A stretch of DNA of 64,000 nucleotides from Sulfurimonas xiamenensis (GCF_009258045.1 NZ_CP041166.1:1488001-1552000), one strand, 5' to 3'. Counted from the first letter of the stretch, positions 1 through 64,000 are shown. Notes: a model not told the origin generated them from the sequence alone. Program-made: numbers and translations.

Positions 1-2
1 AC

Positions 3-164
3 GCATTGCAAATCGCAAGTGATAGCGGTGCAAAAAAAATATTATTACCTGCTCTTGACATGGCTCAAATGGTTAAAGTACCACCTGAGCTGATGAGTAA
101 ATTTCAGTTAATAATTTACTCTGACCCAATTGACGCTGTTTTTAAAGCTGTTGGGGTTGAGTGA
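3..164 (+). CDS. Lon-like ATP-dependent protease, C-terminal end (partial)
   Basis: Only the last 53 codons are inside the window, so the start and catalytic residues are unseen. The visible part reads as the end of a Lon-type peptidase domain: an alpha/beta segment with GAKKILLPA, then VPPELMSKFQ, and a tail YSDPIDAVFKAVGVE. From memory this tail style belongs to Lon-related proteins, including the BrxL type found in BREX phage-defence systems. Whether this copy is BrxL cannot be decided from the fragment. It stops with TGA whose last base starts the next small frame. The neighbouring plasmid-like genes suggest it is part of an accessory island. Confidence 0.6.
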   Translation, partial: ALQIASDSGAKKILLPALDMAQMVKVPPELMSKFQLIIYSDPIDAVFKAVGVE

Positions 165-244
165 TGGAAGTTATCGGAGCTGGAATCATAGCCATCATAG
201 TGGTTTACTTTTTAGCTAAGGCTTTTGTATCACTTTTTTGGTAA
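164..244 (+). CDS. 26-residue single-membrane-helix protein
   Basis: A short frame starts on the ATG that overlaps the TGA stop of the Lon-like gene (TGATG), so translational coupling is plausible. The product MEVIGAGIIAIIVVYFLAKA... is almost entirely one hydrophobic helix ending in SLFW. It could be a genuine membrane microprotein or the surviving N-terminus of a longer membrane protein cut by rearrangement: the frame ends two bases before the convergent ParA-like gene. I do not recognise a family. Confidence 0.4.
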   Translation: MEVIGAGIIAIIVVYFLAKAFVSLFW

Positions 245-246
245 TT

Positions 247-1188
247 TTAAAAATCTAAGTCTCGATAAAGCACATCGGTTAAATAACATATATAAGCCAT
301 ATCTTTTATGAGCTTTGTTTCTTTATTATTTACATACATTTTATTTATTATATCATCTACATATACATTATGAGGAAGCCCTTTATTGTAATCAAAATAC
401 CTATTCATATCAATTTCAAGTGTTTTTTCCAAAGAAGGCTCTATTTTATCTATATATGTTCGGGCATAGTTATTTCTAAATATAACCATATCCTTATCTT
501 GCCTATAGATATCTTCATCTTCATAATCTACTCTTCCAATTATGTCTCTTGCCAAATACAAAAAAAATCTATACTCAAAGTTTTTAATAGCACGAAATTC
601 ACTAAGATTGTTTAACCTGTCACGTATATAGTCTTTGTTATACATCTTATCTAAAAAATATTCTCCAGACTCCAAGTTTGATTGTAAGCTATATGAGTTT
701 CGTAAGTATGCTAAGTATAGATTACTATTATCGTGGTAATCATATATTTTTTTAAAGCTATAATTATTCTCAATAAATTTTCCTTTCATATATTTCGTAT
801 ACTTGAAATCTCTATCACTATCTTGCTTATCAAGTCTATTTAGTATAAGTAATGTCGGTATTTTTCGTGATGTTACAGACTCTATATACTTTAAAGTTTT
901 GATGGTTTGTAGCATACATTCATATCCATATTCAAACGGAATTACAATCAGCTTAGCTTTTTCAATAAATTTTTTTGTATATTTTGTTTCAACATTAGTA
1001 CCTATATCAAATATGCCCCGTTTATTACTTGCTGTAATTTTAGCAACTTGAGGGAACTTATACTTATGCTCTTCATCAAGCATATAGCTATTTTTATCGA
1101 CATAAATTGGAAGATTCAACAATCTACCTAAATTATAAGTAAGCAACGTACAGCCCACACCATGCTTTTTATTCATAACCAAAATCAT
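247..1188 (-). CDS. ParA/MinD-like P-loop protein with degenerate Walker A
   Basis: The N-terminus MILVMNKKHGVGCT matches the position and shape of the ParA deviant Walker A motif (KGGxGKT). The signature lysine K8 is kept, but the P-loop lysine is cysteine at residue 13 and the second glycine-like position is histidine. A Walker A'-like segment follows (FDIGTN, around residue 60), then a beta strand LIVIPFEYG and a Walker B-like strand PTLLILNRLDK, as in ParA folds. The C-terminal ~150 residues are unrecognised and rich in Tyr, Asn and Asp. Upstream of the ATG, on the minus strand, is an AAGGTG ribosome-binding site. ParA proteins partition plasmids or position complexes. The missing lysine suggests weak or absent ATP hydrolysis, so a sensor or scaffold role is possible. 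It points left, away from the rep genes, which is not a usual parAB arrangement. Confidence 0.55.
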   Translation of the reverse strand: MILVMNKKHGVGCTLLTYNLGRLLNLPIYVDKNSYMLDEEHKYKFPQVAKITASNKRGIFDIGTNVETKYTKKFIEKAKLIVIPFEYGYECMLQTIKTLKYIESVTSRKIPTLLILNRLDKQDSDRDFKYTKYMKGKFIENNYSFKKIYDYHDNSNLYLAYLRNSYSLQSNLESGEYFLDKMYNKDYIRDRLNNLSEFRAIKNFEYRFFLYLARDIIGRVDYEDEDIYRQDKDMVIFRNNYARTYIDKIEPSLEKTLEIDMNRYFDYNKGLPHNVYVDDIINKMYVNNKETKLIKDMAYICYLTDVLYRDLDF

Positions 1189-1348
1189 ATTATTAAAAAC
1201 ACCTTAAAATTCATATAAACCCTTGCTAATGCTTTATTTTACTAAAAAATCTGTTAATTAAAACCCTTGTTCTTGGGATATTTATAACTTTGAAGTCAAA
1301 TTTTTTCTTCTGTCACAATACGGAAAATCTAAACAAAAGGAAAAAAAG

Positions 1349-1627
1349 ATGAGAAACACAAAACGAGTTGTAAAAGTCACGACAAGTGAAATAGAGATTA
1401 TCACTCGTCACTATACCTATGAAGTGATAGTGGAAGAAGCTATGGCAGATGAGTTCATGGAAAAGATGAGTGAGCTGTGCGGTCATAAAGAGATTTATGA
1501 AGTGCTGAACAATCATGTGTGCAAATATATAACTCGCAAAGACGGAAAACAATATCCAAGTGATGAGAATTTTTCATCAAGCATTGATAAAGTTGAACTC
1601 CTAAATCAACCTGCTTGGAGCCTTTAG
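1349..1627 (+). CDS. hypothetical protein (92 aa)
   Basis: This is a small soluble protein with no recognised family. It starts with a basic stretch (MRNTKRVVKV) followed by mixed alpha/beta sequence, an acidic helix (EEAMADEFMEKMSEL) and two cysteines. A clear ribosome-binding site (AAAAGGAAAAAAAG) precedes the ATG. It is the first rightward gene of the plasmid-like island and is followed by a 119-bp gap that holds a 12-bp perfect palindrome. Its closeness to replication and mobilisation genes suggests an accessory or regulatory role, but nothing in the sequence proves one. Confidence 0.6.
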   Translation: MRNTKRVVKVTTSEIEIITRHYTYEVIVEEAMADEFMEKMSELCGHKEIYEVLNNHVCKYITRKDGKQYPSDENFSSSIDKVELLNQPAWSL

Positions 1628-1678
1628 TATAAAGGTTCTTGCTGTTTTCTTTGAGCCTTCATTATGAGGGTTCAACGG

Positions 1679-1690
1679 AGATTGCAATCT
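1679..1690. promoter_or_regulatory. perfect 12-bp palindrome AGATTGCAATCT
   Basis: A perfect palindrome sits 57 bp upstream of the next start codon, in the 119-bp gap between two hypothetical genes. Its place and symmetry fit an operator for a dimeric repressor. No regulator can be assigned. Confidence 0.3.
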
Positions 1691-1746
1691 AAATCTGCGG
1701 TGCTTTACGAAGCCAAATATTATAAACACAACAAAGGATTATAAAT

Positions 1747-2220
1747 ATGCAAAACTTTAACAATTTAATGAGAACCAACGCAAAAATGCTCAGTGATGAT
1801 GAATATGCGACAAGCTATATACATGATAAAAACTTCCTTGAAGCACATAAAGAAGAAGTTGCTCAATGGTCTAAAAAACAACAAGAATGTTCAATCAAAA
1901 TTACTATGAAGGAATTTAAACTTTATCCTAAAAATAAAACTATTCTTCTCACACGAGCTATTGAAAAAGCAAAAGAATTATTAACACAAGAGGCTCATGG
2001 CGATTTTAATGATGAAGCCTATGTTGCTCTATTTAAGAAACATTTTTATCGTAGGTTAAAAGCATCTAAAATTCATATTAAACAGATGAAAAATTTACCA
2101 AAAGGTTTAGAGTCTTATTTAACAATCATCAATATTTTAAGGGATGTCAAAGATGAATACAATGAAATGCTTTTAGATGCAATGCAAACTATAGAGGAGA
2201 TGCTAAATGAAAACAAATAA
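1747..2220 (+). CDS. hypothetical helical protein (157 aa)
   Basis: The product is lysine- and glutamate-rich and predicted by eye to be largely helical, without membrane segments or a signal peptide. An AAAGGA ribosome-binding site lies before the ATG. The 3' end overlaps the next frame by 14 bp, so the two are probably cotranscribed and translationally coupled. I recognise no family. Its position upstream of the repA/repC-like genes suggests an island-specific role. Confidence 0.6.
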   Translation: MQNFNNLMRTNAKMLSDDEYATSYIHDKNFLEAHKEEVAQWSKKQQECSIKITMKEFKLYPKNKTILLTRAIEKAKELLTQEAHGDFNDEAYVALFKKHFYRRLKASKIHIKQMKNLPKGLESYLTIINILRDVKDEYNEMLLDAMQTIEEMLNENK

Positions 2221-2602
2221 ATTTGAAGATTTATATGATATTACAAAGAACTGGCAACTTGTTTCTCTATTAGAGCGTACTTATTTTACTGTGGCTCAAC
2301 ACCTATCAAGCAACTATAAAGGTGGGTATTGGGAGAGTGAAAAGCTTGAAAATGGATGGCTATTTTTGCTCGCTAATCATACCGAGTATAAGGTTGATAA
2401 CGAAATACTAAATAGTAAAACCTTTAGTTGTATCGTCAATAATATTGTCATGACGGAGACAATAAATGCACTTTATGAAATAGGCTTGGAAAATGACTCA
2501 TTCTTTTTCGAAATTTATGACTTGCTTGGAAATTTAAATAGCTCAATTCATAAGATACTTACAGAAGTAGAACTCACGCAATACTATAAACTGCTTGATT
2601 AA
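2207..2602 (+). CDS. hypothetical protein (131 aa)
   Basis: The start ATG lies inside the last codons of the preceding gene (14-bp overlap) with a GGAG-type ribosome-binding site (ATAGAGGAGATGCTAA). The sequence contains several aromatic residues (NWQLVSLLERTYFTV, GGYWESEKLENGWLF), reads as mixed alpha/beta and has no membrane helix. No family is recognised. It forms a two-gene unit with its upstream neighbour. Confidence 0.6.
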   Translation: MKTNKFEDLYDITKNWQLVSLLERTYFTVAQHLSSNYKGGYWESEKLENGWLFLLANHTEYKVDNEILNSKTFSCIVNNIVMTETINALYEIGLENDSFFFEIYDLLGNLNSSIHKILTEVELTQYYKLLD

Positions 2603-2614
2603 GGAAAAAATAAT

Positions 2615-2656
2615 ATGAAAATAATCAATTTAGACAGAGCTTCCAAATCTAACTAA
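2615..2656 (+). CDS. possible 13-residue leader peptide
   Basis: Directly after the preceding stop there is an AAGGA ribosome-binding site and an ATG opening a 13-codon frame (MKIINLDRASKSN). It could be a leader peptide for the gene at 2772, the remains of a truncated gene, or chance. The good ribosome-binding site is the only support. Confidence 0.2.
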   Translation: MKIINLDRASKSN

Positions 2657-2714
2657 GTGGAATGAATATTAACCCACTTTATAAACCCTATCTATTCAAG
2701 TGATTCGACTGCTT

Positions 2715-2729
2715 TGAACAATATGTTCA
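2715..2729. promoter_or_regulatory. inverted repeat TGAACA-ATA-TGTTCA
   Basis: Perfect 6-bp arms separated by 3 bp lie 43 bp before the start of the gene at 2772. The 6-3-6 layout fits the operator of a small dimeric HTH repressor controlling the rep module. A similar 6-3-6 palindrome of different sequence occurs at 12097 in the other mobile element. Confidence 0.35.
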
Positions 2730-2771
2730 GACTCACGATTATTTTAATCGCACTTAACATAAGGGGCAATT

Positions 2772-3113
2772 ATGCTACAAAAAAAAATTATTCCAACTAA
2801 AAGATTTTTAAAATGTGTGAAAAACACTATAAATGACTTAAAACAGCAGAACTATGAAGGTATCAAATATTTAAGAGAGATTATCAGAACAAAGAATGTA
2901 AATTTAATTTCAGCTACCACACTCTATGAGATTTTAGAGCTAAGAAAAGAGTATGCTTATTTAATCGTAAGTGAGCAAGGTAAGCATGACTTTAAAATAG
3001 TGGATAAAGAACATGATGACATGGAACTATTTTTAGATACACATTTTATAAACGGTTTAGAAATTCATGGAAACCGTATTACTGGTTATGTATCTTACAA
3101 AGAGGTGCTTTAA
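2772..3113 (+). CDS. hypothetical protein upstream of the repA-like gene (113 aa)
   Basis: The protein has a basic N-terminus (MLQKKIIPTKRFLKCVKN), a central segment with ATTLYEILELRKEY and an acidic C-terminal half. An AGGGG ribosome-binding site precedes the ATG. The stop lies one base before the repA-like ATG, so the genes form one operon. No family is recognised; its place suggests a regulatory or auxiliary replication role. It is too short and lacks the motifs to be the IncQ-type primase that one might expect here. Confidence 0.55.
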   Translation: MLQKKIIPTKRFLKCVKNTINDLKQQNYEGIKYLREIIRTKNVNLISATTLYEILELRKEYAYLIVSEQGKHDFKIVDKEHDDMELFLDTHFINGLEIHGNRITGYVSYKEVL

Positions 3114-3114
3114 A

Positions 3115-3915
3115 ATGTATTACTTCAACAACGAACTCAACAAATTCGACATACTAAAAATACCAGAAGAGCAACACCAAAGCATCAAGGGGCTTCCTGT
3201 CTCTGAAGTAGGTCTGCTGGTCGCCCCAGGTGCTACGGGCAAAAGTATGTTCGTGCTTAACCTAATTTTAGCCAGTTGCGGATTGACCTATAACCATCTT
3301 ATTGAAAAACCTGTAAAGACCCTCTATGTAAGTTTAGAGGACAGACTTGAAGATATTCAAAGACGCTTGTATGCCTATAAAAAAGCTCTCAATATTTCTG
3401 AAACTACACTACAAGAGACGGAGCTTGATTTTAAAATTATTGAGAACAAATCGACAGAGAGACTTATTGAAAAAGGTGTGAACCAAAAAGATAACAAGTT
3501 CTTCCAAGAGCTAAACTCCATTATTTCCGATGGTAAGTATGAACTGGTAATAATTGATACGCTCATCAAGTCATATACGGGCTTTGAAGAGAACAACAAC
3601 GCTGATATGGCGATGGTACTCTCGCACTTCAATAATATGGCTATAGACAATCAATGCTCGGTCTTACTACTGCATCATACCAACAAAGGTGCTATCGGAC
3701 AAAACGCTGATATAAACCAATCCATAAGCAGAGGTGCATCAAGTTTGGTCGATAACTCAAGGTTCGTACTCTCACTCTCAAAAAATGAGTACGATACAGG
3801 CATCATCTGCCAATCTATCAAGACCAACTTCTCTGCTCCAACGAGATGTGAGTACATGAGAGCTTATAAAGGTGCTCTAATATGTGAGGAATCTGAACAT
3901 GAACTTGTCGCCTAA
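3115..3915 (+). CDS. RepA-like AAA/RecA-fold replicative helicase (IncQ-type)
   Basis: The start is ATG 3115 (GAGGTG ribosome-binding site, one base after the upstream stop); an in-frame upstream ATG at 3067 lies inside the previous gene. The 266-residue product has a Walker A GATGKS around residue 44, a beta strand LYVSLEDRLEDIQRRL, a Walker B strand LVIIDTLIK and a sensor-like LLLHHTNKGA. This is the KaiC/RepA-like layout of hexameric plasmid helicases such as RSF1010 RepA, which is of similar length. Next to a RepC-like gene and iterons, a role in unwinding at the origin is likely. AAA_25-type proteins can have other roles, so the IncQ assignment rests on context as well. Confidence 0.7.
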   Translation: MYYFNNELNKFDILKIPEEQHQSIKGLPVSEVGLLVAPGATGKSMFVLNLILASCGLTYNHLIEKPVKTLYVSLEDRLEDIQRRLYAYKKALNISETTLQETELDFKIIENKSTERLIEKGVNQKDNKFFQELNSIISDGKYELVIIDTLIKSYTGFEENNNADMAMVLSHFNNMAIDNQCSVLLLHHTNKGAIGQNADINQSISRGASSLVDNSRFVLSLSKNEYDTGIICQSIKTNFSAPTRCEYMRAYKGALICEESEHELVA

Positions 3916-4828
3916 GAACACATATAAAGAAGCAAGAATGGCATCTATTGAGGTGCTGTTTCATTTTTTTAAAGCTGTGCCAAGCTCTTACTATGTCGAA
4001 ACCGAAGAAAAAAACTTGGATGGCACCGTGACCATAACTAAAAATGAGATACAGACCATCAGAAAAGAGCTTGATAGGTCTGTAACTGGGTTTGATTATA
4101 TTGAAATAACAGGGATGTATCTATCAGCATACGACCAAAAGATATTCAGAGCTATCATGCAAAGTGTCAATAAGCAAAAAGAGGAACTCTATGAGTCAAA
4201 TATGATTGAAGCCAAATCACTTAATGAAGAGTATCTTCCAGTTAGAAGAGAACTCTACTCCAACCAAGCTCAAATCGGTATCAATGAGTTCTATCAAATC
4301 ATAAATCCAAATACCAGACCAAGAGCTTCCAAAGAGATATACAGCAAGATAATCAACTCACTAAATAGACTTGCACATGTCACACTATCACTCTACACAA
4401 AAGATAAGAGAAACATCATCACAGCACCGTTGTTAATATTCTTAAGTGTTGACAACCGCTTAAATCTACAGCTTAATCCTGCGTTACTCTCTTATCAGTA
4501 TGAGAGTAAGAACCAACACATCATCAAACCTAAACAGAGTTACTATATCCTCAATAACTCTGAGTATTACGACCTTGGAAGTGATTTACAAAGATTACTC
4601 TACTCAAAGATACAGTATAGATTTGCCTCGATGCCTCAAAGTCACAAGGAGTGCAGATTTGAGTTTGATGAGATACTCTCTCAGCTCTTTGTAAAAACAG
4701 AGTCAAAAAAAAGCAAATACAACCAAAGTGCCAAGTTGAAAAGAACTATAGCCGAGCTAAATAATCACTCTTCATATACCCTCACAATCGAAGGTTCTAA
4801 AACTCTTTACATCGTAGTTAATAGATAA
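3899..4828 (+). CDS. RepC-like replication initiator
   Basis: ATG 3899 is chosen because GAGGA sits 8 bases upstream; a GTG at 3884 is in frame but poorly placed. The frame overlaps the repA-like gene by 17 bp. The 309-residue product is basic and soluble, with segments typical of winged-helix plasmid initiators (SLNRLAHVTLSLYTKDKRNIITAPLLIFL; NSEYYDLGSDLQRLLYSKIQYRF). In IncQ plasmids RepC binds the oriV iterons. Here the gene is followed within 100 bp by three 22-bp iterons, which supports that role. Sequence-level identification is moderate; position and partner carry much of the weight. Confidence 0.6.
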   Translation: MNLSPKNTYKEARMASIEVLFHFFKAVPSSYYVETEEKNLDGTVTITKNEIQTIRKELDRSVTGFDYIEITGMYLSAYDQKIFRAIMQSVNKQKEELYESNMIEAKSLNEEYLPVRRELYSNQAQIGINEFYQIINPNTRPRASKEIYSKIINSLNRLAHVTLSLYTKDKRNIITAPLLIFLSVDNRLNLQLNPALLSYQYESKNQHIIKPKQSYYILNNSEYYDLGSDLQRLLYSKIQYRFASMPQSHKECRFEFDEILSQLFVKTESKKSKYNQSAKLKRTIAELNNHSSYTLTIEGSKTLYIVVNR

Positions 4829-4854
4829 TTGAAGCCATCCAAGGCTTCAATTTT
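4829..4854 (+). terminator. intrinsic terminator after repC-like gene
   Basis: An 8-bp perfect stem (TTGAAGCC / GGCTTCAA) with a 6-base loop starts one base after the repC-like TAA and is followed by TTTT. It separates the rep operon from the origin-like region. Confidence 0.7.
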
Positions 4855-4887
4855 AAATGTATAAGTATATATATAAATAAATCAACA

Positions 4888-4901
4888 CCCGTAGTTACGG
4901 G
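4888..4901. other. small inverted repeat CCCGTA-GT-TACGGG next to iterons
   Basis: A perfect 6-bp stem with a 2-base centre lies 18 bp upstream of the first iteron. It could be part of the origin, for example a structured single-strand initiation site, or a transcription signal. Only its position supports this. Confidence 0.3.
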
Positions 4902-4919
4902 ATTACAAGCGTGTCATTT

Positions 4920-4985
4920 CCCTCTGTTAGGTTGGTCTTTACCCTCTATTAGGTGACTTGGTTCCCTCTATTAGGGTAATAGACC
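4920..4985 (+). repeat. three tandem 22-bp iterons (putative oriV)
   Basis: The 12-base core CCCTCTRTTAGG occurs at 4920, 4942 and 4964, exactly 22 bp apart, with more variable 10-base linkers. Iterons of 20-22 bp are characteristic of IncQ-family origins bound by RepC. The array lies directly downstream of the repA/repC-like pair in an AT-rich stretch. It is most simply read as the replication origin of an integrated or integrating plasmid-like element. Confidence 0.7.
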
Positions 4986-5044
4986 CCGTAATAAATTTAT
5001 AAATTTGTTCCTTGAAGATTATAATCAAACTAAAAAGGAGCACT

Positions 5045-5647
5045 ATGTTACAGACAATATTAAATCTACTGCCAGTTGTTTCAATACTTCTATCACTCTA
5101 TGTTCTACAGTTATTAAGAAAAGAAGAAGATGCCAACAGTTTAATAGAACATAATCAACAGTTGATAGAGAATTACATACTTAAAAATGCTGATGACATC
5201 AAAAAATTAGCAAAAGAGCTAAGTGAAGTAAAAAATAATATCTCAGATTGGAAGCTCAAAGTTATCAGTGACATCAAAGATGTAGAAAATAAGGTCACGG
5301 ACCTATATAACAGATGGGATATTGTTGCAGATGACAGAATCAATTCCATTCCCCAAAACTCGAGAGAGTGGTATGATGCTAAACTTATTGTTGAACAACC
5401 TCCTGTTAAAGTTTGGAAACCAAAGAATCTATCACAAAGCAAGCATGGATTCATCAATGAAAATGCCAAGTACAACAATGTTGAACAAGATGATGATGAA
5501 ATCAATCAAGACTTCTCACAGCTTAGTGATGAAGATTTTGAGAATATCTTAGATGATGATAGTGATGACAAAGACTCATCAGGTTCTACTGACCACCTGC
5601 AACAACAAAAACCTAAACGAAGAAGACCACCACAAAAAACAGTGTAG
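5045..5647 (+). CDS. membrane-anchored coiled-coil protein with acidic tail
   Basis: ATG 5045 has a strong AAGGAG site; the frame is open further upstream but without a good start. The 200-residue product has one N-terminal transmembrane helix (ILNLLPVVSILLSLYVLQLL), a coiled-coil-like region (about residues 25-95), a Pro/Lys/Asn linker, an Asp/Glu-rich stretch (DDDEINQD, LDDDSDDKDSS) and a basic end (KPKRRRPPQK). No family is recognised. Its place between the origin and the relaxase suggests an accessory mobilisation or partition protein that tethers a DNA complex to the membrane, which is inference. Confidence 0.55.
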   Translation: MLQTILNLLPVVSILLSLYVLQLLRKEEDANSLIEHNQQLIENYILKNADDIKKLAKELSEVKNNISDWKLKVISDIKDVENKVTDLYNRWDIVADDRINSIPQNSREWYDAKLIVEQPPVKVWKPKNLSQSKHGFINENAKYNNVEQDDDEINQDFSQLSDEDFENILDDDSDDKDSSGSTDHLQQQKPKRRRPPQKTV

Positions 5648-5663
5648 TAATACATTGTAAAAA

Positions 5664-5718
5664 GGCTCTCTGCAAGAGCCAGTAGTTTATCAGAAATGAT
5701 AAACAGTAACTGGCTTTT
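5664..5718 (+). terminator. overlapping hairpins, likely terminator
   Basis: A 6-bp stem (GGCTCT / AGAGCC, 5664-5680) shares its last GCC with a larger imperfect stem (GCCAGT...ACTGGC, 5678-5714) that contains an inner perfect stem GTTTATC / GATAAAC. A TTTT run follows. The two hairpins cannot form fully at once, so it may act as an attenuator before the relaxase gene or as a plain terminator. Confidence 0.5.
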
Positions 5719-5802
5719 GTTTAACACTCAAATTTTTTTGAAAAAACAAACTCTGTCAAAAAGTTTTATACTGTAGTTATATACCAATACAGGATAAACT
5801 TT

Positions 5803-6774
5803 ATGACGTGCGTGATGACCATACAACCGATAACCTTTAACACTAAGACAATCTCAGGAAAGATTGTAAAAGGGCTGGATGCTGGAGGAGGCTATGGGAT
5901 AATGCGTCACAACAACAGAGAGGAATATCTTGATGAGTTTGAAGTAAAGACCAAACGAAATACTCATATAGATAAATCAAAAGAGCATCTCAATCACTAC
6001 TTCAAAAAAATGGATGCAAGTAAGATTGAAAAACTAAAAGCAATACCCCATCGAGCAAACCAGAGAGGTGCGTTTCAGATGGTGTTTAGTTTTCAAGACC
6101 TTGATGTTGAGGAAGCAAACCAGTTCTACGATAAAGAGTTCGCAAAAGATAAAGCAAAGCTCATTGTGGAGTTCTTAAAACAAGAGGGAATTATTGAGAG
6201 GTTTGAACTGCTTGACCTTATTTGTCATAATGATGAGGGTATGCAAGGCGGTGAGACACAGCACCCTCATATACACGTCACTTTCTCTGCATTCGATAAA
6301 ATTAACAAAGACTGGGGTTACAAGGATTTCTTCTCCCCAACAGTCGGGCAAAAGCCTATGGTTAAAAATGGAGAGATTCAATACAAAAAAGTAAAGAACG
6401 GCAAAGATAGAGGTAAGTACCTCTTAGATGAGCATGGTAATAAGATACCAAAAATGAAAGATGTTGAAGCTCCCATCTTTCAAAAGCTACAAGATAACTG
6501 GAATGACTTTCTAATCGCTAAAAATCAACCCTACCGCAATAAAAAAGAGTTCACGAGCCTAATACAGCTTCCAAGCTCTATATGGAGAAAATTAAGCCCT
6601 GAGAAAAAAGAAGAGGTCTATAAAATCAGAAAACTCCAAAACAAGATGGATAGAGCTTATTTTAGTGACAACATGAAACTCTATGAGAGTTTAAAAAAAG
6701 AGATAGTGGGTCTGCTCGCAGAAGTGATGATTGATATTGAGCGTATTCAAAAAAAGCTTCATATGAAATTATGA
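5803..6774 (+). CDS. MobV-type (Mob/Pre) relaxase
   Basis: The 323-residue protein carries the two motifs expected for MobV relaxases. One is an N-terminal block HNNREEYLDEF...NTHID...LNHYF. The other is a histidine cluster HNDEGMQGGETQHPHIHV, the counterpart of HxDE...PHxH, near residue 150, followed by YKDFFSP. MobV enzymes nick oriT and stay linked to the 5' end for conjugative mobilisation. It is shorter than many MobV proteins (about 400-500 residues) and appears to lack a long C-terminal region. AGGA sits 8 bases before the ATG. The stop codon lies within an inverted repeat shared with the convergent ardC-like gene. Confidence 0.75.
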   Translation: MTCVMTIQPITFNTKTISGKIVKGLDAGGGYGIMRHNNREEYLDEFEVKTKRNTHIDKSKEHLNHYFKKMDASKIEKLKAIPHRANQRGAFQMVFSFQDLDVEEANQFYDKEFAKDKAKLIVEFLKQEGIIERFELLDLICHNDEGMQGGETQHPHIHVTFSAFDKINKDWGYKDFFSPTVGQKPMVKNGEIQYKKVKNGKDRGKYLLDEHGNKIPKMKDVEAPIFQKLQDNWNDFLIAKNQPYRNKKEFTSLIQLPSSIWRKLSPEKKEEVYKIRKLQNKMDRAYFSDNMKLYESLKKEIVGLLAEVMIDIERIQKKLHMKL

Positions 6775-6780
6775 AGCTTT
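6753..6780. terminator. bidirectional terminator overlapping two stop codons
   Basis: A perfect 10-bp inverted repeat (AAAGCTTCAT / ATGAAGCTTT, 8-base loop) covers the last codons of both the relaxase gene and the convergent antirestriction gene, which overlap by 6 bp. T-rich tracts are present on both strands. It probably terminates both transcripts. Confidence 0.6.
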
Positions 6781-7728
6781 AGGTCTGGCAAATTTGTTCT
6801 TGCTCTTTGTCTGTTTTTTATCTTGGCTCTGTTCAATGTTATTGACAGATAATTTTTCAAGATAAGTTGTTGCCTTACTTGCTTGAGATGAAGCAGAGAA
6901 GAGTATGTAAGGATTCTCTTTAATATTTTTAACCCATGAGTCAAGATACTCACTGTGTTGGGTGGTCTGCATTGATATACCTTTCTCCGCACATAAAAAA
7001 GCAGAACTCATCTCAGCGATTAGTTCTTCAACACCATAAGCTTTTTCCTTGTATTTTTGCAAGAATTTATCTCTCTCAAGGCGGGTCTCATGGTTCGTCC
7101 AATGGCTCAACTCGTGGAAAAAAGTGCTGTAGTAGTTCTCACTATCCTCAAAATCTCCAATATGAGGCATATAGATACAATCTCCCTGTTTGCTGTAAGC
7201 TGGTTCTCCTCTTAAAACAATCGGATTGATGGATTTTAAGAACTCTTCAATCTCTTGAACTTTTTCGTTATCGGACTTCGGCTCTTCATGCTGAAAGTTG
7301 ATACCCTCAACTTGTTGAGTGTTGTAGACCTTATAGCTTCTAAGTATTTTATATGACTCCTCTTTCTCTTCAACTTCGCCTGTTTCTTGATTGACCTCTT
7401 CGATAATTTTTTTCATGTTCTTTAAAAAGAAGATGTCCTTGGCATTTTCAAGCTCCTCTTCTTTGATGGTACCGCCAAGTTTTTCGACTTGTTTAGCTGT
7501 AATCCATTTGTTAGAATTATATTGATTTTCGCTCATTAGCGATATGAGATTTATACCTGAATAGTTACCGCCTGTTGTAGCACTCTGTGGCAGTCCATTT
7601 TTTAGGTTCCATGATTTTTTCCAAGGTTCTACACCTTGCTCTAAATCTGATATGAACTTTTCGACAAGCTCGTTGTATCTATCCCTTGCTGGATTTGTGT
7701 TATTGGTTTGGTTAAGGTTGTTCTCCAT
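6769..7728 (-). CDS. ArdC-like antirestriction protein
   Basis: The N-terminal ~130 residues match the ArdC single-strand DNA-binding domain: RDRYNELVEKFISDLEQGVEPWKKSW, TGGNYSGINLI and WITAKQVEKLGG in the usual order. The C-terminal half is a zincin with FHELSHWTNH (HExxH) and a later glutamate helix VEELIAEMSSAFLC that would supply the third ligand. ArdC proteins bind incoming single strands and protect plasmids from host restriction. The 319-residue length is normal. AAAGGAA precedes the ATG. It is transcribed toward the relaxase gene. Identification is good. Confidence 0.85.
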   Translation of the reverse strand: MENNLNQTNNTNPARDRYNELVEKFISDLEQGVEPWKKSWNLKNGLPQSATTGGNYSGINLISLMSENQYNSNKWITAKQVEKLGGTIKEEELENAKDIFFLKNMKKIIEEVNQETGEVEEKEESYKILRSYKVYNTQQVEGINFQHEEPKSDNEKVQEIEEFLKSINPIVLRGEPAYSKQGDCIYMPHIGDFEDSENYYSTFFHELSHWTNHETRLERDKFLQKYKEKAYGVEELIAEMSSAFLCAEKGISMQTTQHSEYLDSWVKNIKENPYILFSASSQASKATTYLEKLSVNNIEQSQDKKQTKSKNKFARPKAS

Positions 7729-7888
7729 AGTAATTTCCTTTTTTAGTTGGTTGTTACTAAGAGTATAAAAGTATTTAAGAAAAAATTAAGTTATTAAGAA
7801 ACTTATAGAAATTGAGTTGTGAAAGTCTGAAAGAACATAACTCAACAACAACCGCACGGGCGTTAGTTATATATTCATTGTTTTTAGC

Positions 7889-7894
7889 TATAAT
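7889..7894 (+). promoter_or_regulatory. -10 element of ssrA promoter
   Basis: TATAAT lies 14 bases before the first base of tmRNA, a suitable distance for the start site. No good -35 is seen, as is common in Campylobacterota. Confidence 0.6.
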
Positions 7895-7908
7895 ATGATT
7901 CCAAATAT

Positions 7909-8283
7909 GGGGCTGACTTGGTTTCGACAGGAGCAAGTAGGCTACGGTTGCATGTCGGACTGAGCATTTCCGTTACACGGCTCACAATTGCTTAAACGCA
8001 AACAATACAAATTATCGCCCAGCTTTAGCAGTAGCTTAAGTTTTACCCCCTCTTAGAGGACGGGCTGCTTCACCTATGGACTCTGGATAGATAGGATTCG
8101 AAGTATAACCCTTATGCAGATATATACTGAGTTTGTCTCGGCTTGGTACGAATTTTGAGGCTCGTTGTGTGTAGCTTTGCAAGTTGTGTGAAGCACAATT
8201 AAACACAAACAACTTCTCTAAGCATGTAGACGCCGTGGTTCATTTGTTTTTGGACAAGGGTTCAATTCCCTTCAGCTCCACCA
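7909..8283 (+). ncRNA. ssrA: tmRNA
   Basis: The 5' end GGGGCTGACTTGGTTTCGACAGG and the 3' end with a T-arm and CAGCTCCACCA form the tRNA-Ala-like domain; GGGGCTG pairs with CAGCTCC. The tag frame at 7998-8039 encodes ANNTNYRPALAVA followed by TAA, typical in style for Campylobacterota. Pseudoknot-forming sequence fills the rest. tmRNA rescues stalled ribosomes and tags the nascent chain for proteolysis. The 3' end is intact despite serving as an integration site: two further copies of its end occur downstream at 9869 and 14629. Confidence 0.97.
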
Positions 8284-8287
8284 TTTA
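8273..8287 (+). other. att core in the 3' end of ssrA
   Basis: CAGCTCCACCATTTA covers the tmRNA acceptor end and four bases beyond. It is repeated exactly at 9869-9883 and, for its first 11 bases, at 14629-14639. It is the left attachment site of the tandem insertions. Confidence 0.8.
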
Positions 8288-8304
8288 GGGCTTTTTATAA
8301 CTTT

Positions 8305-9597
8305 TTACTTATACATATTTTTAATAATTTCTTTGTTCTCATCTTCATCATCATGGGCGTATCTGAGCGTCATTTTTATATCACTGTGGTTCAATAAATT
8401 TTTCAGTTTAAAAATTGATGATTTTTCTTGTTTTAAAAAATTATAAGCAAATGAGTGTCTAATAGAATGAATGACTATTCTATTTTTTCGTCTTTTTGCT
8501 CTTACTTCTAAATCTTCTTCACTAACAGCCTCATCACTTCTTAAACCTTTTTTTGAATAAAGTAACTGTTTATAACTTTTCACTCTACCCTTACTATCTA
8601 ATTCCTTTTCATTATCTCTATCTGTATAATTGAAGAGGTCATCTAAAATTCTTTGCAATTTTTTCCGTAATGATGCATATGTTGATTTGATGATTTTTTC
8701 ATGTGTTTTACAAGTTTCAAACCTTTTTTCAAGTGCATTTCTTGTAATGTCATCAAAGTATGCAGTGTACTCTTTTGTGTCCTCTACTTTCTTTTTAAAA
8801 TTATGCAATTTGATTGTATGTTTTTCCAAATCTACGTCAAACTTGGTAGCTTTCATGATTGAACCAGCTCTACTTCCTGTTCTTGTTGATAACAATACAA
8901 AAAGATGTATATCTTCATTCTCCAATACTCTTTTATCATTTTCAAGCTCTTGAATTTGCTCTTTAGTAAGATATTTTGTTCTCGTATTATCAGGATGAGT
9001 TATTTCAATTTCACTTACAAGATTAACGCCAGTATAATAATGATGCTTGATGGCATAGTTGTAATATTTTTTCATCATCAAAATAATATTACCAGCCGTT
9101 TTTATTGCTAATTTTTCTTTGAGATTTGCATAAAAAAGTTTTACATCAGACACTTTTATATTTTTAGCATCCTGTGTGCCGAAGACATCTTTAATGTATA
9201 TTTCATAAGTTCTTTTTTCTCTGTTGATTGTTTTTTTGTCTTGATTGTTATTAAAATAATATTGGGCTAAATCATTAATGGTTTGAACTGAAAACTTTTT
9301 TTCTTGTTGAGGAATAGATATAATAGGTTGCTTTTGTCTTGTTCTTCTTGTACGCTTAGTTTTTGACTTGATAGACTCAATAAATTTTTTCTTATTCTCT
9401 TGAATTTGCAAAGCTTTTTTTATCGTTAAATCATCCCCTATCTCTTCTTGTTTTCTTTTCCCATCCTCATTTAAAAATCGAAGCGTATATCTCTTTACAG
9501 TTTTTTCTCTTGGTCCATATTTACCATCATAGATTATTTTGACATTTTTATAGTACAAATTTTCTGTATCGGGAACTTTGATAAGCTTGTTTGACAT
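8305..9597 (-). CDS. tyrosine recombinase (phage-type integrase)
   Basis: The 430-residue protein has a Lys/Arg-rich N-terminal arm, a SAM-like core-binding segment (DLAQYYFNNNQDKKTINREKR) and a C-terminal catalytic domain. Catalytic residues are visible: Arg in TGSRAGSI near residue 240, H377 and R380 in HSIRH, H404 in LLNHSD and nucleophile Y413 in LRYAH. It ends 21 bp from the tmRNA CCA, the usual place for an integrase that uses a tRNA or tmRNA end. It appears intact, so it could still act on the flanking att copies. It differs in type from the second integrase at 10067. Confidence 0.92.
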   Translation of the reverse strand: MSNKLIKVPDTENLYYKNVKIIYDGKYGPREKTVKRYTLRFLNEDGKRKQEEIGDDLTIKKALQIQENKKKFIESIKSKTKRTRRTRQKQPIISIPQQEKKFSVQTINDLAQYYFNNNQDKKTINREKRTYEIYIKDVFGTQDAKNIKVSDVKLFYANLKEKLAIKTAGNIILMMKKYYNYAIKHHYYTGVNLVSEIEITHPDNTRTKYLTKEQIQELENDKRVLENEDIHLFVLLSTRTGSRAGSIMKATKFDVDLEKHTIKLHNFKKKVEDTKEYTAYFDDITRNALEKRFETCKTHEKIIKSTYASLRKKLQRILDDLFNYTDRDNEKELDSKGRVKSYKQLLYSKKGLRSDEAVSEEDLEVRAKRRKNRIVIHSIRHSFAYNFLKQEKSSIFKLKNLLNHSDIKMTLRYAHDDEDENKEIIKNMYK

Positions 9598-9613
9598 CTC
9601 ATTTACCTTTTAG

Positions 9614-9632
9614 GGACTTGAGTTCGATTCCC
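9614..9632 (+). repeat. degenerate T-arm-like sequence
   Basis: GGACTTGAGTTCGATTCCC resembles the tmRNA T-arm (GGACAAGGGTTCAATTCCC) at about 14 of 19 positions and lies just upstream of the first integrase start. It may be a trace of an older integration, or chance similarity to a generic tRNA T-loop. Confidence 0.3.
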
Positions 9633-9868
9633 AAAGAGAGAACACAACTCAAATACTTAATTCAACTCATATAAATCTCTATAATTTTACTTAAAACTCA
9701 CTTAAGTAAATATAATAACTCACTTAAATAGGTAAGTACAGGTAAATAAACATCTGAGCAGTATGTTTCCTTATATAGTCGATATATACCTATATTAAGG
9801 GATTATATACTATTTAAAATGACACAAATAGTAATAAATTTATTTTTAGACAAAAGTTCGATCCTCCA

Positions 9869-9883
9869 CAGCTCCACCATTTA
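9869..9883 (+). other. second att copy (junction of the two elements)
   Basis: This is an exact repeat of the 15-base core at the ssrA end (8273-8287). The ~26 bases upstream also align with the tmRNA T-arm region, with mismatches. It ends the first insertion and starts the second. Confidence 0.75.
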
Positions 9884-9984
9884 ACTATCTAATACAATCC
9901 AAACAAGCCTTTAAAACTCCCTAAACAACGAACTTCTTAAGCAACTGTTAATCTAATATTGTCTAAACTAATCTTATTGAATGT

Positions 9985-10051
9985 ACCGCCAAAAGGTACA
10001 TTTTACAGTACATTTTAATTTTTAGTAAAAAAGTACCTCTTAAAATGTACC
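9985..10051. repeat. left arm-type sites of the second integrase (GGTACATTTTA family)
   Basis: Direct copies of GTACATTTTA occur at 9996 and 10008, and an inverted copy TAAAATGTACC at 10041-10051. The block 9985-10018 matches the right-end block 14534-14567 at about 31 of 34 positions. Closely spaced repeats near both att sites fit integrase arm-binding sites. Confidence 0.6.
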
Positions 10052-10066
10052 ATTAAAGGATTTGAT

Positions 10067-11311
10067 TTGTCTAAACTAGTAGCAGTTGATTTACCAAAGA
10101 TAAAACCAAAAGATAAGCCCTACACCCTGAATGACGGGAACGGCTTATCATTACTCATCAAAACAGACGGTACAAAATTATGGGAATTTAGATATACAAG
10201 TCCTACGATTTTAAAAAGGCGAAAATCATCATTAGGTAAATATCCTGATGTACCTTTGGCGGATGCAAGAGACAAAGCAAAAGAATATAAAAAGCTTATC
10301 GCTCAAGGCATAGACCCGATAGAATACAAAAGAGAGACAAAACAAAAAATACTAGCAGAACAAAAAGGCGTATTTGACAAAGTGATAGATGAGTGGTTTG
10401 TCAAGCAAAAAAAAGAACTTGCACATAGTACCTACATCCGAAAGGTAGGACAGTTTGAAAATGATGTAAAGCCATTTTTTAAAGGCAGATTAATATCAAC
10501 TATCAAACATCCCGAGATTGTTAAGCTGCTTGAGATGAAAGCTATAAAAGCCCCTGAAAGTGCAAGTAGGTTAATGCAGTATCTTAATAATTTATGGCAG
10601 TTTGCTACTATGAAAGGCTATTGCGAATTTAACATCATTGCAAATATTCATAAAAAAACTATCCTCACACCACCCAAAAAGAAAAACTATCCAAAGATAA
10701 CAGACCCTCAAACGCTCAAGGAACTTGCAAGAGCGATTTATGCCTATAAAGGCGATTACAGCACAAAGAACGCTTTAAAATTAGTTTTACACTTACCTTT
10801 AAGAGCTGATAACTTAGTTAATCTCAAATGGGAATACATAGACCTTGATAAAAGACTTCTTACTATTCCACGCTCACTAATGAAAGCAAAAGATGAGAAT
10901 ATGCCAGACTTTAGAATGCCGCTCACGCCTCAAGTTATAGAGATACTACAAGAGCAGAAACTTTTTACAAGTGGTACATTTATATTTAAAACAAGCGGTT
11001 ACGCTGATGTACCAATAAATCCCGAAACCCCGAACAGAGCATTACAAAGAATGGGTTTTAATGATGAAGCAAAAGGCAGAAAAACAAGATTACACGGTTT
11101 TAGAGGTACATTTAGAAGTTTGGCAGATACTTATCAATCAGAGCATAATGTTAGCTATGAAGCAAAAGAGAGAGCCTTAGACCATTTACCAAAAAATGCA
11201 GTAGAGAGAGCATATACACATAGAGCAGATTATATAAAAGAACTTGAAATGCTGATGCAATGGTGGAGTGATTATCTTGATAATTTGATTAGTGATGAGG
11301 TGGTAAGATGA
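10067..11311 (+). CDS. tyrosine recombinase, P4-type integrase
   Basis: Translation probably starts at TTG 10067, six bases after AAAGGA; no ATG fits the conserved N-terminus. The 414-residue protein opens with the DUF4102-like domain of P4-type integrases (LNDGNGLSLLIKTDGTKLWEFRY, KSSLGKYPDVPLADARDKAKEYKKL). Catalytic residues are seen in PLRADNLVNLKW, LHGFRGTFRS, ALDHLPKN and the nucleophile Y383 in ERAYTHR. It lies next to the left att copy and should integrate and excise the 4.8-kb element. Its 3' end overlaps the next gene by 4 bp (ATGA). Confidence 0.93.
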   Translation: MSKLVAVDLPKIKPKDKPYTLNDGNGLSLLIKTDGTKLWEFRYTSPTILKRRKSSLGKYPDVPLADARDKAKEYKKLIAQGIDPIEYKRETKQKILAEQKGVFDKVIDEWFVKQKKELAHSTYIRKVGQFENDVKPFFKGRLISTIKHPEIVKLLEMKAIKAPESASRLMQYLNNLWQFATMKGYCEFNIIANIHKKTILTPPKKKNYPKITDPQTLKELARAIYAYKGDYSTKNALKLVLHLPLRADNLVNLKWEYIDLDKRLLTIPRSLMKAKDENMPDFRMPLTPQVIEILQEQKLFTSGTFIFKTSGYADVPINPETPNRALQRMGFNDEAKGRKTRLHGFRGTFRSLADTYQSEHNVSYEAKERALDHLPKNAVERAYTHRADYIKELEMLMQWWSDYLDNLISDEVVR

Positions 11312-12042
11312 GTGATAAATGCTCACAAATAGAGGCATCTAAAATATTAGGCATATCAAGACAAAGCATAAACAATCTTATAAGAAGAGGCAAAATACAT
11401 AGATACGATAATAAAGCGGTAAGCTTAGATGAAATAAAAGATTATATAAACAAAACTCCGGAATTAAAAAAAGAAAAAAAAGCTATTATAAGATTAGAAT
11501 TAACAAAACAAAAGCACTATGAAGCGTGGAACTTAAAAAATATTACAACTGATGATTTTACAGATTTTATAATAGATAAATTTTTTATATTTTTTAGTAC
11601 TTACAGCGATGATGAAATAATAGAAAAATTATCTACTATCAGTTGGTTAATTTACTATTATCAGCATTCATATGAGAGCATACCCGCCAAAAAAATAAAG
11701 CAAAAAAATAATTATAAAATCGGAGCAGATACAAAAACTATTAAAGATGCAACTGATGAAATTTTAAAATTGCTAGATGATTGTTTTAATGAAAAATCTA
11801 AACAAGCTAAATTAATAACAGCTATTAAAGATTTGCAAAAAAATCCCTATGATTATATTTATCTGCCGAAAGATTTGCAAGATATTAGAATAACAAAAAT
11901 CAACCTAGCTGAAAATTTAAAATTGACAATACTTCCAAAAAATTCAAGATTAAAAAGAAAAAATGAAAAAAATCCTCACTTCAACAAAATAGACAAAATT
12001 TTAGAAGCACTGCCTTTTGAAAATATAAATTTATCAAAGTAA
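11308..12042 (+). CDS. protein with N-terminal helix-turn-helix (244 aa)
   Basis: The start overlaps the integrase stop by 4 bp, so coupling is likely. The N-terminal ~50 residues (QIEASKILGISRQSINNLIRRGKIHRY...AVSLDEIKDYI) form a MerR/excisionase-like HTH as in the HTH_17 family. The remaining ~190 residues are Lys/Ile/Asp-rich and unrecognised. The protein could regulate integration or excision, or serve as an accessory replication protein. Codon use is very AT-rich. Confidence 0.65.
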   Translation: MSDKCSQIEASKILGISRQSINNLIRRGKIHRYDNKAVSLDEIKDYINKTPELKKEKKAIIRLELTKQKHYEAWNLKNITTDDFTDFIIDKFFIFFSTYSDDEIIEKLSTISWLIYYYQHSYESIPAKKIKQKNNYKIGADTKTIKDATDEILKLLDDCFNEKSKQAKLITAIKDLQKNPYDYIYLPKDLQDIRITKINLAENLKLTILPKNSRLKRKNEKNPHFNKIDKILEALPFENINLSK

Positions 12043-12096
12043 ACAAAACACAAATTTTAGGCTTAAACATTTGAAATCATTACTAGAATGAGTGTG

Positions 12097-12198
12097 TACA
12101 AGCCGCTTGTAGAATTATGTAATCTAATGACGATTAGAGAGTATCAGTAAAATTTAATTCAATACTAAACTGATATTAAAAAATCTTAAAGCTTTAAG
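12097..12198. promoter_or_regulatory. operator-like palindromes upstream of alpA-like gene
   Basis: Three symmetric sites occur within 102 bp: TACAAG-CCG-CTTGTA (12097-12111), the spaced pair TATCAGT / ACTGATA (12142-12148 and 12169-12175) and the perfect 14-bp palindrome CTTAAAGCTTTAAG (12185-12198). The last is 35 bp before the alpA-like ATG. They fit operators for the element's own regulators. Confidence 0.45.
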
Positions 12199-12233
12199 TC
12201 TCATCATAGTTGAACTATGGGAAAGATTTACAA

Positions 12234-12410
12234 ATGGAAGTAAAATATCTAAGAGCCAAAGCAATGGCTTCATACTTAAATATCGGACTTAGTACCGTTT
12301 GGCTATACGCTAAACAAGGAAAGCTCACGCCAAAGAAGTTAAGCGACCGTGTGACACTTTTTAGTGTAGAAGAGGCAGATAAGCTTATCAATGGTTTTGA
12401 GGTAGCTTAA
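12234..12410 (+). CDS. AlpA-like transcriptional regulator / excisionase
   Basis: ATG 12234 gives a 58-residue protein that is one HTH domain: MEVKYLRAKAMASYLNIGLSTVWLY..KQGKLTPKKLSDRVTLFSVEEADKLIN, the AlpA family pattern (x-R-x-K-x-x-A-x-x-L-x-x-S-x-x-T-x-W). A TTG at 12210 is an alternative start. AlpA proteins control integrase genes or act as excisionases in P4-like islands. Operator-like palindromes lie directly upstream. Confidence 0.8.
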   Translation: MEVKYLRAKAMASYLNIGLSTVWLYAKQGKLTPKKLSDRVTLFSVEEADKLINGFEVA

Positions 12411-12411
12411 T

Positions 12412-12708
12412 ATGAAGTTATCCAAAAGAATAGAGAGCATTGTATCTCTCACGGTAGAAGATTTTTATAATAGCGGCAAAAGTACCAATGAAAGTAAAAA
12501 GAGCCTTATTAGTTGGGTATCTGATGCACTATTACAAGATGAGGGCATAGAGGATTTATACACTTATCAAATATCTATCTTGATACTTGATAAACTAAAG
12601 AGCCTTGACATTGTAGACATCGGTTTTATAATGGAGCTTATGGCTTCAAATTTCACACTGATGGATAATGAATTTTCTTTTAGTGATTTTGATGAGGTGG
12701 TATTATGA
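12412..12708 (+). CDS. hypothetical protein (98 aa)
   Basis: The ATG lies one base after the alpA-like stop and the end overlaps the next gene by 4 bp (ATGA), so it belongs to a tight operon. The product is acidic and helical, with ISWVSDALLQDEGIEDLYTYQISILILDKL. No family is recognised; it is probably an element-specific factor. Confidence 0.6.
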   Translation: MKLSKRIESIVSLTVEDFYNSGKSTNESKKSLISWVSDALLQDEGIEDLYTYQISILILDKLKSLDIVDIGFIMELMASNFTLMDNEFSFSDFDEVVL

Positions 12709-13016
12709 TTAAGAAAATATCTTTAAATAATACAGAAAAAAAGATTTTATCGTTGGCATTAAAAAATGATGATAGGGTGCAAACTCACTACTCAAAAGAG
12801 TTGTTTAATTGTCATTATCTGCCAGATATAATACAGCATATTAGAAGAAAATTTGAGTCTTTTTTTGATGTTGCAGACGGTACCGACATACTATCAACTG
12901 AAACTCACACCGTCTTGAAAATAGATGGAAGCACGGCACGAATAGGAATATACAGAATTAATTCTGCCTATAAGCAAAAAGTGGCGGAATTATTGAAAGT
13001 TATTAGTAAAGAATAA
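12705..13016 (+). CDS. hypothetical protein with possible winged-helix features (103 aa)
   Basis: The sequence LNNTEKKILSLALKNDDRVQTHYS...LPDIIQHIRRKFESFF, followed by a turn and a strand (TVLKIDGSTARIGIYRINSAYKQKVAELLK), has the look of a small winged-helix DNA-binding protein. Similar short proteins occur in phages and satellites. It follows the previous gene with a 4-bp overlap and ends at a terminator-like hairpin. The assignment is tentative. Confidence 0.5.
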   Translation: MIKKISLNNTEKKILSLALKNDDRVQTHYSKELFNCHYLPDIIQHIRRKFESFFDVADGTDILSTETHTVLKIDGSTARIGIYRINSAYKQKVAELLKVISKE

Positions 13017-13034
13017 AGAGGTAAAAACCTCTTT
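13015..13034 (+). terminator. hairpin AAAGAGGT / ACCTCTTT
   Basis: An 8-bp perfect stem with loop AAAA overlaps the stop codon of the preceding gene. The 3' arm ends in TTT, giving a moderate intrinsic terminator for the alpA operon. Confidence 0.5.
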
Positions 13035-13048
13035 AAGCTTGAAAAAAA

Positions 13049-13105
13049 CACCCCTTACAATAAAGTCTAATGTAGTCTACACATTAAGCTACTTTTTGAG
13101 GGGTG
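13049..13105 (+). other. structured intergenic segment before the Rep-like gene
   Basis: Outer arms CACCCCT / AGGGGTG enclose an inner imperfect stem around GTAGTCTAC with flanking TAATGT and ACATTA. The segment lies 105 bp before the Rep-like start. It may be a structured leader, a small RNA or part of an origin. Confidence 0.35.
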
Positions 13106-13209
13106 CAACCTCAACCGCCCACGATAGGCACGGGCTTAGAGATACATAACAAAAACCACTTTAAGAAATGAAGTTCTTAATAGGTATAAAAAAGAGAGAC
13201 TAAAACACT

Positions 13210-13893
13210 ATGAATATCTTACACGAATTAGAAGATTTTATCAACGAATTTAACCAAAATAATAATGAAGATTTTGCCATAGACACTATAAGAATAGAGT
13301 TCCAAAAACAGCATAAATTAGAGAGTTTAAAAGCCATAGGTAGATGGAATAAAATCAACGCCAGAGATAAGCGGATAATGGCGAAATTAAAAAAGCGGCT
13401 CACGGCTGATGAGATTACAACCGCTTACCAATTAGAGCGTGAGAACATCTACTATTACAACTCATCTACACCGCCAAAATACAATCAAGCTACTTTAGTA
13501 ATATTTGGTATAAAGCAATATCACAAAGAGCCGCCACCGTATGAACTCACAAACAGACTTTTAAATATTTTATCATTTGGTACTTCAAAAATAAATATGA
13601 ATATTGATATTTGCTCCGACACTAAACACCGCCCAAACATAGAAGCACTTAAAAGATTTTTTGATTTAAAACAGTACATTACAAAAGATGGATTGTTTAC
13701 AGATACTCATTACATTAACCGCCCAGATATACCAATGATAGAAAAAATAATCATCTATAATAAGCAAGTGAAAAACAATTTAGCTTTTATAGTTTGGCGG
13801 ATAGAAGCGAAAGTTATCATTCCAAACTTTAGAGTTTTAGCTTTACCACTTCACGAACTAAAAGAAGTTACAGACATTGCAAGGGGGAACTAA
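13210..13893 (+). CDS. putative replication initiator of the satellite-like element
   Basis: The 227-residue protein is basic and soluble. Its C-terminal half (INMNIDICSDTKH..., then MIEKIIIYNKQVKNN and VWRIEAKVIIP) resembles the layout of Rep_trans-type rolling-circle initiators: R-x-D-x-x-x-D, then a YDK-like segment and an RxE strand. Matching is by pattern only; a catalytic tyrosine is not assigned. Its place in a small integrase/AlpA element, followed by short direct repeats, fits a replication protein. A ribosome-binding site GAGAGAC precedes the ATG. Alternatives are a phage-derived protein of other function. Confidence 0.4.
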   Translation: MNILHELEDFINEFNQNNNEDFAIDTIRIEFQKQHKLESLKAIGRWNKINARDKRIMAKLKKRLTADEITTAYQLERENIYYYNSSTPPKYNQATLVIFGIKQYHKEPPPYELTNRLLNILSFGTSKINMNIDICSDTKHRPNIEALKRFFDLKQYITKDGLFTDTHYINRPDIPMIEKIIIYNKQVKNNLAFIVWRIEAKVIIPNFRVLALPLHELKEVTDIARGN

Positions 13894-13997
13894 TGAGTAA
13901 AGATGATGTAATCAAAAAGATAAAAGAGATACTTGCAAAAGATAAACGCTTCAATAATGCAGATATAAAAGTAATCTTCAAGCAAAAAAAGTCATAG
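13893..13997 (+). CDS. 34-residue basic protein after the Rep-like gene
   Basis: ATG 13893 shares its A with the preceding TAA and has a strong AAGGGGG ribosome-binding site. The product (MSKDDVIKKIKEILAKDKRF...KQKKS) is lysine-rich and helical. The excellent ribosome-binding site and stop-start overlap support a real gene; the function is unknown. Confidence 0.5.
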   Translation: MSKDDVIKKIKEILAKDKRFNNADIKVIFKQKKS

Positions 13998-14077
13998 GTA
14001 CTGTAAGAGCTTTTTTTATATCACGGGTGCTGCAAGCCTCAAAAACTCACTAATTATCATTTTTTTTAAACTATGTT

Positions 14078-14104
14078 AACTATTATAACTATTATAACTA
14101 TTAT
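14078..14104 (+). repeat. three tandem 9-bp repeats AACTATTAT
   Basis: Three exact copies lie head to tail, in an AT-rich stretch 80 bp after the Rep-like operon. They may be iteron-like or an unwinding element. Confidence 0.6.
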
Positions 14105-14533
14105 AATTAAATCCTATAATAGGACACTTCAAGCCATTAACCTATTAACCAAAGTATATTAACTAATCAAATATAATTAACCAAAGGCTTATATCTGCCC
14201 TACAAGGCACGAACATATCTCAAGCGATAGATTGTAAGGGTAAAATGGTTTTATGCGGTGCTGATGATTAAAGATGATGCCCCCAAGTTTGGGGTGATGT
14301 ATTACCCCGACATTCATGTCGATGCAGTAGTAAAGAAATTATTAAGTTAATACCCGCCATTTTAGCGACTACGAGAAACCCGTATAAGCAAAAGTTAAAT
14401 ATTTGAAATAGGAACGAATGCCAAAAAAGGAAACCGTTCTTTAATCTTCAATAGCAGAATGAGATTTTAAATATTTGTTTGGTACAATTAAAACTACAAA
14501 ATGCGATTATAGAAGCCAAGAAAATTTTAAGCG

Positions 14534-14567
14534 ACCGCAAAAAGGTACATTTTAAGGTACATTTTAA
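14534..14567. repeat. right arm-type sites of the second integrase
   Basis: Two perfect tandem 12-bp units GGTACATTTTAA (14544 and 14556), preceded by ACCGCAAAAA, match the left block 9985-10018 with about three differences over 34 bp. They lie 62 bp from the right att core. Confidence 0.65.
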
Positions 14568-14628
14568 AATCTATGAGACCACAAAAACCCTATTTATAGG
14601 CTTTAAATAGACCTCACACGGTAGGCCA

Positions 14629-14639
14629 CAGCTCCACCA
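14629..14639 (+). other. third att copy (right end of the second element)
   Basis: CAGCTCCACCA matches the last 11 bases of tmRNA; the match with the second copy extends three bases further left (CCACAGCTCCACCA). It marks the right boundary. Confidence 0.7.
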
Positions 14640-14670
14640 ATCACTTACTTTTAAATAAAAAAAATAATTA

Positions 14671-14706
14671 CCAGTTTAAAGCAGAAGTTTGCTTCCACCA
14701 AACTGG
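14671..14706 (-). terminator. intrinsic terminator of the K/E/Q-repeat protein gene
   Basis: A nested stem (CCAGTTT / AAACTGG with inner AAGCA / TGCTT) is followed, on the minus strand, by a T-rich tract. It terminates the leftward gene at 14748. Confidence 0.7.
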
Positions 14707-14747
14707 CTAAATTTTTGTAAACAAAAAATTTTTAATAATCTGAAAAA

Positions 14748-15158
14748 TTAATCGTCATTTGCTTCTATATTTGAATTTCGATTTTTTTCCTTCTGAGATT
14801 TGCGTTGCTCTTTTTCTAACTCTTTTTGAGATTTGCGTTCTTCTTTTTGAGCTTTACGCTCTTCTTTTTCTTGTTTTTTTTGAGCTTTACGCTCTTCCTT
14901 TTCTTGCTTTTTCTGAGCTTTGCGTTCTTCTATTTCTTGTTTTTTCTGAGCTTTGCGTTCTTCTATTTCTTGTTTTTTCTGAGCTTTTAAATTCTTTTGT
15001 TCCTGTTTTCTGTCATAACTTTGCTCATTTTTTTGAACTCTTTCTTGAGTGTATCCTTCACTATTATTTTTAGAACCTTTGCCGTTTTGGGCAAATAGTG
15101 CCGATGGCACAACAATTAATGATGCTACACACAATGCTTTTAAAATGATTTTTTTCAT
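14748..15158 (-). CDS. secreted Lys/Glu/Gln repeat protein
   Basis: The 136-residue precursor has a signal peptide (MKKIILKALCVASLIVVPSALFAQ, cleavage probably after AFA-type LFA). After that it consists mainly of tandem 11-residue repeats of the type KAQKKQEKEER, mirrored by a 33-bp DNA repeat with five or so units, then a degenerate KSQKE tail. Such a highly charged repeat is probably a single long helix in the periplasm. The repeats could expand or contract by slippage. No enzymatic family is recognised. It is a single gene with its own terminator. Confidence 0.7.
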   Translation of the reverse strand: MKKIILKALCVASLIVVPSALFAQNGKGSKNNSEGYTQERVQKNEQSYDRKQEQKNLKAQKKQEIEERKAQKKQEIEERKAQKKQEKEERKAQKKQEKEERKAQKEERKSQKELEKEQRKSQKEKNRNSNIEANDD

Positions 15159-15358
15159 GATAACTTCTCCCGATTTTTATTATATTTTAAAATATAAATC
15201 TATTTTTCTAAAAGTTAATTTTATTACTTTAAAAAATTAAAACTTTTACAACATTAATTTTCAAAAATGCTAAATTTTTTCTAGCATTAAACACATTTTA
15301 CAAAAAATACTTTAAAAACAAAATTAGTAATATTTATTTTTTTGATATTTCTAAGATT

Positions 15359-16183
15359 TTATCTGCCTATATTGAAAATTCCTTTTATAAAATAGTATAA
15401 AACCAAAAGAAAAATTATTGGCAAAAGTATAGTCTGAAACACAAAAACAGTTATCAAATCAACAATATACTGACTGGAATCTTCAGCCGCATCTCTATAC
15501 TCATCAACTTTTTTGCTGTAATAATCAGAATCAAATTTTTCTACTACTTTATCAAAAAAAGAACTCTGCTGTTTTTGCATAATAGTCTCATTTGTAACTT
15601 TACTGACCTCATCTTTGGCTTTAACAATATTTTCATTTAGCTTCTCAATATTATATTCAGGCTTAACAAAATAGTGATATGTCACCTCATTTACAAATCC
15701 TATAAAAGGTATTGCAAATCTCAAAAAAACCAAAATAACAGTAACTTTAAAAAATAACGATCGAACTCTTTCATCTTTTTTAAACCTAAGAAATAACCAA
15801 ATATTTACTACCGTCAAACAAAAGACCAAAACTATATTGAATATTTTGTTTGTCACAAAAGCCATCAATATTTTTTGAATACCCAATGATGTCATGCTTG
15901 CAAGCATTATAAGAGAAAATTGTTCAATTAAATCATTAATCGGATCTAAAACTTCGCCTATAGCAACCGTTAAAAAAGGCAGATCCAACTCTGTTCCCTG
16001 AGCAAGAGATATAACTGCATTTAGAGCCTTAGCGCTGCCAAATACTACAATTGCTTGAGCCAAAGAGTCATCAATAATTTCTTTTGCCTTTATATCGATA
16101 GCAAAAGAGAAAGCCAAAACAACTACAACTATTGAAAAAAAAAGTATCAATATCTTATCCCAATATTTAACTAAAAAATTCAT
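15359..16183 (-). CDS. conserved-type inner-membrane protein, unknown function
   Basis: The 274-residue protein has an N-terminal membrane helix (ILILFFSIVVVVLAFSFAI), a region with EQFSLIMLASMTSLGIQKIL, about four further hydrophobic segments, a periplasmic or cytoplasmic helical stretch (residues ~170-230, with KLNENIVKAKDEVSKV) and a final helix. I do not recognise a family and no catalytic motif is visible. It lies alone between the repeat protein and the transporter gene, both leftward. Confidence 0.6.
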   Translation of the reverse strand: MNFLVKYWDKILILFFSIVVVVLAFSFAIDIKAKEIIDDSLAQAIVVFGSAKALNAVISLAQGTELDLPFLTVAIGEVLDPINDLIEQFSLIMLASMTSLGIQKILMAFVTNKIFNIVLVFCLTVVNIWLFLRFKKDERVRSLFFKVTVILVFLRFAIPFIGFVNEVTYHYFVKPEYNIEKLNENIVKAKDEVSKVTNETIMQKQQSSFFDKVVEKFDSDYYSKKVDEYRDAAEDSSQYIVDLITVFVFQTILLPIIFLLVLYYFIKGIFNIGR

Positions 16184-16270
16184 GCTTCCTCTTTTTGTTT
16201 AATATAAAAAATACTCCGTCTATAACTCATTCTATTATCTAAAAACTTAAAAAAAGTTAATTTAAGTTTT

Positions 16271-17689
16271 TTAAAAAACAGTATTTATAAAATAGAGCCA
16301 ACCTATTACCACCGGAGGCCCAATAAGAGCTGTTACCAGTCCAATAATTAAAAAGTCTCTGGAAATAACTTTATTACTTGCAAACACTATGGCATTTGGA
16401 GGAGTTGAAACAGGCAGACTCATAGCAAAAGAGGCACTAAGAGCTACTGCAATTACAGCGAATTGGGATGAAGATGCAGAAATTGTTGCGGCAATTGCTA
16501 CAACTATCGGAAGAGTTATATTGGTAGCTGCTGTATTACTCATAAAATTTGACACTAAAACCACAAAGTATGAAAATATCAATGCAATCCAAAATAGAGA
16601 GAGCCCATCAGTTTCAATAAGCGTTGCAAACCATGCATCTAATCCACTTTTTGAGATGGCAAAACCAAGGCTAAGTCCTCCTATGATTAAAATAATTACA
16701 TCCCATCGAATTTTACAAATATCATCCGCGTCTATTATTCCAAAAAGAGTAAGTCCTATTATAGGAAGAAAAGATATGGCTGTAGTTGGGATATGATGTA
16801 ATGGACCGCTTAACCATAAGAGTATAGTTATTATAAAAATCACAATGGTTACTACCCTTTTCCAGCCAGGAAGTATCTCTGTGTTTGAATTTTTTGTTTC
16901 ACTATCTAGATGTTCAACTTCACCGATACTTTGTAGATTTATAAACTCTTCATTTGAAGGATAAAGTTTTACTATCAAAAATCTAAGAATTATTACGATA
17001 AATAACGATGGTACCAAAGCCAGACCCATCCATCCTATAAATGATGGAGCACTCTGCCCCAAAATACCGACAGCTATTGCATTTGGAGGTGTTCCTATTA
17101 TTGTAGCCATCCCGCCAAGGTTTGCACTTACGGCAACTCCCAGAACTGTAGCTTTAGAAAATGGATTTGATGATTTTATACTTAGCAGCATAGGAGCGAT
17201 AATAGTCATCATCATAGCAGCCGTAGCAGTATTTGAGATAAACATAGACAAAAAATAAGTAACTGCCATCAGACCTGTAATAATATTATGCGGTTTGTTT
17301 CCGACATAAAATAGAACTTTTTTTGCCAGCCATACATCAATCTTTGTTTTTGAGGCGGCTAATGCCATTATAAAACCTGCTAAAAAAAGAAAAATCAAAG
17401 GTGAAGACCAGGGGTCTAAGTATATTTCCCACTCATTTGAAGCTGAAAAATCAAAATCACTAAAACCTAAAAGAACTATCTCTAGCGCTACGACCAAAAG
17501 CGAAACCGCAAATGCCGGTATTGCCTCGCTTATCCAAAGTCCTGCTGCAAAGATAAGTATAAAAAGTGTATTCACTGCTTCTTTTGATAATCCATATTCA
17601 GGAGTATATGCTAATAAAAGTGCTGCAAATAAAGAGGCGAAAAATGAGAGAAATGAAAATTGTGTAAATATTTTATAAGCAGAATTCAT
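16271..17689 (-). CDS. DASS family (SLC13) sodium/dicarboxylate-type symporter
   Basis: The 472-residue polytopic protein has the two-fold repeat of the divalent anion:sodium symporters. Both SNT signatures are present (MFISNTATAAMMM and VSNFMSNTAATNITLP), each followed by a conserved small-residue segment (ATIIGTPPNAIAVGI and LPVSTPPNAIVFAS). These form the sodium and carboxylate sites. Substrates in the family include succinate, malate, fumarate, citrate and sulfate; the choice cannot be read from sequence. The gene stands alone, leftward. Confidence 0.88.
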   Translation of the reverse strand: MNSAYKIFTQFSFLSFFASLFAALLLAYTPEYGLSKEAVNTLFILIFAAGLWISEAIPAFAVSLLVVALEIVLLGFSDFDFSASNEWEIYLDPWSSPLIFLFLAGFIMALAASKTKIDVWLAKKVLFYVGNKPHNIITGLMAVTYFLSMFISNTATAAMMMTIIAPMLLSIKSSNPFSKATVLGVAVSANLGGMATIIGTPPNAIAVGILGQSAPSFIGWMGLALVPSLFIVIILRFLIVKLYPSNEEFINLQSIGEVEHLDSETKNSNTEILPGWKRVVTIVIFIITILLWLSGPLHHIPTTAISFLPIIGLTLFGIIDADDICKIRWDVIILIIGGLSLGFAISKSGLDAWFATLIETDGLSLFWIALIFSYFVVLVSNFMSNTAATNITLPIVVAIAATISASSSQFAVIAVALSASFAMSLPVSTPPNAIVFASNKVISRDFLIIGLVTALIGPPVVIGWLYFINTVF

Positions 17690-17862
17690 GAAATTTTTAC
17701 CATCTCTTTTAAACTTAAGTATTTATTAATTTTTTTATCATTATATCAAACTAAAAAATTTAAAACGAATAAAGAAATTAAATTTTTTTAAGATTTATTA
17801 TTTTAACAACTCCTCAGCACTAATTTTGTATAATCTCTTTTAAATTTTTCAAAAGGTATTCT

Positions 17863-18789
17863 ATGCGCGGTTATAAAATTTTCGCTGGTTCTGCCAGCAA
17901 TCAATTTGCCAAAGAAGTTTGTCAAATTCTAGATGTCCCACTTGCAAAAGCTGATGTTAAAAAATTTAGTGATGGAGAGATCTCTATCCAAATATCAGAA
18001 AGTGTTCGCGGGCGTGATGTATTTATTATCCAGTCAACAGGAGCACCCTCAAATGATAATTTAATGGAGCTTCTAATTATGACAGATGCTCTTCGCAGAT
18101 CAAGTGCTTCTAGTATTACAGCTGTTGTTCCATACTATGGATATGCAAGGCAAGACCGTAAAGCAGCTCCTCGTGTTCCAATTACTGCAAGACTTGTAGC
18201 TGACATGTATGAAGCTGCCGGGATAGACAGAGTTGTAACGATAGATTTGCATGCAGGGCAGATCCAAGGCTTTTTCAATATTCCTGTTGACAACCTTTAC
18301 GGCTCTGTAACCTTTGAAAACTATATTAAAAGTAAAAATCTTAAAAATCCTGTTATAGCATCTCCTGATATCGGCGGTGTTGCAAGAGCAAGATATTTCG
18401 CCTCACGCATGGGACTTGATATGGTTATTGTTGATAAACGCCGTGAAAAAGCAAATGAGAGTGAAGTTATGAATATTATCGGTGATGTAAGCGGAAAAGA
18501 TGTTATTATGATTGATGATATGGTAGATACTGCCGGAACTATGGTAAAAGCGGCAACTGCGCTTAAAAATAAAGGGGCTTCTTCTGTTATGGCGTGTGCT
18601 ACGCATGCTGTTTTAAGCGGAAAAGCTTACGAAAATATAGAAAACGGTGAACTTGATGAGCTCATTGTTACAAATACATTAGAATCAAAACCGCACGATA
18701 AAATTGTAGTTTTAACGGTTGCACCTCTTTTTGCAGAAGTTATTCGCAGAGTTTATCATAACGAAAGCGTAAACTCATTATTTGCATAA
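17863..18789 (+). CDS. prs: ribose-phosphate pyrophosphokinase
   Basis: This enzyme makes PRPP from ribose 5-phosphate and ATP for nucleotide, histidine and tryptophan synthesis. The 308-residue length is standard. Recognisable blocks are FSDGEISIQISESVRGRDVF, YYGYARQDRK and the PRPP-binding loop MIDDMVDTAGTM. A TATAAT box lies at 17829-17834 and a TTTTTCAAAAGG-type ribosome-binding site precedes the ATG. lepA follows after 13 bp, so the two are cotranscribed. Confidence 0.97.
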   Translation: MRGYKIFAGSASNQFAKEVCQILDVPLAKADVKKFSDGEISIQISESVRGRDVFIIQSTGAPSNDNLMELLIMTDALRRSSASSITAVVPYYGYARQDRKAAPRVPITARLVADMYEAAGIDRVVTIDLHAGQIQGFFNIPVDNLYGSVTFENYIKSKNLKNPVIASPDIGGVARARYFASRMGLDMVIVDKRREKANESEVMNIIGDVSGKDVIMIDDMVDTAGTMVKAATALKNKGASSVMACATHAVLSGKAYENIENGELDELIVTNTLESKPHDKIVVLTVAPLFAEVIRRVYHNESVNSLFA

Positions 18790-18802
18790 TCAAGGGAATT
18801 AA

Positions 18803-20593
18803 TTGAAAAATATTAGAAACTTTTCTATCATAGCGCATATTGACCACGGTAAAAGTACTTTAGCTGATCGTATCATTCAAGAGTGCGGCTCTGTAACCGA
18901 GAGGGAACTAGGCAAACAGATGATGGATACGATGGATATCGAAAAGGAGCGCGGTATTACCATAAAAGCTCAAAGTGTCAGGCTTGATTATGTTAAAGAC
19001 GGTGAGCACTATATTTTAAATCTTATTGATACTCCGGGTCATGTTGATTTTTCTTATGAAGTTAGTAAGTCCTTGGCTTCAAGTGATGGTGCACTGCTTA
19101 TCGTTGATGCAGCTCAAGGAGTTGAAGCTCAAACAATTGCAAATGTTTATCTTGCAATGGAAAATAACTTAGAACTTATTCCTGTTATAAACAAGATAGA
19201 CCTTCCTGCAGCAGATCCCATAAAAGTAGCAGAAGAGATTGAAACAAGCATAGGAATAGATGCAACTGATGCTTGTTTAGTATCCGCAAAAACAGGAGTC
19301 GGTATCCGTGAGCTTATAGATGCTATAGTAGAACGAGTTCCGGCTCCTGTTGGAGACCCTGACTCTCCTACAAAAGCTATTATTTACGACTCCTGGTTTG
19401 ATCCGTACCTTGGTGCATTGGCATTAGTGCGTGTGTTTGATGGAGAGATTAAAAAAAATCAAGTAGTAAAACTTATGAGCAACAACGAGGAGCATCAAGT
19501 TCTTGACTTAATGTATCCTCATCCATTAAAGAGACAAAAAACAGCTTCTATAAAAAGTGGCGAAATCGGCATAGTAGTTCTTGGCTTAAAAGATGTAAGC
19601 GTTGTAAATGTAGGTGATACTATTACCGATGCAAAAAAACCAACTGCAGAACCTGTAGGAAAGTATGAGCCGGCTAAACCGTTTGTATTTGCAGGTCTCT
19701 ACCCTATTGATACGGATATGTTTGAAGAGCTTCGTGACGCATTAGACAAACTTCGTTTAAATGACAGCTCTCTCTCTTATGAGCCTGAAACCTCTATAGC
19801 TCTTGGTTTTGGATTTCGTGTCGGATTTTTGGGAATGCTTCATATGGAAGTTATCAAGGAGCGTCTTGAAAGAGAGTTTGGGCTTGATTTAATTGCTACT
19901 GCACCATCTGTTATTTATAATGTGTATCTAAACAACGGAGATTTGGTAGAGGTTCAAAATCCTTCGGAACTTCCGCCGATAAACCATATAGACAGAATAG
20001 AAGAGCCTTACATAAAAGCAACGGTAATAACACCAAGCGAATATCTTGGAAATGTTATAAACCTTCTTATATCCAAAAGAGGTACGCAGGATAAGATGAC
20101 ATATCTAAATGAAGATAGAGTTATGCTTGAGTATTCTCTTCCTATGAACGAGATAGTCGTCGGTTTTTACGATACTTTAAAATCTATCTCGAAAGGTTAT
20201 GCTTCATTTGACTATGAGCCGATAGAGTTTAGAGAGGGTGACCTTGTAAAACTAGATGTTAAAGTAGCCGGTGAGGTTGTTGATGCATTAAGCGTTATAG
20301 TGCCTCGCACATCGGCTTTAACTCGCGGTCGAGCTTTGGTTAAAAACATGAAAGAGCTTATCCCTCGTCAGTTGTTTGAAGTAGCTGTTCAAGCATCTTT
20401 GGGCAATCAGGTTATAGCTCGTGAAACAGTAAAATCAATGGGCAAAAATGTTACTGCAAAGTGTTACGGCGGTGACATTACCCGCAAGAGAAAACTGCTT
20501 GAAAAACAAAAAGCCGGCAAAAAAAGAATGAAATCTATCGGGAAAGTACAGCTTCCTCAAGAAGCGTTTATGTCCGTATTGAAGATGGACTAA
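18803..20593 (+). CDS. lepA: elongation factor 4 (LepA)
   Basis: The translational GTPase LepA acts on stalled or mistranslocated ribosomes. The 596-residue protein starts at TTG 18803 (AAGGGAATTAA ribosome-binding site). It has the G1 motif AHIDHGKS, G3 DTPGHVDF, G4 NKIDLP and the LepA-specific C-terminal domain with basic end ([20 protein letters not shown]...[11 protein letters not shown]). All domains are present. Confidence 0.97.
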
Positions 20594-20602
20594 GCAGTAT
20601 AA

Positions 20603-21178
20603 ATGAGATGTCTAATGTGCGAGAACTTATCACTCTCGCATATCTGCAATAATTGCCAAAACAAATTTTTATCTCCTTCTATCTACAAAAGAAAAATTCT
20701 TAACAATATAGAAGTTATCTCTTTTTACAAATACAGCGATATAAAAGATTTGCTTCATACAAAACATACCGATTTAGGCTATTATGTTTACTCCATACTT
20801 GCAAAAAATTCTCTAAAAAAATTTGCTGCTGCATTTGACTATCCCGGTATAGTAACTTCAATAGCCATTGATGATTATGTGCAAAACGGTTACTCTCATA
20901 CAGCAATATTAAATAAATCATTAAAAAGCAAAAGCATAAAGCCGTTTTTTAATAAACTAAGAGCAAAAAACAAAATCTCCTATTCCGGAAAAAGCAGAGA
21001 ATTTAGAATTTTAAATTCAAGAGATTTTGAACTAAAAAAATTTAAAGAAAAAGAGTTGATTTTAGTAGATGATATAGTCACAACAGGTTCTACTTTTACA
21101 CAGGCCGTCCAGATTATGCAAAAAAATCAAAAAAAAGTCCTGTTTTGTCTCGCTTTAGCAGATGCAAGTACAAAATAA
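20603..21178 (+). CDS. ComF-like phosphoribosyltransferase family protein
   Basis: The N-terminus carries a zinc-finger-like CLMCENLSLSHICNNC, and the C-terminal half has a PRPP-binding loop ILVDDIVTTGST, the arrangement of ComF. ComF proteins take part in DNA uptake in competent bacteria. Length (191 residues) is a little short. It follows lepA by 9 bp and is probably cotranscribed. Confidence 0.8.
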   Translation: MRCLMCENLSLSHICNNCQNKFLSPSIYKRKILNNIEVISFYKYSDIKDLLHTKHTDLGYYVYSILAKNSLKKFAAAFDYPGIVTSIAIDDYVQNGYSHTAILNKSLKSKSIKPFFNKLRAKNKISYSGKSREFRILNSRDFELKKFKEKELILVDDIVTTGSTFTQAVQIMQKNQKKVLFCLALADASTK

Positions 21179-21230
21179 GCGGCGGCTATGTATAATTGCA
21201 GCCGTATTTTCTAAATAATAGGGGTTAAAT

Positions 21231-23090
21231 GTGAAAATATATCTTTTTTTAATATTTTTAACAACTCTGTTGTTTAGTAAAGAAGCAGATATCGATGAAT
21301 TGCTTTCTCAATATAGAGCGGCAAGTGAACTTTATTTTGAAACAAAAAATGAAGAAGCGGGACATATTATAGTATTTTCTCGCGCAGACTTAGACAAAAT
21401 GCAGGCTTATACACTAAATGATGTTTTAAAAACATTAAGAATGTTTACACTAAAAACTACAAACTTTGGAATGAGCTCACTTGTAAAAACTCCCTACTCA
21501 GAACAGAGTATGTCATCTGTTAAAATATTTATAAATTCTTATGAATTAACATCTGTTACTTCTGGTACAAGCATGGCCCAGTTTGGAAAAATGGGACTCA
21601 ATCATATAGATCATATAGAAGTTTACCAAGCTTCAAACTCTATCACTTTTAGCGGTGAACCTGGGAATATGATTATTAAACTCTACACTAAAGATTCATC
21701 AAGAGAGAGGGCATTTGTATCACAACTCTCGCTTGACTCTGAGGGAGGCTCTAGAGCTCAAATAATAGAAGCTGATACATTTAACGGCTACTCCTGTTTA
21801 GCAAATATTGATATCGGTAAAAATGAGTATAAAAAATACAAAAACAACCAAAGTACATTGTCAAGAGATGGATATAGAGGACAATTTTACTTTAACCTCT
21901 CAAAAAAAGAGGACTTTATGCTCGAAGCAGGAAGCTCTTCAGAAAAGTATGATCTCTTTAGCGGTATAGGCTCTTCCATAGAAGATGGAGAAGTTGATGT
22001 AAAATATCACTACATTCAATTTACAAAATATCTTGATACCTCTTTAAAATTTATTTTTTCAAGTACTTACGAAACTCTGGAAATAGAAAATTCGGATACA
22101 ACCGGTATATCACTTTTTGATGAAACAATAGCAAATGATTTTATTATGAGAGCAGGTTCGTATACCAACAGTGCAATCTTAGAGAAGAGACACAAATACA
22201 AAAACAATAATCTTTTATTTGGCGCACAAGTAAAATTTAAAAGATTTTTTCTTGATGAGTTAAAAAGCAATAGCACAGAAAAACCGATAATTCTCGGTCC
22301 AAAAAAGCTTGATATCTACATGGCATATTTTGAAGATATTTACAGTATAAACAAAGATCATAAAATAACACTGGGTCTTAAATTTGATCATTACGACAGC
22401 CATTTTGGCACTTCTTCAACACAGGAGACATTTCGCTTGGGTTATATAGGGAGATTAAGTGAAAATTTTTCACTTAAGTCATTTGTTCAAAAAGGTTATA
22501 TCTACCCGATTTTTGCGCAAACAACATTCTCCCCAATCTACAATCCAAATCCATATTTAAAAAGTTCAAAAACAGCTATTGCCAAAGTTGAACTTGAGTA
22601 TAAAAAAGAGAGTGTAACTATAACCGCAGGAGCGGGAGGTTCTAAATCTAAAAATGGAATCATATATGATGCTTCAGAAAAAATATATATAAATAATGAT
22701 AAAAATTCTGATTATAAACATTTTTTTATCAACAGCAGCTATAAATTTAACGCAGATAACAAAATAATTTTTGAGTATTTTAAGGCATATAAAGATAATT
22801 TTTATTTTAGCTCAGACGAAGGAGTACTTCTTCAAATTTATAATAGAGTTAATAAGTTTGACATCTATAATGAACTCGTATATCGATCCTCTTACATCGG
22901 TGTCGACGGCGTACATATCGATGCAGGCTATGACTATACCGCGGGTATAATCTATCATTACAGCAAAAAACTTGATTTGAAAATAAAAGGCGAGAATATA
23001 TTTGACAAAGCAATTCAAAACAGCATATCGGGTATAAAAGTGCCTGCTCTTGAGAAGAGAGCCATCTTCACAATGGAGTATATTTTTTAA
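21231..23090 (+). CDS. TonB-dependent receptor-like outer-membrane protein
   Basis: Translation starts at GTG 21231 after AGGGG. The 619-residue protein has a signal peptide (KIYLFLIFLTTLLFS), a plug domain (residues ~40-150: IIVFSRADLDKMQAYTLNDVLKTLRMF, VKIFINSYELTSVTSG, HIDHIEVYQAS...GEPGNMIIKLYTK) and a long beta-rich barrel ending in TMEYIF, a standard terminal beta-signal. No typical TonB box is obvious. The ligand is unknown. It is followed without gap by a small periplasmic protein gene and a diguanylate cyclase gene, so it may be a sensor-type receptor. Confidence 0.82.
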   Translation: MKIYLFLIFLTTLLFSKEADIDELLSQYRAASELYFETKNEEAGHIIVFSRADLDKMQAYTLNDVLKTLRMFTLKTTNFGMSSLVKTPYSEQSMSSVKIFINSYELTSVTSGTSMAQFGKMGLNHIDHIEVYQASNSITFSGEPGNMIIKLYTKDSSRERAFVSQLSLDSEGGSRAQIIEADTFNGYSCLANIDIGKNEYKKYKNNQSTLSRDGYRGQFYFNLSKKEDFMLEAGSSSEKYDLFSGIGSSIEDGEVDVKYHYIQFTKYLDTSLKFIFSSTYETLEIENSDTTGISLFDETIANDFIMRAGSYTNSAILEKRHKYKNNNLLFGAQVKFKRFFLDELKSNSTEKPIILGPKKLDIYMAYFEDIYSINKDHKITLGLKFDHYDSHFGTSSTQETFRLGYIGRLSENFSLKSFVQKGYIYPIFAQTTFSPIYNPNPYLKSSKTAIAKVELEYKKESVTITAGAGGSKSKNGIIYDASEKIYINNDKNSDYKHFFINSSYKFNADNKIIFEYFKAYKDNFYFSSDEGVLLQIYNRVNKFDIYNELVYRSSYIGVDGVHIDAGYDYTAGIIYHYSKKLDLKIKGENIFDKAIQNSISGIKVPALEKRAIFTMEYIF

Positions 23091-23522
23091 ATGAAAACAG
23101 TTGTAAGTATACTTTTTTTAATTATTACTGTTTTTGCTTCAGAAAACAAACATATTATAAAAACGCAAATATTAGAAAAAATTTTTACAAATATTTCTAT
23201 ACAAGATGAGTTAATTATCTGGTCAGACAATAAAAATCTGCTTTTTGAATTTAAAGAAAGCACAAGCCTAAAAACCTCTTCAACTTGCGAAGACTCCTCT
23301 TTAATAATTTTAGATAAAAAACAAAACCTAAAAAAGAGTTGCTACAAAAAAACTATTTTTGTACTTGATTATTCACTGCTAAAAGAGATTCCACGCAGTT
23401 TTGGCGCAATGTTTTGGAAAAAAGGCAGACCAAATATCGTTATCCTTAAACCAAGAATAAAAGAACAATCCATTAAAGTTTCAAACAAACTAGACAAATA
23501 TATAGAAGAGAAGATATGGTAA
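23091..23522 (+). CDS. small periplasmic protein between receptor and cyclase
   Basis: The 143-residue protein has a signal peptide (MKTVVSILFLIITVFAS), two cysteines in the mature part (TSSTCEDSS and KKSCYKK) and the segment FGAMFWKKGRPNIVILKPRIKEQSI. Its ATG follows the receptor stop directly and its end overlaps the cyclase gene by 7 bp. By position and size it could be a YfiR-like periplasmic regulator of the cyclase; sequence support for that is weak. Confidence 0.6.
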   Translation: MKTVVSILFLIITVFASENKHIIKTQILEKIFTNISIQDELIIWSDNKNLLFEFKESTSLKTSSTCEDSSLIILDKKQNLKKSCYKKTIFVLDYSLLKEIPRSFGAMFWKKGRPNIVILKPRIKEQSIKVSNKLDKYIEEKIW

Positions 23523-24667
23523 AGAAGAAAGAGATATTTATATTTTTTCTGCTTTTTATTTTAAGTATAGCACTGCTGTATGTTTACAACTATACAAAAA
23601 AAACAAGTACAAGTATTTTTGAAAATATACAAAAACATGATATTGAGCATATCTCTTCTATCCTTAAAAATATAGAGCATGATTTTTTAAAATCTCTAAA
23701 TATACAAAATTCAAAAGATATGCTTTTGGCTTTTAAAAATGAAAATAACAGAAAAAAATATGAAAATATGCTCTCCATGACAATATCGTCAAATATTAAA
23801 TATACCTATGTTTTATATAAAGACGAGATAGACAGATTTAGATTTATTTTAGATGCTTCAAAAACTGATAAAGCAAATTTTTATCAAAAATTTGATGTTG
23901 AAAAGCAGGAGTATATTGACGCATATAAAACAAAAAAGCCTCAAATCATAAAACAGAAAAATATGGAAAATCTTTATATTACCTATCTGCTTCCAATAGT
24001 TATAAATAACGAAGTCATAGCTCTGTTTAGTGTTGATATATCAACAGATCTTCAAAAATATCTATTAGAATCCATTGAGCCTCTGGAGAATTTTTTTATT
24101 GTTTTAATTTGGCTGATTCTACTCTTTATATTTATAACTCTAATGCAGCTTTTTTACTACTTTGCTACCAAAAAAAGAGTTTTTACCGATCCGCTCACAA
24201 ATACATTTAATAGAAATTATCTTCAAGAGCTGCCAAATGTTATCAATCTAAATAACTACAGCGTCGCTATGATTGATCTTGATAAATTCAAAGTCATCAA
24301 TGACACTTATGGGCACGATGCCGGAGACTATGTTCTTGTTCAAGCAAGTGAAATATTTAAAACATCCATTCGCGCGAGTGATATACTTATTAGATACGGA
24401 GGGGAAGAGTTTTTACTCTTTATTCATACTAGAAGCGGATCAGCTTTACATATTTGTGAGAGAATCAAAGAGAATATAAATTCAAAAAAATATTTTTATA
24501 ACAACCATACGATTAATCTTAGTGTTTCTATTGGTTTGCACAATCACCCGGCTTTAGAGAAAAATCTGCATGAAGTTATTAAAAAAGCAGATAATATGCT
24601 CTATCTTGCAAAGCAAAACGGGCGAAATCGCATAGAAGTTTATAATGAAAAACTAAATTTTAAGTAA
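23516..24667 (+). CDS. membrane-bound diguanylate cyclase (GGDEF)
   Basis: The 383-residue protein has an N-terminal membrane helix, a periplasmic sensory region of Cache type (residues ~30-180), a second membrane helix (FFIVLIWLILLFIFITLMQLFYYF) and a GGDEF domain. The active-site signature is RYGGEEF, and the product-inhibition I-site RASD lies five residues upstream, so synthesis of c-di-GMP with feedback is expected. It overlaps the upstream small periplasmic protein gene by 7 bp. The receptor/periplasmic/cyclase order suggests signalling from the outer membrane to c-di-GMP. Confidence 0.9.
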   Translation: MVKKKEIFIFFLLFILSIALLYVYNYTKKTSTSIFENIQKHDIEHISSILKNIEHDFLKSLNIQNSKDMLLAFKNENNRKKYENMLSMTISSNIKYTYVLYKDEIDRFRFILDASKTDKANFYQKFDVEKQEYIDAYKTKKPQIIKQKNMENLYITYLLPIVINNEVIALFSVDISTDLQKYLLESIEPLENFFIVLIWLILLFIFITLMQLFYYFATKKRVFTDPLTNTFNRNYLQELPNVINLNNYSVAMIDLDKFKVINDTYGHDAGDYVLVQASEIFKTSIRASDILIRYGGEEFLLFIHTRSGSALHICERIKENINSKKYFYNNHTINLSVSIGLHNHPALEKNLHEVIKKADNMLYLAKQNGRNRIEVYNEKLNFK

Positions 24668-24679
24668 AAATAAAAATTC

Positions 24680-26701
24680 TTAAAATAATTTTTTAAATAG
24701 TTTATCAACTTCTTTCTCTATAGCTTTGTTAACCTTCTCTTCAATAACTTTTCCGGCTTCGGATTTCATAAGTTTTTCAAGGTCTATTGTTACTTTTGGA
24801 GAGTTTAAATCCCCTTTTATATCTCCGCTTATTACATTTTTCTTAGCCTGAAATGTTACATCAGTATCTATCTGTTTCGTTTTTGTGTTGAATTTTGTCT
24901 CTTGAGTTTTGATGGAGGCCTCTTTGGAGCGAAGGTCCATTGAAGCTAAAATATTCTCCTTTTCTATTTTTGCTTTTACATCACCGTTAAAGTGCTCTCT
25001 GTACATATCAAATTTCGTATACTGTTTTATAAGATCAAATGTTTGATTTTTTACAAATATTGCATTTGCAACCTGAGCGTTCATTACTCCTTTGCTTTGT
25101 GCTAAATTATAATCTATTTTAGCATTTAACGAAGCATCTGCAATCTCCGGATAAAAGAGCATATGAAGCAGTTTGATTGTTTTTACAGAGTTTAAGTCTG
25201 CGTGAAAATCATCATTATGCAGTTTTGCTTCCATATTTCCATCTGCAATATTTGAGTAGATTGTAAAATCCAAATCTTCTGTTTTTGAAATAGTGCCGTT
25301 TGCTACAATTTCACCTCTCATATGCTGATTTGTCAAAAAGAAGAGAGAGTCTAAATTTGGTATAGCAATCTTGTAATCACTCTTCAATGAAGCATCTTTG
25401 ATGTTAAATTTTGCACTCTTTACATCAAGATTTGCTATATTTGAATTAAAATCAACTTTTGTATCTGCAATATTACCGCTTAAATGAGTGGTTGTCACTA
25501 CATCATAGAGAGTTTTTGGCATAGGAGATGTAAAGGCATATGTTTTTGTGAGATACTTTGAATCTAATAAACCCTTTTTAATTGTTGTGATCACTTTTCC
25601 ATTTAAACTCTGCGCTTTTGCATCGCTAATATCAACATCCATAGAGAAGAGACCATCACTGTAGTGGGGCTGTTTTACCATGTAGAGAAGTTTTGCAATA
25701 TCAAGATTTACTACTTTTGCTCTTAGTGAGGCGGGGTTAAACTCTTTTAAAACAGCTTCAAATACCGTATCTGATGAAGCCAAATCGCTCACTCCCTCCA
25801 CAATCATCTTCTCTTTTGTCCCTTTTACACTTCCCTTGAGCTTAAAAGCACCTCTGACATCTGCCTTTGTTAAAGGCTTTAAAACCTCTAAATCCTCAAT
25901 ATTGAGCGAGTATTTCAAATCAGCTTTTAGAGGTTCTGGAACAATTAGTCCTGATGAGTTGATTTTAAAAAGGTTTGAGAGCAGTTCATATCTATAATCA
26001 ACATCATCACCTTTTAGTTTTGCATCAAGATTCATAGAGAATGAGGTTTGAGGAATCGTTACATTAAAATCACTTAACATATATTTTGGGTCAATTTTGC
26101 CGTTTTTTGTTTTTAGTACAACATCCCCATCCATCTTATGCAATCTTATATCTCTAAAATTTATATCCATATCTATATCTGCACTTGCATAAGGATTTTG
26201 AGCAGCCATATAAAGCAGAGATGCTAATTTGGCATCTTTTATATTTGCAATAATAGATGTAGGATTAAAATCAGTTAACTCTATATGATAAGATGTGTCA
26301 CTCTCGCCCACACTGCTCTTACCATCAATCTGCATAAAAGCAATATCACCTTTTGCACTGCCGTTTGTACTAAAATTGCCTCTAAGCTCAGTTCCTGCTA
26401 ATGGTTTTAGTGTCTCTAAATTTTTAAAATCCACATTGTAAAAAACAGTAAAAGCCTGAGAGAAGAGAGAGTATTCTCCCTCTGCCTTAATAATATTGCC
26501 TTTATTTAATTCTAAAATTACAGAAAAATCACTTATACTTAATGAAAATTCAGAAAGTCTGCTCTCTAGTTTTGTTTGTTCTTTTATCTTTTGCTCTAAA
26601 ATGGGCTTTAACACACCATTGCCTAATGATGTAAAAAGAACTATAAAAATAGCCAAAACCAGCGTTGCCAAAATTCCGCCAAACCAAACTAAATATTTCA
26701 T
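24680..26701 (-). CDS. AsmA-like large periplasmic protein
   Basis: The 673-residue protein has one N-terminal membrane helix (VWFGGILATLVLAIFIVLFTSL). It then has a long run of beta-rich repeats (DLKYSLNIEDLEVLKPLTKADVRG and similar, e.g. NLETLKPLAGTELRG), ending in VSGDIKGDLNSPKVTIDLEKLMKSEAGKV, the characteristic end of AsmA-type proteins. AsmA-like proteins are anchored in the inner membrane and are thought to carry lipids or help outer-membrane assembly. The gene stands alone, divergent from grpE. Confidence 0.7.
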   Translation of the reverse strand: MKYLVWFGGILATLVLAIFIVLFTSLGNGVLKPILEQKIKEQTKLESRLSEFSLSISDFSVILELNKGNIIKAEGEYSLFSQAFTVFYNVDFKNLETLKPLAGTELRGNFSTNGSAKGDIAFMQIDGKSSVGESDTSYHIELTDFNPTSIIANIKDAKLASLLYMAAQNPYASADIDMDINFRDIRLHKMDGDVVLKTKNGKIDPKYMLSDFNVTIPQTSFSMNLDAKLKGDDVDYRYELLSNLFKINSSGLIVPEPLKADLKYSLNIEDLEVLKPLTKADVRGAFKLKGSVKGTKEKMIVEGVSDLASSDTVFEAVLKEFNPASLRAKVVNLDIAKLLYMVKQPHYSDGLFSMDVDISDAKAQSLNGKVITTIKKGLLDSKYLTKTYAFTSPMPKTLYDVVTTTHLSGNIADTKVDFNSNIANLDVKSAKFNIKDASLKSDYKIAIPNLDSLFFLTNQHMRGEIVANGTISKTEDLDFTIYSNIADGNMEAKLHNDDFHADLNSVKTIKLLHMLFYPEIADASLNAKIDYNLAQSKGVMNAQVANAIFVKNQTFDLIKQYTKFDMYREHFNGDVKAKIEKENILASMDLRSKEASIKTQETKFNTKTKQIDTDVTFQAKKNVISGDIKGDLNSPKVTIDLEKLMKSEAGKVIEEKVNKAIEKEVDKLFKKLF

Positions 26702-26819
26702 AACATCTCCAATTCATATATATAATATATAATGATACAATAGAAACTATTTTTTTAGCAAATAAAATAGTTGATAGCAATAGACTAAACTTTATTAAGT
26801 AAAAAAAATCAACTTTTAC

Positions 26820-26848
26820 TTGACATTATTACACTCAATATGTATAAT
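26820..26848 (+). promoter_or_regulatory. consensus sigma-70 promoter of grpE-dnaK
   Basis: TTGACA and TATAAT are separated by exactly 17 bp, a perfect vegetative promoter 37 bp before the grpE start. TGACAT and ATGTCA halves flank it as an imperfect inverted repeat (26821 to about 26855), a possible operator. No CIRCE element is seen. Confidence 0.8.
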
Positions 26849-26885
26849 GATGTCATCTTTTTAGAAAAGGAGCAATTTAACAACT

Positions 26886-27479
26886 ATGCCAAAAGAAAAT
26901 AATGAAGAGATTGAAAATGAATCTCTTGAAAATATCGAGCTAGATAAAACAACTCTTGAAAAAGAGGCAGAAGAGAAGGCTGAAGCGGAAGCAAAAGCTG
27001 AAGCAGATGAAAAATCTGTTGAAAATGAAATTAATCTTTTACAAGAGGAGATAGCTTCTCTAAAAGATAAATATGCTCGTGTACATGCTGATTTTGATAA
27101 TATCAAAAAAAGATTAGAGAGAGAGAAATATACAGCGGTAGAATATTCAAACGAAAAATTTGCCAAAGACATGATTCCAGTTATGGACGCACTTCAAATG
27201 GCACTCTCCTCTACGGAAAATGTAACTGATCCGACAGAGCATTTAGAAAAATTAAAAGAGGGCATTGAACTTACACTCAAACAATTTACAACCTCTTTGC
27301 AAAAACATGGTGTAACAATGGTTTCACATGATGAGCCGTTTGATCCAAATATTCACAACGCCATTCAAAGCGTAGATAGCGACACGGTAGAGAGCGGTCA
27401 AATCGTTCAGACATTTCAAACCGGTTATAGATATAAAGATAGACCATTAAGGGAAGCAATGGTGGTAGTCGCCAACTAA
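26886..27479 (+). CDS. grpE: nucleotide exchange factor GrpE
   Basis: GrpE releases ADP from DnaK. The 197-residue protein has an acidic, Ala/Glu-rich N-terminal coiled coil and the C-terminal signature (DMIPVMDALQMAL, VTMVSHDEPFDPNIHNAIQ, GYRYKDRPLREAMVVVAN). An AAAAGGAG site precedes the ATG. dnaK follows after 99 bp. No hrcA precedes it, unlike the hrcA-grpE-dnaK order common in Campylobacter and Helicobacter. Confidence 0.97.
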   Translation: MPKENNEEIENESLENIELDKTTLEKEAEEKAEAEAKAEADEKSVENEINLLQEEIASLKDKYARVHADFDNIKKRLEREKYTAVEYSNEKFAKDMIPVMDALQMALSSTENVTDPTEHLEKLKEGIELTLKQFTTSLQKHGVTMVSHDEPFDPNIHNAIQSVDSDTVESGQIVQTFQTGYRYKDRPLREAMVVVAN

Positions 27480-27483
27480 TAGT

Positions 27484-27531
27484 GCTACTTAAGTAGCAAA
27501 CGAAAAAAGAGTATGGCGATATAATTTCGCC
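27484..27531 (+). promoter_or_regulatory. two hairpins between grpE and dnaK
   Basis: A perfect 14-bp palindrome GCTACTTAAGTAGC (27484-27497) is followed by a stem GGCGA / TCGCC whose loop contains TATAAT (27515-27531). They may set the grpE:dnaK ratio by processing, partial termination or an extra dnaK promoter. Confidence 0.4.
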
Positions 27532-27578
27532 TGATAAAACAAATTTTTACAAATTAAACAAACAAAGGAAACAAAATT

Positions 27579-29465
27579 ATGTCAAAAGTTATAGGTATAG
27601 ATTTAGGAACAACAAATTCATGTGTAGCAGTTTATGAGGGCGGCGAAGCAAAGATCATCCCAAATAAAGAAGGGAAAAACACAACTCCTTCGGTTGTTGC
27701 ATTTACAGACAAAGGTGAGGTTTTAGTAGGAGATCCTGCAAAAAGACAGGCGATTACAAATCCAAACAAAACTATCTCTTCTATTAAGAGAATCATGGGT
27801 CTTATGATGAGTGAAGAGAATGCTAAAGCGGCTCACGACAAAGTAACTTACAATATTGTAGACAAAGACGGTATGGCGGCAGTTGATGTTGCAGGAAAGA
27901 TCTACACTCCTCAAGAGATCTCTGCAAAAATTCTTAGCAAATTAAAAGAGGATGCAGAGGCTTATTTAGGCTCAACTGTAACAGACGCAGTTATCACGGT
28001 TCCTGCTTACTTTAACGATGCGCAGAGAAAAGCAACAAAAGATGCAGGAACTATCGCAGGACTTAATGTACTTCGTATCATAAATGAGCCAACAGCTTCT
28101 GCGCTTGCATACGGACTTGAGAGCAAAAGCGATGAAAATGTACTTGTTTACGACCTTGGGGGCGGAACATTTGATGTTACTGTTCTAGAGATCAGTGATG
28201 GTACTTTTGAGGTTCTATCAACTGATGGTAACGCATTTTTAGGAGGAGACGACTTTGACAACAAAATTGTTGACTACCTAAACAGCGAATTCAAAAATAC
28301 ACACGGCATTGATCTCAAAAATGACAAAATGGCGCTACAGCGTCTAAAAGATGCAGCTGAAAATGCTAAAAAGGAGCTCTCAAGCTCAACTGAAACAGAG
28401 ATCAATCTGCCATTTATCACTATGACAGAAGCGGGACCTCAACACCTTGTAACAAAACTTACTCGTGCAAAATTCGAGAGTATGATCGAGAAGCTTGTTG
28501 AAGAGACTATCAGCCATATTAAAACTGCTATGAAAGATGCTGACCTAAACAACAGTGACATTAAAGAGATTATAATGGTTGGTGGTTCAACGCGTGTTCC
28601 ATTGGCTCAAAAAATGGTATCTGATTTCTTCGGCGGCAAAAAACTCAACAAAGGTGTAAACCCTGATGAAGTTGTTGCAGCAGGTGCAGCTATCCAAGGC
28701 GGTGTTTTAAGAGGAGATGTTAAAGATGTACTTCTTCTAGATGTTACTCCACTATCTCTTGGAATAGAGACTCTAGGCGGTGTTGCAACTAAGATTATTG
28801 AAAAAGGTACTACGATACCTGTTAAAAAATCTCAGATCTTCTCAACTGCTGAAGACAACCAGCCTGCTGTTAGTATCTCAGTTGTTCAAGGTGAGAGAGA
28901 GTTTGCAAAAGACAACAAATCTTTAGGTCTTTTTGAACTCGGAGATATTCCTGCAGCTCCAAGAGGCGTGCCTCAGATCGAGGTTACTTTTGACATTGAT
29001 GCAAACGGTATTTTAACTGTTAGCTCAACAGACAAAGGTACAGGTAAATCTCAATCAATCACTATCAGCGGAAGCTCAGGACTAAGCGAAGAAGAGATCA
29101 ACAAAATGGTTCAAGATGCAGAAGCTCATAAAGCTGAAGATACAAAAAGAAAAGAGCTTGTTGAGCTTAAAAACCAAGCGGATGCGCTTATTGCTCAAAC
29201 TGAAAAATCTCTTGGCGAAATGGGCGATAAGATCGAAGCTGAGGAGAAAGCAAAAATAGAGAGCGCTATAGCTGAGCTTAAAGAGACTCTAAAAGATGAG
29301 AGTGCTACAAAAGAGCAGATCGAAGCAAAAGTAAAAACTCTAACTGAAGCAAGTCATAAAATGGCTGAGCAGATGTACAAAAAAGAGCAAGGCGGTGAAG
29401 CGGAAGCTGCTGATACTAAAAAGAAAAAAGATGACGAAGATGTTATCGACGCTGAAATAGAGTAA
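27579..29465 (+). CDS. dnaK: chaperone DnaK (Hsp70)
   Basis: The protein folds and protects proteins in the cytoplasm with GrpE and DnaJ. The 628-residue length is normal. The ATPase domain shows [27 protein letters not shown] and [12 protein letters not shown]; the substrate-binding domain shows [14 protein letters not shown]; the C-terminal tail is acidic ([14 protein letters not shown]). AAAGGAAAC precedes the ATG. dnaJ is not adjacent. Confidence 0.98.
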
Positions 29466-29483
29466 AAACTATTTCTAAAATAC

Positions 29484-29508
29484 CAGTCAGAGCATTGAGC
29501 TCTGACTG
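29484..29508. terminator. terminator between convergent dnaK and folP
   Basis: A perfect 10-bp stem (CAGTCAGAGC / GCTCTGACTG) with a 5-base loop lies 19 bp after dnaK. The T-tract is weak, but position and stem strength suggest it serves both convergent genes. Confidence 0.6.
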
Positions 29509-29540
29509 ATTCTACACTGCATAAACTATAAAAATCCTTA

Positions 29541-30683
29541 TCAAATATCTTCTAAAGCTTTTTGGACTCTTAATGCTTGCACATGTTCTTTTACATCATG
29601 CACACGAATAATAGAAGCTCCGTTTTTAGCCGCTTCTAAATGTAAAACTAAAGTTCCTGATAATCTCTCTTTTGGTAGAGATGGGGATATTTTATCTATC
29701 ATAGATTTTCTTGAAGCACCAACAAGAAGCGGTTTTTTTAGAGTTAAAAAATGCTCTTGATGTTTTATCAGCATTAGATTATGTTCTAGCGTTTTTCCAA
29801 ATCCAATTCCAACATCCAAAACCATATCTTTAACACCGAATGATTCAGCTTTAGCGACTCTTTGTTCAAAAAAAGAGTATATATCGCCTAAAACATTTTT
29901 ATATTCAGGACTTTGCTGCATTGTAAACGGATCTTTTTGCATATGCATAATTAGGGCAGTTGCATTATATGCGCTGCAAAGTTTACAAACTTCATCATTT
30001 GCCAATCCCGTAATATCATTTACTATTTTAAACCCGCTCTCAAGAGCGTAAGAGACAACTGAAGGCTCGTAGCTGTCGATACTAAATTTTACCTTTTCAT
30101 ATAACTTCTCTTTTTTTATCATATCAAATATCGGTTTTACTCTTCTTAGCTCCTCTTTGGCACCGACATATATGGTGTTAGGAGCAGAAGAAACTCCACC
30201 AATATCAATAATATCAGCGCCCTCTTCTGCCATTTTCTCTATCGCTTTTATCGCATCTCTTTCTTTAATTCTTGAGTCTGAAAAAAAGCTGTCATCGTTT
30301 GCATTAAGAATACCCATAACTTCTACGCGTGAAGTTTTTTTAACTTTTAAAATATCTTGAAGTTTCTTAGCCAGCTCTTTTAAACCAAATGGTTGAGCCA
30401 GCTCTTTTTTACTAAGCAGCTGCAACTGTTTTGTTGTTGCAATCAACATACAATCAACATGCGAAATTTTTGCCACAACAGTTCCGCGAGGCACCGCTAA
30501 ATCAGCTCCTATGCTAAGAGCATCCTGTTTTAGAATATTTGCTCCGCCTACATGTAACTCTCTTATATAGACAATATGAAGCGCCGCTTTTGATGCAAGT
30601 ATTTTAATCCCGCCGCTGTCAACTCCCAACTCTTTTAGATATTTTTTTATATTTATACTATTTGATAAAAGTTCAACTTGCAT
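29541..30683 (-). CDS. folP: dihydropteroate synthase
   Basis: The enzyme joins p-aminobenzoate to the pterin pyrophosphate in folate synthesis. The C-terminal ~265 residues carry the signatures EVMGILNANDDSFF, DIIDIGGVSSAPN and a final RVHDVKEHVQALRV. The first ~115 residues are an extra domain typical of the longer Campylobacterota enzymes (total 380 residues against about 280 elsewhere). Its start overlaps the holB end by 11 bp. Confidence 0.92.
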   Translation of the reverse strand: MQVELLSNSINIKKYLKELGVDSGGIKILASKAALHIVYIRELHVGGANILKQDALSIGADLAVPRGTVVAKISHVDCMLIATTKQLQLLSKKELAQPFGLKELAKKLQDILKVKKTSRVEVMGILNANDDSFFSDSRIKERDAIKAIEKMAEEGADIIDIGGVSSAPNTIYVGAKEELRRVKPIFDMIKKEKLYEKVKFSIDSYEPSVVSYALESGFKIVNDITGLANDEVCKLCSAYNATALIMHMQKDPFTMQQSPEYKNVLGDIYSFFEQRVAKAESFGVKDMVLDVGIGFGKTLEHNLMLIKHQEHFLTLKKPLLVGASRKSMIDKISPSLPKERLSGTLVLHLEAAKNGASIIRVHDVKEHVQALRVQKALEDI

Positions 30684-31299
30684 TTTTTTCTCCTGTAAAA
30701 CTCATAAGAATCATCGCCAACACACTTTGCGGTCTTGCGTTTAACTCTAAAAGTCTATAAGCTTTATCAAAATTTTGAAGAGCCGAAGCGCTTAAAATAA
30801 GTTTTTCTACAACAGTTGCTTTGTAGTAGATTGCTTCAACAAGACTTTTTGCTTCATTTTTTTTCACTCTTGCATTTGCTTTTAAAAATTCAAAAACTTC
30901 TGCATAATCTATTCTGGAGAGATTAAGATTAATCTCTTGAATCATATGCGTTTTTTCACCTTTTACTATAGGCATTCTTGAGCGGACTGTAGGAAGCAAA
31001 TTTGATTTTGTGGGAGAAATAATTATAAATTTTATATTTTTAGGAGGCTCTTCTAAAACTTTTAGAAGTGAGTTTTGAGATACTTTATTAAAGTTATTTG
31101 CACCTAAAATAATATATTTTGTTTGAGATTCGCTGATATAAGATTCTGCTATTACCGCTTTTGCATGTTCAATTTTAAATTCATCCTCTATAAAACCTGC
31201 AACTCTATTAGGTTTTAACTCCTCCTTAAGTCTTTCAAACTCTTTTTCTATGTTAGTGGAGATAAGTATATAGCCCTTTTGAGATTTATGAACTGACAT
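30673..31299 (-). CDS. holB: DNA polymerase III delta' subunit (short form)
   Basis: The start at 31299 (MSVHKSQKG) overlaps hobA by 14 bp and is preferred to the further upstream in-frame ATG inside hobA. The 208-residue protein lacks a P-loop but shows the clamp-loader segment SLLKVLEEPPKNIKFIIISPTKSNLLPTVRSRM. A short ATP-independent delta' is usual in Campylobacterota. It sits in the rppH-lysC-hobA-holB-folP operon. Confidence 0.88.
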   Translation of the reverse strand: MSVHKSQKGYILISTNIEKEFERLKEELKPNRVAGFIEDEFKIEHAKAVIAESYISESQTKYIILGANNFNKVSQNSLLKVLEEPPKNIKFIIISPTKSNLLPTVRSRMPIVKGEKTHMIQEINLNLSRIDYAEVFEFLKANARVKKNEAKSLVEAIYYKATVVEKLILSASALQNFDKAYRLLELNARPQSVLAMILMSFTGEKNAS

Positions 31300-31834
31300 C
31301 AACTTCCCCGAACATCGCTGCATTAAGAGAAGCATTAAAAAGACGATAAAGCTGAAGAAGTTTTATATCTAATAGCTTGTCATAAGATTTAAGATGAAAT
31401 GCGTTGAGATACTCCTCATCAAAAATCCAAAAATAACTTGTATCTTTTCTCTTTGCAAGGTCTGCTCTTTTATCCTCTCCCTTGCCTATATACCAAAAGA
31501 AATAGTCCTCTTTATGCGCCAAAGATATCATATCTTCAACTACATCAAGCATCTCTCCACCATTTACACTGTTATAATGCTTATATAAACTATCTATGCT
31601 GATAATAGGAAGCAGTGGGCGGTCTAGCTGTGAAGAGTTTAAAAAATCAAGAATATATGTCTCAAGCCATTTTCTTTTTTCATCTGTAATAAGAATAATT
31701 GTTTTACCGCTTAATATCTGCTCAAGCGCCTGTGAAGTTGTAGTGGTCCAGTCAAATCTCTGCTCTTCTAGCCAACTAAAACAGCCACCCTCTTCTCTGA
31801 TTGCATCCAAACTCCACTGCGCAAAATCCTGCAT
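31286..31834 (-). CDS. hobA: DnaA initiator-associating protein HobA
   Basis: HobA stimulates assembly of DnaA at oriC and is the Campylobacterota counterpart of DiaA. The 182-residue protein begins MQDFAQWSLDAIREEG and has the conserved FFWYIGKGEDKRADLA and FWIFDEEYLNAFHL. It sits between lysC and holB, exactly as in Helicobacter pylori. Confidence 0.93.
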   Translation of the reverse strand: MQDFAQWSLDAIREEGGCFSWLEEQRFDWTTTTSQALEQILSGKTIILITDEKRKWLETYILDFLNSSQLDRPLLPIISIDSLYKHYNSVNGGEMLDVVEDMISLAHKEDYFFWYIGKGEDKRADLAKRKDTSYFWIFDEEYLNAFHLKSYDKLLDIKLLQLYRLFNASLNAAMFGEVDVSS

Positions 31835-31913
31835 ATCTTTTATTTCTCTTCTATAATATTAAAAAAGTATTTATTTATTAAAGTTGCAAAATATAAAGAA
31901 GTATCAATTTTCA

Positions 31914-33125
31914 TTATTTATCTAACTCATAAGCATTATGAAGAGCTCTAACTGCAAGCTCTGCATATTTTTCATCTATTACCATTGAAATTTTTATTTC
32001 TGATGTAGAGATCATACCGATATTGATATTCTCTTTTGCCATTGTCGAGAACGCTTTTGCTGCAACACCGGTGTGAGATTTCATACCTACGCCTACTATT
32101 GAAACTTTGCAAATGTTTTCATCATAAGAGACCTCATCAACCTCTGCATCTTTGACAAATGTATCAACAACAACTTTAGCATCATTTAAATCACCTACAG
32201 GTACTGTAAAATCTATATTTGCTCTGCCGTCATGACCCACATTTTGAACTATCATATCAATATTTACACTATTGTTTGAAAGTTTTGTAAAGATATCCGA
32301 AGCAATTCCCGGTCTGTCTTTTACGCCTATTAACGATACACGCGCTTGGTTTTTATCCAGTGCAATTCCGCTTACTAACGGTTTTTCCATAATATTTTCT
32401 TCCTTCGTAATTAATGTTCCCTCTTCATCTGAAAAGCTTGTTCTTGTTACTAAATTGACATTTAATTTTTTTGCCAGCTCCACTGAGCGGTTTTGAAGTA
32501 CTTTTGCACCCAAAGAGGCAAGCTCAAGCATCTCATCATATGAAATTTTTTCAAGTTTTTTCGCTTTTGGCTCAATACGAGGGTCAGTCGTGAAAATTCC
32601 GCTGACATCTGTGTAAATCTCACACAAATCTGCTTTGAGCGCTCCCGCGATTGCAACAGCGGAGAGGTCACTTCCTCCGCGTCCGAGCGTTGTTACATTT
32701 CCATCTTGCGATATACCCTGAAAACCTGCTACTACTACAATTTTTCCCTCTTTTATAGCATTATGCATAACAACTGGGTTAATCTCTTCAATACGCGCTT
32801 TTGTATGAATATTATCCGTAACAATTCCAGCTTTTCTGCCTGTCATTGATATTGCAGGGAATCCCATCTCGCTTAGCGCAATTGCTAAAAGAGCAGCAGT
32901 TACTCTCTCACCTGAACTTAGCAGCATATCCATCTCTACTCTTGCAGGATTTTTTGAAAAATGCTCCGCATATCCTATAAGTTTATTGGTCTCCCCACTC
33001 ATAGCCGAAACCACTACGACTATGTCATGACCGGCTTTTTTGGTAGCGCTTACACGATTTGCCACATTTTGAATACGATCCAAATCACCAACGCTTGTTC
33101 CGCCAAATTTTTGAACTATCAACAT
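31914..33125 (-). CDS. lysC: aspartate kinase
   Basis: The enzyme catalyses the first step of the lysine, threonine and methionine pathway. The 403-residue protein has the kinase signature VQKFGGTSVGDLDRI, the loop FQGISQDGNVTTLGRGGSDLSAV and two C-terminal ACT domains (from about residue 265) for feedback control. Its ATG adjoins the rppH stop, so they are cotranscribed. Confidence 0.96.
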   Translation of the reverse strand: MLIVQKFGGTSVGDLDRIQNVANRVSATKKAGHDIVVVVSAMSGETNKLIGYAEHFSKNPARVEMDMLLSSGERVTAALLAIALSEMGFPAISMTGRKAGIVTDNIHTKARIEEINPVVMHNAIKEGKIVVVAGFQGISQDGNVTTLGRGGSDLSAVAIAGALKADLCEIYTDVSGIFTTDPRIEPKAKKLEKISYDEMLELASLGAKVLQNRSVELAKKLNVNLVTRTSFSDEEGTLITKEENIMEKPLVSGIALDKNQARVSLIGVKDRPGIASDIFTKLSNNSVNIDMIVQNVGHDGRANIDFTVPVGDLNDAKVVVDTFVKDAEVDEVSYDENICKVSIVGVGMKSHTGVAAKAFSTMAKENINIGMISTSEIKISMVIDEKYAELAVRALHNAYELDK

Positions 33126-33596
33126 CTACAATAATCCTTCATCTTTGAAATAATTTATCACACTCTCATATACATCTTTTTTAAAACTTGCACTTAAAGT
33201 TAGAGCCTCATCAGCCGTTACAAATTTATAATCAGAAAACTCAGGCTCTTTTGTATCAATATTGATTTTAGCGTTTTTGTGGAGTTTTACTAAAAAATAC
33301 CTTTGTTTCTGCCCTATAAAAGGTTTCATATTTTGTGCTATTTTTAAAGGAAAATCATAAGATACCCACTCAGGATATTCAGCAATCACCTCAACTCTAT
33401 TTGTACCTATCTCTTCTTCTAGTTCACGAAAAAGAGCTTCTATGACCTCTTCTCCTTCATCTATTCCGCCTTGAGGAAATTGCCACACATCCCTTAAATC
33501 ATTTCTCTGCGCCAAAAATATCTCTTTTTTTTGCGGATAAGTGTCGGACACAATAATCATTGCGACATTAGGTCGATATAAATCTTTTTTACTCAT
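33126..33596 (-). CDS. rppH: RNA pyrophosphohydrolase (Nudix)
   Basis: The likely start is ATG 33596 (MSKKDLYRPNV); the longer frame to 33656 adds an atypical hydrophobic stretch. The 156-residue protein has the Nudix box GGIDEGEEVIEALFRELEEEIG and WQFPQGGI, the RppH pattern. RppH removes pyrophosphate from mRNA 5' ends to start decay. It is the first gene of the leftward operon. Confidence 0.93.
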   Translation of the reverse strand: MSKKDLYRPNVAMIIVSDTYPQKKEIFLAQRNDLRDVWQFPQGGIDEGEEVIEALFRELEEEIGTNRVEVIAEYPEWVSYDFPLKIAQNMKPFIGQKQRYFLVKLHKNAKINIDTKEPEFSDYKFVTADEALTLSASFKKDVYESVINYFKDEGLL

Positions 33597-33777
33597 AGCT
33601 TCACTTAAATATAGATTTTGAGAGATTTGAATTATAAAATTATACAAGACTAGCAATTAAAGTAACCTAATTTTTACTATTTTATAATGCGCTTCTACTT
33701 ACTCAAAATAATAAAAATCCAACTATTAAAAAAAATCAAATAAAGCTATAATTCTCAACTTAACTAAGGAGGGGTTT

Positions 33778-34830
33778 GTGCTACTTTATATACATATTCC
33801 ATTTTGTGATTCTAAATGTTACTATTGCGCTTTTAACTCCTATGTAGACAAGTTTCATCTAAAAGAGCACTACATGGAAGCTCTTTGTACCCAGCTTCAA
33901 TTTGAATTAAAAAGATTTAACATCACATCCAAAGAGATAGAATCAATTTTTATCGGCGGCGGAACACCCTCTACGGTTGCACCGGCACTGTACAAAAAAA
34001 TATTTGACGCTCTAAAACCCTACTTAAAAGATAATATTGAGATAACAAGCGAAGCCAATCCAAACAGTGCAACTGCAGAGTGGCTTGAGGGGATGTTTAA
34101 ACTTGGGGTTAATCGTATAAGTTTTGGGGTACAAAGTTTTGATAAAGATAAACTCAAACTTCTAAATCGTTCACATGGCGCTGTGCAGGCAGTAGAAGCT
34201 GTTTTAAATGCCAAAAAGATTGGTTTTAAAAATATCTCAATTGATCTTATTTATGCTACACTCAATGACACAAAAAAGCTTTTAGAAAATGATTTGAGTA
34301 CCGCTTTTTCTCTGCCGATAAACCATTTAAGTGCTTACGCTTTAACGATTGAAGAGGGTACTTTATTTGAATCAAAACCTTATATGTCAAAAGAGAAACT
34401 AGGATTAACATCTTGGTTTTTCAAAAAAATAACTGATTTTGGCTTTAATCAATACGAAATCAGTAACTTTGGCTCTTACCAAAGCACTCACAATCTTGGA
34501 TACTGGGAGTATAAAGATTATATAGGCCTCGGAAGCGGAGCTGTTGGCAAACTTGGCTTAAAAAGATACTATCCAACCACATGCATTGAAGATTATATAA
34601 AAAATCCGCTCGATATTAGAAGCGAATTATTAACACTCGAAGATAAAAAAATTGAACAGATTTTTTTAGGATTGCGTTCGTGTGTAGGAGTTTGTAAAGA
34701 TCTGCTCAATAAAGAAGAGTTAAAAAAAGCAAAACTTCTAGTTGATGAAAAAAAACTGCTCTTTAAGAATGATACTTTTTATAACATCGACTATCTTTTA
34801 GCAGATGAGATTACACTCTTTATATCCTAG
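33778..34830 (+). CDS. hemW: HemW-like radical SAM protein
   Basis: The start is GTG 33778, right after an AAGGAGGGG site. The radical SAM motif CDSKCYYCAF (CxxxCxxC) lies at residues 10-17, followed by IFIGGGTPSTV. At 350 residues it has the shorter HemW form, a heme chaperone, rather than the longer coproporphyrinogen dehydrogenase HemN, which has an additional N-terminal part. A TATAAT box lies near 33749. Confidence 0.88.
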   Translation: MLLYIHIPFCDSKCYYCAFNSYVDKFHLKEHYMEALCTQLQFELKRFNITSKEIESIFIGGGTPSTVAPALYKKIFDALKPYLKDNIEITSEANPNSATAEWLEGMFKLGVNRISFGVQSFDKDKLKLLNRSHGAVQAVEAVLNAKKIGFKNISIDLIYATLNDTKKLLENDLSTAFSLPINHLSAYALTIEEGTLFESKPYMSKEKLGLTSWFFKKITDFGFNQYEISNFGSYQSTHNLGYWEYKDYIGLGSGAVGKLGLKRYYPTTCIEDYIKNPLDIRSELLTLEDKKIEQIFLGLRSCVGVCKDLLNKEELKKAKLLVDEKKLLFKNDTFYNIDYLLADEITLFIS

Positions 34831-34884
34831 TTTAATTATTCTTTAGATAGAATCTTGTTTTTATAATAATTTTGAGGATTTTTT

Positions 34885-35325
34885 ATGTTTGGTATGGGTT
34901 TTACTGAGATACTGATTATCGCTGTTATTGCCATTTTGTTCCTTGGTCCGGATAAACTTCCCGATGCAATGGTAGAGATAGCTAAATTTTTCAGAAATGC
35001 GAAGAATACTATTGGCACTATGAAAGAGTCTCTAGAAGAAGAGATGAATGTTAAAAGCATGAAAGATGAAGCATTGGCATACAAAAAAGAGTTGCTTAAT
35101 GCCTCAAATCAAGTAAAAAGCGCAACTGACATAAAAAAGATGGCAGCAAAACTAACAACGCTTGAAGATGGTACATTTGAAGATGACGATCTCTTCAAAG
35201 AGTCAAAACAGAGTAATCAATCAGATAACAAAAGTGAAAAAACGCCAAATAAAAGTGATGAAGTAACTCTTGCAAAGAAAAAAAAGAATCCAAATAAAAT
35301 AGAAGAAGATAGCAAAGATGTTTGA
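34885..35325 (+). CDS. tatB: Sec-independent translocase protein TatB
   Basis: The 146-residue protein has a short N-terminal membrane helix with an embedded glutamate (FTEILIIAVIAILFLGPDKLP), an amphipathic helix and a long charged tail, the TatB pattern. TatB and TatC form the receptor for twin-arginine precursors. Its end overlaps tatC by 8 bp. tatA itself is not in the neighbourhood. Confidence 0.9.
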   Translation: MFGMGFTEILIIAVIAILFLGPDKLPDAMVEIAKFFRNAKNTIGTMKESLEEEMNVKSMKDEALAYKKELLNASNQVKSATDIKKMAAKLTTLEDGTFEDDDLFKESKQSNQSDNKSEKTPNKSDEVTLAKKKKNPNKIEEDSKDV

Positions 35326-36130
35326 TGAAATAAAACCGCATTTAGTTGAACTAAGAAAAAGACTTGGTATCTCTGTCGCCAGCCTTATTGTAATGTTTTT
35401 TGTAATGTTTTACTTTCATGAAGCAATTTTAGAGTGGATAGTAGAACCCTTAAATGTCGCTCTTTTAGAAGTTGGCAGAAAATCTCTTCACGCTGCCGAT
35501 GGAATGGTAACTACAAATCAAGTTGGGGGAGCATTTTTTGTTGCTCTTAAAGTCTCATTTTTTGCAGCCATTTTAGGAGCTCTTCCTATTATTTTAAGTC
35601 AAATATGGGCTTTTATAGCACCTGCTCTATACGCAAACGAAAAGAAGATGATTATTCCATTTATCCTCGGCGGAACTATAATGTTTGCTATAGGGGTTAT
35701 ATTTGCCTACTATATAGTTACTCCGTTTGGTTTTGATTTTTTGATTACCTTTGGTAGCTTTAAATTTACTCCTCTGATAAATATAGAAGATTATGTAGGC
35801 TTCTTTACAAAAATCATGTTTGGCTTTGGAATAGCTTTTGAACTTCCTGTTTTTGCATACTTTTTAGGACTTCTTGGCATGGTTGACGATAGACAGATGA
35901 GAGAGTTTTTTAAGTATGCAATTGTAATTATTTTTATAGTAGCTGCCCTTCTTACTCCGCCGGATGTATTGACACAGCTTTTAATGGCAGGCCCGCTTGT
36001 CCTGCTTTATGGAATATCTATTTTAATAGTAAGACTAGTCAACCCTGCTCCTGCGCTTGAAGAAGAGAGCGAGGATGAAGATATAGATCTTCTTGATGAG
36101 ATAAGAGCGATAAACAAAGACAGTGAATAA
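35318..36130 (+). CDS. tatC: Sec-independent translocase protein TatC
   Basis: The 270-residue membrane protein opens with HLVELRKRL, has six hydrophobic segments and FFTKIMFGFGIAFELPVFAYFLG, all typical of TatC. It overlaps tatB (8 bp) and queA (8 bp). TatC binds twin-arginine signal peptides. Confidence 0.95.
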   Translation: MFDEIKPHLVELRKRLGISVASLIVMFFVMFYFHEAILEWIVEPLNVALLEVGRKSLHAADGMVTTNQVGGAFFVALKVSFFAAILGALPIILSQIWAFIAPALYANEKKMIIPFILGGTIMFAIGVIFAYYIVTPFGFDFLITFGSFKFTPLINIEDYVGFFTKIMFGFGIAFELPVFAYFLGLLGMVDDRQMREFFKYAIVIIFIVAALLTPPDVLTQLLMAGPLVLLYGISILIVRLVNPAPALEEESEDEDIDLLDEIRAINKDSE

Positions 36131-37151
36131 TAAAGAACTTTTAACATCTAGCTATGACTTCTTTCTTCCAAAGGAGCTTATAGCGACACACCCCGCAAAT
36201 CCGAGAGACAGCTCAAAACTTCTTGTATATGACAGATCTACAGACAAAATTTCGCATGTAAAATTTTCGGATTTAGAGAAGTTTATCCCAAAAGAGTGTG
36301 CGCTGATATTTAACGACACAAAAGTTATAAAAGCAAGACTCTTTGGAAAAAAAGAGAGCGGCGGAAAAATTGAACTTCTTATAAACAGAGCCCTGAATGC
36401 GCATGATGTAAATGTTTATATAAGAGGTAAAGTAAAAAAAGATACAAAAATTCTCTTTGATGAGAATCTTTCTGCTATAGTTCAAAAACTTCACGATGAC
36501 GGAAGCAGAGTCGTCCATTTTTATGAAAATGAAAAACTTTTGCGTTTTGAGGAACTGCTTCCGATAATAGAAAAAATCGGGCATGTTCCTCTTCCCCCTT
36601 ATATTCAAAGAGAAGACAATAAAGAGGATGAAAATGAGTATCAAAGCGTCTTTGCCAAAGAGGAGGGTGCGGTTGCCGCACCGACTGCATCCCTGCACTT
36701 TACAAAAGAGCAGCATGAGAGAGTATGCAAAACATTTGCACATGCATTTGTAACACTTCATGTAGGCAGTGGAACATTTAAGCCAGTTGAGTGTGAGAAA
36801 ATAACCGAGCATCCTATGCACTCAGAGTACTATGCTATCTCCAAAAAGGCAAAAAAACTTTTAGACTCCGATAGAGCAATTTTAAGCATTGGAACAACTT
36901 CTACAAGAACAATAGAGTTTTATGCAAGAAACAAAGATATTTCAAATGGAGAGGCAAACCTCTTTTTGCATCCAAAAAACAGACCCTTAAGAGTAAATCA
37001 TCTGCTTACAAATTTTCATCTTCCAAAATCCACTCTTTTAATGTTAGTGGCCTCTTTTGTGGGATTGGAAAAAACTCAGGAGCTTTACAGAATTGCCATT
37101 GAAAAAGAGTATAGATTCTACTCTTACGGCGATTCAATGTTAATACTATAG
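36123..37151 (+). CDS. queA: S-adenosylmethionine:tRNA ribosyltransferase-isomerase
   Basis: QueA makes epoxyqueuosine in tRNA. The start GTG 36123 overlaps tatC by 8 bp. Signatures are SYDFFLPKELIATHPANPRDSSKLL, GKIELLINRAL, TASLHFT, HVGSGTFKPV and TNFHLPKSTLLMLVASF. Length 342 is normal. It converges with dprA, overlapping by 6 bp. Confidence 0.96.
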   Translation: MNNKELLTSSYDFFLPKELIATHPANPRDSSKLLVYDRSTDKISHVKFSDLEKFIPKECALIFNDTKVIKARLFGKKESGGKIELLINRALNAHDVNVYIRGKVKKDTKILFDENLSAIVQKLHDDGSRVVHFYENEKLLRFEELLPIIEKIGHVPLPPYIQREDNKEDENEYQSVFAKEEGAVAAPTASLHFTKEQHERVCKTFAHAFVTLHVGSGTFKPVECEKITEHPMHSEYYAISKKAKKLLDSDRAILSIGTTSTRTIEFYARNKDISNGEANLFLHPKNRPLRVNHLLTNFHLPKSTLLMLVASFVGLEKTQELYRIAIEKEYRFYSYGDSMLIL

Positions 37152-37922
37152 AACTAAAACTCTGCCCTTTACTATCTCTATCTCGCCGTTTAACTCTGCT
37201 TCAAAAACTCTCTGCGGATATTTTGCCAAAGCCTCATCATATGTTGGATTTGTACTGCAAAACTCTATAAAATCATCTTTGCTAAAGAGTTGAAGATTCT
37301 TTGATGGTGTAAATTGAGATACAAACTCATTTATATCATAAATCACCTCTGCTTTAGACTCTTTTACAAGCTGATTTGTGCCGCTGCTCTCACCTAAACG
37401 ATGCGGAAGCACAAAAATTTTTTTACCCATTTTTAAAGCAAATTCCACACTTCTCATAGTTCCGCTATCCAGATCAGCTTCGCCGACTATTAAAACATCG
37501 CCAAGAGCAACTACAAGCTCATTTCTTATAATAAAATTCCAGGGGGTTGCACGAAATCCAAGCTCAAACTGACTAAGCAAAAGCCCGCTGTTTTGTATAT
37601 CGTTTAATAAATTTTTATTTACAGAGGGATAACGCAGATCTATGCCGCACGGCAAAACAGCAATAGTGTTTGAACTCCCTGCACCCGAGTGGGCTGTTGC
37701 ATCGATTCCCATTGCGCCGCCGCTTACTACACAGATTCCATTTTTTGATAATGCTAAAGAAATTTTTTGGATATATTCGCGAGAATATTTTGTCGGTTTT
37801 CTACTGCCTACGATTGAAACTTTTACTCTCTGTAAAAGTTCAAGATTTCCGTTATAAAAAAGCTGCTTCGGATAACTTTTCATAGAAAAAAGTTCAGGTA
37901 TTTTATTTTTAACTATTTTCAT
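37146..37922 (-). CDS. dprA: DNA-processing protein DprA (short form)
   Basis: DprA loads RecA on incoming single strands during transformation. The 258-residue protein is essentially the Rossmann-like core: VSIVGSRKPTKYSREYI, VVSGGAMGIDATAHSGA, PCGIDLRYPSVNKNLL and TPWNFIIRNELVVALGDVLIVGEA. A short DprA without the N-terminal SAM domain is common in the phylum. It overlaps queA's end by 6 bp. Confidence 0.93.
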   Translation of the reverse strand: MKIVKNKIPELFSMKSYPKQLFYNGNLELLQRVKVSIVGSRKPTKYSREYIQKISLALSKNGICVVSGGAMGIDATAHSGAGSSNTIAVLPCGIDLRYPSVNKNLLNDIQNSGLLLSQFELGFRATPWNFIIRNELVVALGDVLIVGEADLDSGTMRSVEFALKMGKKIFVLPHRLGESSGTNQLVKESKAEVIYDINEFVSQFTPSKNLQLFSKDDFIEFCSTNPTYDEALAKYPQRVFEAELNGEIEIVKGRVLVL

Positions 37923-37923
37923 T

Positions 37924-38883
37924 TCAATATAGCTTATCTATTAAAACCAATTCAACTTCAGAAAAAAGATGCTTTGACTCACTAATGGCCAAAAGAGTAT
38001 TTGCATGCGGATGACCTATTGCTATTGCACTTCCATGCACTTTAGCTATTTTGATTGCTTTTTTTATTTGTCCCTTTACATAATCTTTATCAAGTTCATG
38101 ATCTAAAAAGATATCTCTTGACATATATTTTTTTCCATAACTTTTCATCACCTTTGGTACTTTTGTTGATCCAATTGTCCGACTGTCTATAAAATTAATA
38201 TTTTCTTTTTCCAGCGCATAAATAAGTCTATTTACTGCCGCTTCATCTGATGTAAATTTACTTCCTGTATGGTTATTGATATATTTGACTTTTGGGAATA
38301 GCTTTTTTATTTCTGCAACTCTTTGCAATATTTTTATTTGAGAATCATCCACTTTTAGTGTATAAGGTTCTTCCTTTGTGAAATTTTTTGCTTCCATAGG
38401 CAAATGAACCATATAAAACTCCTCTTTTGCAGCCAATTTATGAGAATTTGGTCTGAATTCACTTGGCGGCAGAAAAGACATTGTTATAGGCAGATTAAGG
38501 CTCTTGATAGCTTTTATATGAGACTTTACACTCACATCATCTATAATAATTGCCAACTTTGCTTTGGCAGAAGTCTCTACTGTCTTCTCCCGCTCTATTG
38601 GTTTTGGCTCTATAGAACTCTCAACCTCATGCGAAGCATCTTCATACTTCTCTTTTGCTTCTTTAGTGCTTTTTTCAATCGTTTCACTCTCTTTTATTTG
38701 CTTAACGCTTTTTTTAGCGATTTTGCTCTCTTTTTTAAATAAATCATTTTTTGCATCATCATATCCAACATAATATCCTATACCAAAGGAACTAAAAGCG
38801 ATAATTATAAAAGTTACAATCCAAGTTATAAAAGTTAAATCTTTTGGTTTTTTCTTAAAACTTGTTTTTCTTTTTCTTGACAT
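37924..38883 (-). CDS. divergent polysaccharide deacetylase family protein
   Basis: The start ATG 38883 (MSRKRKTSFKKK) has a GGAG site; the frame extends upstream but without support. The 319-residue protein has a basic N-terminus, one membrane helix (FITWIVTFIIIAFSSFGIGYYVG), a charged linker and a C-terminal deacetylase-like domain (KLAIIIDDVSVKSHIKAI, YINNHTGSKFTSDEAAVNRLI, FIDSRTIGSTKV, GHPHANTL). This is the YibQ/DUF610 family, probably acting on a cell-wall sugar in the periplasm. It lies one base downstream of dprA. Confidence 0.85.
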   Translation of the reverse strand: MSRKRKTSFKKKPKDLTFITWIVTFIIIAFSSFGIGYYVGYDDAKNDLFKKESKIAKKSVKQIKESETIEKSTKEAKEKYEDASHEVESSIEPKPIEREKTVETSAKAKLAIIIDDVSVKSHIKAIKSLNLPITMSFLPPSEFRPNSHKLAAKEEFYMVHLPMEAKNFTKEEPYTLKVDDSQIKILQRVAEIKKLFPKVKYINNHTGSKFTSDEAAVNRLIYALEKENINFIDSRTIGSTKVPKVMKSYGKKYMSRDIFLDHELDKDYVKGQIKKAIKIAKVHGSAIAIGHPHANTLLAISESKHLFSEVELVLIDKLY

Positions 38884-39114
38884 AAATTCTCCATAAATTA
38901 TAATAAAACTATATCCTAAAAAATTAAAATAGAGATTATTTATTGCATAATGACATATTAATATACTCTTTAAAACATTGTTTTTCTTAAGCATTCTTTT
39001 TGTATAATTTCGAGTTCCTTTCTCTTTGTATCGAATTTTTTCGATATATATATACATCCGAAAGGGAAACAAAAGCCTGTTTATAGGCGAAATACCAAAG
39101 GGAGATTATACTCT

Positions 39115-39534
39115 ATGAGAAATTACGAAAACCTAGTAATCGTAAAACCGACATTAACAGCAGAAGAGATTCAAGCTAGCGTTAATGCTATTGAAGAAGT
39201 TATCACTTCTAACGGCGGCGAAATAGCTGCAACAGACGCAATGGGAATGAGAAAATTAGCATATTCTATTGGAAAAAATGAGCGTGGTTATTTCCATGTT
39301 ATCTATTATACAGCTGCTCCTTCAGCAATCAGCGAAATTGAAAGACGCTTCCGTATTAATGAAGATCTTCTTCGTTTTGTAACTATCAAATATGATACAA
39401 ATCGTGAAGTGTCAGCTTGGAACCAACTAGTTCAAAAAGCAAACAAAAAAGCTTCATCACCTGCTGAAGAAACTAAAGAAGAAGTTGAAGCAAGCACAGA
39501 AGTTCAAGAAGTAGCTGAAGAGACAGCAGAGTAA
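39115..39534 (+). CDS. rpsF: 30S ribosomal protein S6
   Basis: The 139-residue protein has the S6 core (YENLVIVKPTLTAEEIQASV, RKLAYSIGKNERGYFHVIYYTA, RFRINEDLLRFVTIKYD) and an acidic C-terminal extension of about 30 residues rich in Glu. It is first in rpsF-ssb-rpsR. A TATAAT box lies at 39003. The acidic tail ending in glutamate is the type of end that RimK modifies in E. coli; a RimK-like gene lies at 57681. Confidence 0.97.
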   Translation: MRNYENLVIVKPTLTAEEIQASVNAIEEVITSNGGEIAATDAMGMRKLAYSIGKNERGYFHVIYYTAAPSAISEIERRFRINEDLLRFVTIKYDTNREVSAWNQLVQKANKKASSPAEETKEEVEASTEVQEVAEETAE

Positions 39535-39566
39535 TTGGCTAACGCCTAAACAAAGAAGGAAGATTC

Positions 39567-40076
39567 ATGTATAACAAAGTTATTTTGGTTGGAAACTTAA
39601 CTAGAGATATAGAACTTAGATACTCTCAAGGCGGAATGGCAATAGCAAACACTGCTATTGCTACAAGCCGCAAATTCACTGTTAACGGTGAAAAAAAAGA
39701 GGAAGTTTGCTTTGTAGATATTACATTCTTTGCAAGAAGTGCAGAGATTGCCAACCAGTACCTTAAAAAGGGGAGTAAAATCCTTGTAGAAGGTAGACTT
39801 AACTTTGATCAATGGGTAGATCAAAACGGACAGAAACGCTCTAAACACTCTGTTGTTGTTGAAACAATGCAGATGCTAGATTCGAAAAATGATAACCAAA
39901 ACAGTGGTAATTATCCTGCTCAACAAAATCAAGCAGGACAACAAAATTATCAACAACAAGCACAAAGTTATCAACAGCCGAATCAGCAACAGCAATCCTA
40001 TTCACAAAACAGAGCTATGCCTGAGAGCAGTTCTGTTCCGGAAATAGACATTGATGAAGATGAAATTCCATTTTAG
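39567..40076 (+). CDS. ssb: single-stranded DNA-binding protein
   Basis: The 169-residue protein has the OB fold (MYNKVILVGNLTRDIELRYSQGG, FVDITFFARSAEIANQYLKKGSKILVEGRL), a Gln/Asn-rich linker and the acidic protein-interaction tail IDIDEDEIPF. It protects single strands in replication and repair. It sits between rpsF and rpsR, as in most bacteria. Confidence 0.97.
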   Translation: MYNKVILVGNLTRDIELRYSQGGMAIANTAIATSRKFTVNGEKKEEVCFVDITFFARSAEIANQYLKKGSKILVEGRLNFDQWVDQNGQKRSKHSVVVETMQMLDSKNDNQNSGNYPAQQNQAGQQNYQQQAQSYQQPNQQQQSYSQNRAMPESSSVPEIDIDEDEIPF

Positions 40077-40101
40077 AAAATAGATAATAAAAGGAAATAC
40101 C

Positions 40102-40365
40102 ATGGCAGAAAGAAGAAAGTATAAAAAAAGATACTGTAAGTACTGTGAAGCAAAAGTTGACTTCATGGATTATAAAGATGTAGGAGCGCTTCGCTTCTCT
40201 CTTTCAGAAAGATATAAAATCATGCCTCGCCGTTTAACAGGTAACTGCAAGCGTCACCAAGACATGATTGCAACTGTTATTAAAAGAGCTCGTGCTGCGG
40301 CATTGGTTCCATATACTGTAACAAGAAAAGCAGTTGTAACTGCACCATTTGAAAATTTAAAATAA
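40102..40365 (+). CDS. rpsR: 30S ribosomal protein S18
   Basis: The 87-residue basic protein shows [16 protein letters not shown] and [23 protein letters not shown], the S18 pattern with zinc-type cysteines. It ends the rpsF-ssb-rpsR operon; a strong terminator follows. Confidence 0.97.
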
Positions 40366-40380
40366 TTTTCAAAACATGCA

Positions 40381-40409
40381 CCAAAATCCTAAAACAGGAT
40401 TTTGGTTTT
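40381..40409. terminator. intrinsic terminator after rpsR
   Basis: A perfect 10-bp stem (CCAAAATCCT / AGGATTTTGG) with loop AAAAC is followed by TTTT. It lies between the convergent rpsR and the hypothetical gene at 40451. Confidence 0.8.
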
Positions 40410-40450
40410 AAACTCAATTTTCAATAAAAATAAATTCTTATTTAACTCTT

Positions 40451-40765
40451 CTACTCTTCTATACTAACTGCTTTAAAACCTAAGCGAACCTTGTCTTGCT
40501 TTAATTTTTTATAAAGTTTAAATTTTGCTTTTTCAAGTTCTTCATCATTATAGTTAAATAGAGATTTAATCTCATTATTATCCAAATCAGCACTATCCAT
40601 AGCAAAAAGTCTTAACTCTTTTTTTGTAAGCTTGGACTTAAGTACTCCATATAAAAGTTTATCATCTTCAATCATATTAATTGCATCTAATTTACAAAAT
40701 TTCACAAGCATTTCTCTAAAACTATTTTCACTGTTGTACTGTCTCCAGACACTATTTTCTAACAT
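40451..40765 (-). CDS. hypothetical helical protein downstream of serB (104 aa)
   Basis: The ATG overlaps the serB stop, so translation is probably coupled. The second half (LTKKELRLFAMDSADLDNNEIKSLFNYNDEELEKAKFKLYKKLKQD) has the spacing of an HTH resembling sigma region 4 or LuxR-type helices, ending in an amphipathic helix. I do not recognise a named family; DNA binding is possible but unproven. Confidence 0.6.
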   Translation of the reverse strand: MLENSVWRQYNSENSFREMLVKFCKLDAINMIEDDKLLYGVLKSKLTKKELRLFAMDSADLDNNEIKSLFNYNDEELEKAKFKLYKKLKQDKVRLGFKAVSIEE

Positions 40766-41388
40766 TATAATTTCTCCAATATTTTTCTTAAATCTTTAGT
40801 CTCAACTACTATATTTGCTTCTTTGCGTAAAATCTCTCTTGCACAAAAAGCGACTCTTGTTCCTGCATGAGCAAACATTGAGAGGTCATTTGCTCCGTCT
40901 CCGCACACCAATGTTTCCTTCTCAGTGACTCCCAAAAGCCCCTGCAAGCGTATTAACATGTCGCCTTTGGAGTAGTTAAACATCATATCTCCGCCGACAA
41001 GACCTGTAAGTTTTTGATTTTTATGATGCAGTACATTTGAAAAATCTGCATCGTACCCTAAAATATTTTTTGCATATCCAGTAGCATTTCTAAATCCGCC
41101 GCTAAAGCAGACCACTTTCATTCCTCTGCTCTTTAGCTCAGCTATTGTCTCGCGAGCTCCATTCATATATGGCAAATTTTGACTTATTTTTTCAACCACA
41201 CTATAATCTAAACCTTTTAGCAAACCCGCTCTTTGTTGCAGTGATTCAAAAAAGTCAATCTCTCCGCTCATCGCAGCTTCTGTTATTTTACCAACCTCTT
41301 CACCAAGTCCCAACTCTTCAGCAAAAAAATCTATCGTCTCGCCATCCATCAGCGTAGAATCAAAATCAAAAACAGCCAGTTTTAGCAT
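40765..41388 (-). CDS. serB: phosphoserine phosphatase (HAD family)
   Basis: The last step of serine synthesis. The 207-residue protein has the HAD motifs FDFDSTLMDGETIDFFAEELG, CFSGGFRNATGY and LVCGDGANDLSMFAHAGTRVAFCA, which match SerB rather than other HADs. There is no regulatory ACT domain. It is divergent from metF. Confidence 0.9.
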   Translation of the reverse strand: MLKLAVFDFDSTLMDGETIDFFAEELGLGEEVGKITEAAMSGEIDFFESLQQRAGLLKGLDYSVVEKISQNLPYMNGARETIAELKSRGMKVVCFSGGFRNATGYAKNILGYDADFSNVLHHKNQKLTGLVGGDMMFNYSKGDMLIRLQGLLGVTEKETLVCGDGANDLSMFAHAGTRVAFCAREILRKEANIVVETKDLRKILEKL

Positions 41389-41441
41389 ATATTTTTCTCT
41401 CTTTAGTTATAATTACGCAATTATACCATTTAGGATGCTTT

Positions 41442-42353
41442 TTGTTTAATGAACTTATAAATAAACTAAAAAACGATACATATATCACTCTTGAGACGAC
41501 GCCGGGGCACTCTCCTGTATTTTCTCCTATTATCGATACGATAGCTGAATTAGGGCTTGATAAATTAGTAGATGGTTTTACAACAACAGACAACCCTCTT
41601 GCTAAATTAAAATATAACTCTCTCTTTGCTGCAAAAATGCTTCAAGAAAGATTTCATAAGCCAGTAATTGCAACAATGAGCATGCGTGATAGAAACAAAA
41701 TTGCTCTTCAATCAGACTTGCTGGGAGCAAACGAAATTGACATAAGAGCTATCTTAGCACTTACCGGAGATCCTGCATCTATCTCTGATCAGCCTCATAC
41801 TAAGGCCGTTTTTGAAGCAGACAGTACGCTTTTGCTTGACATCGTTTCTTGTTTTAACAGCGGCATTGATTACGCAGGCAAACCTCTAACACATAAACCA
41901 AAAGAGATTTACCCTTTTGCAGTTGTAAACTCTTATGCAAAAAATCCTAAAACACTACAAAAAAAGATGCAAAAAAAGATAAAACACGGTGCGCTTGGAA
42001 TCATTACACAGCCGGTTTATGACCTACAAAACGCAAAACTTCTGCTTGAGCTTAAAGAAGCTGCCAACAAAGAGTGTTGTAATGAAAGAAAAGATGCTGA
42101 GCTTATTTTAGGAATTTTTCCGATTACAAAACTTAGAACAGCACAATTTTTATCTGCCCATGTTCCAGGAATAAATGTACCAGATGAGTGGATAGAAGCT
42201 CTTAAAATTGCAAATGAGCAAGGACCAGAAGAAGAGTATAGAGTTGGATTTGAACTTAGTAAAAATCTCTTTTTAGAGATAAAAGCATTTCATCCCAAGA
42301 TTCACCTTATGACGGCAAATCAGTTTCAAATAGCAAGAGATATACTATTATAA
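41442..42353 (+). CDS. metF: methylenetetrahydrofolate reductase
   Basis: MetF makes 5-methyl-THF for methionine synthesis. The start is TTG 41442 with AGGA six bases upstream. The 303-residue barrel shows [26 protein letters not shown] and a long segment with [22 protein letters not shown]. The N-terminus is a little unusual for MetF (TTPGHSP), but the overall pattern fits. It is 13 bp from serS. Confidence 0.85.
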
Positions 42354-42366
42354 ATTAAGGATAAAG

Positions 42367-43614
42367 ATGATTGATTTAAAACTACTCCAAAAAGATTTTC
42401 AAGGCGTCAGCGATAAACTCGTAAGAAAAGGCGTTGATATTAAACTTTTAAATTCTCTAAAAAGAAAAAATGAAGAGCTAAAAGCTGCGAAAGTTGATTA
42501 TGAAACGCTCCAAGCTGCTCAAAATGCGATGAGCAAAGAGTTTGGCGTCTATAAAAAAGAGGGAAAAGATGTAAGTGAATTAAAAAAGAGAGTAGATGCA
42601 AATAAAGTTAAAATTGCAGAAGCGCTTGAAGTTCAAAGAACAAAACAAGAAGAGCTTGAAACTTTAGCTATGTCTATCCCAAATATTCCAGATGATGACA
42701 CACCTGATGGTGAGGATGAAAATGACAATGTTGAGATTAAAAAAGTTTTAGCTCCAAGACAATTTATATTTACTCCAAAAGAGCACTGGGAACTAGCCGA
42801 AAATAACGGATGGATAGATTTTGAGCGAGGAGTGAAACTTGCAACAAGCCGCTTTAGCGTCTCTTTTGGCATGGGTGCAAAACTTGAACGAGCACTTATT
42901 AACTTTATGCTGAATTTTAATTCAAAAAGAGGTTTTACGGAGGTCAGTGTGCCTTCTATAGTAAATAGAACTGCATTGGAAGGAACAGGACAGCTTCCAA
43001 AATTTGAAGACGACCTTTATAAAATAGAAGATCAAGAGTTGTTTTTAATTCCAACGGCAGAAGTTCCGGTTACAAATCTATATCAAGATGAGATTTTGCC
43101 GGCTGATGCACTGCCTATAAAAATGACTGCTTACACATCATGTTTTAGAAAAGAGGCAGGTGCGGCAGGTCGTGATACAAGAGGTATGATAAGACAGCAT
43201 CAATTTCACAAAGTTGAACTTGTCTCTATAACAAAGCCTGAAGATAGCGATAAAATATTTGATGAAATGGTTCAAACTGCTTCAGATATACTTACCGAAC
43301 TTGAACTTCCGCATCGTCTTGTCACACTTTGTGCCGGAGACTTAGGATTTGGTGCAGCTAAAACCGTAGACTTGGAAGTTTGGCTTCCGGGTCAAAATAG
43401 TTACAGAGAAATAAGCTCAGTCTCAAATACCAGAGAATTTCAAGCTAGACGCGCAAAAATAAGATATAAAGATGGAGATAAAAACTCTTTTGTACACACT
43501 CTAAATGGTTCTGCATTGGCAGTGGGAAGAACTATGGTAGCTATTATGGAAAACTTTCAAAATGAAGATGGAAGCATCACTATTCCAAAAGCGCTTGAAC
43601 CATATATAAATTAA
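42367..43614 (+). CDS. serS: seryl-tRNA synthetase
   Basis: The 415-residue enzyme has an N-terminal coiled-coil arm (residues ~1-110, binds tRNA-Ser) and a class II core with [43 protein letters not shown] and [18 protein letters not shown]. It follows metF and is complete. Confidence 0.97.
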
Positions 43615-43636
43615 TATTATAAAATTCGGAAGTAGC

Positions 43637-44311
43637 TTATATTTCCGAATTTGTATTTTCTATTTTACTCTCAGTTGTAAAATATCCAATAAGAGATTCT
43701 GAAGCTGCAAGCTCATTGCCAACACTAATATTTAATCTAAAGTTAGAAGGCACATAGAGTGCTGTAACGCCGTTTAACATAAATCCGTATCTAGAGCCTT
43801 GAAGTATATTTTGAGCTTTTATAATATCTATGTCAATTGCCTTGAAACTTTGTTTTAGTATATGGGTAACTTTTATTTTATTGGATGATTTTTTATCAAC
43901 AAAAATCAATTCTACATTTTCGTTAATATCTTTTGAGAGAGGATAAATAGAAGATAATCTTGCACCTCTGTAGATCGATATATCTTTTAATAATGATGTA
44001 AAAGGGGCTCTAAGAAGAGATACATTTAAATAATTACTCTCTACTTCTATTTTGTATGCGTAACTCTCTTTGCTATCCAACTCTTCTATTGAAACTACTT
44101 TTCCATCAACGGGACTAACAACACTGTTTTCCTGATAAAGCATATTTTGTCTCTCTGGATTTCTAAAAACAAAAAGAAAAAAAAGTGTCGTCAAAAAAGC
44201 AATAAACTGCAAAAAATCTAAATCAAGCAAAGTAAAAAGAAGAAGCGCTGCAACAGAAAATATTAAATAATTCCACCCCTCTTTTGCAACAGGTAAAAGA
44301 TTATTCTTCAT
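43637..44311 (-). CDS. phosphatidylserine decarboxylase-related membrane protein, likely without the self-cleavage serine
   Basis: The 224-residue protein has two or so N-terminal membrane helices and a PSD-like C-terminal region ([36 protein letters not shown]). In PSD enzymes a Gly-Ser pair in an FGSRVDxxLP-like block is cleaved to give the pyruvoyl cofactor. The counterpart here seems to be [10 protein letters not shown], with valine instead of serine; a GS pair in QGSRYG precedes it by about ten residues. It may be inactive or have another function. A PSD-related protein (Cj1115c) occupies the same place beside ftsH in Campylobacter jejuni. It overlaps ftsH by 11 bp. Confidence 0.7.
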
Positions 44312-46304
44312 CTAATCCCTCTTTGTCATCTCTTTCTTTTTTTGAACTCTGTTCATCTTCAACCATTTTTGCATCAGCTTTTAACTCTTCTTCAATATCA
44401 TCAACAACAAGATTTACTTTAGATTCTAATCCACTCTTTTTTTCAAAGTTTATAATAATTTCTCTAACTTCAGCACCTGTAACGCTCTCTTTTTTATAAA
44501 GAAGTTTCACCATATCTTCAATTGCACTTCTATACTCTTGAAGTCTTTGAACAACATGTTGATATCTCTCTTGAAGCGAACTTTTTATAAACTCATCCAT
44601 GTCCTGCGCCATTTTTTCACTATATTCTCTACTCGCCTGCATACCTCCGCCACTCAAAAAAGATTGTCTACTTTTTTCAAGGACCATTAAACCTGCCACA
44701 TCACTCATACCGTAAGTTTGAACCATTGATTTAATAATATCTGTCGCTCTTTCTAGATCATTCCCGGCACCCGTAGAAATTTCACCTATAAAAACCTCTT
44801 CCGCCGCACGCCCACCTAAAAGTACATCAACTTCTGCCCAAAGCTCATGCTTTTGCATCATAAATTTATTCTCTTCTGGCGTATTGAGCGTATATCCAAG
44901 TGCTGCTAAACCGCGAGGTACTATTGAGACTTTTGAAACTTTTTTAGCTCCCGGCGTTGTTTCAGCCATTAAGGCATGTCCGCTTTCATGATATGCAACA
45001 ATTTTTTTCTCTTTTGGATTTATACGGCGAGATTTTTTAGAAAGTCCTGCTAAAGCTCGTTCCACTGATTCATAAAGATCTTTTTGTGTTACACTTTTTT
45101 GACTCTTTCTACCTGCAAGAAGTGCTGCCTCATTAACAATATTTGCCAAATCAGCTCCAGCTAAACCGGCTGTTAAGCGAGCAACTTCTTCGAGATCAAC
45201 ATCCTCATCCATCTTAACGCCTTTAACATGCACTTTCAAAATCTTTATACGACCTTCAAAATCAGGTTTATCCACCAATACCTGTCTATCAAATCGTCCC
45301 GGACGCAATAGTGCTTGATCAAGTATTTCAGGTCTATTTGTAGCTGCTAAAATAATAACGGGAGTATCTGTTCCAAATCCGTCCATCTCTGCTAAAAGCT
45401 GATTAAGAGTTTGCTCTCTCTCATCATTACCGCCCATATTAGCACCTGCCGCACGGCTTTTACCGATAGCATCGATCTCATCTATAAAAATAATGCTCGG
45501 TGCATCTTTTTTAGCCTGTTCAAAAAGGTCACGAACACGAGCCGCTCCGACACCGACAAACATCTCAATAAAACTAGAACCGCTCACCGAAAAAAATGGC
45601 ACATCAGCTTCGCCTGCAACCGCTTTTGCCAAAAGAGTCTTACCAGTACCAGGGCTTCCTACAAGCAAAACGCCTTTTGGAATTTTTGCCCCGATTTCTA
45701 CATAACGACCCGGATATTTCAAGAAATCAACAATCTCTTGAACCTCCTCTTTTGCCTCTTCTACCCCTGCTACATCGTCAAATTTAGTTTTAGGTTTTTC
45801 AGAGTTGATCATCTTTTTAGAGCCGCCCATCCCCAAAATACCGCTGCCCATACTTTTTTGCATTCGTCCGGCAAAAAACATCCATATTGCAATTATAATT
45901 AGAAATGGAAAAAGCCATCCAAACATCTCTGTAAACCAGTTTGTTTCGCTAAAGCCAACATACTCTATATTTTGTTTGTCCAATGATTCTGTTAACTTAG
46001 AGTCACCCGGCACAATTCTTGTCGTATATAGAGTTGCATTATCTGTGCCATATGCTTTAATGTAACTTTGCCCTATTTCAACTTTTCTTAGACTTTTAGA
46101 CTCTATTAAAGATTTAAGTTCTGAGTAACTTATCTGCTTTGTTTTTTTACTGCCTGCTAGTGTTCCATCTGAGACACTATTTTCTCCAATTATGGCTTTA
46201 AAAAGCATGATAATTACTACTGAAAATATCGCAAAAGTTATAAGCGGATTTTTATTAAAAAAATTATTATTATTGTTGTCATTTTTATCGTTTTTGTTTT
46301 GCAT
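44301..46304 (-). CDS. ftsH: ATP-dependent zinc metalloprotease FtsH
   Basis: A membrane-anchored AAA protease that degrades membrane and regulatory proteins. The 667-residue enzyme has two membrane helices around a periplasmic domain (residues ~20-145), Walker A GSPGTGKT, Walker [12 protein letters not shown], the SRH region and the zinc site HESGHA. The C-terminus is acidic. It sits between prmA (2 bp) and the psd-like gene (11-bp overlap). Confidence 0.97.
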
Positions 46305-46306
46305 AT

Positions 46307-47140
46307 CTATTTTTTACCTTGCTTTAATATTAATGTAACCCATTCATCTTGAGTTATTTTTTCTTGAATTTCAAAATCTTGATAAAACTTTAAGACTTTT
46401 GATTCATATTTATTTAATATTCCTGATAATATAAGCAATCCGCCTGCTTTTAAAACATTTTTTAAATCATTTGCTATAAAAGTCAAAACATCAGCCACTA
46501 TATTTGCTACAACAATATCATAACTATCTTTTGTCAAACTACAAGAGCCTTCCCATAAGTTTTCAAACTTTACTGAATTAAGTTTAGCATTTACTCTACT
46601 GTTTTCTATACACTCCGCATCTGTGTCACAAGCATCAACTATTGCACCAAGTTTAATTGCCGCTATACCGAGTATTCCGCTCCCGCATCCTACATCTAAA
46701 ACTCTATCACCCTCTTTTACATATTTTGCAATAGCTTTTAGTGATGATGCTGTTGTAGGATGATGCCCTGTGCCAAATGCCAGTGCCGGATCAATAGCTA
46801 TATTTATCAACTCACTGCTTGGTTCATCCCATGTAGGATGAATATAAAATTTATCAATTTGAATCGGTTGAACACTCTCTTGATACACTTTTATCCAGTC
46901 GCTGTTTTTAAGTTTTCTCTGTTTGCATTCAAGTTCAACATCTTTGCCTAAAGCTTTTTGCAAAGCTTCTGCAAACTGCTCAAGTCCCCAAACTATAGTA
47001 TCAAGCTCTTCTTCGCTTCTAATAATAAAACCATTATCCGTCTCTTCAAAACCAATGGGCAAAGTATCTGTTAAAAAATCCGAAAAAAGCGAATGATAAG
47101 AAGATACAGTAACTGTTAATTCAAAATAATACTCCTGCAT
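46307..47140 (-). CDS. prmA: ribosomal protein L11 methyltransferase
   Basis: PrmA methylates L11 using S-adenosylmethionine. The 277-residue protein has the SAM-binding motif [20 protein letters not shown], the [14 protein letters not shown] block and [11 protein letters not shown]. Its ATG overlaps the stop of the cheY remnant (TAATG), as in the ancestral cheY-prmA pair. Confidence 0.93.
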
Positions 47141-47301
47141 TAAATTAAAACACCCATAAAAATGCTAGATTTCTTTTTTAAATCTTTTGAAATAAACGGT
47201 TTTTCAATATAATCATTAATACCCGTTTTTTTTGCCTTTGCCAATGCACTTTTTATAGCATCAAACACCCTTAAACTATCATCAATAACAAGTAATTTCA
47301 A
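47140..47301 (-). pseudogene. cheY-type receiver gene with large internal deletion
   Basis: A 53-codon frame starts at TTG 47301 with an AAGGG site. It begins like a receiver domain (MKLLVIDDS) and then jumps to the last third (AKKTGINDYIEKPF...), which carries the conserved lysine. The middle with the phosphorylated aspartate, about 60-70 residues, is missing without loss of frame. In Campylobacter a full cheY sits at this place upstream of prmA. It is probably a pseudogene kept by its place in the operon; a residual small protein cannot be ruled out. Confidence 0.7.
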
Positions 47302-47381
47302 ATGAAACCCTTCTCTTTAAATATCTATAAATCAATAAACTATAATAGCTAAATTTTATTTATTTTGCTATTAAGCAAAGC

Positions 47382-48092
47382 TTAACTAAGCAACTTAAAC
47401 ATTTTTGCTAAATCTAGAGTTCCTTCGTAATATGCTTTGCCTATAATAACACCATCTACCAAATTTGTAGCAATTAAAGCTTCGATATCTTTCTCATCTT
47501 TTACGCCACCGCTGGCAATAGTACTAATTCCGCTTGCTTTTGCGATATCTACAGTAAAATCCACATTTACACCACTTAGTGTTCCGTCTTTTGAAACATC
47601 AGTACAGATTATGGCTTCTACGCCGGCATTTGCAAATTCACTTGCCAAATCAGTCGCTTTCATAGAGCTTACTTCACCCCATCCTTCAACTGCGACAAAT
47701 CCGTCAATAGCGTCTATGCCTACAGCAATGGGATATTTCGCCGCCATATCCTTAACAAATTTCGGATTTTTCACGGCAATAGAACCAAGGATTACTCTGT
47801 CTATACCGATTTCAAGCATCTTTTTAATTGTCTCTTCATCTCGAATGCCGCCGCCAAGCTCAAGCTTTACATTACAATTTTGTCTAATCTTAATAATCTG
47901 CTCTAGATTTTTCGGCTCTCCGGCAAATGCTCCATTTAAATCAACTAAATGTACCCATTTGGCACCCATCTCTTGAAATTTTTTCACAAGTATCCAAGGC
48001 TCATCAGAGTATATTTTAGCACTCTCCATAAGACCCTTTGTAAGTCTAACTGCTTTTCCGTCTTTTAAATCAATTGCAGGGTATAGTGTCAT
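47382..48092 (-). CDS. hisA: HisA, ProFAR isomerase
   Basis: HisA is the fourth enzyme of histidine synthesis. The 236-residue (beta/alpha)8 protein begins [15 protein letters not shown] and shows [29 protein letters not shown] and [15 protein letters not shown]. hisH lies 23 bp upstream in the same direction. Confidence 0.96.
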
Positions 48093-48115
48093 GTATATAA
48101 ATCCTTTTTAATATA

Positions 48116-48727
48116 TTATAACTTTATAAAATTTTCTAATATTTTGAGCCCATTTTTATGACTTTTTTCAGGATGAGGCTGAATTCCCATAACATTCTTA
48201 TGAGCAACCGCAGAAGCAAACTCATAGCCATAAACAGTTTTACCGATAATGTCTTGCTCATTTTCACATACAGCATGATAAGAGTGAACAAAATATAGAT
48301 AATGCTGTTCATCTAATCCTTTAAAAAGAGGATGCTCTTTTGTAAAGACTCTATTCCAACCCATATGAGGAATTTTCAATGCTTCACTGAACTTAGATGG
48401 GTCAAAAGCAACAACTTTTCCTTTTATAAGACCCAAACCTTCATGACTGCCAAACTCTTCAGAACTCTCAAACAAAAGCTGCATTCCCAAACATATTCCA
48501 AGCATATATTTACCGCTTTGCGCAAACTCTTTTATGGCTTCAATCATATTTCGTTCATGCAGATGTTGCATCGCGTCAGGAAAAGCACCAACACCCGGAA
48601 GTATCAACTTTTCATACTTTTTAAAATTTTGAGGATTACTCTCAACCACTGTTTTAGCACCTATCTTAGCAAATGCATTCTGAACACTTGCCAAATTCCC
48701 CATATTATAATCAACAATTGCTATCAT
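48116..48727 (-). CDS. hisH: imidazole glycerol phosphate synthase, glutaminase subunit
   Basis: HisH supplies ammonia to HisF. The 203-residue class I amidotransferase has the nucleophile Cys in GICLGMQLLFE and the His-Glu pair in GIQPHPEKS. It overlaps the end of the PDC-sensor gene by 4 bp. Confidence 0.95.
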   Translation of the reverse strand: MIAIVDYNMGNLASVQNAFAKIGAKTVVESNPQNFKKYEKLILPGVGAFPDAMQHLHERNMIEAIKEFAQSGKYMLGICLGMQLLFESSEEFGSHEGLGLIKGKVVAFDPSKFSEALKIPHMGWNRVFTKEHPLFKGLDEQHYLYFVHSYHAVCENEQDIIGKTVYGYEFASAVAHKNVMGIQPHPEKSHKNGLKILENFIKL

Positions 48728-49629
48728 TCATCAATCTTTAATTTTGTAAATTTTATATAAACAGCAAGCCCTATTAAAAGCATTGCAACTCCGCTTATTA
48801 TATACATAGCATAAACTAATTTTTCCGGGTCCGTTATAGCAAACTTAAACACAAGCATAAGAGCTTCAATGGACAAAGCGATAATAATAGAACCCAAAAA
48901 TCTAACCATAGTTTTATGTGGTCCTGAAATATTATGATCTCTTTCACGCCCCATTATCTCCTCTTCTATTATTGTTTTTGATAAATCAAAAATAGCCAGA
49001 GAGAGCGTTAAAAGAATTGTAGCTTCAAAAACATTTTTAGCATCAAAATGAACAGCTGATATCTCATAAATAAAAAAACTTTGCACGCCATTTATAAAAA
49101 GCAGCAAAGCAATAGCTACCAGTGCAAATGCAAAGAGAGCATAAGAGTATTTAAAAAATGTATAAAAAAATGTATCAGAAGTATTTAAACGAGATATTTT
49201 TAAAACTTCGTTAAGGGGCATATCCAAACATGCAATATACTTTAAATTGCCATTTTCATCAAAAATTGGCTGCGAAGCTGTTACGCACAATTCGCCTGTT
49301 AAAAGTGAAGGATAAGGGTCAGTTACAGTACATCTTCCCTCTCTAACGGCTCTATAGTAGTATGCCCTGTCAGCCAAAATTCTTCCTACATCCTGATCTC
49401 TTTGTGAGTGTTCTTGAAATGTCGGACTAATCTGCACCCCTTTGTTATCTAAAAGATAAACACCGTCACAGTTTTCAAGATCTCCTTTGATTTTTAAAAG
49501 TCTCGGCAGTATCATCTCTTGACTTATCGAAGGAAGTCTATTAGGAATATTTTTAGAAAAAAGATAACAAAAGTAGGCTCTTGCTTTTGTTCTGCCTCTT
49601 GAAAAATCCTGTATATCCGTTGGGACCAT
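48724..49629 (-). CDS. PDC-sensor membrane protein upstream of hisH
   Basis: The 301-residue protein has an N-terminal PDC/Cache-like sensory domain (residues ~20-160: GDLENCDGVYLLDNKGVQISPT, DRAYYYRAVREGRCTVTDPYPSLLTGELCVTASQPIFD). About four membrane helices follow, and no output domain is recognised. There is no N-terminal helix before the sensor, so the domain's side of the membrane is unclear. Its stop overlaps hisH by 4 bp. Such a sensor without a kinase, cyclase or chemotaxis output is unusual; it may regulate another membrane partner. Confidence 0.75.
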   Translation of the reverse strand: MVPTDIQDFSRGRTKARAYFCYLFSKNIPNRLPSISQEMILPRLLKIKGDLENCDGVYLLDNKGVQISPTFQEHSQRDQDVGRILADRAYYYRAVREGRCTVTDPYPSLLTGELCVTASQPIFDENGNLKYIACLDMPLNEVLKISRLNTSDTFFYTFFKYSYALFAFALVAIALLLFINGVQSFFIYEISAVHFDAKNVFEATILLTLSLAIFDLSKTIIEEEIMGRERDHNISGPHKTMVRFLGSIIIALSIEALMLVFKFAITDPEKLVYAMYIISGVAMLLIGLAVYIKFTKLKIDE

Positions 49630-49744
49630 TTTTTGCCTTAAATTTTTGTATGATTATACCAAATGCTTTATAACAATTTTATAAGTTACCCTACTTTCAT
49701 TTGATATAATCTATTTTTAAATTTATAGCTGGAGTTATTGAACA

Positions 49745-50635
49745 ATGGGATTTAAACTATTTTTGCTATTTGAAAAATTTTTAATGATTCTACCGAAAAA
49801 AATACGAAAAGGTTTTTTTATTTTTTTGGCAAAAGTTGCATATTACCTCTCTTTTAGATACAGAAATGTTGGATTTGCAAACCTAGATTTTATATTCGGC
49901 GATAAACTTACACAAAAAGAGAAAAAAGAAATAATCAAATACAGTTTTAAAAACTTACTCTTAAACTTTTTGCATTTAATGGAAATCAGGCATATGAACA
50001 AAGAGAATTTCGCAAAAAAAATAACAGTAAAAAATATAGAAGCTGTAGAGAAAGTGCACGAACAAAAAAGAGCAGCTGTATATATAACTTCCCATTACTG
50101 TTCATGGGAGTTAGGCGGGATAGCGGTAGGAATTTTTGCTGAACCAATAGCCGCTGTTTATAAAAAAATGAAAAATCCAAATTATCAGAAGTGGGTACTT
50201 GAATCAAGATCAAACTTAGGAAATACATCATTAGAAAAATCTAGTGTAATTAAATCTCTTATAAAACTTGCTAAAAATGGCAAAGCCAGCGGTATTCTAA
50301 TCGACACGGCTATTAGCTCCAGAGAAGGTGTAGAAGTTGAATTTTTAGGTAAAAAAGTGCATCAAACTGCAACACCATCCTATTTAGCAAGAAAATTCAA
50401 TGCTGCAATTATTCCAGTTATCATAAAAACAGAAGATGAAGAAAACTATACTCTAACATTTTTTGATGAGATAGAGGTGCCAAAAACAGATAACGAAAAA
50501 GAGGATATTCAAAAAGCAACACAGCTTCAAGCTGACTGGCTAACAAAAGTCATAATAGATGACCCAAAATTTTGGTTCTGGATTCATCGTAGATTTAAAA
50601 ATAGATATCAATATATTTATAAAAAAAAGACTTAA
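49745..50635 (+). CDS. lipid A lauroyl/myristoyl acyltransferase family protein
   Basis: The 296-residue protein has the LpxL/HtrB pattern: an N-terminal hydrophobic anchor, the catalytic HX4E motif HYCSWELGG near residue 117, GILIDTAISSREGVEVEFLGK and a C-terminal PKFWFWIHRRFKNR. It acylates lipid A precursors at the inner membrane. The gene stands alone. Confidence 0.9.
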   Translation: MGFKLFLLFEKFLMILPKKIRKGFFIFLAKVAYYLSFRYRNVGFANLDFIFGDKLTQKEKKEIIKYSFKNLLLNFLHLMEIRHMNKENFAKKITVKNIEAVEKVHEQKRAAVYITSHYCSWELGGIAVGIFAEPIAAVYKKMKNPNYQKWVLESRSNLGNTSLEKSSVIKSLIKLAKNGKASGILIDTAISSREGVEVEFLGKKVHQTATPSYLARKFNAAIIPVIIKTEDEENYTLTFFDEIEVPKTDNEKEDIQKATQLQADWLTKVIIDDPKFWFWIHRRFKNRYQYIYKKKT

Positions 50636-50650
50636 AAACTTTTTTGAGTT

Positions 50651-51691
50651 TTATGTTATACACTCTTTTGTTCTCGCCTCAAAAAGCTTCATAATAGTTA
50701 AGAAAAATGCAGTAATAGCAGGTCCTAAAATCATTCCCCAAAACCCAAAAGTAGTAAGTCCCGCAATAATGGCAAAAAAGATAATAAGCTCATTCATCTT
50801 TGCATCATCCTCTTCTAAAAGTCTTAGATTTATCTCTTTAATAATCAAAGGTTTTATAAAAGTATCTGCAACAACTGAAATAACAAGAATAGAATAAAGA
50901 GCTATAAATATTGCATTAGAACTATTGCCGACAGAAAATTCATAAAACATAAAAGGAAGCCACATAAGCGCTCCTCCGATTACAGGAATCAATGATGCAA
51001 ATCCATACATAATTCCAAATAAAAGCCCATTGTACCCCATAAAAGAGATAGCAATCCCAAAAAGTATTCCTTGAAACATCGCATTAACAATTATAGAGTA
51101 AAAGACAACACTCATTACAGATGAGAGCTCTTTTGCTAAAAGTGTTGTCTCATCAACTGACATCTGGACAACTCTCTTTAAAAAATCTACTACATAACTC
51201 CCATTGTATTGAGCAAAAAAATAAAAAATTATCACTAAAAACGAATTTTTAAGATACCCTGCACTCATTGATCCAATATTTCCCGTTAAAGAGAGAACAT
51301 AAGAAGCAATCGAATTTACATTAACTTCTTTCATTAAATCATCAGTATAGGGCTTTAAAAATGACAAATATTCAGGCGGATTTAACAAAAATTCCCTAAT
51401 AAACACTTCTATATTTTTAAAAATTGTAAAATCCATGCTGTTTAATTTTATTGTCAATGTTGCCAAAAAATATCCTAGAGGCACAAAAAAGAGAACTGCC
51501 AACAAAAAACTTGAAATCAGTGCTGCAAAAAATTTTGATTTTACTGTTTTTTCAAAAAAATTCTGAATATTTGAGGTAGAAATTGCCAATAGCGCTGCAA
51601 TAATCATTCCAAGCAAAAATGGAACATACAGAAGATACATCCAGTATAAAGAGGTGGCAAATAGTATGGCTACAAAGTATTGCGGTTTCAA
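50651..51691 (-). CDS. AI-2E family transporter (PerM-type)
   Basis: The 346-residue membrane protein has about eight hydrophobic segments and the AI-2E signature ([42 protein letters not shown]). Members include TqsA and sodium/proton antiporters; the substrate is not predictable. It overlaps ruvB by 4 bp. Confidence 0.88.
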
Positions 51692-52698
51692 AAGAGAGAT
51701 CCTTCTTCATATTCAAAATTAACATTTAAAACATCATAAGTGTTTCTTGTTGCTTTTCTGCCCTTTGAAGTTCTCTCCAAATAACCATTTGCAATCAAGT
51801 AAGGCTCCAGCACATCCTCTACCGTTCCCTCATCTTCGCTAAGCGAGGCAGCTATCGTACTCAGCCCGATAGCTTTTCCTTTTGCTCCAATAAGAAGGTT
51901 TAAAAGCTTAATATCCATCTCATCAAATCCATGAGAGTTTATGCCAAGCTCCTCAAGCGCAAATTTTGTTCTTGAGTGTACAATTTTTTCCTCATTAGCG
52001 ACATCTGCAAAATCTCTTACACGGCGAAGGAGTCTAAGCGCAATACGCGGTGTTCCACGACTTCTTTTTGCTATTTCAATACATGCCTCATGCACTATCT
52101 CTTTATTAAGTTTTACCGAAGCCTGCAAAATAATTTTTGCCAGCTCTTCAGGAGAGTAAAACTGCATTCTAAAATTCATTCCAAATCTATCACGAAGCGG
52201 ATTAGAAAGCATTCCTGCTCTTGTAGTAGCGCCGATAAGAGTAAAACGCGGCAAATCTATCTTAACTGTTTGCGCAGCCGGTCCGCTTCCGATAATAATA
52301 TCAATTCGGAAATCCTCCATAGACGAGTAGAGTATCTCTTCAACAGCTGGTGAGAGACGGTGTATCTCATCGATAAAGAGGATATCACCCTCCTCCAAAT
52401 TTGTAAGAATTGCAGCCAAATCTCCGCTTTTTTCTATCATCGGAGCAGCTGTTACTTTTATATTTGCATTCATCTCGTTGGCGATAATTAGCGCTAATGT
52501 TGTTTTTCCCAATCCCGGTGGTCCAAAAAAAAGAACATGATCAAGAGCTTCTCTTCTTTTTTTACTCGCCTCTATAAAAACACCGAGATTTTTTTTAATC
52601 TGCTCTTGACCGATATATTCACTCCAGGCACTTGGACGAAGAGTCGTCTCTAAACTCTCTTCATTCTCAAACCTCTCTATCTCAACTAATCTTTCCAT
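51688..52698 (-). CDS. ruvB: Holliday junction helicase RuvB
   Basis: RuvB moves Holliday junctions with RuvA. The 336-residue AAA+ protein has [19 protein letters not shown], Walker [12 protein letters not shown], Walker [11 protein letters not shown] and the winged-helix end. It lies between panB (8 bp upstream) and the transporter gene. Confidence 0.97.
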
Positions 52699-52706
52699 AC
52701 TCTCTC

Positions 52707-53498
52707 TTAGTAAGTGTGTATTTCTTGAGGAAACTCTCTACTTTTTACCTCATCAGAATAATTTTTCACTGCATTTTTAACTAATAATGCTCCATCCATA
52801 TATTTTTTTACAAATTTAGGTGTAAATTCTTCAAAAAATCCCAACATATCAGAAAATACGAGAACCTGCCCATCTACATCTTTTCCTGCACCGATGCCAA
52901 TAACAGGTATTGCTACGCTTTTTGCCACTTCAGCTGCTACTTCAGCTTTTACACCTTCAATAACCATACAAAAAGCACCTGCTCTCTCTACCGCTTTTGC
53001 ATCTTTAACAAGCTTTGCTTTTTCTTCTTCTGATTTCCCTTTTACTTTATAACCGCCTTCTGAACGAACTGCTTGAGGAAGCAGCCCAATATGTCCACAA
53101 ACTGCTATTCCGTTAGAACAAAGATGCTTTATAATATGAGCTTTGTCTTCACCACCCTCGATTTTTACAGCATCAGCAGATGTCTCCTGAAAAATTCGTA
53201 TCGAGTTTTTAAGAGCCTCTTCAGAATTTATATCTGTTCCAAAAGGCATATCACAAATAACAAAACTGTTCTTTGCTCCTTGACAAACTGCATTTGTATG
53301 ATAAATCATCTGTTCAAGAGTTGCACTCAATGTATCATTTTTACCTGCAAAACTCATATTTAGACTATCACCTACTAAAATCATATCAGAACTTGGTTCC
53401 AAAAGTTTCGCAAAAAGAGCATCATAAGCTGTTATCATTACCAAAGGTTGAACACCTTTTGCTTTTTTAATACTGTTTATTGTCATTTTTTTAATCAT
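52707..53498 (-). CDS. panB: ketopantoate hydroxymethyltransferase
   Basis: PanB catalyses the first step of pantothenate synthesis. The 263-residue enzyme shows [68 protein letters not shown]. It is the first gene of the panB-ruvB-transporter operon. Confidence 0.96.
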
Positions 53499-53630
53499 TT
53501 GGCACTCTTTTTTTTCAATAGAAAATTTAATAAAAGAATTTTAACTAAATTAATGTAATAATGAATTAACTTTTATAGCCGACTTATAAATTTTATAAAT
53601 ATAAAAATTTATTTTAACAATAAAGTTAAC

Positions 53631-53659
53631 TTGAAAGGATTTTAGAAAAGTGCTATAAT
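53631..53659 (+). promoter_or_regulatory. sigma-70 promoter of trpA
   Basis: TTGAAA and TATAAT are 17 bp apart, about 90 bp before the trpA start. The 5' leader is AT-rich without an obvious attenuator. Confidence 0.6.
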
Positions 53660-53749
53660 TTAAACTCTATAGAGAAACTTTGTATAAATTTAAAAATATC
53701 TTAAATATTAAAAAGATTCTTAATTTAAATAATCTAACTTGGAAAACAA

Positions 53750-54490
53750 TTGAAAAAATTAGTAGCATATATTACAGCTGGTTATCCTGAAAAGTCTTTT
53801 AGTGTTGATTTAGCATTTGCCCTTAGTAAGAACGGGGTAGATTTGCTAGAGTTGGGAGTTCCGTTTTCTGACCCTGTTGCAGATGGTCCATTGATAGAAA
53901 AAGCAAACTATAAAGCTTTGGAACTTGGTTTTAAATTTGAACATCTTTTAGATATTTCTAAAACAATTGCTCCCAAAGTAGATACATTATGGATGGGATA
54001 TTTTAACAGTTTTTATCAACATAACCTAAACACATTAATTCCGCTTGCAAAAGAGATAGGAATAAGCGGATTTATCATTCCGGATCTGCCTTATGAAGAG
54101 AGTTTGGCATATAAAAATTTATTTGACTCAAATCATATATCAAATATTAGTTTTATCGCTCCAACTGACAGCGAAAGCAGAATTGCAGAGATAGTTAAAG
54201 ATTCTAAAAAATTTATATATATGGTAGCATATGCAGGAATCACAGGTTCAGGTGCTTCAGAAGATCTTCAATCTGTACTGTCATCTATAAAAAAATATAC
54301 CCAAACTCCGGTTTATGTGGGTTTTGGAGTTAATAAAAAAACTGCAAAAGATAAAGTAAAAGGTGCTGATGGAGTAATTGTCGGAAGTGCTTTTGTTGAA
54401 ATACTGCTAGATTATAATTTAAATTATACGCAAAAAATAGCTAAATGCGGCGAACTGGCAAAAATACTAAAGAGTGAAATAAATAGTTAA
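53750..54490 (+). CDS. trpA: tryptophan synthase alpha chain
   Basis: TrpA cleaves indole-3-glycerol phosphate. The start is TTG 53750 with GGAAAA upstream. The 246-residue barrel shows LLELGVPFSDPVADGPLIEKAN (catalytic Glu and Asp), IPDLPYEE and VYVGFGVNKKTAK. It stands apart from trpB in this window and converges with the HAD gene, two bases away. Confidence 0.95.
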   Translation: MKKLVAYITAGYPEKSFSVDLAFALSKNGVDLLELGVPFSDPVADGPLIEKANYKALELGFKFEHLLDISKTIAPKVDTLWMGYFNSFYQHNLNTLIPLAKEIGISGFIIPDLPYEESLAYKNLFDSNHISNISFIAPTDSESRIAEIVKDSKKFIYMVAYAGITGSGASEDLQSVLSSIKKYTQTPVYVGFGVNKKTAKDKVKGADGVIVGSAFVEILLDYNLNYTQKIAKCGELAKILKSEINS

Positions 54491-54492
54491 AA

Positions 54493-54972
54493 CTACTCTC
54501 TTAATGTTGCAATAAGCCGCTTTGGATAGATTATTAACTCCAAAGCGTCTAAAATATTTTTACAAACAATATCAGCATTTTTTAAAGTTTTTACCGAACA
54601 CCCTTCATCACCTATTAAAGCTATAGAGATATTAGCTTCTTGCAACATTAAAGAGTCATTATTTCCATTTCCGATAGCAATAGAATTTTGAGCACCGATA
54701 GAGTTTAAAAAATCTTTTTTTTCTACTGTATGGTGAGTGCTCTTTAATACAATAATTTCGATATCAAACCCTTGTAACTCTTTCTGAACGCTTCCAAATG
54801 TATCTGCCGTTATCACAAAAACTTTAAAATCTTTTGTCAATTTTTTAAATAATTCGCCGACACCATTAAGCAATTTTCCATCTTTGGCTATGGTTCCATT
54901 ATAATCACACACAATATTTTTAAGATCAAGAGTTTTATAGTTTGGGATTTCGATGAACATTTTGGTATCCAT
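54493..54972 (-). CDS. small HAD-family protein (P-type ATPase domain-like)
   Basis: The 159-residue soluble protein has the nucleophile motif VCDYNGTIAKDG, VFVITADTFG, a lysine segment and GNGNNDSLMLQEANISIALIGDEG. This resembles the P domain of P-type ATPases detached from any membrane part. The second motif I aspartate is replaced by asparagine (D-Y-N-G-T), which suggests altered phosphatase activity. The substrate is unknown. Confidence 0.75.
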   Translation of the reverse strand: MDTKMFIEIPNYKTLDLKNIVCDYNGTIAKDGKLLNGVGELFKKLTKDFKVFVITADTFGSVQKELQGFDIEIIVLKSTHHTVEKKDFLNSIGAQNSIAIGNGNNDSLMLQEANISIALIGDEGCSVKTLKNADIVCKNILDALELIIYPKRLIATLRE

Positions 54973-55064
54973 TGTTTTTTATTTTTTGCTGCTTGTTAAA
55001 AGCTAAAATATAAGAAAATATATATAAATTTTAGAAGAGTAAAGAAGTTATTTTAAATACAAAA

Positions 55065-55141
55065 TGGTGCGCCCGACATGATTCGAACATGTGACCGCTG
55101 GTACCGCAAACCAGTGCTCTATCCAGCTGAGCTACGAGCGC
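55065..55141 (-). tRNA. tRNA-Arg (anticodon GCG)
   Basis: Read on the minus strand, a full cloverleaf of 77 bases includes the encoded CCA: acceptor GCGCTCG / CGGGCGC with discriminator A, D-arm GCTC...GAGC, anticodon stem CTGGT / ACCAG around loop TTGCGGT and T-arm ACATG-TTCGAAT-CATGT. The anticodon is GCG, which reads CGC and CGU. Most bacteria instead use ACG modified to inosine for this box. Confidence 0.93.
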
Positions 55142-55207
55142 ACACCATCTCTATTAAAGAGAACGAAATTATATCACTCTTACCTTAGATAATAATAAAT
55201 TCAACTC

Positions 55208-55426
55208 TTAAATTTCTAATTTTTTTGTGATTTCTTCTATTTTTTGTTCTTGTAAAAATAGTTCATGGTTTTTACGAACATATGCCTGAAGAAGCACTTT
55301 TAAATCATTATTTCCCTCAACATTAAAGTCTTTTCTCATCTGCTGTTCTAAAAAATGAGCAAAACCATCTTCTACATCTACATCAAAACGGCGGCCACCT
55401 ATATTTAAACCAAGTTTTTTACTCAT
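55208..55426 (-). CDS. zapA: ZapA-like cell division protein
   Basis: The 72-residue protein (LGLNIGGRRFDVDVEDGFAHFLEQQMRKDF...) has the ZapA start, a beta strand then a helix, with a C-terminal coiled coil (FLQEQKIEEITKKLEI). ZapA bundles FtsZ filaments at the division site. A coiled-coil gene lies 4 bp upstream. Confidence 0.75.
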   Translation of the reverse strand: MSKKLGLNIGGRRFDVDVEDGFAHFLEQQMRKDFNVEGNNDLKVLLQAYVRKNHELFLQEQKIEEITKKLEI

Positions 55427-55430
55427 ATAT

Positions 55431-55658
55431 TTAAACCATTATTTCTTCTAATTTCTCTACTATTGACTCTATTTCTGAATCTTTCATGGCATTTTGTTCT
55501 ATCAACTTTTCTATCTCTTGGTTTTTTATTTCACTCTCAGCTTTTAATTTAACCACCTCTAAACGAAGGGTTTCATTCTCCTGTTTAAGCAAATTATACT
55601 GTTCCACAACAGCTGATACTTTATCATTTAATTTTGTTAAAGTTGTTTGATTTTGCAT
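55431..55658 (-). CDS. ZapB-like coiled-coil protein
   Basis: The 75-residue product is one continuous coiled coil with heptad pattern (YNLLKQENETLRLEVVKLKAES...). Its size, and its place 4 bp before zapA, suggest a division partner comparable to ZapB, but coiled coils give weak homology evidence. Confidence 0.65.
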   Translation of the reverse strand: MQNQTTLTKLNDKVSAVVEQYNLLKQENETLRLEVVKLKAESEIKNQEIEKLIEQNAMKDSEIESIVEKLEEIMV

Positions 55659-55904
55659 AAAACAATCCTACCTCTTTTATATAATCATAATTCTATCATA
55701 ATTTGATATAGGATATTTAATTATCATATTTTTTGTATGATTTTTTTTATAATATTTATTTTTATATTATTAAAAGCAACTTATATAATATAAATTAAAT
55801 CTTTGACTTGATATAATGCCCGCGAGAAGCTCTTATAATCTTAAAAATTATTAAAAAATTATTCAAATATGGATAGAGTTTTCTAATGAATATAAAGGAA
55901 TTAT

Positions 55905-56687
55905 ATGAAAAGAATAGTTATAAAAGTCGGTACGGCAGTTTTAACAGAAGATAATAATATCGCCAAAGAGCGAATGCTTAATCTTGTTACATTAATTGTT
56001 ATGTTAAAGAAAAAATATGATGTTATATTGGTTACTTCTGGTGCGGTTGCTGCAGGATATTCTATACTTAAGCTTGATAAAAGAAAACAAATTGGAAAAA
56101 AAGCGCTCGCTGCAACCGGACAGCCAATCTTAATGACTTCTTACAAAAAGAAATTTGATATTTATGATATTACCACAGCTCAAATTTTACTTACTGAGGA
56201 TGATTTTGACTCAAGAAAAAGAACTAAAATGTTTCAAGAGATTATCGATGCGCATCTAGAAAATGATATTTTGCCTATTGTAAATGAAAACGATATTACT
56301 TCTACGCCAGAGCAGCTCTTTGGAGACAATGATCAATTATCGGCAAATGTAGCTTATGCAACGAATGCCGAACTGCTAGTAATACTTAGCGATATTGATG
56401 GATACTATGATAAAAATCCTCAAGAATTTAAAGATGCCAAACTTTACAAAACTATAAATGAATTACCGGAAAATGTACTCAATGACACCTCTACTGCAAA
56501 TAATGAATTTGCAACAGGCGGAATTGTAACAAAACTCAAAGCAGCTGATTTTTTAATAAAGCGAGAAAAAAGAATGTTCTTATGTAACGGCTTTGATTTA
56601 AGTGCTGCAAAATCATTTCTTTTAGAGGGTAAACATACTCTAGGAACTCTATTTGAACCAAAACCTAAAACAAAAAAAGAGAAATAA
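55905..56687 (+). CDS. proB: glutamate 5-kinase (short, without PUA domain)
   Basis: ProB phosphorylates glutamate in proline synthesis. The 260-residue protein has the kinase core KRIVIKVGTAVLTEDN, VTSGAVAAGYSIL, NENDITSTPEQLFGDNDQLSANVA and GGIVTKLKAADFL; the C-terminal PUA domain of longer ProB is absent, as usual in the phylum. An AAAGGA site precedes the ATG. Confidence 0.95.
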   Translation: MKRIVIKVGTAVLTEDNNIAKERMLNLVTLIVMLKKKYDVILVTSGAVAAGYSILKLDKRKQIGKKALAATGQPILMTSYKKKFDIYDITTAQILLTEDDFDSRKRTKMFQEIIDAHLENDILPIVNENDITSTPEQLFGDNDQLSANVAYATNAELLVILSDIDGYYDKNPQEFKDAKLYKTINELPENVLNDTSTANNEFATGGIVTKLKAADFLIKREKRMFLCNGFDLSAAKSFLLEGKHTLGTLFEPKPKTKKEK

Positions 56688-56750
56688 ACTCTTCTAATAA
56701 AAATTATCGACAACATTTAGCTGTGTTGCCGATACAAACATTACCTATTT

Positions 56751-56999
56751 TTAATCATAATCTTCTGAAAACTTACTTCTATTTGGAAACTTCTCAATAT
56801 GATCATAATCATCTTCATCATCATCCCAAGAGTCATCAAACTCATTTTCAAGTACTCTCTCATATCCCATTTTATTGAGCTCATCATCAAGCAGCTCTAT
56901 ATCGATACCATTTTTTTTACTAAAATCTAAGATATAATCAATATCTTCTTTCATCACACCATTTAACTCTAATGCGAATTCTAAATCTTTAAATGTCAC
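56751..56999 (-). CDS. hypothetical acidic protein (82 aa)
   Basis: The product is very acidic (DDSWDDDEDDYDH) with an N-terminal helical part (FKDLEFALELNGVMKEDIDYILDFSKKNGIDIELLDDELNKMGY). It converges with proB. I do not recognise a family; the charged tail suggests a protein-binding role. Confidence 0.65.
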   Translation of the reverse strand: MTFKDLEFALELNGVMKEDIDYILDFSKKNGIDIELLDDELNKMGYERVLENEFDDSWDDDEDDYDHIEKFPNRSKFSEDYD

Positions 57000-57249
57000 A
57001 TTTGCCCTTTTAACAAATATACTCCACCCCTTTGTTGTGGATCAATGATGCTTTCACATAACTACTACTGGCATTCAAGCCTATTTAACCTACACCTAAA
57101 TTTTATATAAAATTATACTCTCAAAAAAAAAAAATTTTGCTAAAAATAACTTTAAAATTTTATTTTTTTAAACAATTATTCATCAATAAAATTATAAATT
57201 TTTTACTATTATATATGCTATAATTTATATAAAAGATAGGATTTATTTT

Positions 57250-57684
57250 ATGCCGGAAAAAAAAATTATTGGGGCGAAAGAGATCATTTCTATTATTGAT
57301 TTACAACTTTATGATTTAGATGCAAAAATAGATACTGGTGCAGATTCAAATGCTCTGCATTGTGATGATATATTTGTAGATGAAAATAACATTGTGCATT
57401 TTAAACTACTCGATAAAGTTCATGAAGCATATCACGGAAAAAAAATGCAAATACCTCTTTATCAAATGAAAAAGATAAGAAGTTCAAACGGAAAACTTCA
57501 GGAGAGACCTTCAATTCGTGTAAAAGTTAATTTTTTTGGAAAAGAGTACACTACTGTTATATCATTAACTAACCGTTCAGATATGAAATATCCTATGTTA
57601 ATAGGAAGAAAATTTTTAGCTAATAAATTTTTAGTTGATGTTTCAAAAAAATATCTTACAAAATCTAAACAGGAAAAAAAATGA
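57250..57684 (+). CDS. RimB-type retropepsin-like zinc/aspartyl protease
   Basis: The 144-residue protein begins [32 protein letters not shown], the DTGA motif of the small retropepsin-like family annotated as ATP-dependent zinc protease or RimB. It continues with [30 protein letters not shown] as in that family. It is the first gene of a tight four-gene operon; its stop overlaps the RimK-like start by 4 bp. In Pseudomonas RimB works with RimK on ribosomal protein S6. Confidence 0.88.
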
Positions 57685-58613
57685 GAGTCTATATATTATC
57701 AAGAAACAAAGAGTTATACTCTACTAAAAGATTAGTTGAAGCTGCCGAGGAAAGAGGGTGGGAGGTAAGAGTGATTGACTACCTGAAATGTAGTATTGAA
57801 ATTATGAAAGATGAACTTAAAATCAACTATTTAGGTAAAGAGCTGCCGACTCCTGACGCTATTATCCCAAGAATTGGAGCAAGCAGAACATTTTATGGTG
57901 CTGCAATGGTTAGACACTTTGAAATGATGGATGTTTTTTCCGTTACAGGCTCTTTGGCAATTAAAAGAAGCAGGGACAAACTAAGAAGTCTTCAAATCTT
58001 ATCTAAAAATGGTGTGGACATGCCAAAAACTGTTTTTGCATCTAATAAATCAAGCGCCAAAGATGTTATAAAACTTAGCGGTGGCGCACCTTTAGTTCTT
58101 AAAATACTTGAAGGTACTCAAGGAGTCGGTGTTGTTTTAGTTGACAGTGAAAAAGCTGCTAAATCTGTACTTGATGCATTTTACGGGATGGATGTAAACC
58201 TGCTTGTTCAAGAGTATATAGAAGAAGCCGGAGGAGCTGATATAAGAGCCTTAATTGTAGGAGGAGAGGTAGTTGGTGCCATGAAAAGACAAGGAGCAGA
58301 AGGTGATTTTAGATCAAATCTGCATCAAGGGGGAAGTGCAACCGCCTATAAACTCTCAAGAAAAGAAAAAGCTATGGCACTAGCTGCTGCAAAAGCCATG
58401 GGACTTGGAATTTGCGGAGTTGATATGATACCTTCATCAAGAGGTCCATTGGTAATGGAAGTAAACTCTTCTCCAGGATTAGAAGGAATTGAAAAATCTA
58501 CAAAAATTGATATAGCCGGAAAAATCATGAGCTATATTGAAAAAAATGTAACTCCTAAAAGTGAAATAAATGCAAAAAAAAGAAAATTAAAAAAAGATAG
58601 CATTGGAGCTTAA
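57681..58613 (+). CDS. rimK: RimK-like ATP-grasp amino acid ligase
   Basis: The 310-residue enzyme has the RimK layout: N-terminal pre-ATP-grasp domain ([33 protein letters not shown]), ATP-binding blocks ([38 protein letters not shown]) and metal-binding [14 protein letters not shown]. coli RimK adds glutamates to the C-terminus of S6. Here the partners are a retropepsin-like protease, a deacylase and an aminopeptidase, so another substrate is possible. The gene overlaps the protease gene by 4 bp. Confidence 0.85.
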
Positions 58614-58616
58614 AAA

Positions 58617-59666
58617 ATGCCCGATACAAGGTTGATTTTAGGTAATCAAGAGATACTTAAAGGTGCTAATTTAACCATAAATCTTGAATTGCCAAAATTA
58701 TACAATACTCCTACACAGCTTCCTGTTCATGTTATAAGAGGGAGAAAAGAGGGACCTGTTGTATTTATAAGTGCTGCAATACATGGCGATGAGCTAAATG
58801 GTATAGAGATAATAAGACGACTGAGAAAATTAGACATTTTAAAAAAAATCAGAGGAACTCTCTTATTGGTTCCTATCGTCAATGTTTATGGAATCATGAC
58901 ACTCTCAAGATATCTACCCGACAGAAGAGATCTAAACCGAAGTTTTCCCGGAAGCATAAAAGGTTCCCTTGCAAGCAGAGTTGCAAAAATTTTTTTTGAT
59001 GAAATAGTAAAAAAGTGTGATTTGGGAATAGATCTGCATACTGCTTCGATTCATAAATCAAATCTGCCTCAAGTTAGAACAAATATCGAAAATGAGTATA
59101 CATTCAAACTTGCAAAAGCTTTTGAAGCTCCTGTTGTACTGCACTCTGAATTAAGAGACGGCTCACTTAGAGCTGTGGCTCAAGAAGAAGGTATACCTAT
59201 ACTTCTATATGAGGCAGGCGAAGCTTTACGATTTGATGAAAAATCTATTAGAATTGGAGTGCATGGTATAATAAATGTGCTTAGAGAAAACGGTATGCTT
59301 CCCAAAGTAGTAAAAAAAAGAGGTCAAAAAACTCCAATAATCACAAGAAATACTCAATGGATACGCTCAATAGAAAGCGGCATGCTAAGAACAATAAGAG
59401 CACTTGGAGATGTGGTGCGCAAAGATGAGATAGTTGCATTCATTGATGAACCCCTGGGAGATAAAAGTTTTGAGTTAAAAGCGCCTTTTGACGGAGTTAT
59501 AATCGGAAAATCAGAAATCCCTTTAGTGCAGGAGGGAGATGCTATTTTTCATATAGCAAAATTTAGAAATCTTGAAGTTGCAGAAAACAAAATTGAGTAC
59601 TTTAATGAAAATGTTATTGAATCAAGCGAATTCTTCGAGCTTAATGATGAGGAGATAATAGAATAA
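58617..59666 (+). CDS. aspartoacylase/succinylglutamate desuccinylase family deacylase
   Basis: The 349-residue protein has the zinc site of the M14-like AstE/AspA family: SAAIHGDELNGIEIIRRL (HxxE) and LGIDLHTAS, with ILLYEAGEA later. The C-terminal ~75 residues form a biotinyl/lipoyl-like hybrid domain (DVVRKDEIVAFID...KAPFDGVIIG). It would cleave an amide bond at a small acyl-amino acid or a modified residue. It lies 3 bp after the RimK-like gene. Confidence 0.85.
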   Translation: MPDTRLILGNQEILKGANLTINLELPKLYNTPTQLPVHVIRGRKEGPVVFISAAIHGDELNGIEIIRRLRKLDILKKIRGTLLLVPIVNVYGIMTLSRYLPDRRDLNRSFPGSIKGSLASRVAKIFFDEIVKKCDLGIDLHTASIHKSNLPQVRTNIENEYTFKLAKAFEAPVVLHSELRDGSLRAVAQEEGIPILLYEAGEALRFDEKSIRIGVHGIINVLRENGMLPKVVKKRGQKTPIITRNTQWIRSIESGMLRTIRALGDVVRKDEIVAFIDEPLGDKSFELKAPFDGVIIGKSEIPLVQEGDAIFHIAKFRNLEVAENKIEYFNENVIESSEFFELNDEEIIE

Positions 59667-59668
59667 AG

Positions 59669-60700
59669 ATGGAACTGTTTTATGATATATTAAAACAACT
59701 TATTCGCATACCTAGTGTTGTAGGAGAAGAGCATCCTTTTTTTATGTTTATAAAAAGAGAACTTGAAGAAATTGGTGTAACAGTTGAATACTATGACGGT
59801 GTACTTGTAGCAAAAGGGAAAGAGCCTAATAGTGGTTATATCTCCGCTCACGCAGATAGACATGGACTTATTTGCACCGGCCATAATGAGTTTCAGTATG
59901 CTGCATTTATTGCAAAAAATAAAGCAGATCTAACCGGTGATTCGAACTCAGAGCAATTGTTGCACAATTTTACGGCAAGATTTGTTGATGAAAAAGTTCA
60001 GGCATATGAGCCTTGGTCGGGAAACTATTTAGGGCTTGGCTCTATAAAAGATGCGTATCTTTGTCAAAGAAGAAATAATATTCTTTTTAAAATAGATGGT
60101 TTTGATTATCTTTTTCCAGGAACGCCTATAGCCTTTACAGACAAACTTGAAATTAATGGCGATTTAATATCTGCGCAGTTAGATAATGTCATAAGCATTG
60201 CTGTTATTATCTATATGTACACTGCTGGCTATCAAGGCACCGCTTTTTTTACTGCTTCTGAAGAGGCAGGCAGAAGCTGGAGATTTTTGATGGAGTGGTT
60301 TAAGCGTTTTGATATAAAAACAGATGAGCTGCTTGTGCTTGACACAAGTCCCTACCCTACTTTGGAGGAGATTAAAAATATAGATATAGTTATGAGAAAC
60401 AGAGATTCAAATGCCGTATTTAGATCACCTCTAAAAAATAAAATCAAGAAAATTGCTATAAAAGAGAAGATAAAATACAATTTTAAAGATAACTATTTAA
60501 AAGCTAAAATGGCTAAAAATGGCACAATCAGCTCTCTCGGAACAACAGAACTTGGAAGATTGATTTATGCAACCAAGGGAGAGATTCAAGGAACAACTCT
60601 ACAAATACCGACAATAGGTTACCATACAGTACATGAAACAACAACAAAAAAATCAGTTGAGAGCATAATTACTATTTTAAAAAAAATATACATAAAATGA
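59669..60700 (+). CDS. M42/M20-like metallo-aminopeptidase
   Basis: The 343-residue protein starts LKQLIRIPSVVGEEHPFFMFIKRELEE like M42 and M28-type peptidases. Likely metal ligands are visible: HADRHG, SAQLDN, the double glutamate in TASEEAGRSW, DTSPYP and the late histidine in IGYHTVHETT. M42-type peptidases also occur in operons for the osmolyte N-acetylglutaminylglutamine amide, but the other genes of that system (asnO-type) are not here. It is the last gene of the cassette, 2 bp after the deacylase gene. Confidence 0.75.
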   Translation: MELFYDILKQLIRIPSVVGEEHPFFMFIKRELEEIGVTVEYYDGVLVAKGKEPNSGYISAHADRHGLICTGHNEFQYAAFIAKNKADLTGDSNSEQLLHNFTARFVDEKVQAYEPWSGNYLGLGSIKDAYLCQRRNNILFKIDGFDYLFPGTPIAFTDKLEINGDLISAQLDNVISIAVIIYMYTAGYQGTAFFTASEEAGRSWRFLMEWFKRFDIKTDELLVLDTSPYPTLEEIKNIDIVMRNRDSNAVFRSPLKNKIKKIAIKEKIKYNFKDNYLKAKMAKNGTISSLGTTELGRLIYATKGEIQGTTLQIPTIGYHTVHETTTKKSVESIITILKKIYIK

Positions 60701-60857
60701 TATATAAATATTGAGACCTTTAAATATTATGCAAATTATTATTACAATATTTCTAAAATAAACTTCAAATCAATCACAAATAACACTTTTAATAATAAAA
60801 ATTGATAAATAAAATAAATTTTTAGAAAGTAACTTTTTAGCTCCTTTCAAATCTTGT

Positions 60858-60908
60858 TTGACAATTTTTTGACATTTTATTGACTTTTGAACATATGTGC
60901 GTTATTAT
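60858..60908 (+). promoter_or_regulatory. cyd promoter with 11-bp-spaced TTGACA array
   Basis: TTGACT (60880) and TATTAT (60903) are 17 bp apart. Two additional TTGACA copies lie at -11 and -22 relative to the -35, on the same helix face. They could be stacked -35 elements or binding sites for a regulator. Confidence 0.5.
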
Positions 60909-60925
60909 TGATGCAATAAATTATA

Positions 60926-60948
60926 AAAAAGGATTTACTCTCCTTTTT
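60926..60948 (+). terminator. hairpin with T-tract in cyd leader (possible attenuator)
   Basis: AAAAAGGA / TCCTTTTT with loop TTTACTC lies about 200 bp before the first gene, shortly after the promoter. It would give a small RNA of about 40 bases or a regulated stop. Confidence 0.4.
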
Positions 60949-61152
60949 ATTCGATTTATTAATTTATAAAACTTTGTTGTCAACTAGAATGTCAAAAAAA
61001 TCATAACTTGAAGATTTATAGAACTTCTAAGATTATGATCTTATTTAAGCAGCTGGAGACTAAATAAAAAATATCTTAGAAAGTGTTGTATCAAAATTAT
61101 TAAGCTCTCTAAGTATATTGACTCAAAAAGTTAAAAAATATGAGGTTAAACC

Positions 61153-61359
61153 ATGAGTATCAAGAAGATTTTTAGTTTTTATATCAATGGCTTCAAAAGC
61201 ATGACAATAGGAAAAACTTTATGGAAAATTATCTTTATAAAACTGGTGGTAATTTTGCTCTTTTTAAACTACTTTATTCATAACAAGAATTTTAAAACAG
61301 AGTATAAAACATATGACGAAAAAATAAATTTCGTTTATGAAAACTTGAGATTAAAATAG
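61153..61359 (+). CDS. DUF4492 small membrane protein, cyd-associated
   Basis: The 68-residue protein (KIFSFYINGFKSMTIGKTLWKIIFIKLVVILLFLNYF...) matches the DUF4492 pattern: amphipathic basic start, G-F-K-x-M-T-x-G-K-T-L-W motif, one membrane helix and a charged end. In Campylobacterota and Bacteroidetes such genes precede cydA. It may stabilise the bd oxidase like CydX or CydH; that role is inference. cydA follows after 9 bp. Confidence 0.8.
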   Translation: MSIKKIFSFYINGFKSMTIGKTLWKIIFIKLVVILLFLNYFIHNKNFKTEYKTYDEKINFVYENLRLK

Positions 61360-61368
61360 GAGAAAAAG

Positions 61369-62895
61369 ATGGAAGAATCTTTAATTGACTGGAGTCGTGC
61401 ACAATTTGCACTTACGGCTATGTATCACTGGATTTTTGTGCCCCTGACTTTGGGACTTGGATTTATAGTAGCAATAATGGAAACAATGTATGTCAAAACC
61501 GGAAGTGATTTTTGGAAAAAAACAACCAAATATTGGATGACACTTTTTGCTATTAATTTTGCAATTGGTGTAGCAACCGGAATAATTATGGAATTTGAAT
61601 TTGGTACAAACTGGGCAAATTATAGCTGGTTTGTAGGTGATATATTTGGTGCGCCGCTGGCTGTAGAGGGAATTTTAGCGTTTTTTATGGAATCGACTTT
61701 TTTTGCCGTTATGTTTTTTGGATGGGATAAAGTAGATAAAAAATTTCATCTTTTGTCCACTTGGCTTGTTGCGATTGGTTCAAATCTTTCAGCACTTTGG
61801 ATTTTAGTGGCAAACGGTTGGATGCAATATCCTGTTGGAATGCACTTCAATCCAAATACTGTAAGAAATGAGATGATGAACTTTTGGGATATACTTTTTT
61901 CTCCCGTTGCAGTTAGTAAATTTCTCCATACTCTTGGAAGTGGTTATGTTATGGCTGCCCTTTTTGTAGTAGGAGTCAGTTCTTGGTATCTTCTCAAAAA
62001 TCGCGATGTAGTATTTGCAAAAAAATCGATGCTTGTAGGTGCCACATTTGGACTAATTACCTCTTTGTTTTTAGCTTTAAGCGGAGATGAATCAGCACAT
62101 CAAGTAGCGCATAAACAACCCGTAAAACTCGCAGCGATGGAGGGACTATATAAAGGAAAAGAGGGAGCTGGACTTGTTGCAGTTGGTCTGCTTAATCCAA
62201 ATAAAGCTCTTAACAATGACGAAAATCCATTCCTTTTTGATATAGAGATACCTTATATTCTTTCAATCTTAAGCTACCATAAAACGAATGCTTTTGTACC
62301 GGGCTTAGAAGATTTAGTATATGGAAATGAAAAATATAACATAATGGGAGCGGCAGAAAAAATAGAAAAAGGCAAAATTGCTCTTGAAGCACTACAAAGC
62401 TATAAAGAGGCAAAAAAAGATGCAAATGAAGAAGCTTCCAAAGCTGCACAGACAACGCTTGAAGAGTATATGCCGTACTTTGGATATGGATATTTAAAAA
62501 AACCTGAAGATATAGTAGCACCGGTTGCTACAACTTTTTACGCATTTCATATCATGGTATGGCTTGGCGGTTGGTTTATTATACTTTTTGCTTTTGTACT
62601 TTTTTTCCTTACAAAAAAAGAGATTCAAAAATATCCTCTTCTGCTTAAAGCGGCTTTTTGGTCAATTCCACTTGGATATATAGCCGGTGAGGCTGGATGG
62701 GTTGTTGCTGAAGTTGGCCGTCAACCATGGGCAATTCAGGATTTAATGCCAGTCGGCATTGCAGCAACACATATATCTACAACAAATGTAATGATAAGTT
62801 TCTTTTTATTTGCAACACTTTTCACAACACTGCTTATTGCAGAAATCAAAATTATGACCAAACAAATAAAAATTGGTCCGGATGGAGGACACTAA
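61369..62895 (+). CDS. cydA: cytochrome bd-type quinol oxidase subunit I
   Basis: CydA reduces oxygen to water at the inner membrane. The 508-residue protein has RAQFALTAMYHWIFVPLTLGL (heme-ligand His about residue 20), EFEFGTNWANYSWFVGDIFGAPLAVEG (acidic residues of the active site), KFLHTLGSGYV (second His), FHIMVWLGG (heme-ligand Met) and the end GRQPWAIQDLMPV. The region around residues 255-370 contains the quinol loop. Good AGGAG site. Confidence 0.96.
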   Translation: MEESLIDWSRAQFALTAMYHWIFVPLTLGLGFIVAIMETMYVKTGSDFWKKTTKYWMTLFAINFAIGVATGIIMEFEFGTNWANYSWFVGDIFGAPLAVEGILAFFMESTFFAVMFFGWDKVDKKFHLLSTWLVAIGSNLSALWILVANGWMQYPVGMHFNPNTVRNEMMNFWDILFSPVAVSKFLHTLGSGYVMAALFVVGVSSWYLLKNRDVVFAKKSMLVGATFGLITSLFLALSGDESAHQVAHKQPVKLAAMEGLYKGKEGAGLVAVGLLNPNKALNNDENPFLFDIEIPYILSILSYHKTNAFVPGLEDLVYGNEKYNIMGAAEKIEKGKIALEALQSYKEAKKDANEEASKAAQTTLEEYMPYFGYGYLKKPEDIVAPVATTFYAFHIMVWLGGWFIILFAFVLFFLTKKEIQKYPLLLKAAFWSIPLGYIAGEAGWVVAEVGRQPWAIQDLMPVGIAATHISTTNVMISFFLFATLFTTLLIAEIKIMTKQIKIGPDGGH

Positions 62896-62896
62896 A

Positions 62897-64000
62897 ATGG
62901 TAGGATTCGGTGATTTAGATTTACTTACACTTCAACAATACTGGTGGTTTGTAATCTCGCTTTTAGGTGGTCTTTTTGTTTTTATGATGTTTGTTCAGGG
63001 TGGACAAACTCTAATTTACAAACTATCTACAAATGAGACAGAAAAAACAATGTTAATCAACGCTATTGGGCGTAAATGGGAATTGGGATTTACTACTCTT
63101 GTTCTTTTTGGTGGGGCACTTTTTGCAGCATTTCCTCTCTTTTACGCAACGAGTTTCGGCGGAGCTTACTGGGTGTGGCTCGCAATACTCTTTTGCTTTA
63201 TTATTCAAGCAGTAAGTTATGAGTATAGAAGCAAACCGGATAATTTCTTAGGACAAAAAACCTATGAAGTATTTTTATATATAAATGGAACTTTAGGAGT
63301 ATTTTTACTGGGTGTGGCAATTGCTACTTTTTTTAGCGGCAGTGAATTTAAAATTGATTCAAACTTCTTTTCTCATTGGCAAAATCCACTTCGTGGTTTA
63401 GAAGCACTTTTTAATCCAATGAACTATCTTTTAGGGTTTGCATTGGTATTTCTCACTAAAATTACCGGTGCAATGTATTTTATCAACATTATTAATCATA
63501 AAGAGATACGAGAAAAAGCACTTTCATCAATAAAAATCAATATGCTTTTATTTCTACTTTTCTTTTTAGTATTTATAGGATGGATTTTTACCAAAGAGGG
63601 ATTTGCAATAAATGAGAATGGTATTGTTTTTATGCAGCAATATAAATATTTTTATAATTTCTTAGATATGCCAATTCTTTTAACTCTATTTATTATAGGA
63701 ATAATTATGGTTATTATATCTGTGTTTAATACTGTTTCATTCAAAAAAACATCTTGTATCAAAACAGGTGGTATAGGCGTTGTTTTAACCGTAACAGCAC
63801 TTTTAACAAGCTTAGGTTTTAATAATACAGCTTATTATCCATCAACTTATGATTTACAAAGTTCTTTGACAATTATGAATAGTTCAGGAAGTCATTATAC
63901 ACTTATGGCAATGAGTTATGTTTCTTTAATGGTGCCATTTGTATTAGCATATATCGCTTATGCATGGTACTTAATGGACAGAGTAAAGATAACCAAAGAG
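62897..64000 (+). CDS. cydB: cytochrome bd-type quinol oxidase subunit II (partial)
   Basis: ATG 62897 follows the cydA stop by one base, and the frame is open for 368 codons to the end of the window. The product has LQQYWWFVISLLGGLFVFMMFVQGGQTL, AIGRKWELGFTTLVLFGGALFAAFPLFYATSF and eight or so membrane helices, as in CydB. Only a few residues are probably missing at the C-terminus. Confidence 0.95.
   Translation, partial: MVGFGDLDLLTLQQYWWFVISLLGGLFVFMMFVQGGQTLIYKLSTNETEKTMLINAIGRKWELGFTTLVLFGGALFAAFPLFYATSFGGAYWVWLAILFCFIIQAVSYEYRSKPDNFLGQKTYEVFLYINGTLGVFLLGVAIATFFSGSEFKIDSNFFSHWQNPLRGLEALFNPMNYLLGFALVFLTKITGAMYFINIINHKEIREKALSSIKINMLLFLLFFLVFIGWIFTKEGFAINENGIVFMQQYKYFYNFLDMPILLTLFIIGIIMVIISVFNTVSFKKTSCIKTGGIGVVLTVTALLTSLGFNNTAYYPSTYDLQSSLTIMNSSGSHYTLMAMSYVSLMVPFVLAYIAYAWYLMDRVKITKE

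Follow-up and report, generated by a model that had tools for sequence, protein, structure and literature searches.

A compact element at the ssrA gene of Sulfurimonas, with a predicted Rep_trans initiator and relatives across Campylobacterota, as a probable minimal phage satellite

Gene content and boundaries of the ssrA element

The 64,000-nucleotide stretch analyzed here (the window; G000:C1:1488001-1552000) belongs to the complete, 1.92 Mb genome of Sulfurimonas xiamenensis, and carries a mobile element integrated at the 3′ end of ssrA, the tmRNA gene (Table 1). The whole element spans 4.77 kb (9866-14639) and is flanked by 14-bp copies of the ssrA 3′ end, a repeat found twice where no copies are expected by chance. 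An initial annotation had placed a satellite-like element at 10067-13997; its genes are retained here, while the att repeats set the true bounds wider. Just inside the ends lie two copies of a further repeat, which are probably integrase arm sites.

Table 1. Features of the ssrA element, in window coordinates
Feature	Position	Strand	Basis or remark
Left att repeat CCACAGCTCCACCA (ssrA 3′ end sequence)	9866..9879	+	Exact 14-bp copy at 14626-14639
Arm-site-like repeat, GGTACATTTTAA-type / GGTACATTTTA-type, copy 1	9985..10018	+	91% identical to copy 2
Tyrosine integrase, 414 aa, TTG start	10067..11311	+	Arm-DNA-bind_3, Phage_int_M, Phage_integrase
p244, variable-slot gene, 244 aa, N-terminal HTH_17	11308..12042	+	4-nt overlap with int (ATGA)
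AlpA-like regulator/excisionase, 61 aa	12225..12410	+	HTH_17 and PHROG_66 matches
p98, variable slot	12412..12708	+	No family match
p103, small protein, variable slot upstream of rep	12705..13016	+	No family match
Conserved noncoding stretch, candidate double-strand origin	13040..13209	+	ACCCCTTA motif and three hairpins
p227, predicted Rep_trans-type rolling-circle initiator	13210..13893	+	Fold matches, conserved residues, profile match
p34, 34-aa small protein directly after rep	13893..13997	+	tblastn homologs
Arm-site-like repeat, copy 2	14534..14567	+	Near right end of element
Right att repeat CCACAGCTCCACCA	14626..14639	+	L013 ends in the same repeat; at ssrA in L014 the repeat is longer

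Its close relatives were found in Sulfurimonas assemblies. Contig L013 carries an element 89.6% identical to that of the window with the same terminal repeats, and L014, from another Sulfurimonas MAG, holds a mosaic relative directly at ssrA with 28-bp ends and 85-93% identity in blocks. In the relative G442, prs follows ssrA directly, with no insert between them.

The genes lie at the positions first assigned to them, Pfam and PHROG matches bear out the integration gene and the AlpA-type control, and nothing resembling a capsid, conjugation or lysis gene is present in the element, as had also been stated. The integrase is 91-92% identical in L013/L014, and the slot of p244 is taken by unrelated genes in other elements. 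The AlpA-like protein matches HTH_17 (E 5e-4, below the curated cut-off) and PHROG_66, "excisionase and transcriptional regulator" (E 1e-4); homologs with 65-87% identity occupy the same position in L013, L015, L019, and L020. Homologs of p98 are confined to L013 and L052, and those of p103 lie at the same position in L013, L016, and L051. Among the proteins recommended at the outset for HMM and structure search, p244 matched HTH_17, no Pfam or PHROG profile matched p98, p103 or p227, and structure search of p227 pointed to Rep_trans. No Rfam family matched the element, and no convincing defence gene was found by PADLOC among variable-slot genes.

The genome has two ssrA genes, at 7909-8283 of the window and at G000:C1:1470613-1470986 (L005). 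The left gene has the tag seen in the Sulfurimonas MAG L014; its 3′ end is broken and lacks CCA, and ARAGORN does not call it. The right gene has the tag ANNTNYRPALAVA and is intact, and a 25-kb island ends with it. This island has apparently put the tmRNA gene of the host out of action and brought a replacement. Left of ssrA (L003, G000:C1:1476000-1488200; window 247-7728), the island contains genes that by eye resemble those of BREX (PglZ, BrxL, and a methylase), as well as an AAA ATPase of RepA type, a relaxase-like protein and an antirestriction protein of ArdC type. A second tyrosine integrase sits beside ssrA (window 8305-9597, minus strand), and in a repeat (8242-8287 / 9838-9883) the ssrA end recurs at 9838 as an 80% copy. 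These are probably the integrase and right att of the island itself, so that the island and the 4.77-kb element would stand in tandem.

A predicted Rep_trans initiator and a candidate origin

Searches of p227 against Pfam, PHROG, PADLOC, and PDB sequences returned no useful match, and only the fold search was informative. For a model of medium confidence (pLDDT 64), built from a nine-sequence alignment, the significant Foldseek matches in the PDB were solely 4cij (RepSTK1; E 1.3e-5) and 4cwe/4cwc (RepDE), with prob 1.00. The Rep_trans active site comprises D46, D142, D146, Y178, Y191 (the nucleophile), K193, R212, and E214 (PMC4797284), for which p227 offers the counterparts D25, D133, D137, Y168, Y183, K185, R197, and E199. 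Across 27 homologs, down to 24% identity, all of these are invariant except D25, which is nearly so and is paired by position and motif only. Profile alignment with hhalign against six pT181-type Reps brought D133 to E199 into register when the diverse p227 alignment A3 was used (E 0.0012, at a probability of only 20%), and the shallow alignment A2 gave no match. Like its divergent homologs, which have no Pfam match, p227 does not reach the PF02486 cut-off, which makes it a remote branch of Rep_trans and not a Pfam-level member. With predicted fold, residues and profile alignment in agreement, p227 is very probably a remote Rep_trans (pT181-type) initiator.

An HUH-type Rep was also considered for p227, and was rejected because the fold matches are to Rep_trans and the Rep_trans active-site residues are present. 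The early suggestion of a rolling-circle initiator at 13210 is thus upheld, with the type now specified. The initial annotation had named two findings that would together speak against its satellite reading, a protein at 13210 unrelated to replication and an element present nowhere else; neither was made.

The 150-230 nt before p227 are conserved among the closer relatives (alignment of nine elements), and display in order AAAAAAACACCCCTTACAATAAA, a GTARTCTAA-like motif, a GCCC..GGGC hairpin and a TTAAGAA..TTCTTAA hairpin. RTCTAA occurs in 12 of 16 elements against 2.8 expected, and ACCCCTTA in 11 of the 16 against 0.16 expected, these 11 being related elements and so not independent cases. 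The window stretch folds better as DNA than its shuffles (z -2.7). By analogy with Rep_trans plasmids, this stretch is the leading candidate for where nicking occurs; it could instead be regulatory. On the other side of rep, a p34 homolog was found by tblastn directly 3′ of the gene in all eight homologous loci of one scan.

Relatives across Campylobacterota

Elements bearing p227 form a previously unlabeled family spread across Campylobacterota. Homologs of p227 were found in 30 of 397 genomes of the phylum (about 8% of those sampled) and in 12 of 68 genera, and a separate scan located p227 homologs at eight loci, some in genomes shared with this survey. In nearly all cases the integrase gene is followed by a variable gene, then AlpA, between one and three small variable genes, noncoding DNA and p227, with p34 often coming last. 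The gene after int differs in almost every element, and in 12 of 20 it overlaps int, by 1-11 nt. Eighteen elements, measuring 4.3-11.5 kb, are delimited at the 3′ ends of tRNA/tmRNA genes by att repeats of 14-32 bp; 15 distinct ones fall within 4.3-8.4 kb, and three more, at tRNA-Ala, reach up to 11.5 kb. Their targets are the tmRNA gene and seven kinds of tRNA gene (tRNA-Leu, SeC, Ser, Met, Val, Ala, and Phe), a diversity that implies repeated movement of the family. Comparison of the window element with L014 gives 93% identity for Int and the left end, 88% for the noncoding stretch, p227 and p34, and 85% for the right end, with unrelated centers. As the two share their ends and not their centers, the structure is that of a modular cassette.

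The window copy holds genes for replication, integration and regulation only, as would befit an integrated rolling-circle plasmid or a decaying remnant without a transfer helper. Such an origin is highly improbable, given that no ORF is disrupted, that the two att sites and the noncoding stretch are likewise intact, with conservation of all of these from lineage to lineage, that close copies exist in other assemblies (L013 and L014), and that the many different tRNA targets imply repeated movement of the family.

Searches with tblastn and patterns found no p227 relatives in IMG/VR, whose selection by viral hallmark genes would miss such elements, nor among INPHARED phages or PLSDB plasmids. 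At two further loci, L107 and L108, the neighbor of a TerS-like gene of cluster 7 encodes a Rep_trans-like protein, recognized by its motif, of greater divergence; these suggest that the p227 profile captures only part of the family.

In two relatives (L110 and L111, from genomes G083 and G200), the element itself contains a TerS-like HTH gene and a TerL gene, and no capsid genes. The TerL has ATPase and nuclease domains (PF03237, PF17289; PHROG_38, E 3e-117) and is 64% identical to the TerL of the tailed phages Aaphi23 and S1249. The terminase-bearing elements also carry a KilAC antirepressor and ParDE-type, toxin-antitoxin-like genes. That of G200 is closed by a tRNA-Ala att repeat at both sides, and the right repeat is seen in G083; L111 is att-bounded at 11.5 kb, with int and rep broken. 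A putative TerS-like HTH gene adjoins rep in other relatives as well. The strong matches of the cluster-7 gene adjoin p227 or Rep_trans-like genes; its HMM matches are at chance level only and none of its strong matches lies in a viral contig, hence its TerS role is putative. Weighing against a satellite, the window copy lacks a terminase and any other gene for packaging. The PF03237 terminase family was not found in its own genome either, so that no resident helper of that type is present.

Rep_trans proteins double as relaxases of IMEs and ICEs in Firmicutes (PMC5704250), and Rep_trans/MobT relaxases are common with Int/Xis on small, tRNA-integrated streptococcal IMEs, where MobT is able to replicate the excised element too (PMC5704250, PMC6499999). 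By this precedent, p227 could act as a relaxase in the manner of MobT, nicking an oriT that precedes the p227 gene, with transfer through the T4SS of a conjugative helper; VirB4 (PF03135) is present in 8 of 31 carrier genomes. This is nevertheless unlikely. An N-terminal HTH is reported to be typical of MobT relaxases (PMC6499999), whereas p227 is a 227-aa catalytic core in which none is recognized. PF02486 was found above cut-off in none of 101 Campylobacterota genomes, leaving no recognizable MobT ICE helper there. VirB4 is missing from the other 23 carrier genomes, that of the window included, although a T4SS helper may arrive from another host. Finally, an IME has no need of the TerL that relatives carry, and it is this subclade, in which TerS-like and TerL genes occur without capsid genes, that makes a phage satellite more likely than an element dependent on conjugation.

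Among named viral structures, p227 is best matched by an Inoviridae Rep, and the replication proteins of CTX-type filamentous phages belong to Rep_trans (PMC4797284). The helper could be a filamentous (ssDNA) phage, as it is for the satellite RS1 in the CTX phage family; Rep_trans would then yield circular ssDNA for extrusion by the inovirus. A satellite of this kind is very unlikely all the same: the TerS/TerL of relatives implies dsDNA packaging, the AlpA and int-overlap layout is that of tailed-phage satellites (PMC10803314), and no inovirus gene was recognized among the elements examined.

A proposed satellite cycle and comparison with known systems

A PICMI-like gene order, relatives with terminases, the scarcity of VirB4 and the lack of a MobT protein above the Pfam cut-off in 101 genomes of the phylum together favor a satellite over these alternatives, and the window element is on balance probably a minimal phage satellite. 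The phage-satellite profile first proposed is supported, the link to phages resting on the terminase genes of relatives and not on this copy. Of the earlier interpretation as a whole, the profile, the AlpA call and the guess at an initiator stand, and the Rep type becomes Rep_trans, not HUH. The wider proposition, for which the case is evenly balanced, is that minimal satellites across the phylum have dropped the primase for a pT181/Rep_trans initiator, keep swappable centers between conserved ends and include one branch with terminase and without capsid genes.

It is possible to sketch how the excision, origin, helper and packaging of such an element might fit together. A helper phage would induce the element, whereupon AlpA, perhaps with the product of the int-overlapping gene, would direct Int to yield an excised circle. 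Using Tyr183 and a D25/D133/E199 metal site, p227 would nick this circle at an origin within 13040-13209 and drive its rolling-circle replication. The product would be packaged by the machinery of the helper or, in the sister subclade, be loaded into helper heads by the TerS/TerL that the element encodes; the packaged element would re-integrate at ssrA in a new host.

Gram-negative PICIs and P4-like satellites have an integrase, AlpA control, a tRNA-type target and no full set of virion genes. All of these are common to the window element, which differs in having no Pri/Rep primase-helicase and no recognized capsid-remodeling genes, and in being smaller than usual.

The phage-inducible chromosomal minimalist islands (PICMIs) of Vibrionaceae consist of int, an int-overlapping variable gene, alpA, a single variable gene and a replication gene (prim); excision or replication depends on int, alpA, prim and the gene overlapping int (PMC10803314). 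Like the window element, they have this gene order in approximately 5-6 kb, flanking direct repeats and no capsid-remodeling genes (PMC10803314); int and alpA occur together here in a small element without capsid genes, and p244 (11308-12042) takes the position of iolg. However, the PICMI replication gene is a DUF3987/DUF5906 primase (prim), in whose place the window element has Rep_trans and no primase, and PICMIs integrate next to fis, whereas p227 elements in Campylobacterota use tmRNA/tRNA genes, ssrA in the window copy. The p227 elements further add a conserved noncoding stretch and p34 to rep and, in some relatives, TerS-like and TerL genes. Lacking both the primase and the fis site, the window element is not a PICMI. 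The PICMI detection model requires a primase (PMC10803314), and satellite detectors of this kind would miss p227 elements.

The MobT/Rep_trans IMEs of Firmicutes (PMC5704250, PMC6499999) are likewise small, with a tyrosine integrase, tRNA 3′-end targets and a Rep_trans-type nickase; the p227 elements differ in the missing N-terminal HTH, the presence of AlpA, the phage-type genes of relatives and in that no conjugation helper was identified. With the pT181-family initiators (RepC/RepD, RepSTK1; PMC4797284), p227 has predicted fold and catalytic residues in common, but it falls below detection by Pfam PF02486, has no separate C-terminal DNA-binding domain and sits on an integrative element in Campylobacterota.

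In the literature searched, with most subscription papers outside its scope, no phage satellite was described in Campylobacterota, a phylum of human pathogens and dominant vent bacteria, and no satellite with a Rep_trans initiator. If the satellite reading is true, Rep_trans replication is a strategy for which our searches returned no precedent among tailed-phage satellites. The family would represent a satellite reduced to a few recurring parts and suggests that rolling-circle Reps may replace satellite primases, while p227 with AlpA provides a marker for finding helper phages where few are known. Provided that it is packaged, the element is a variant of the phage-satellite kind in which Rep_trans stands in for the primase.
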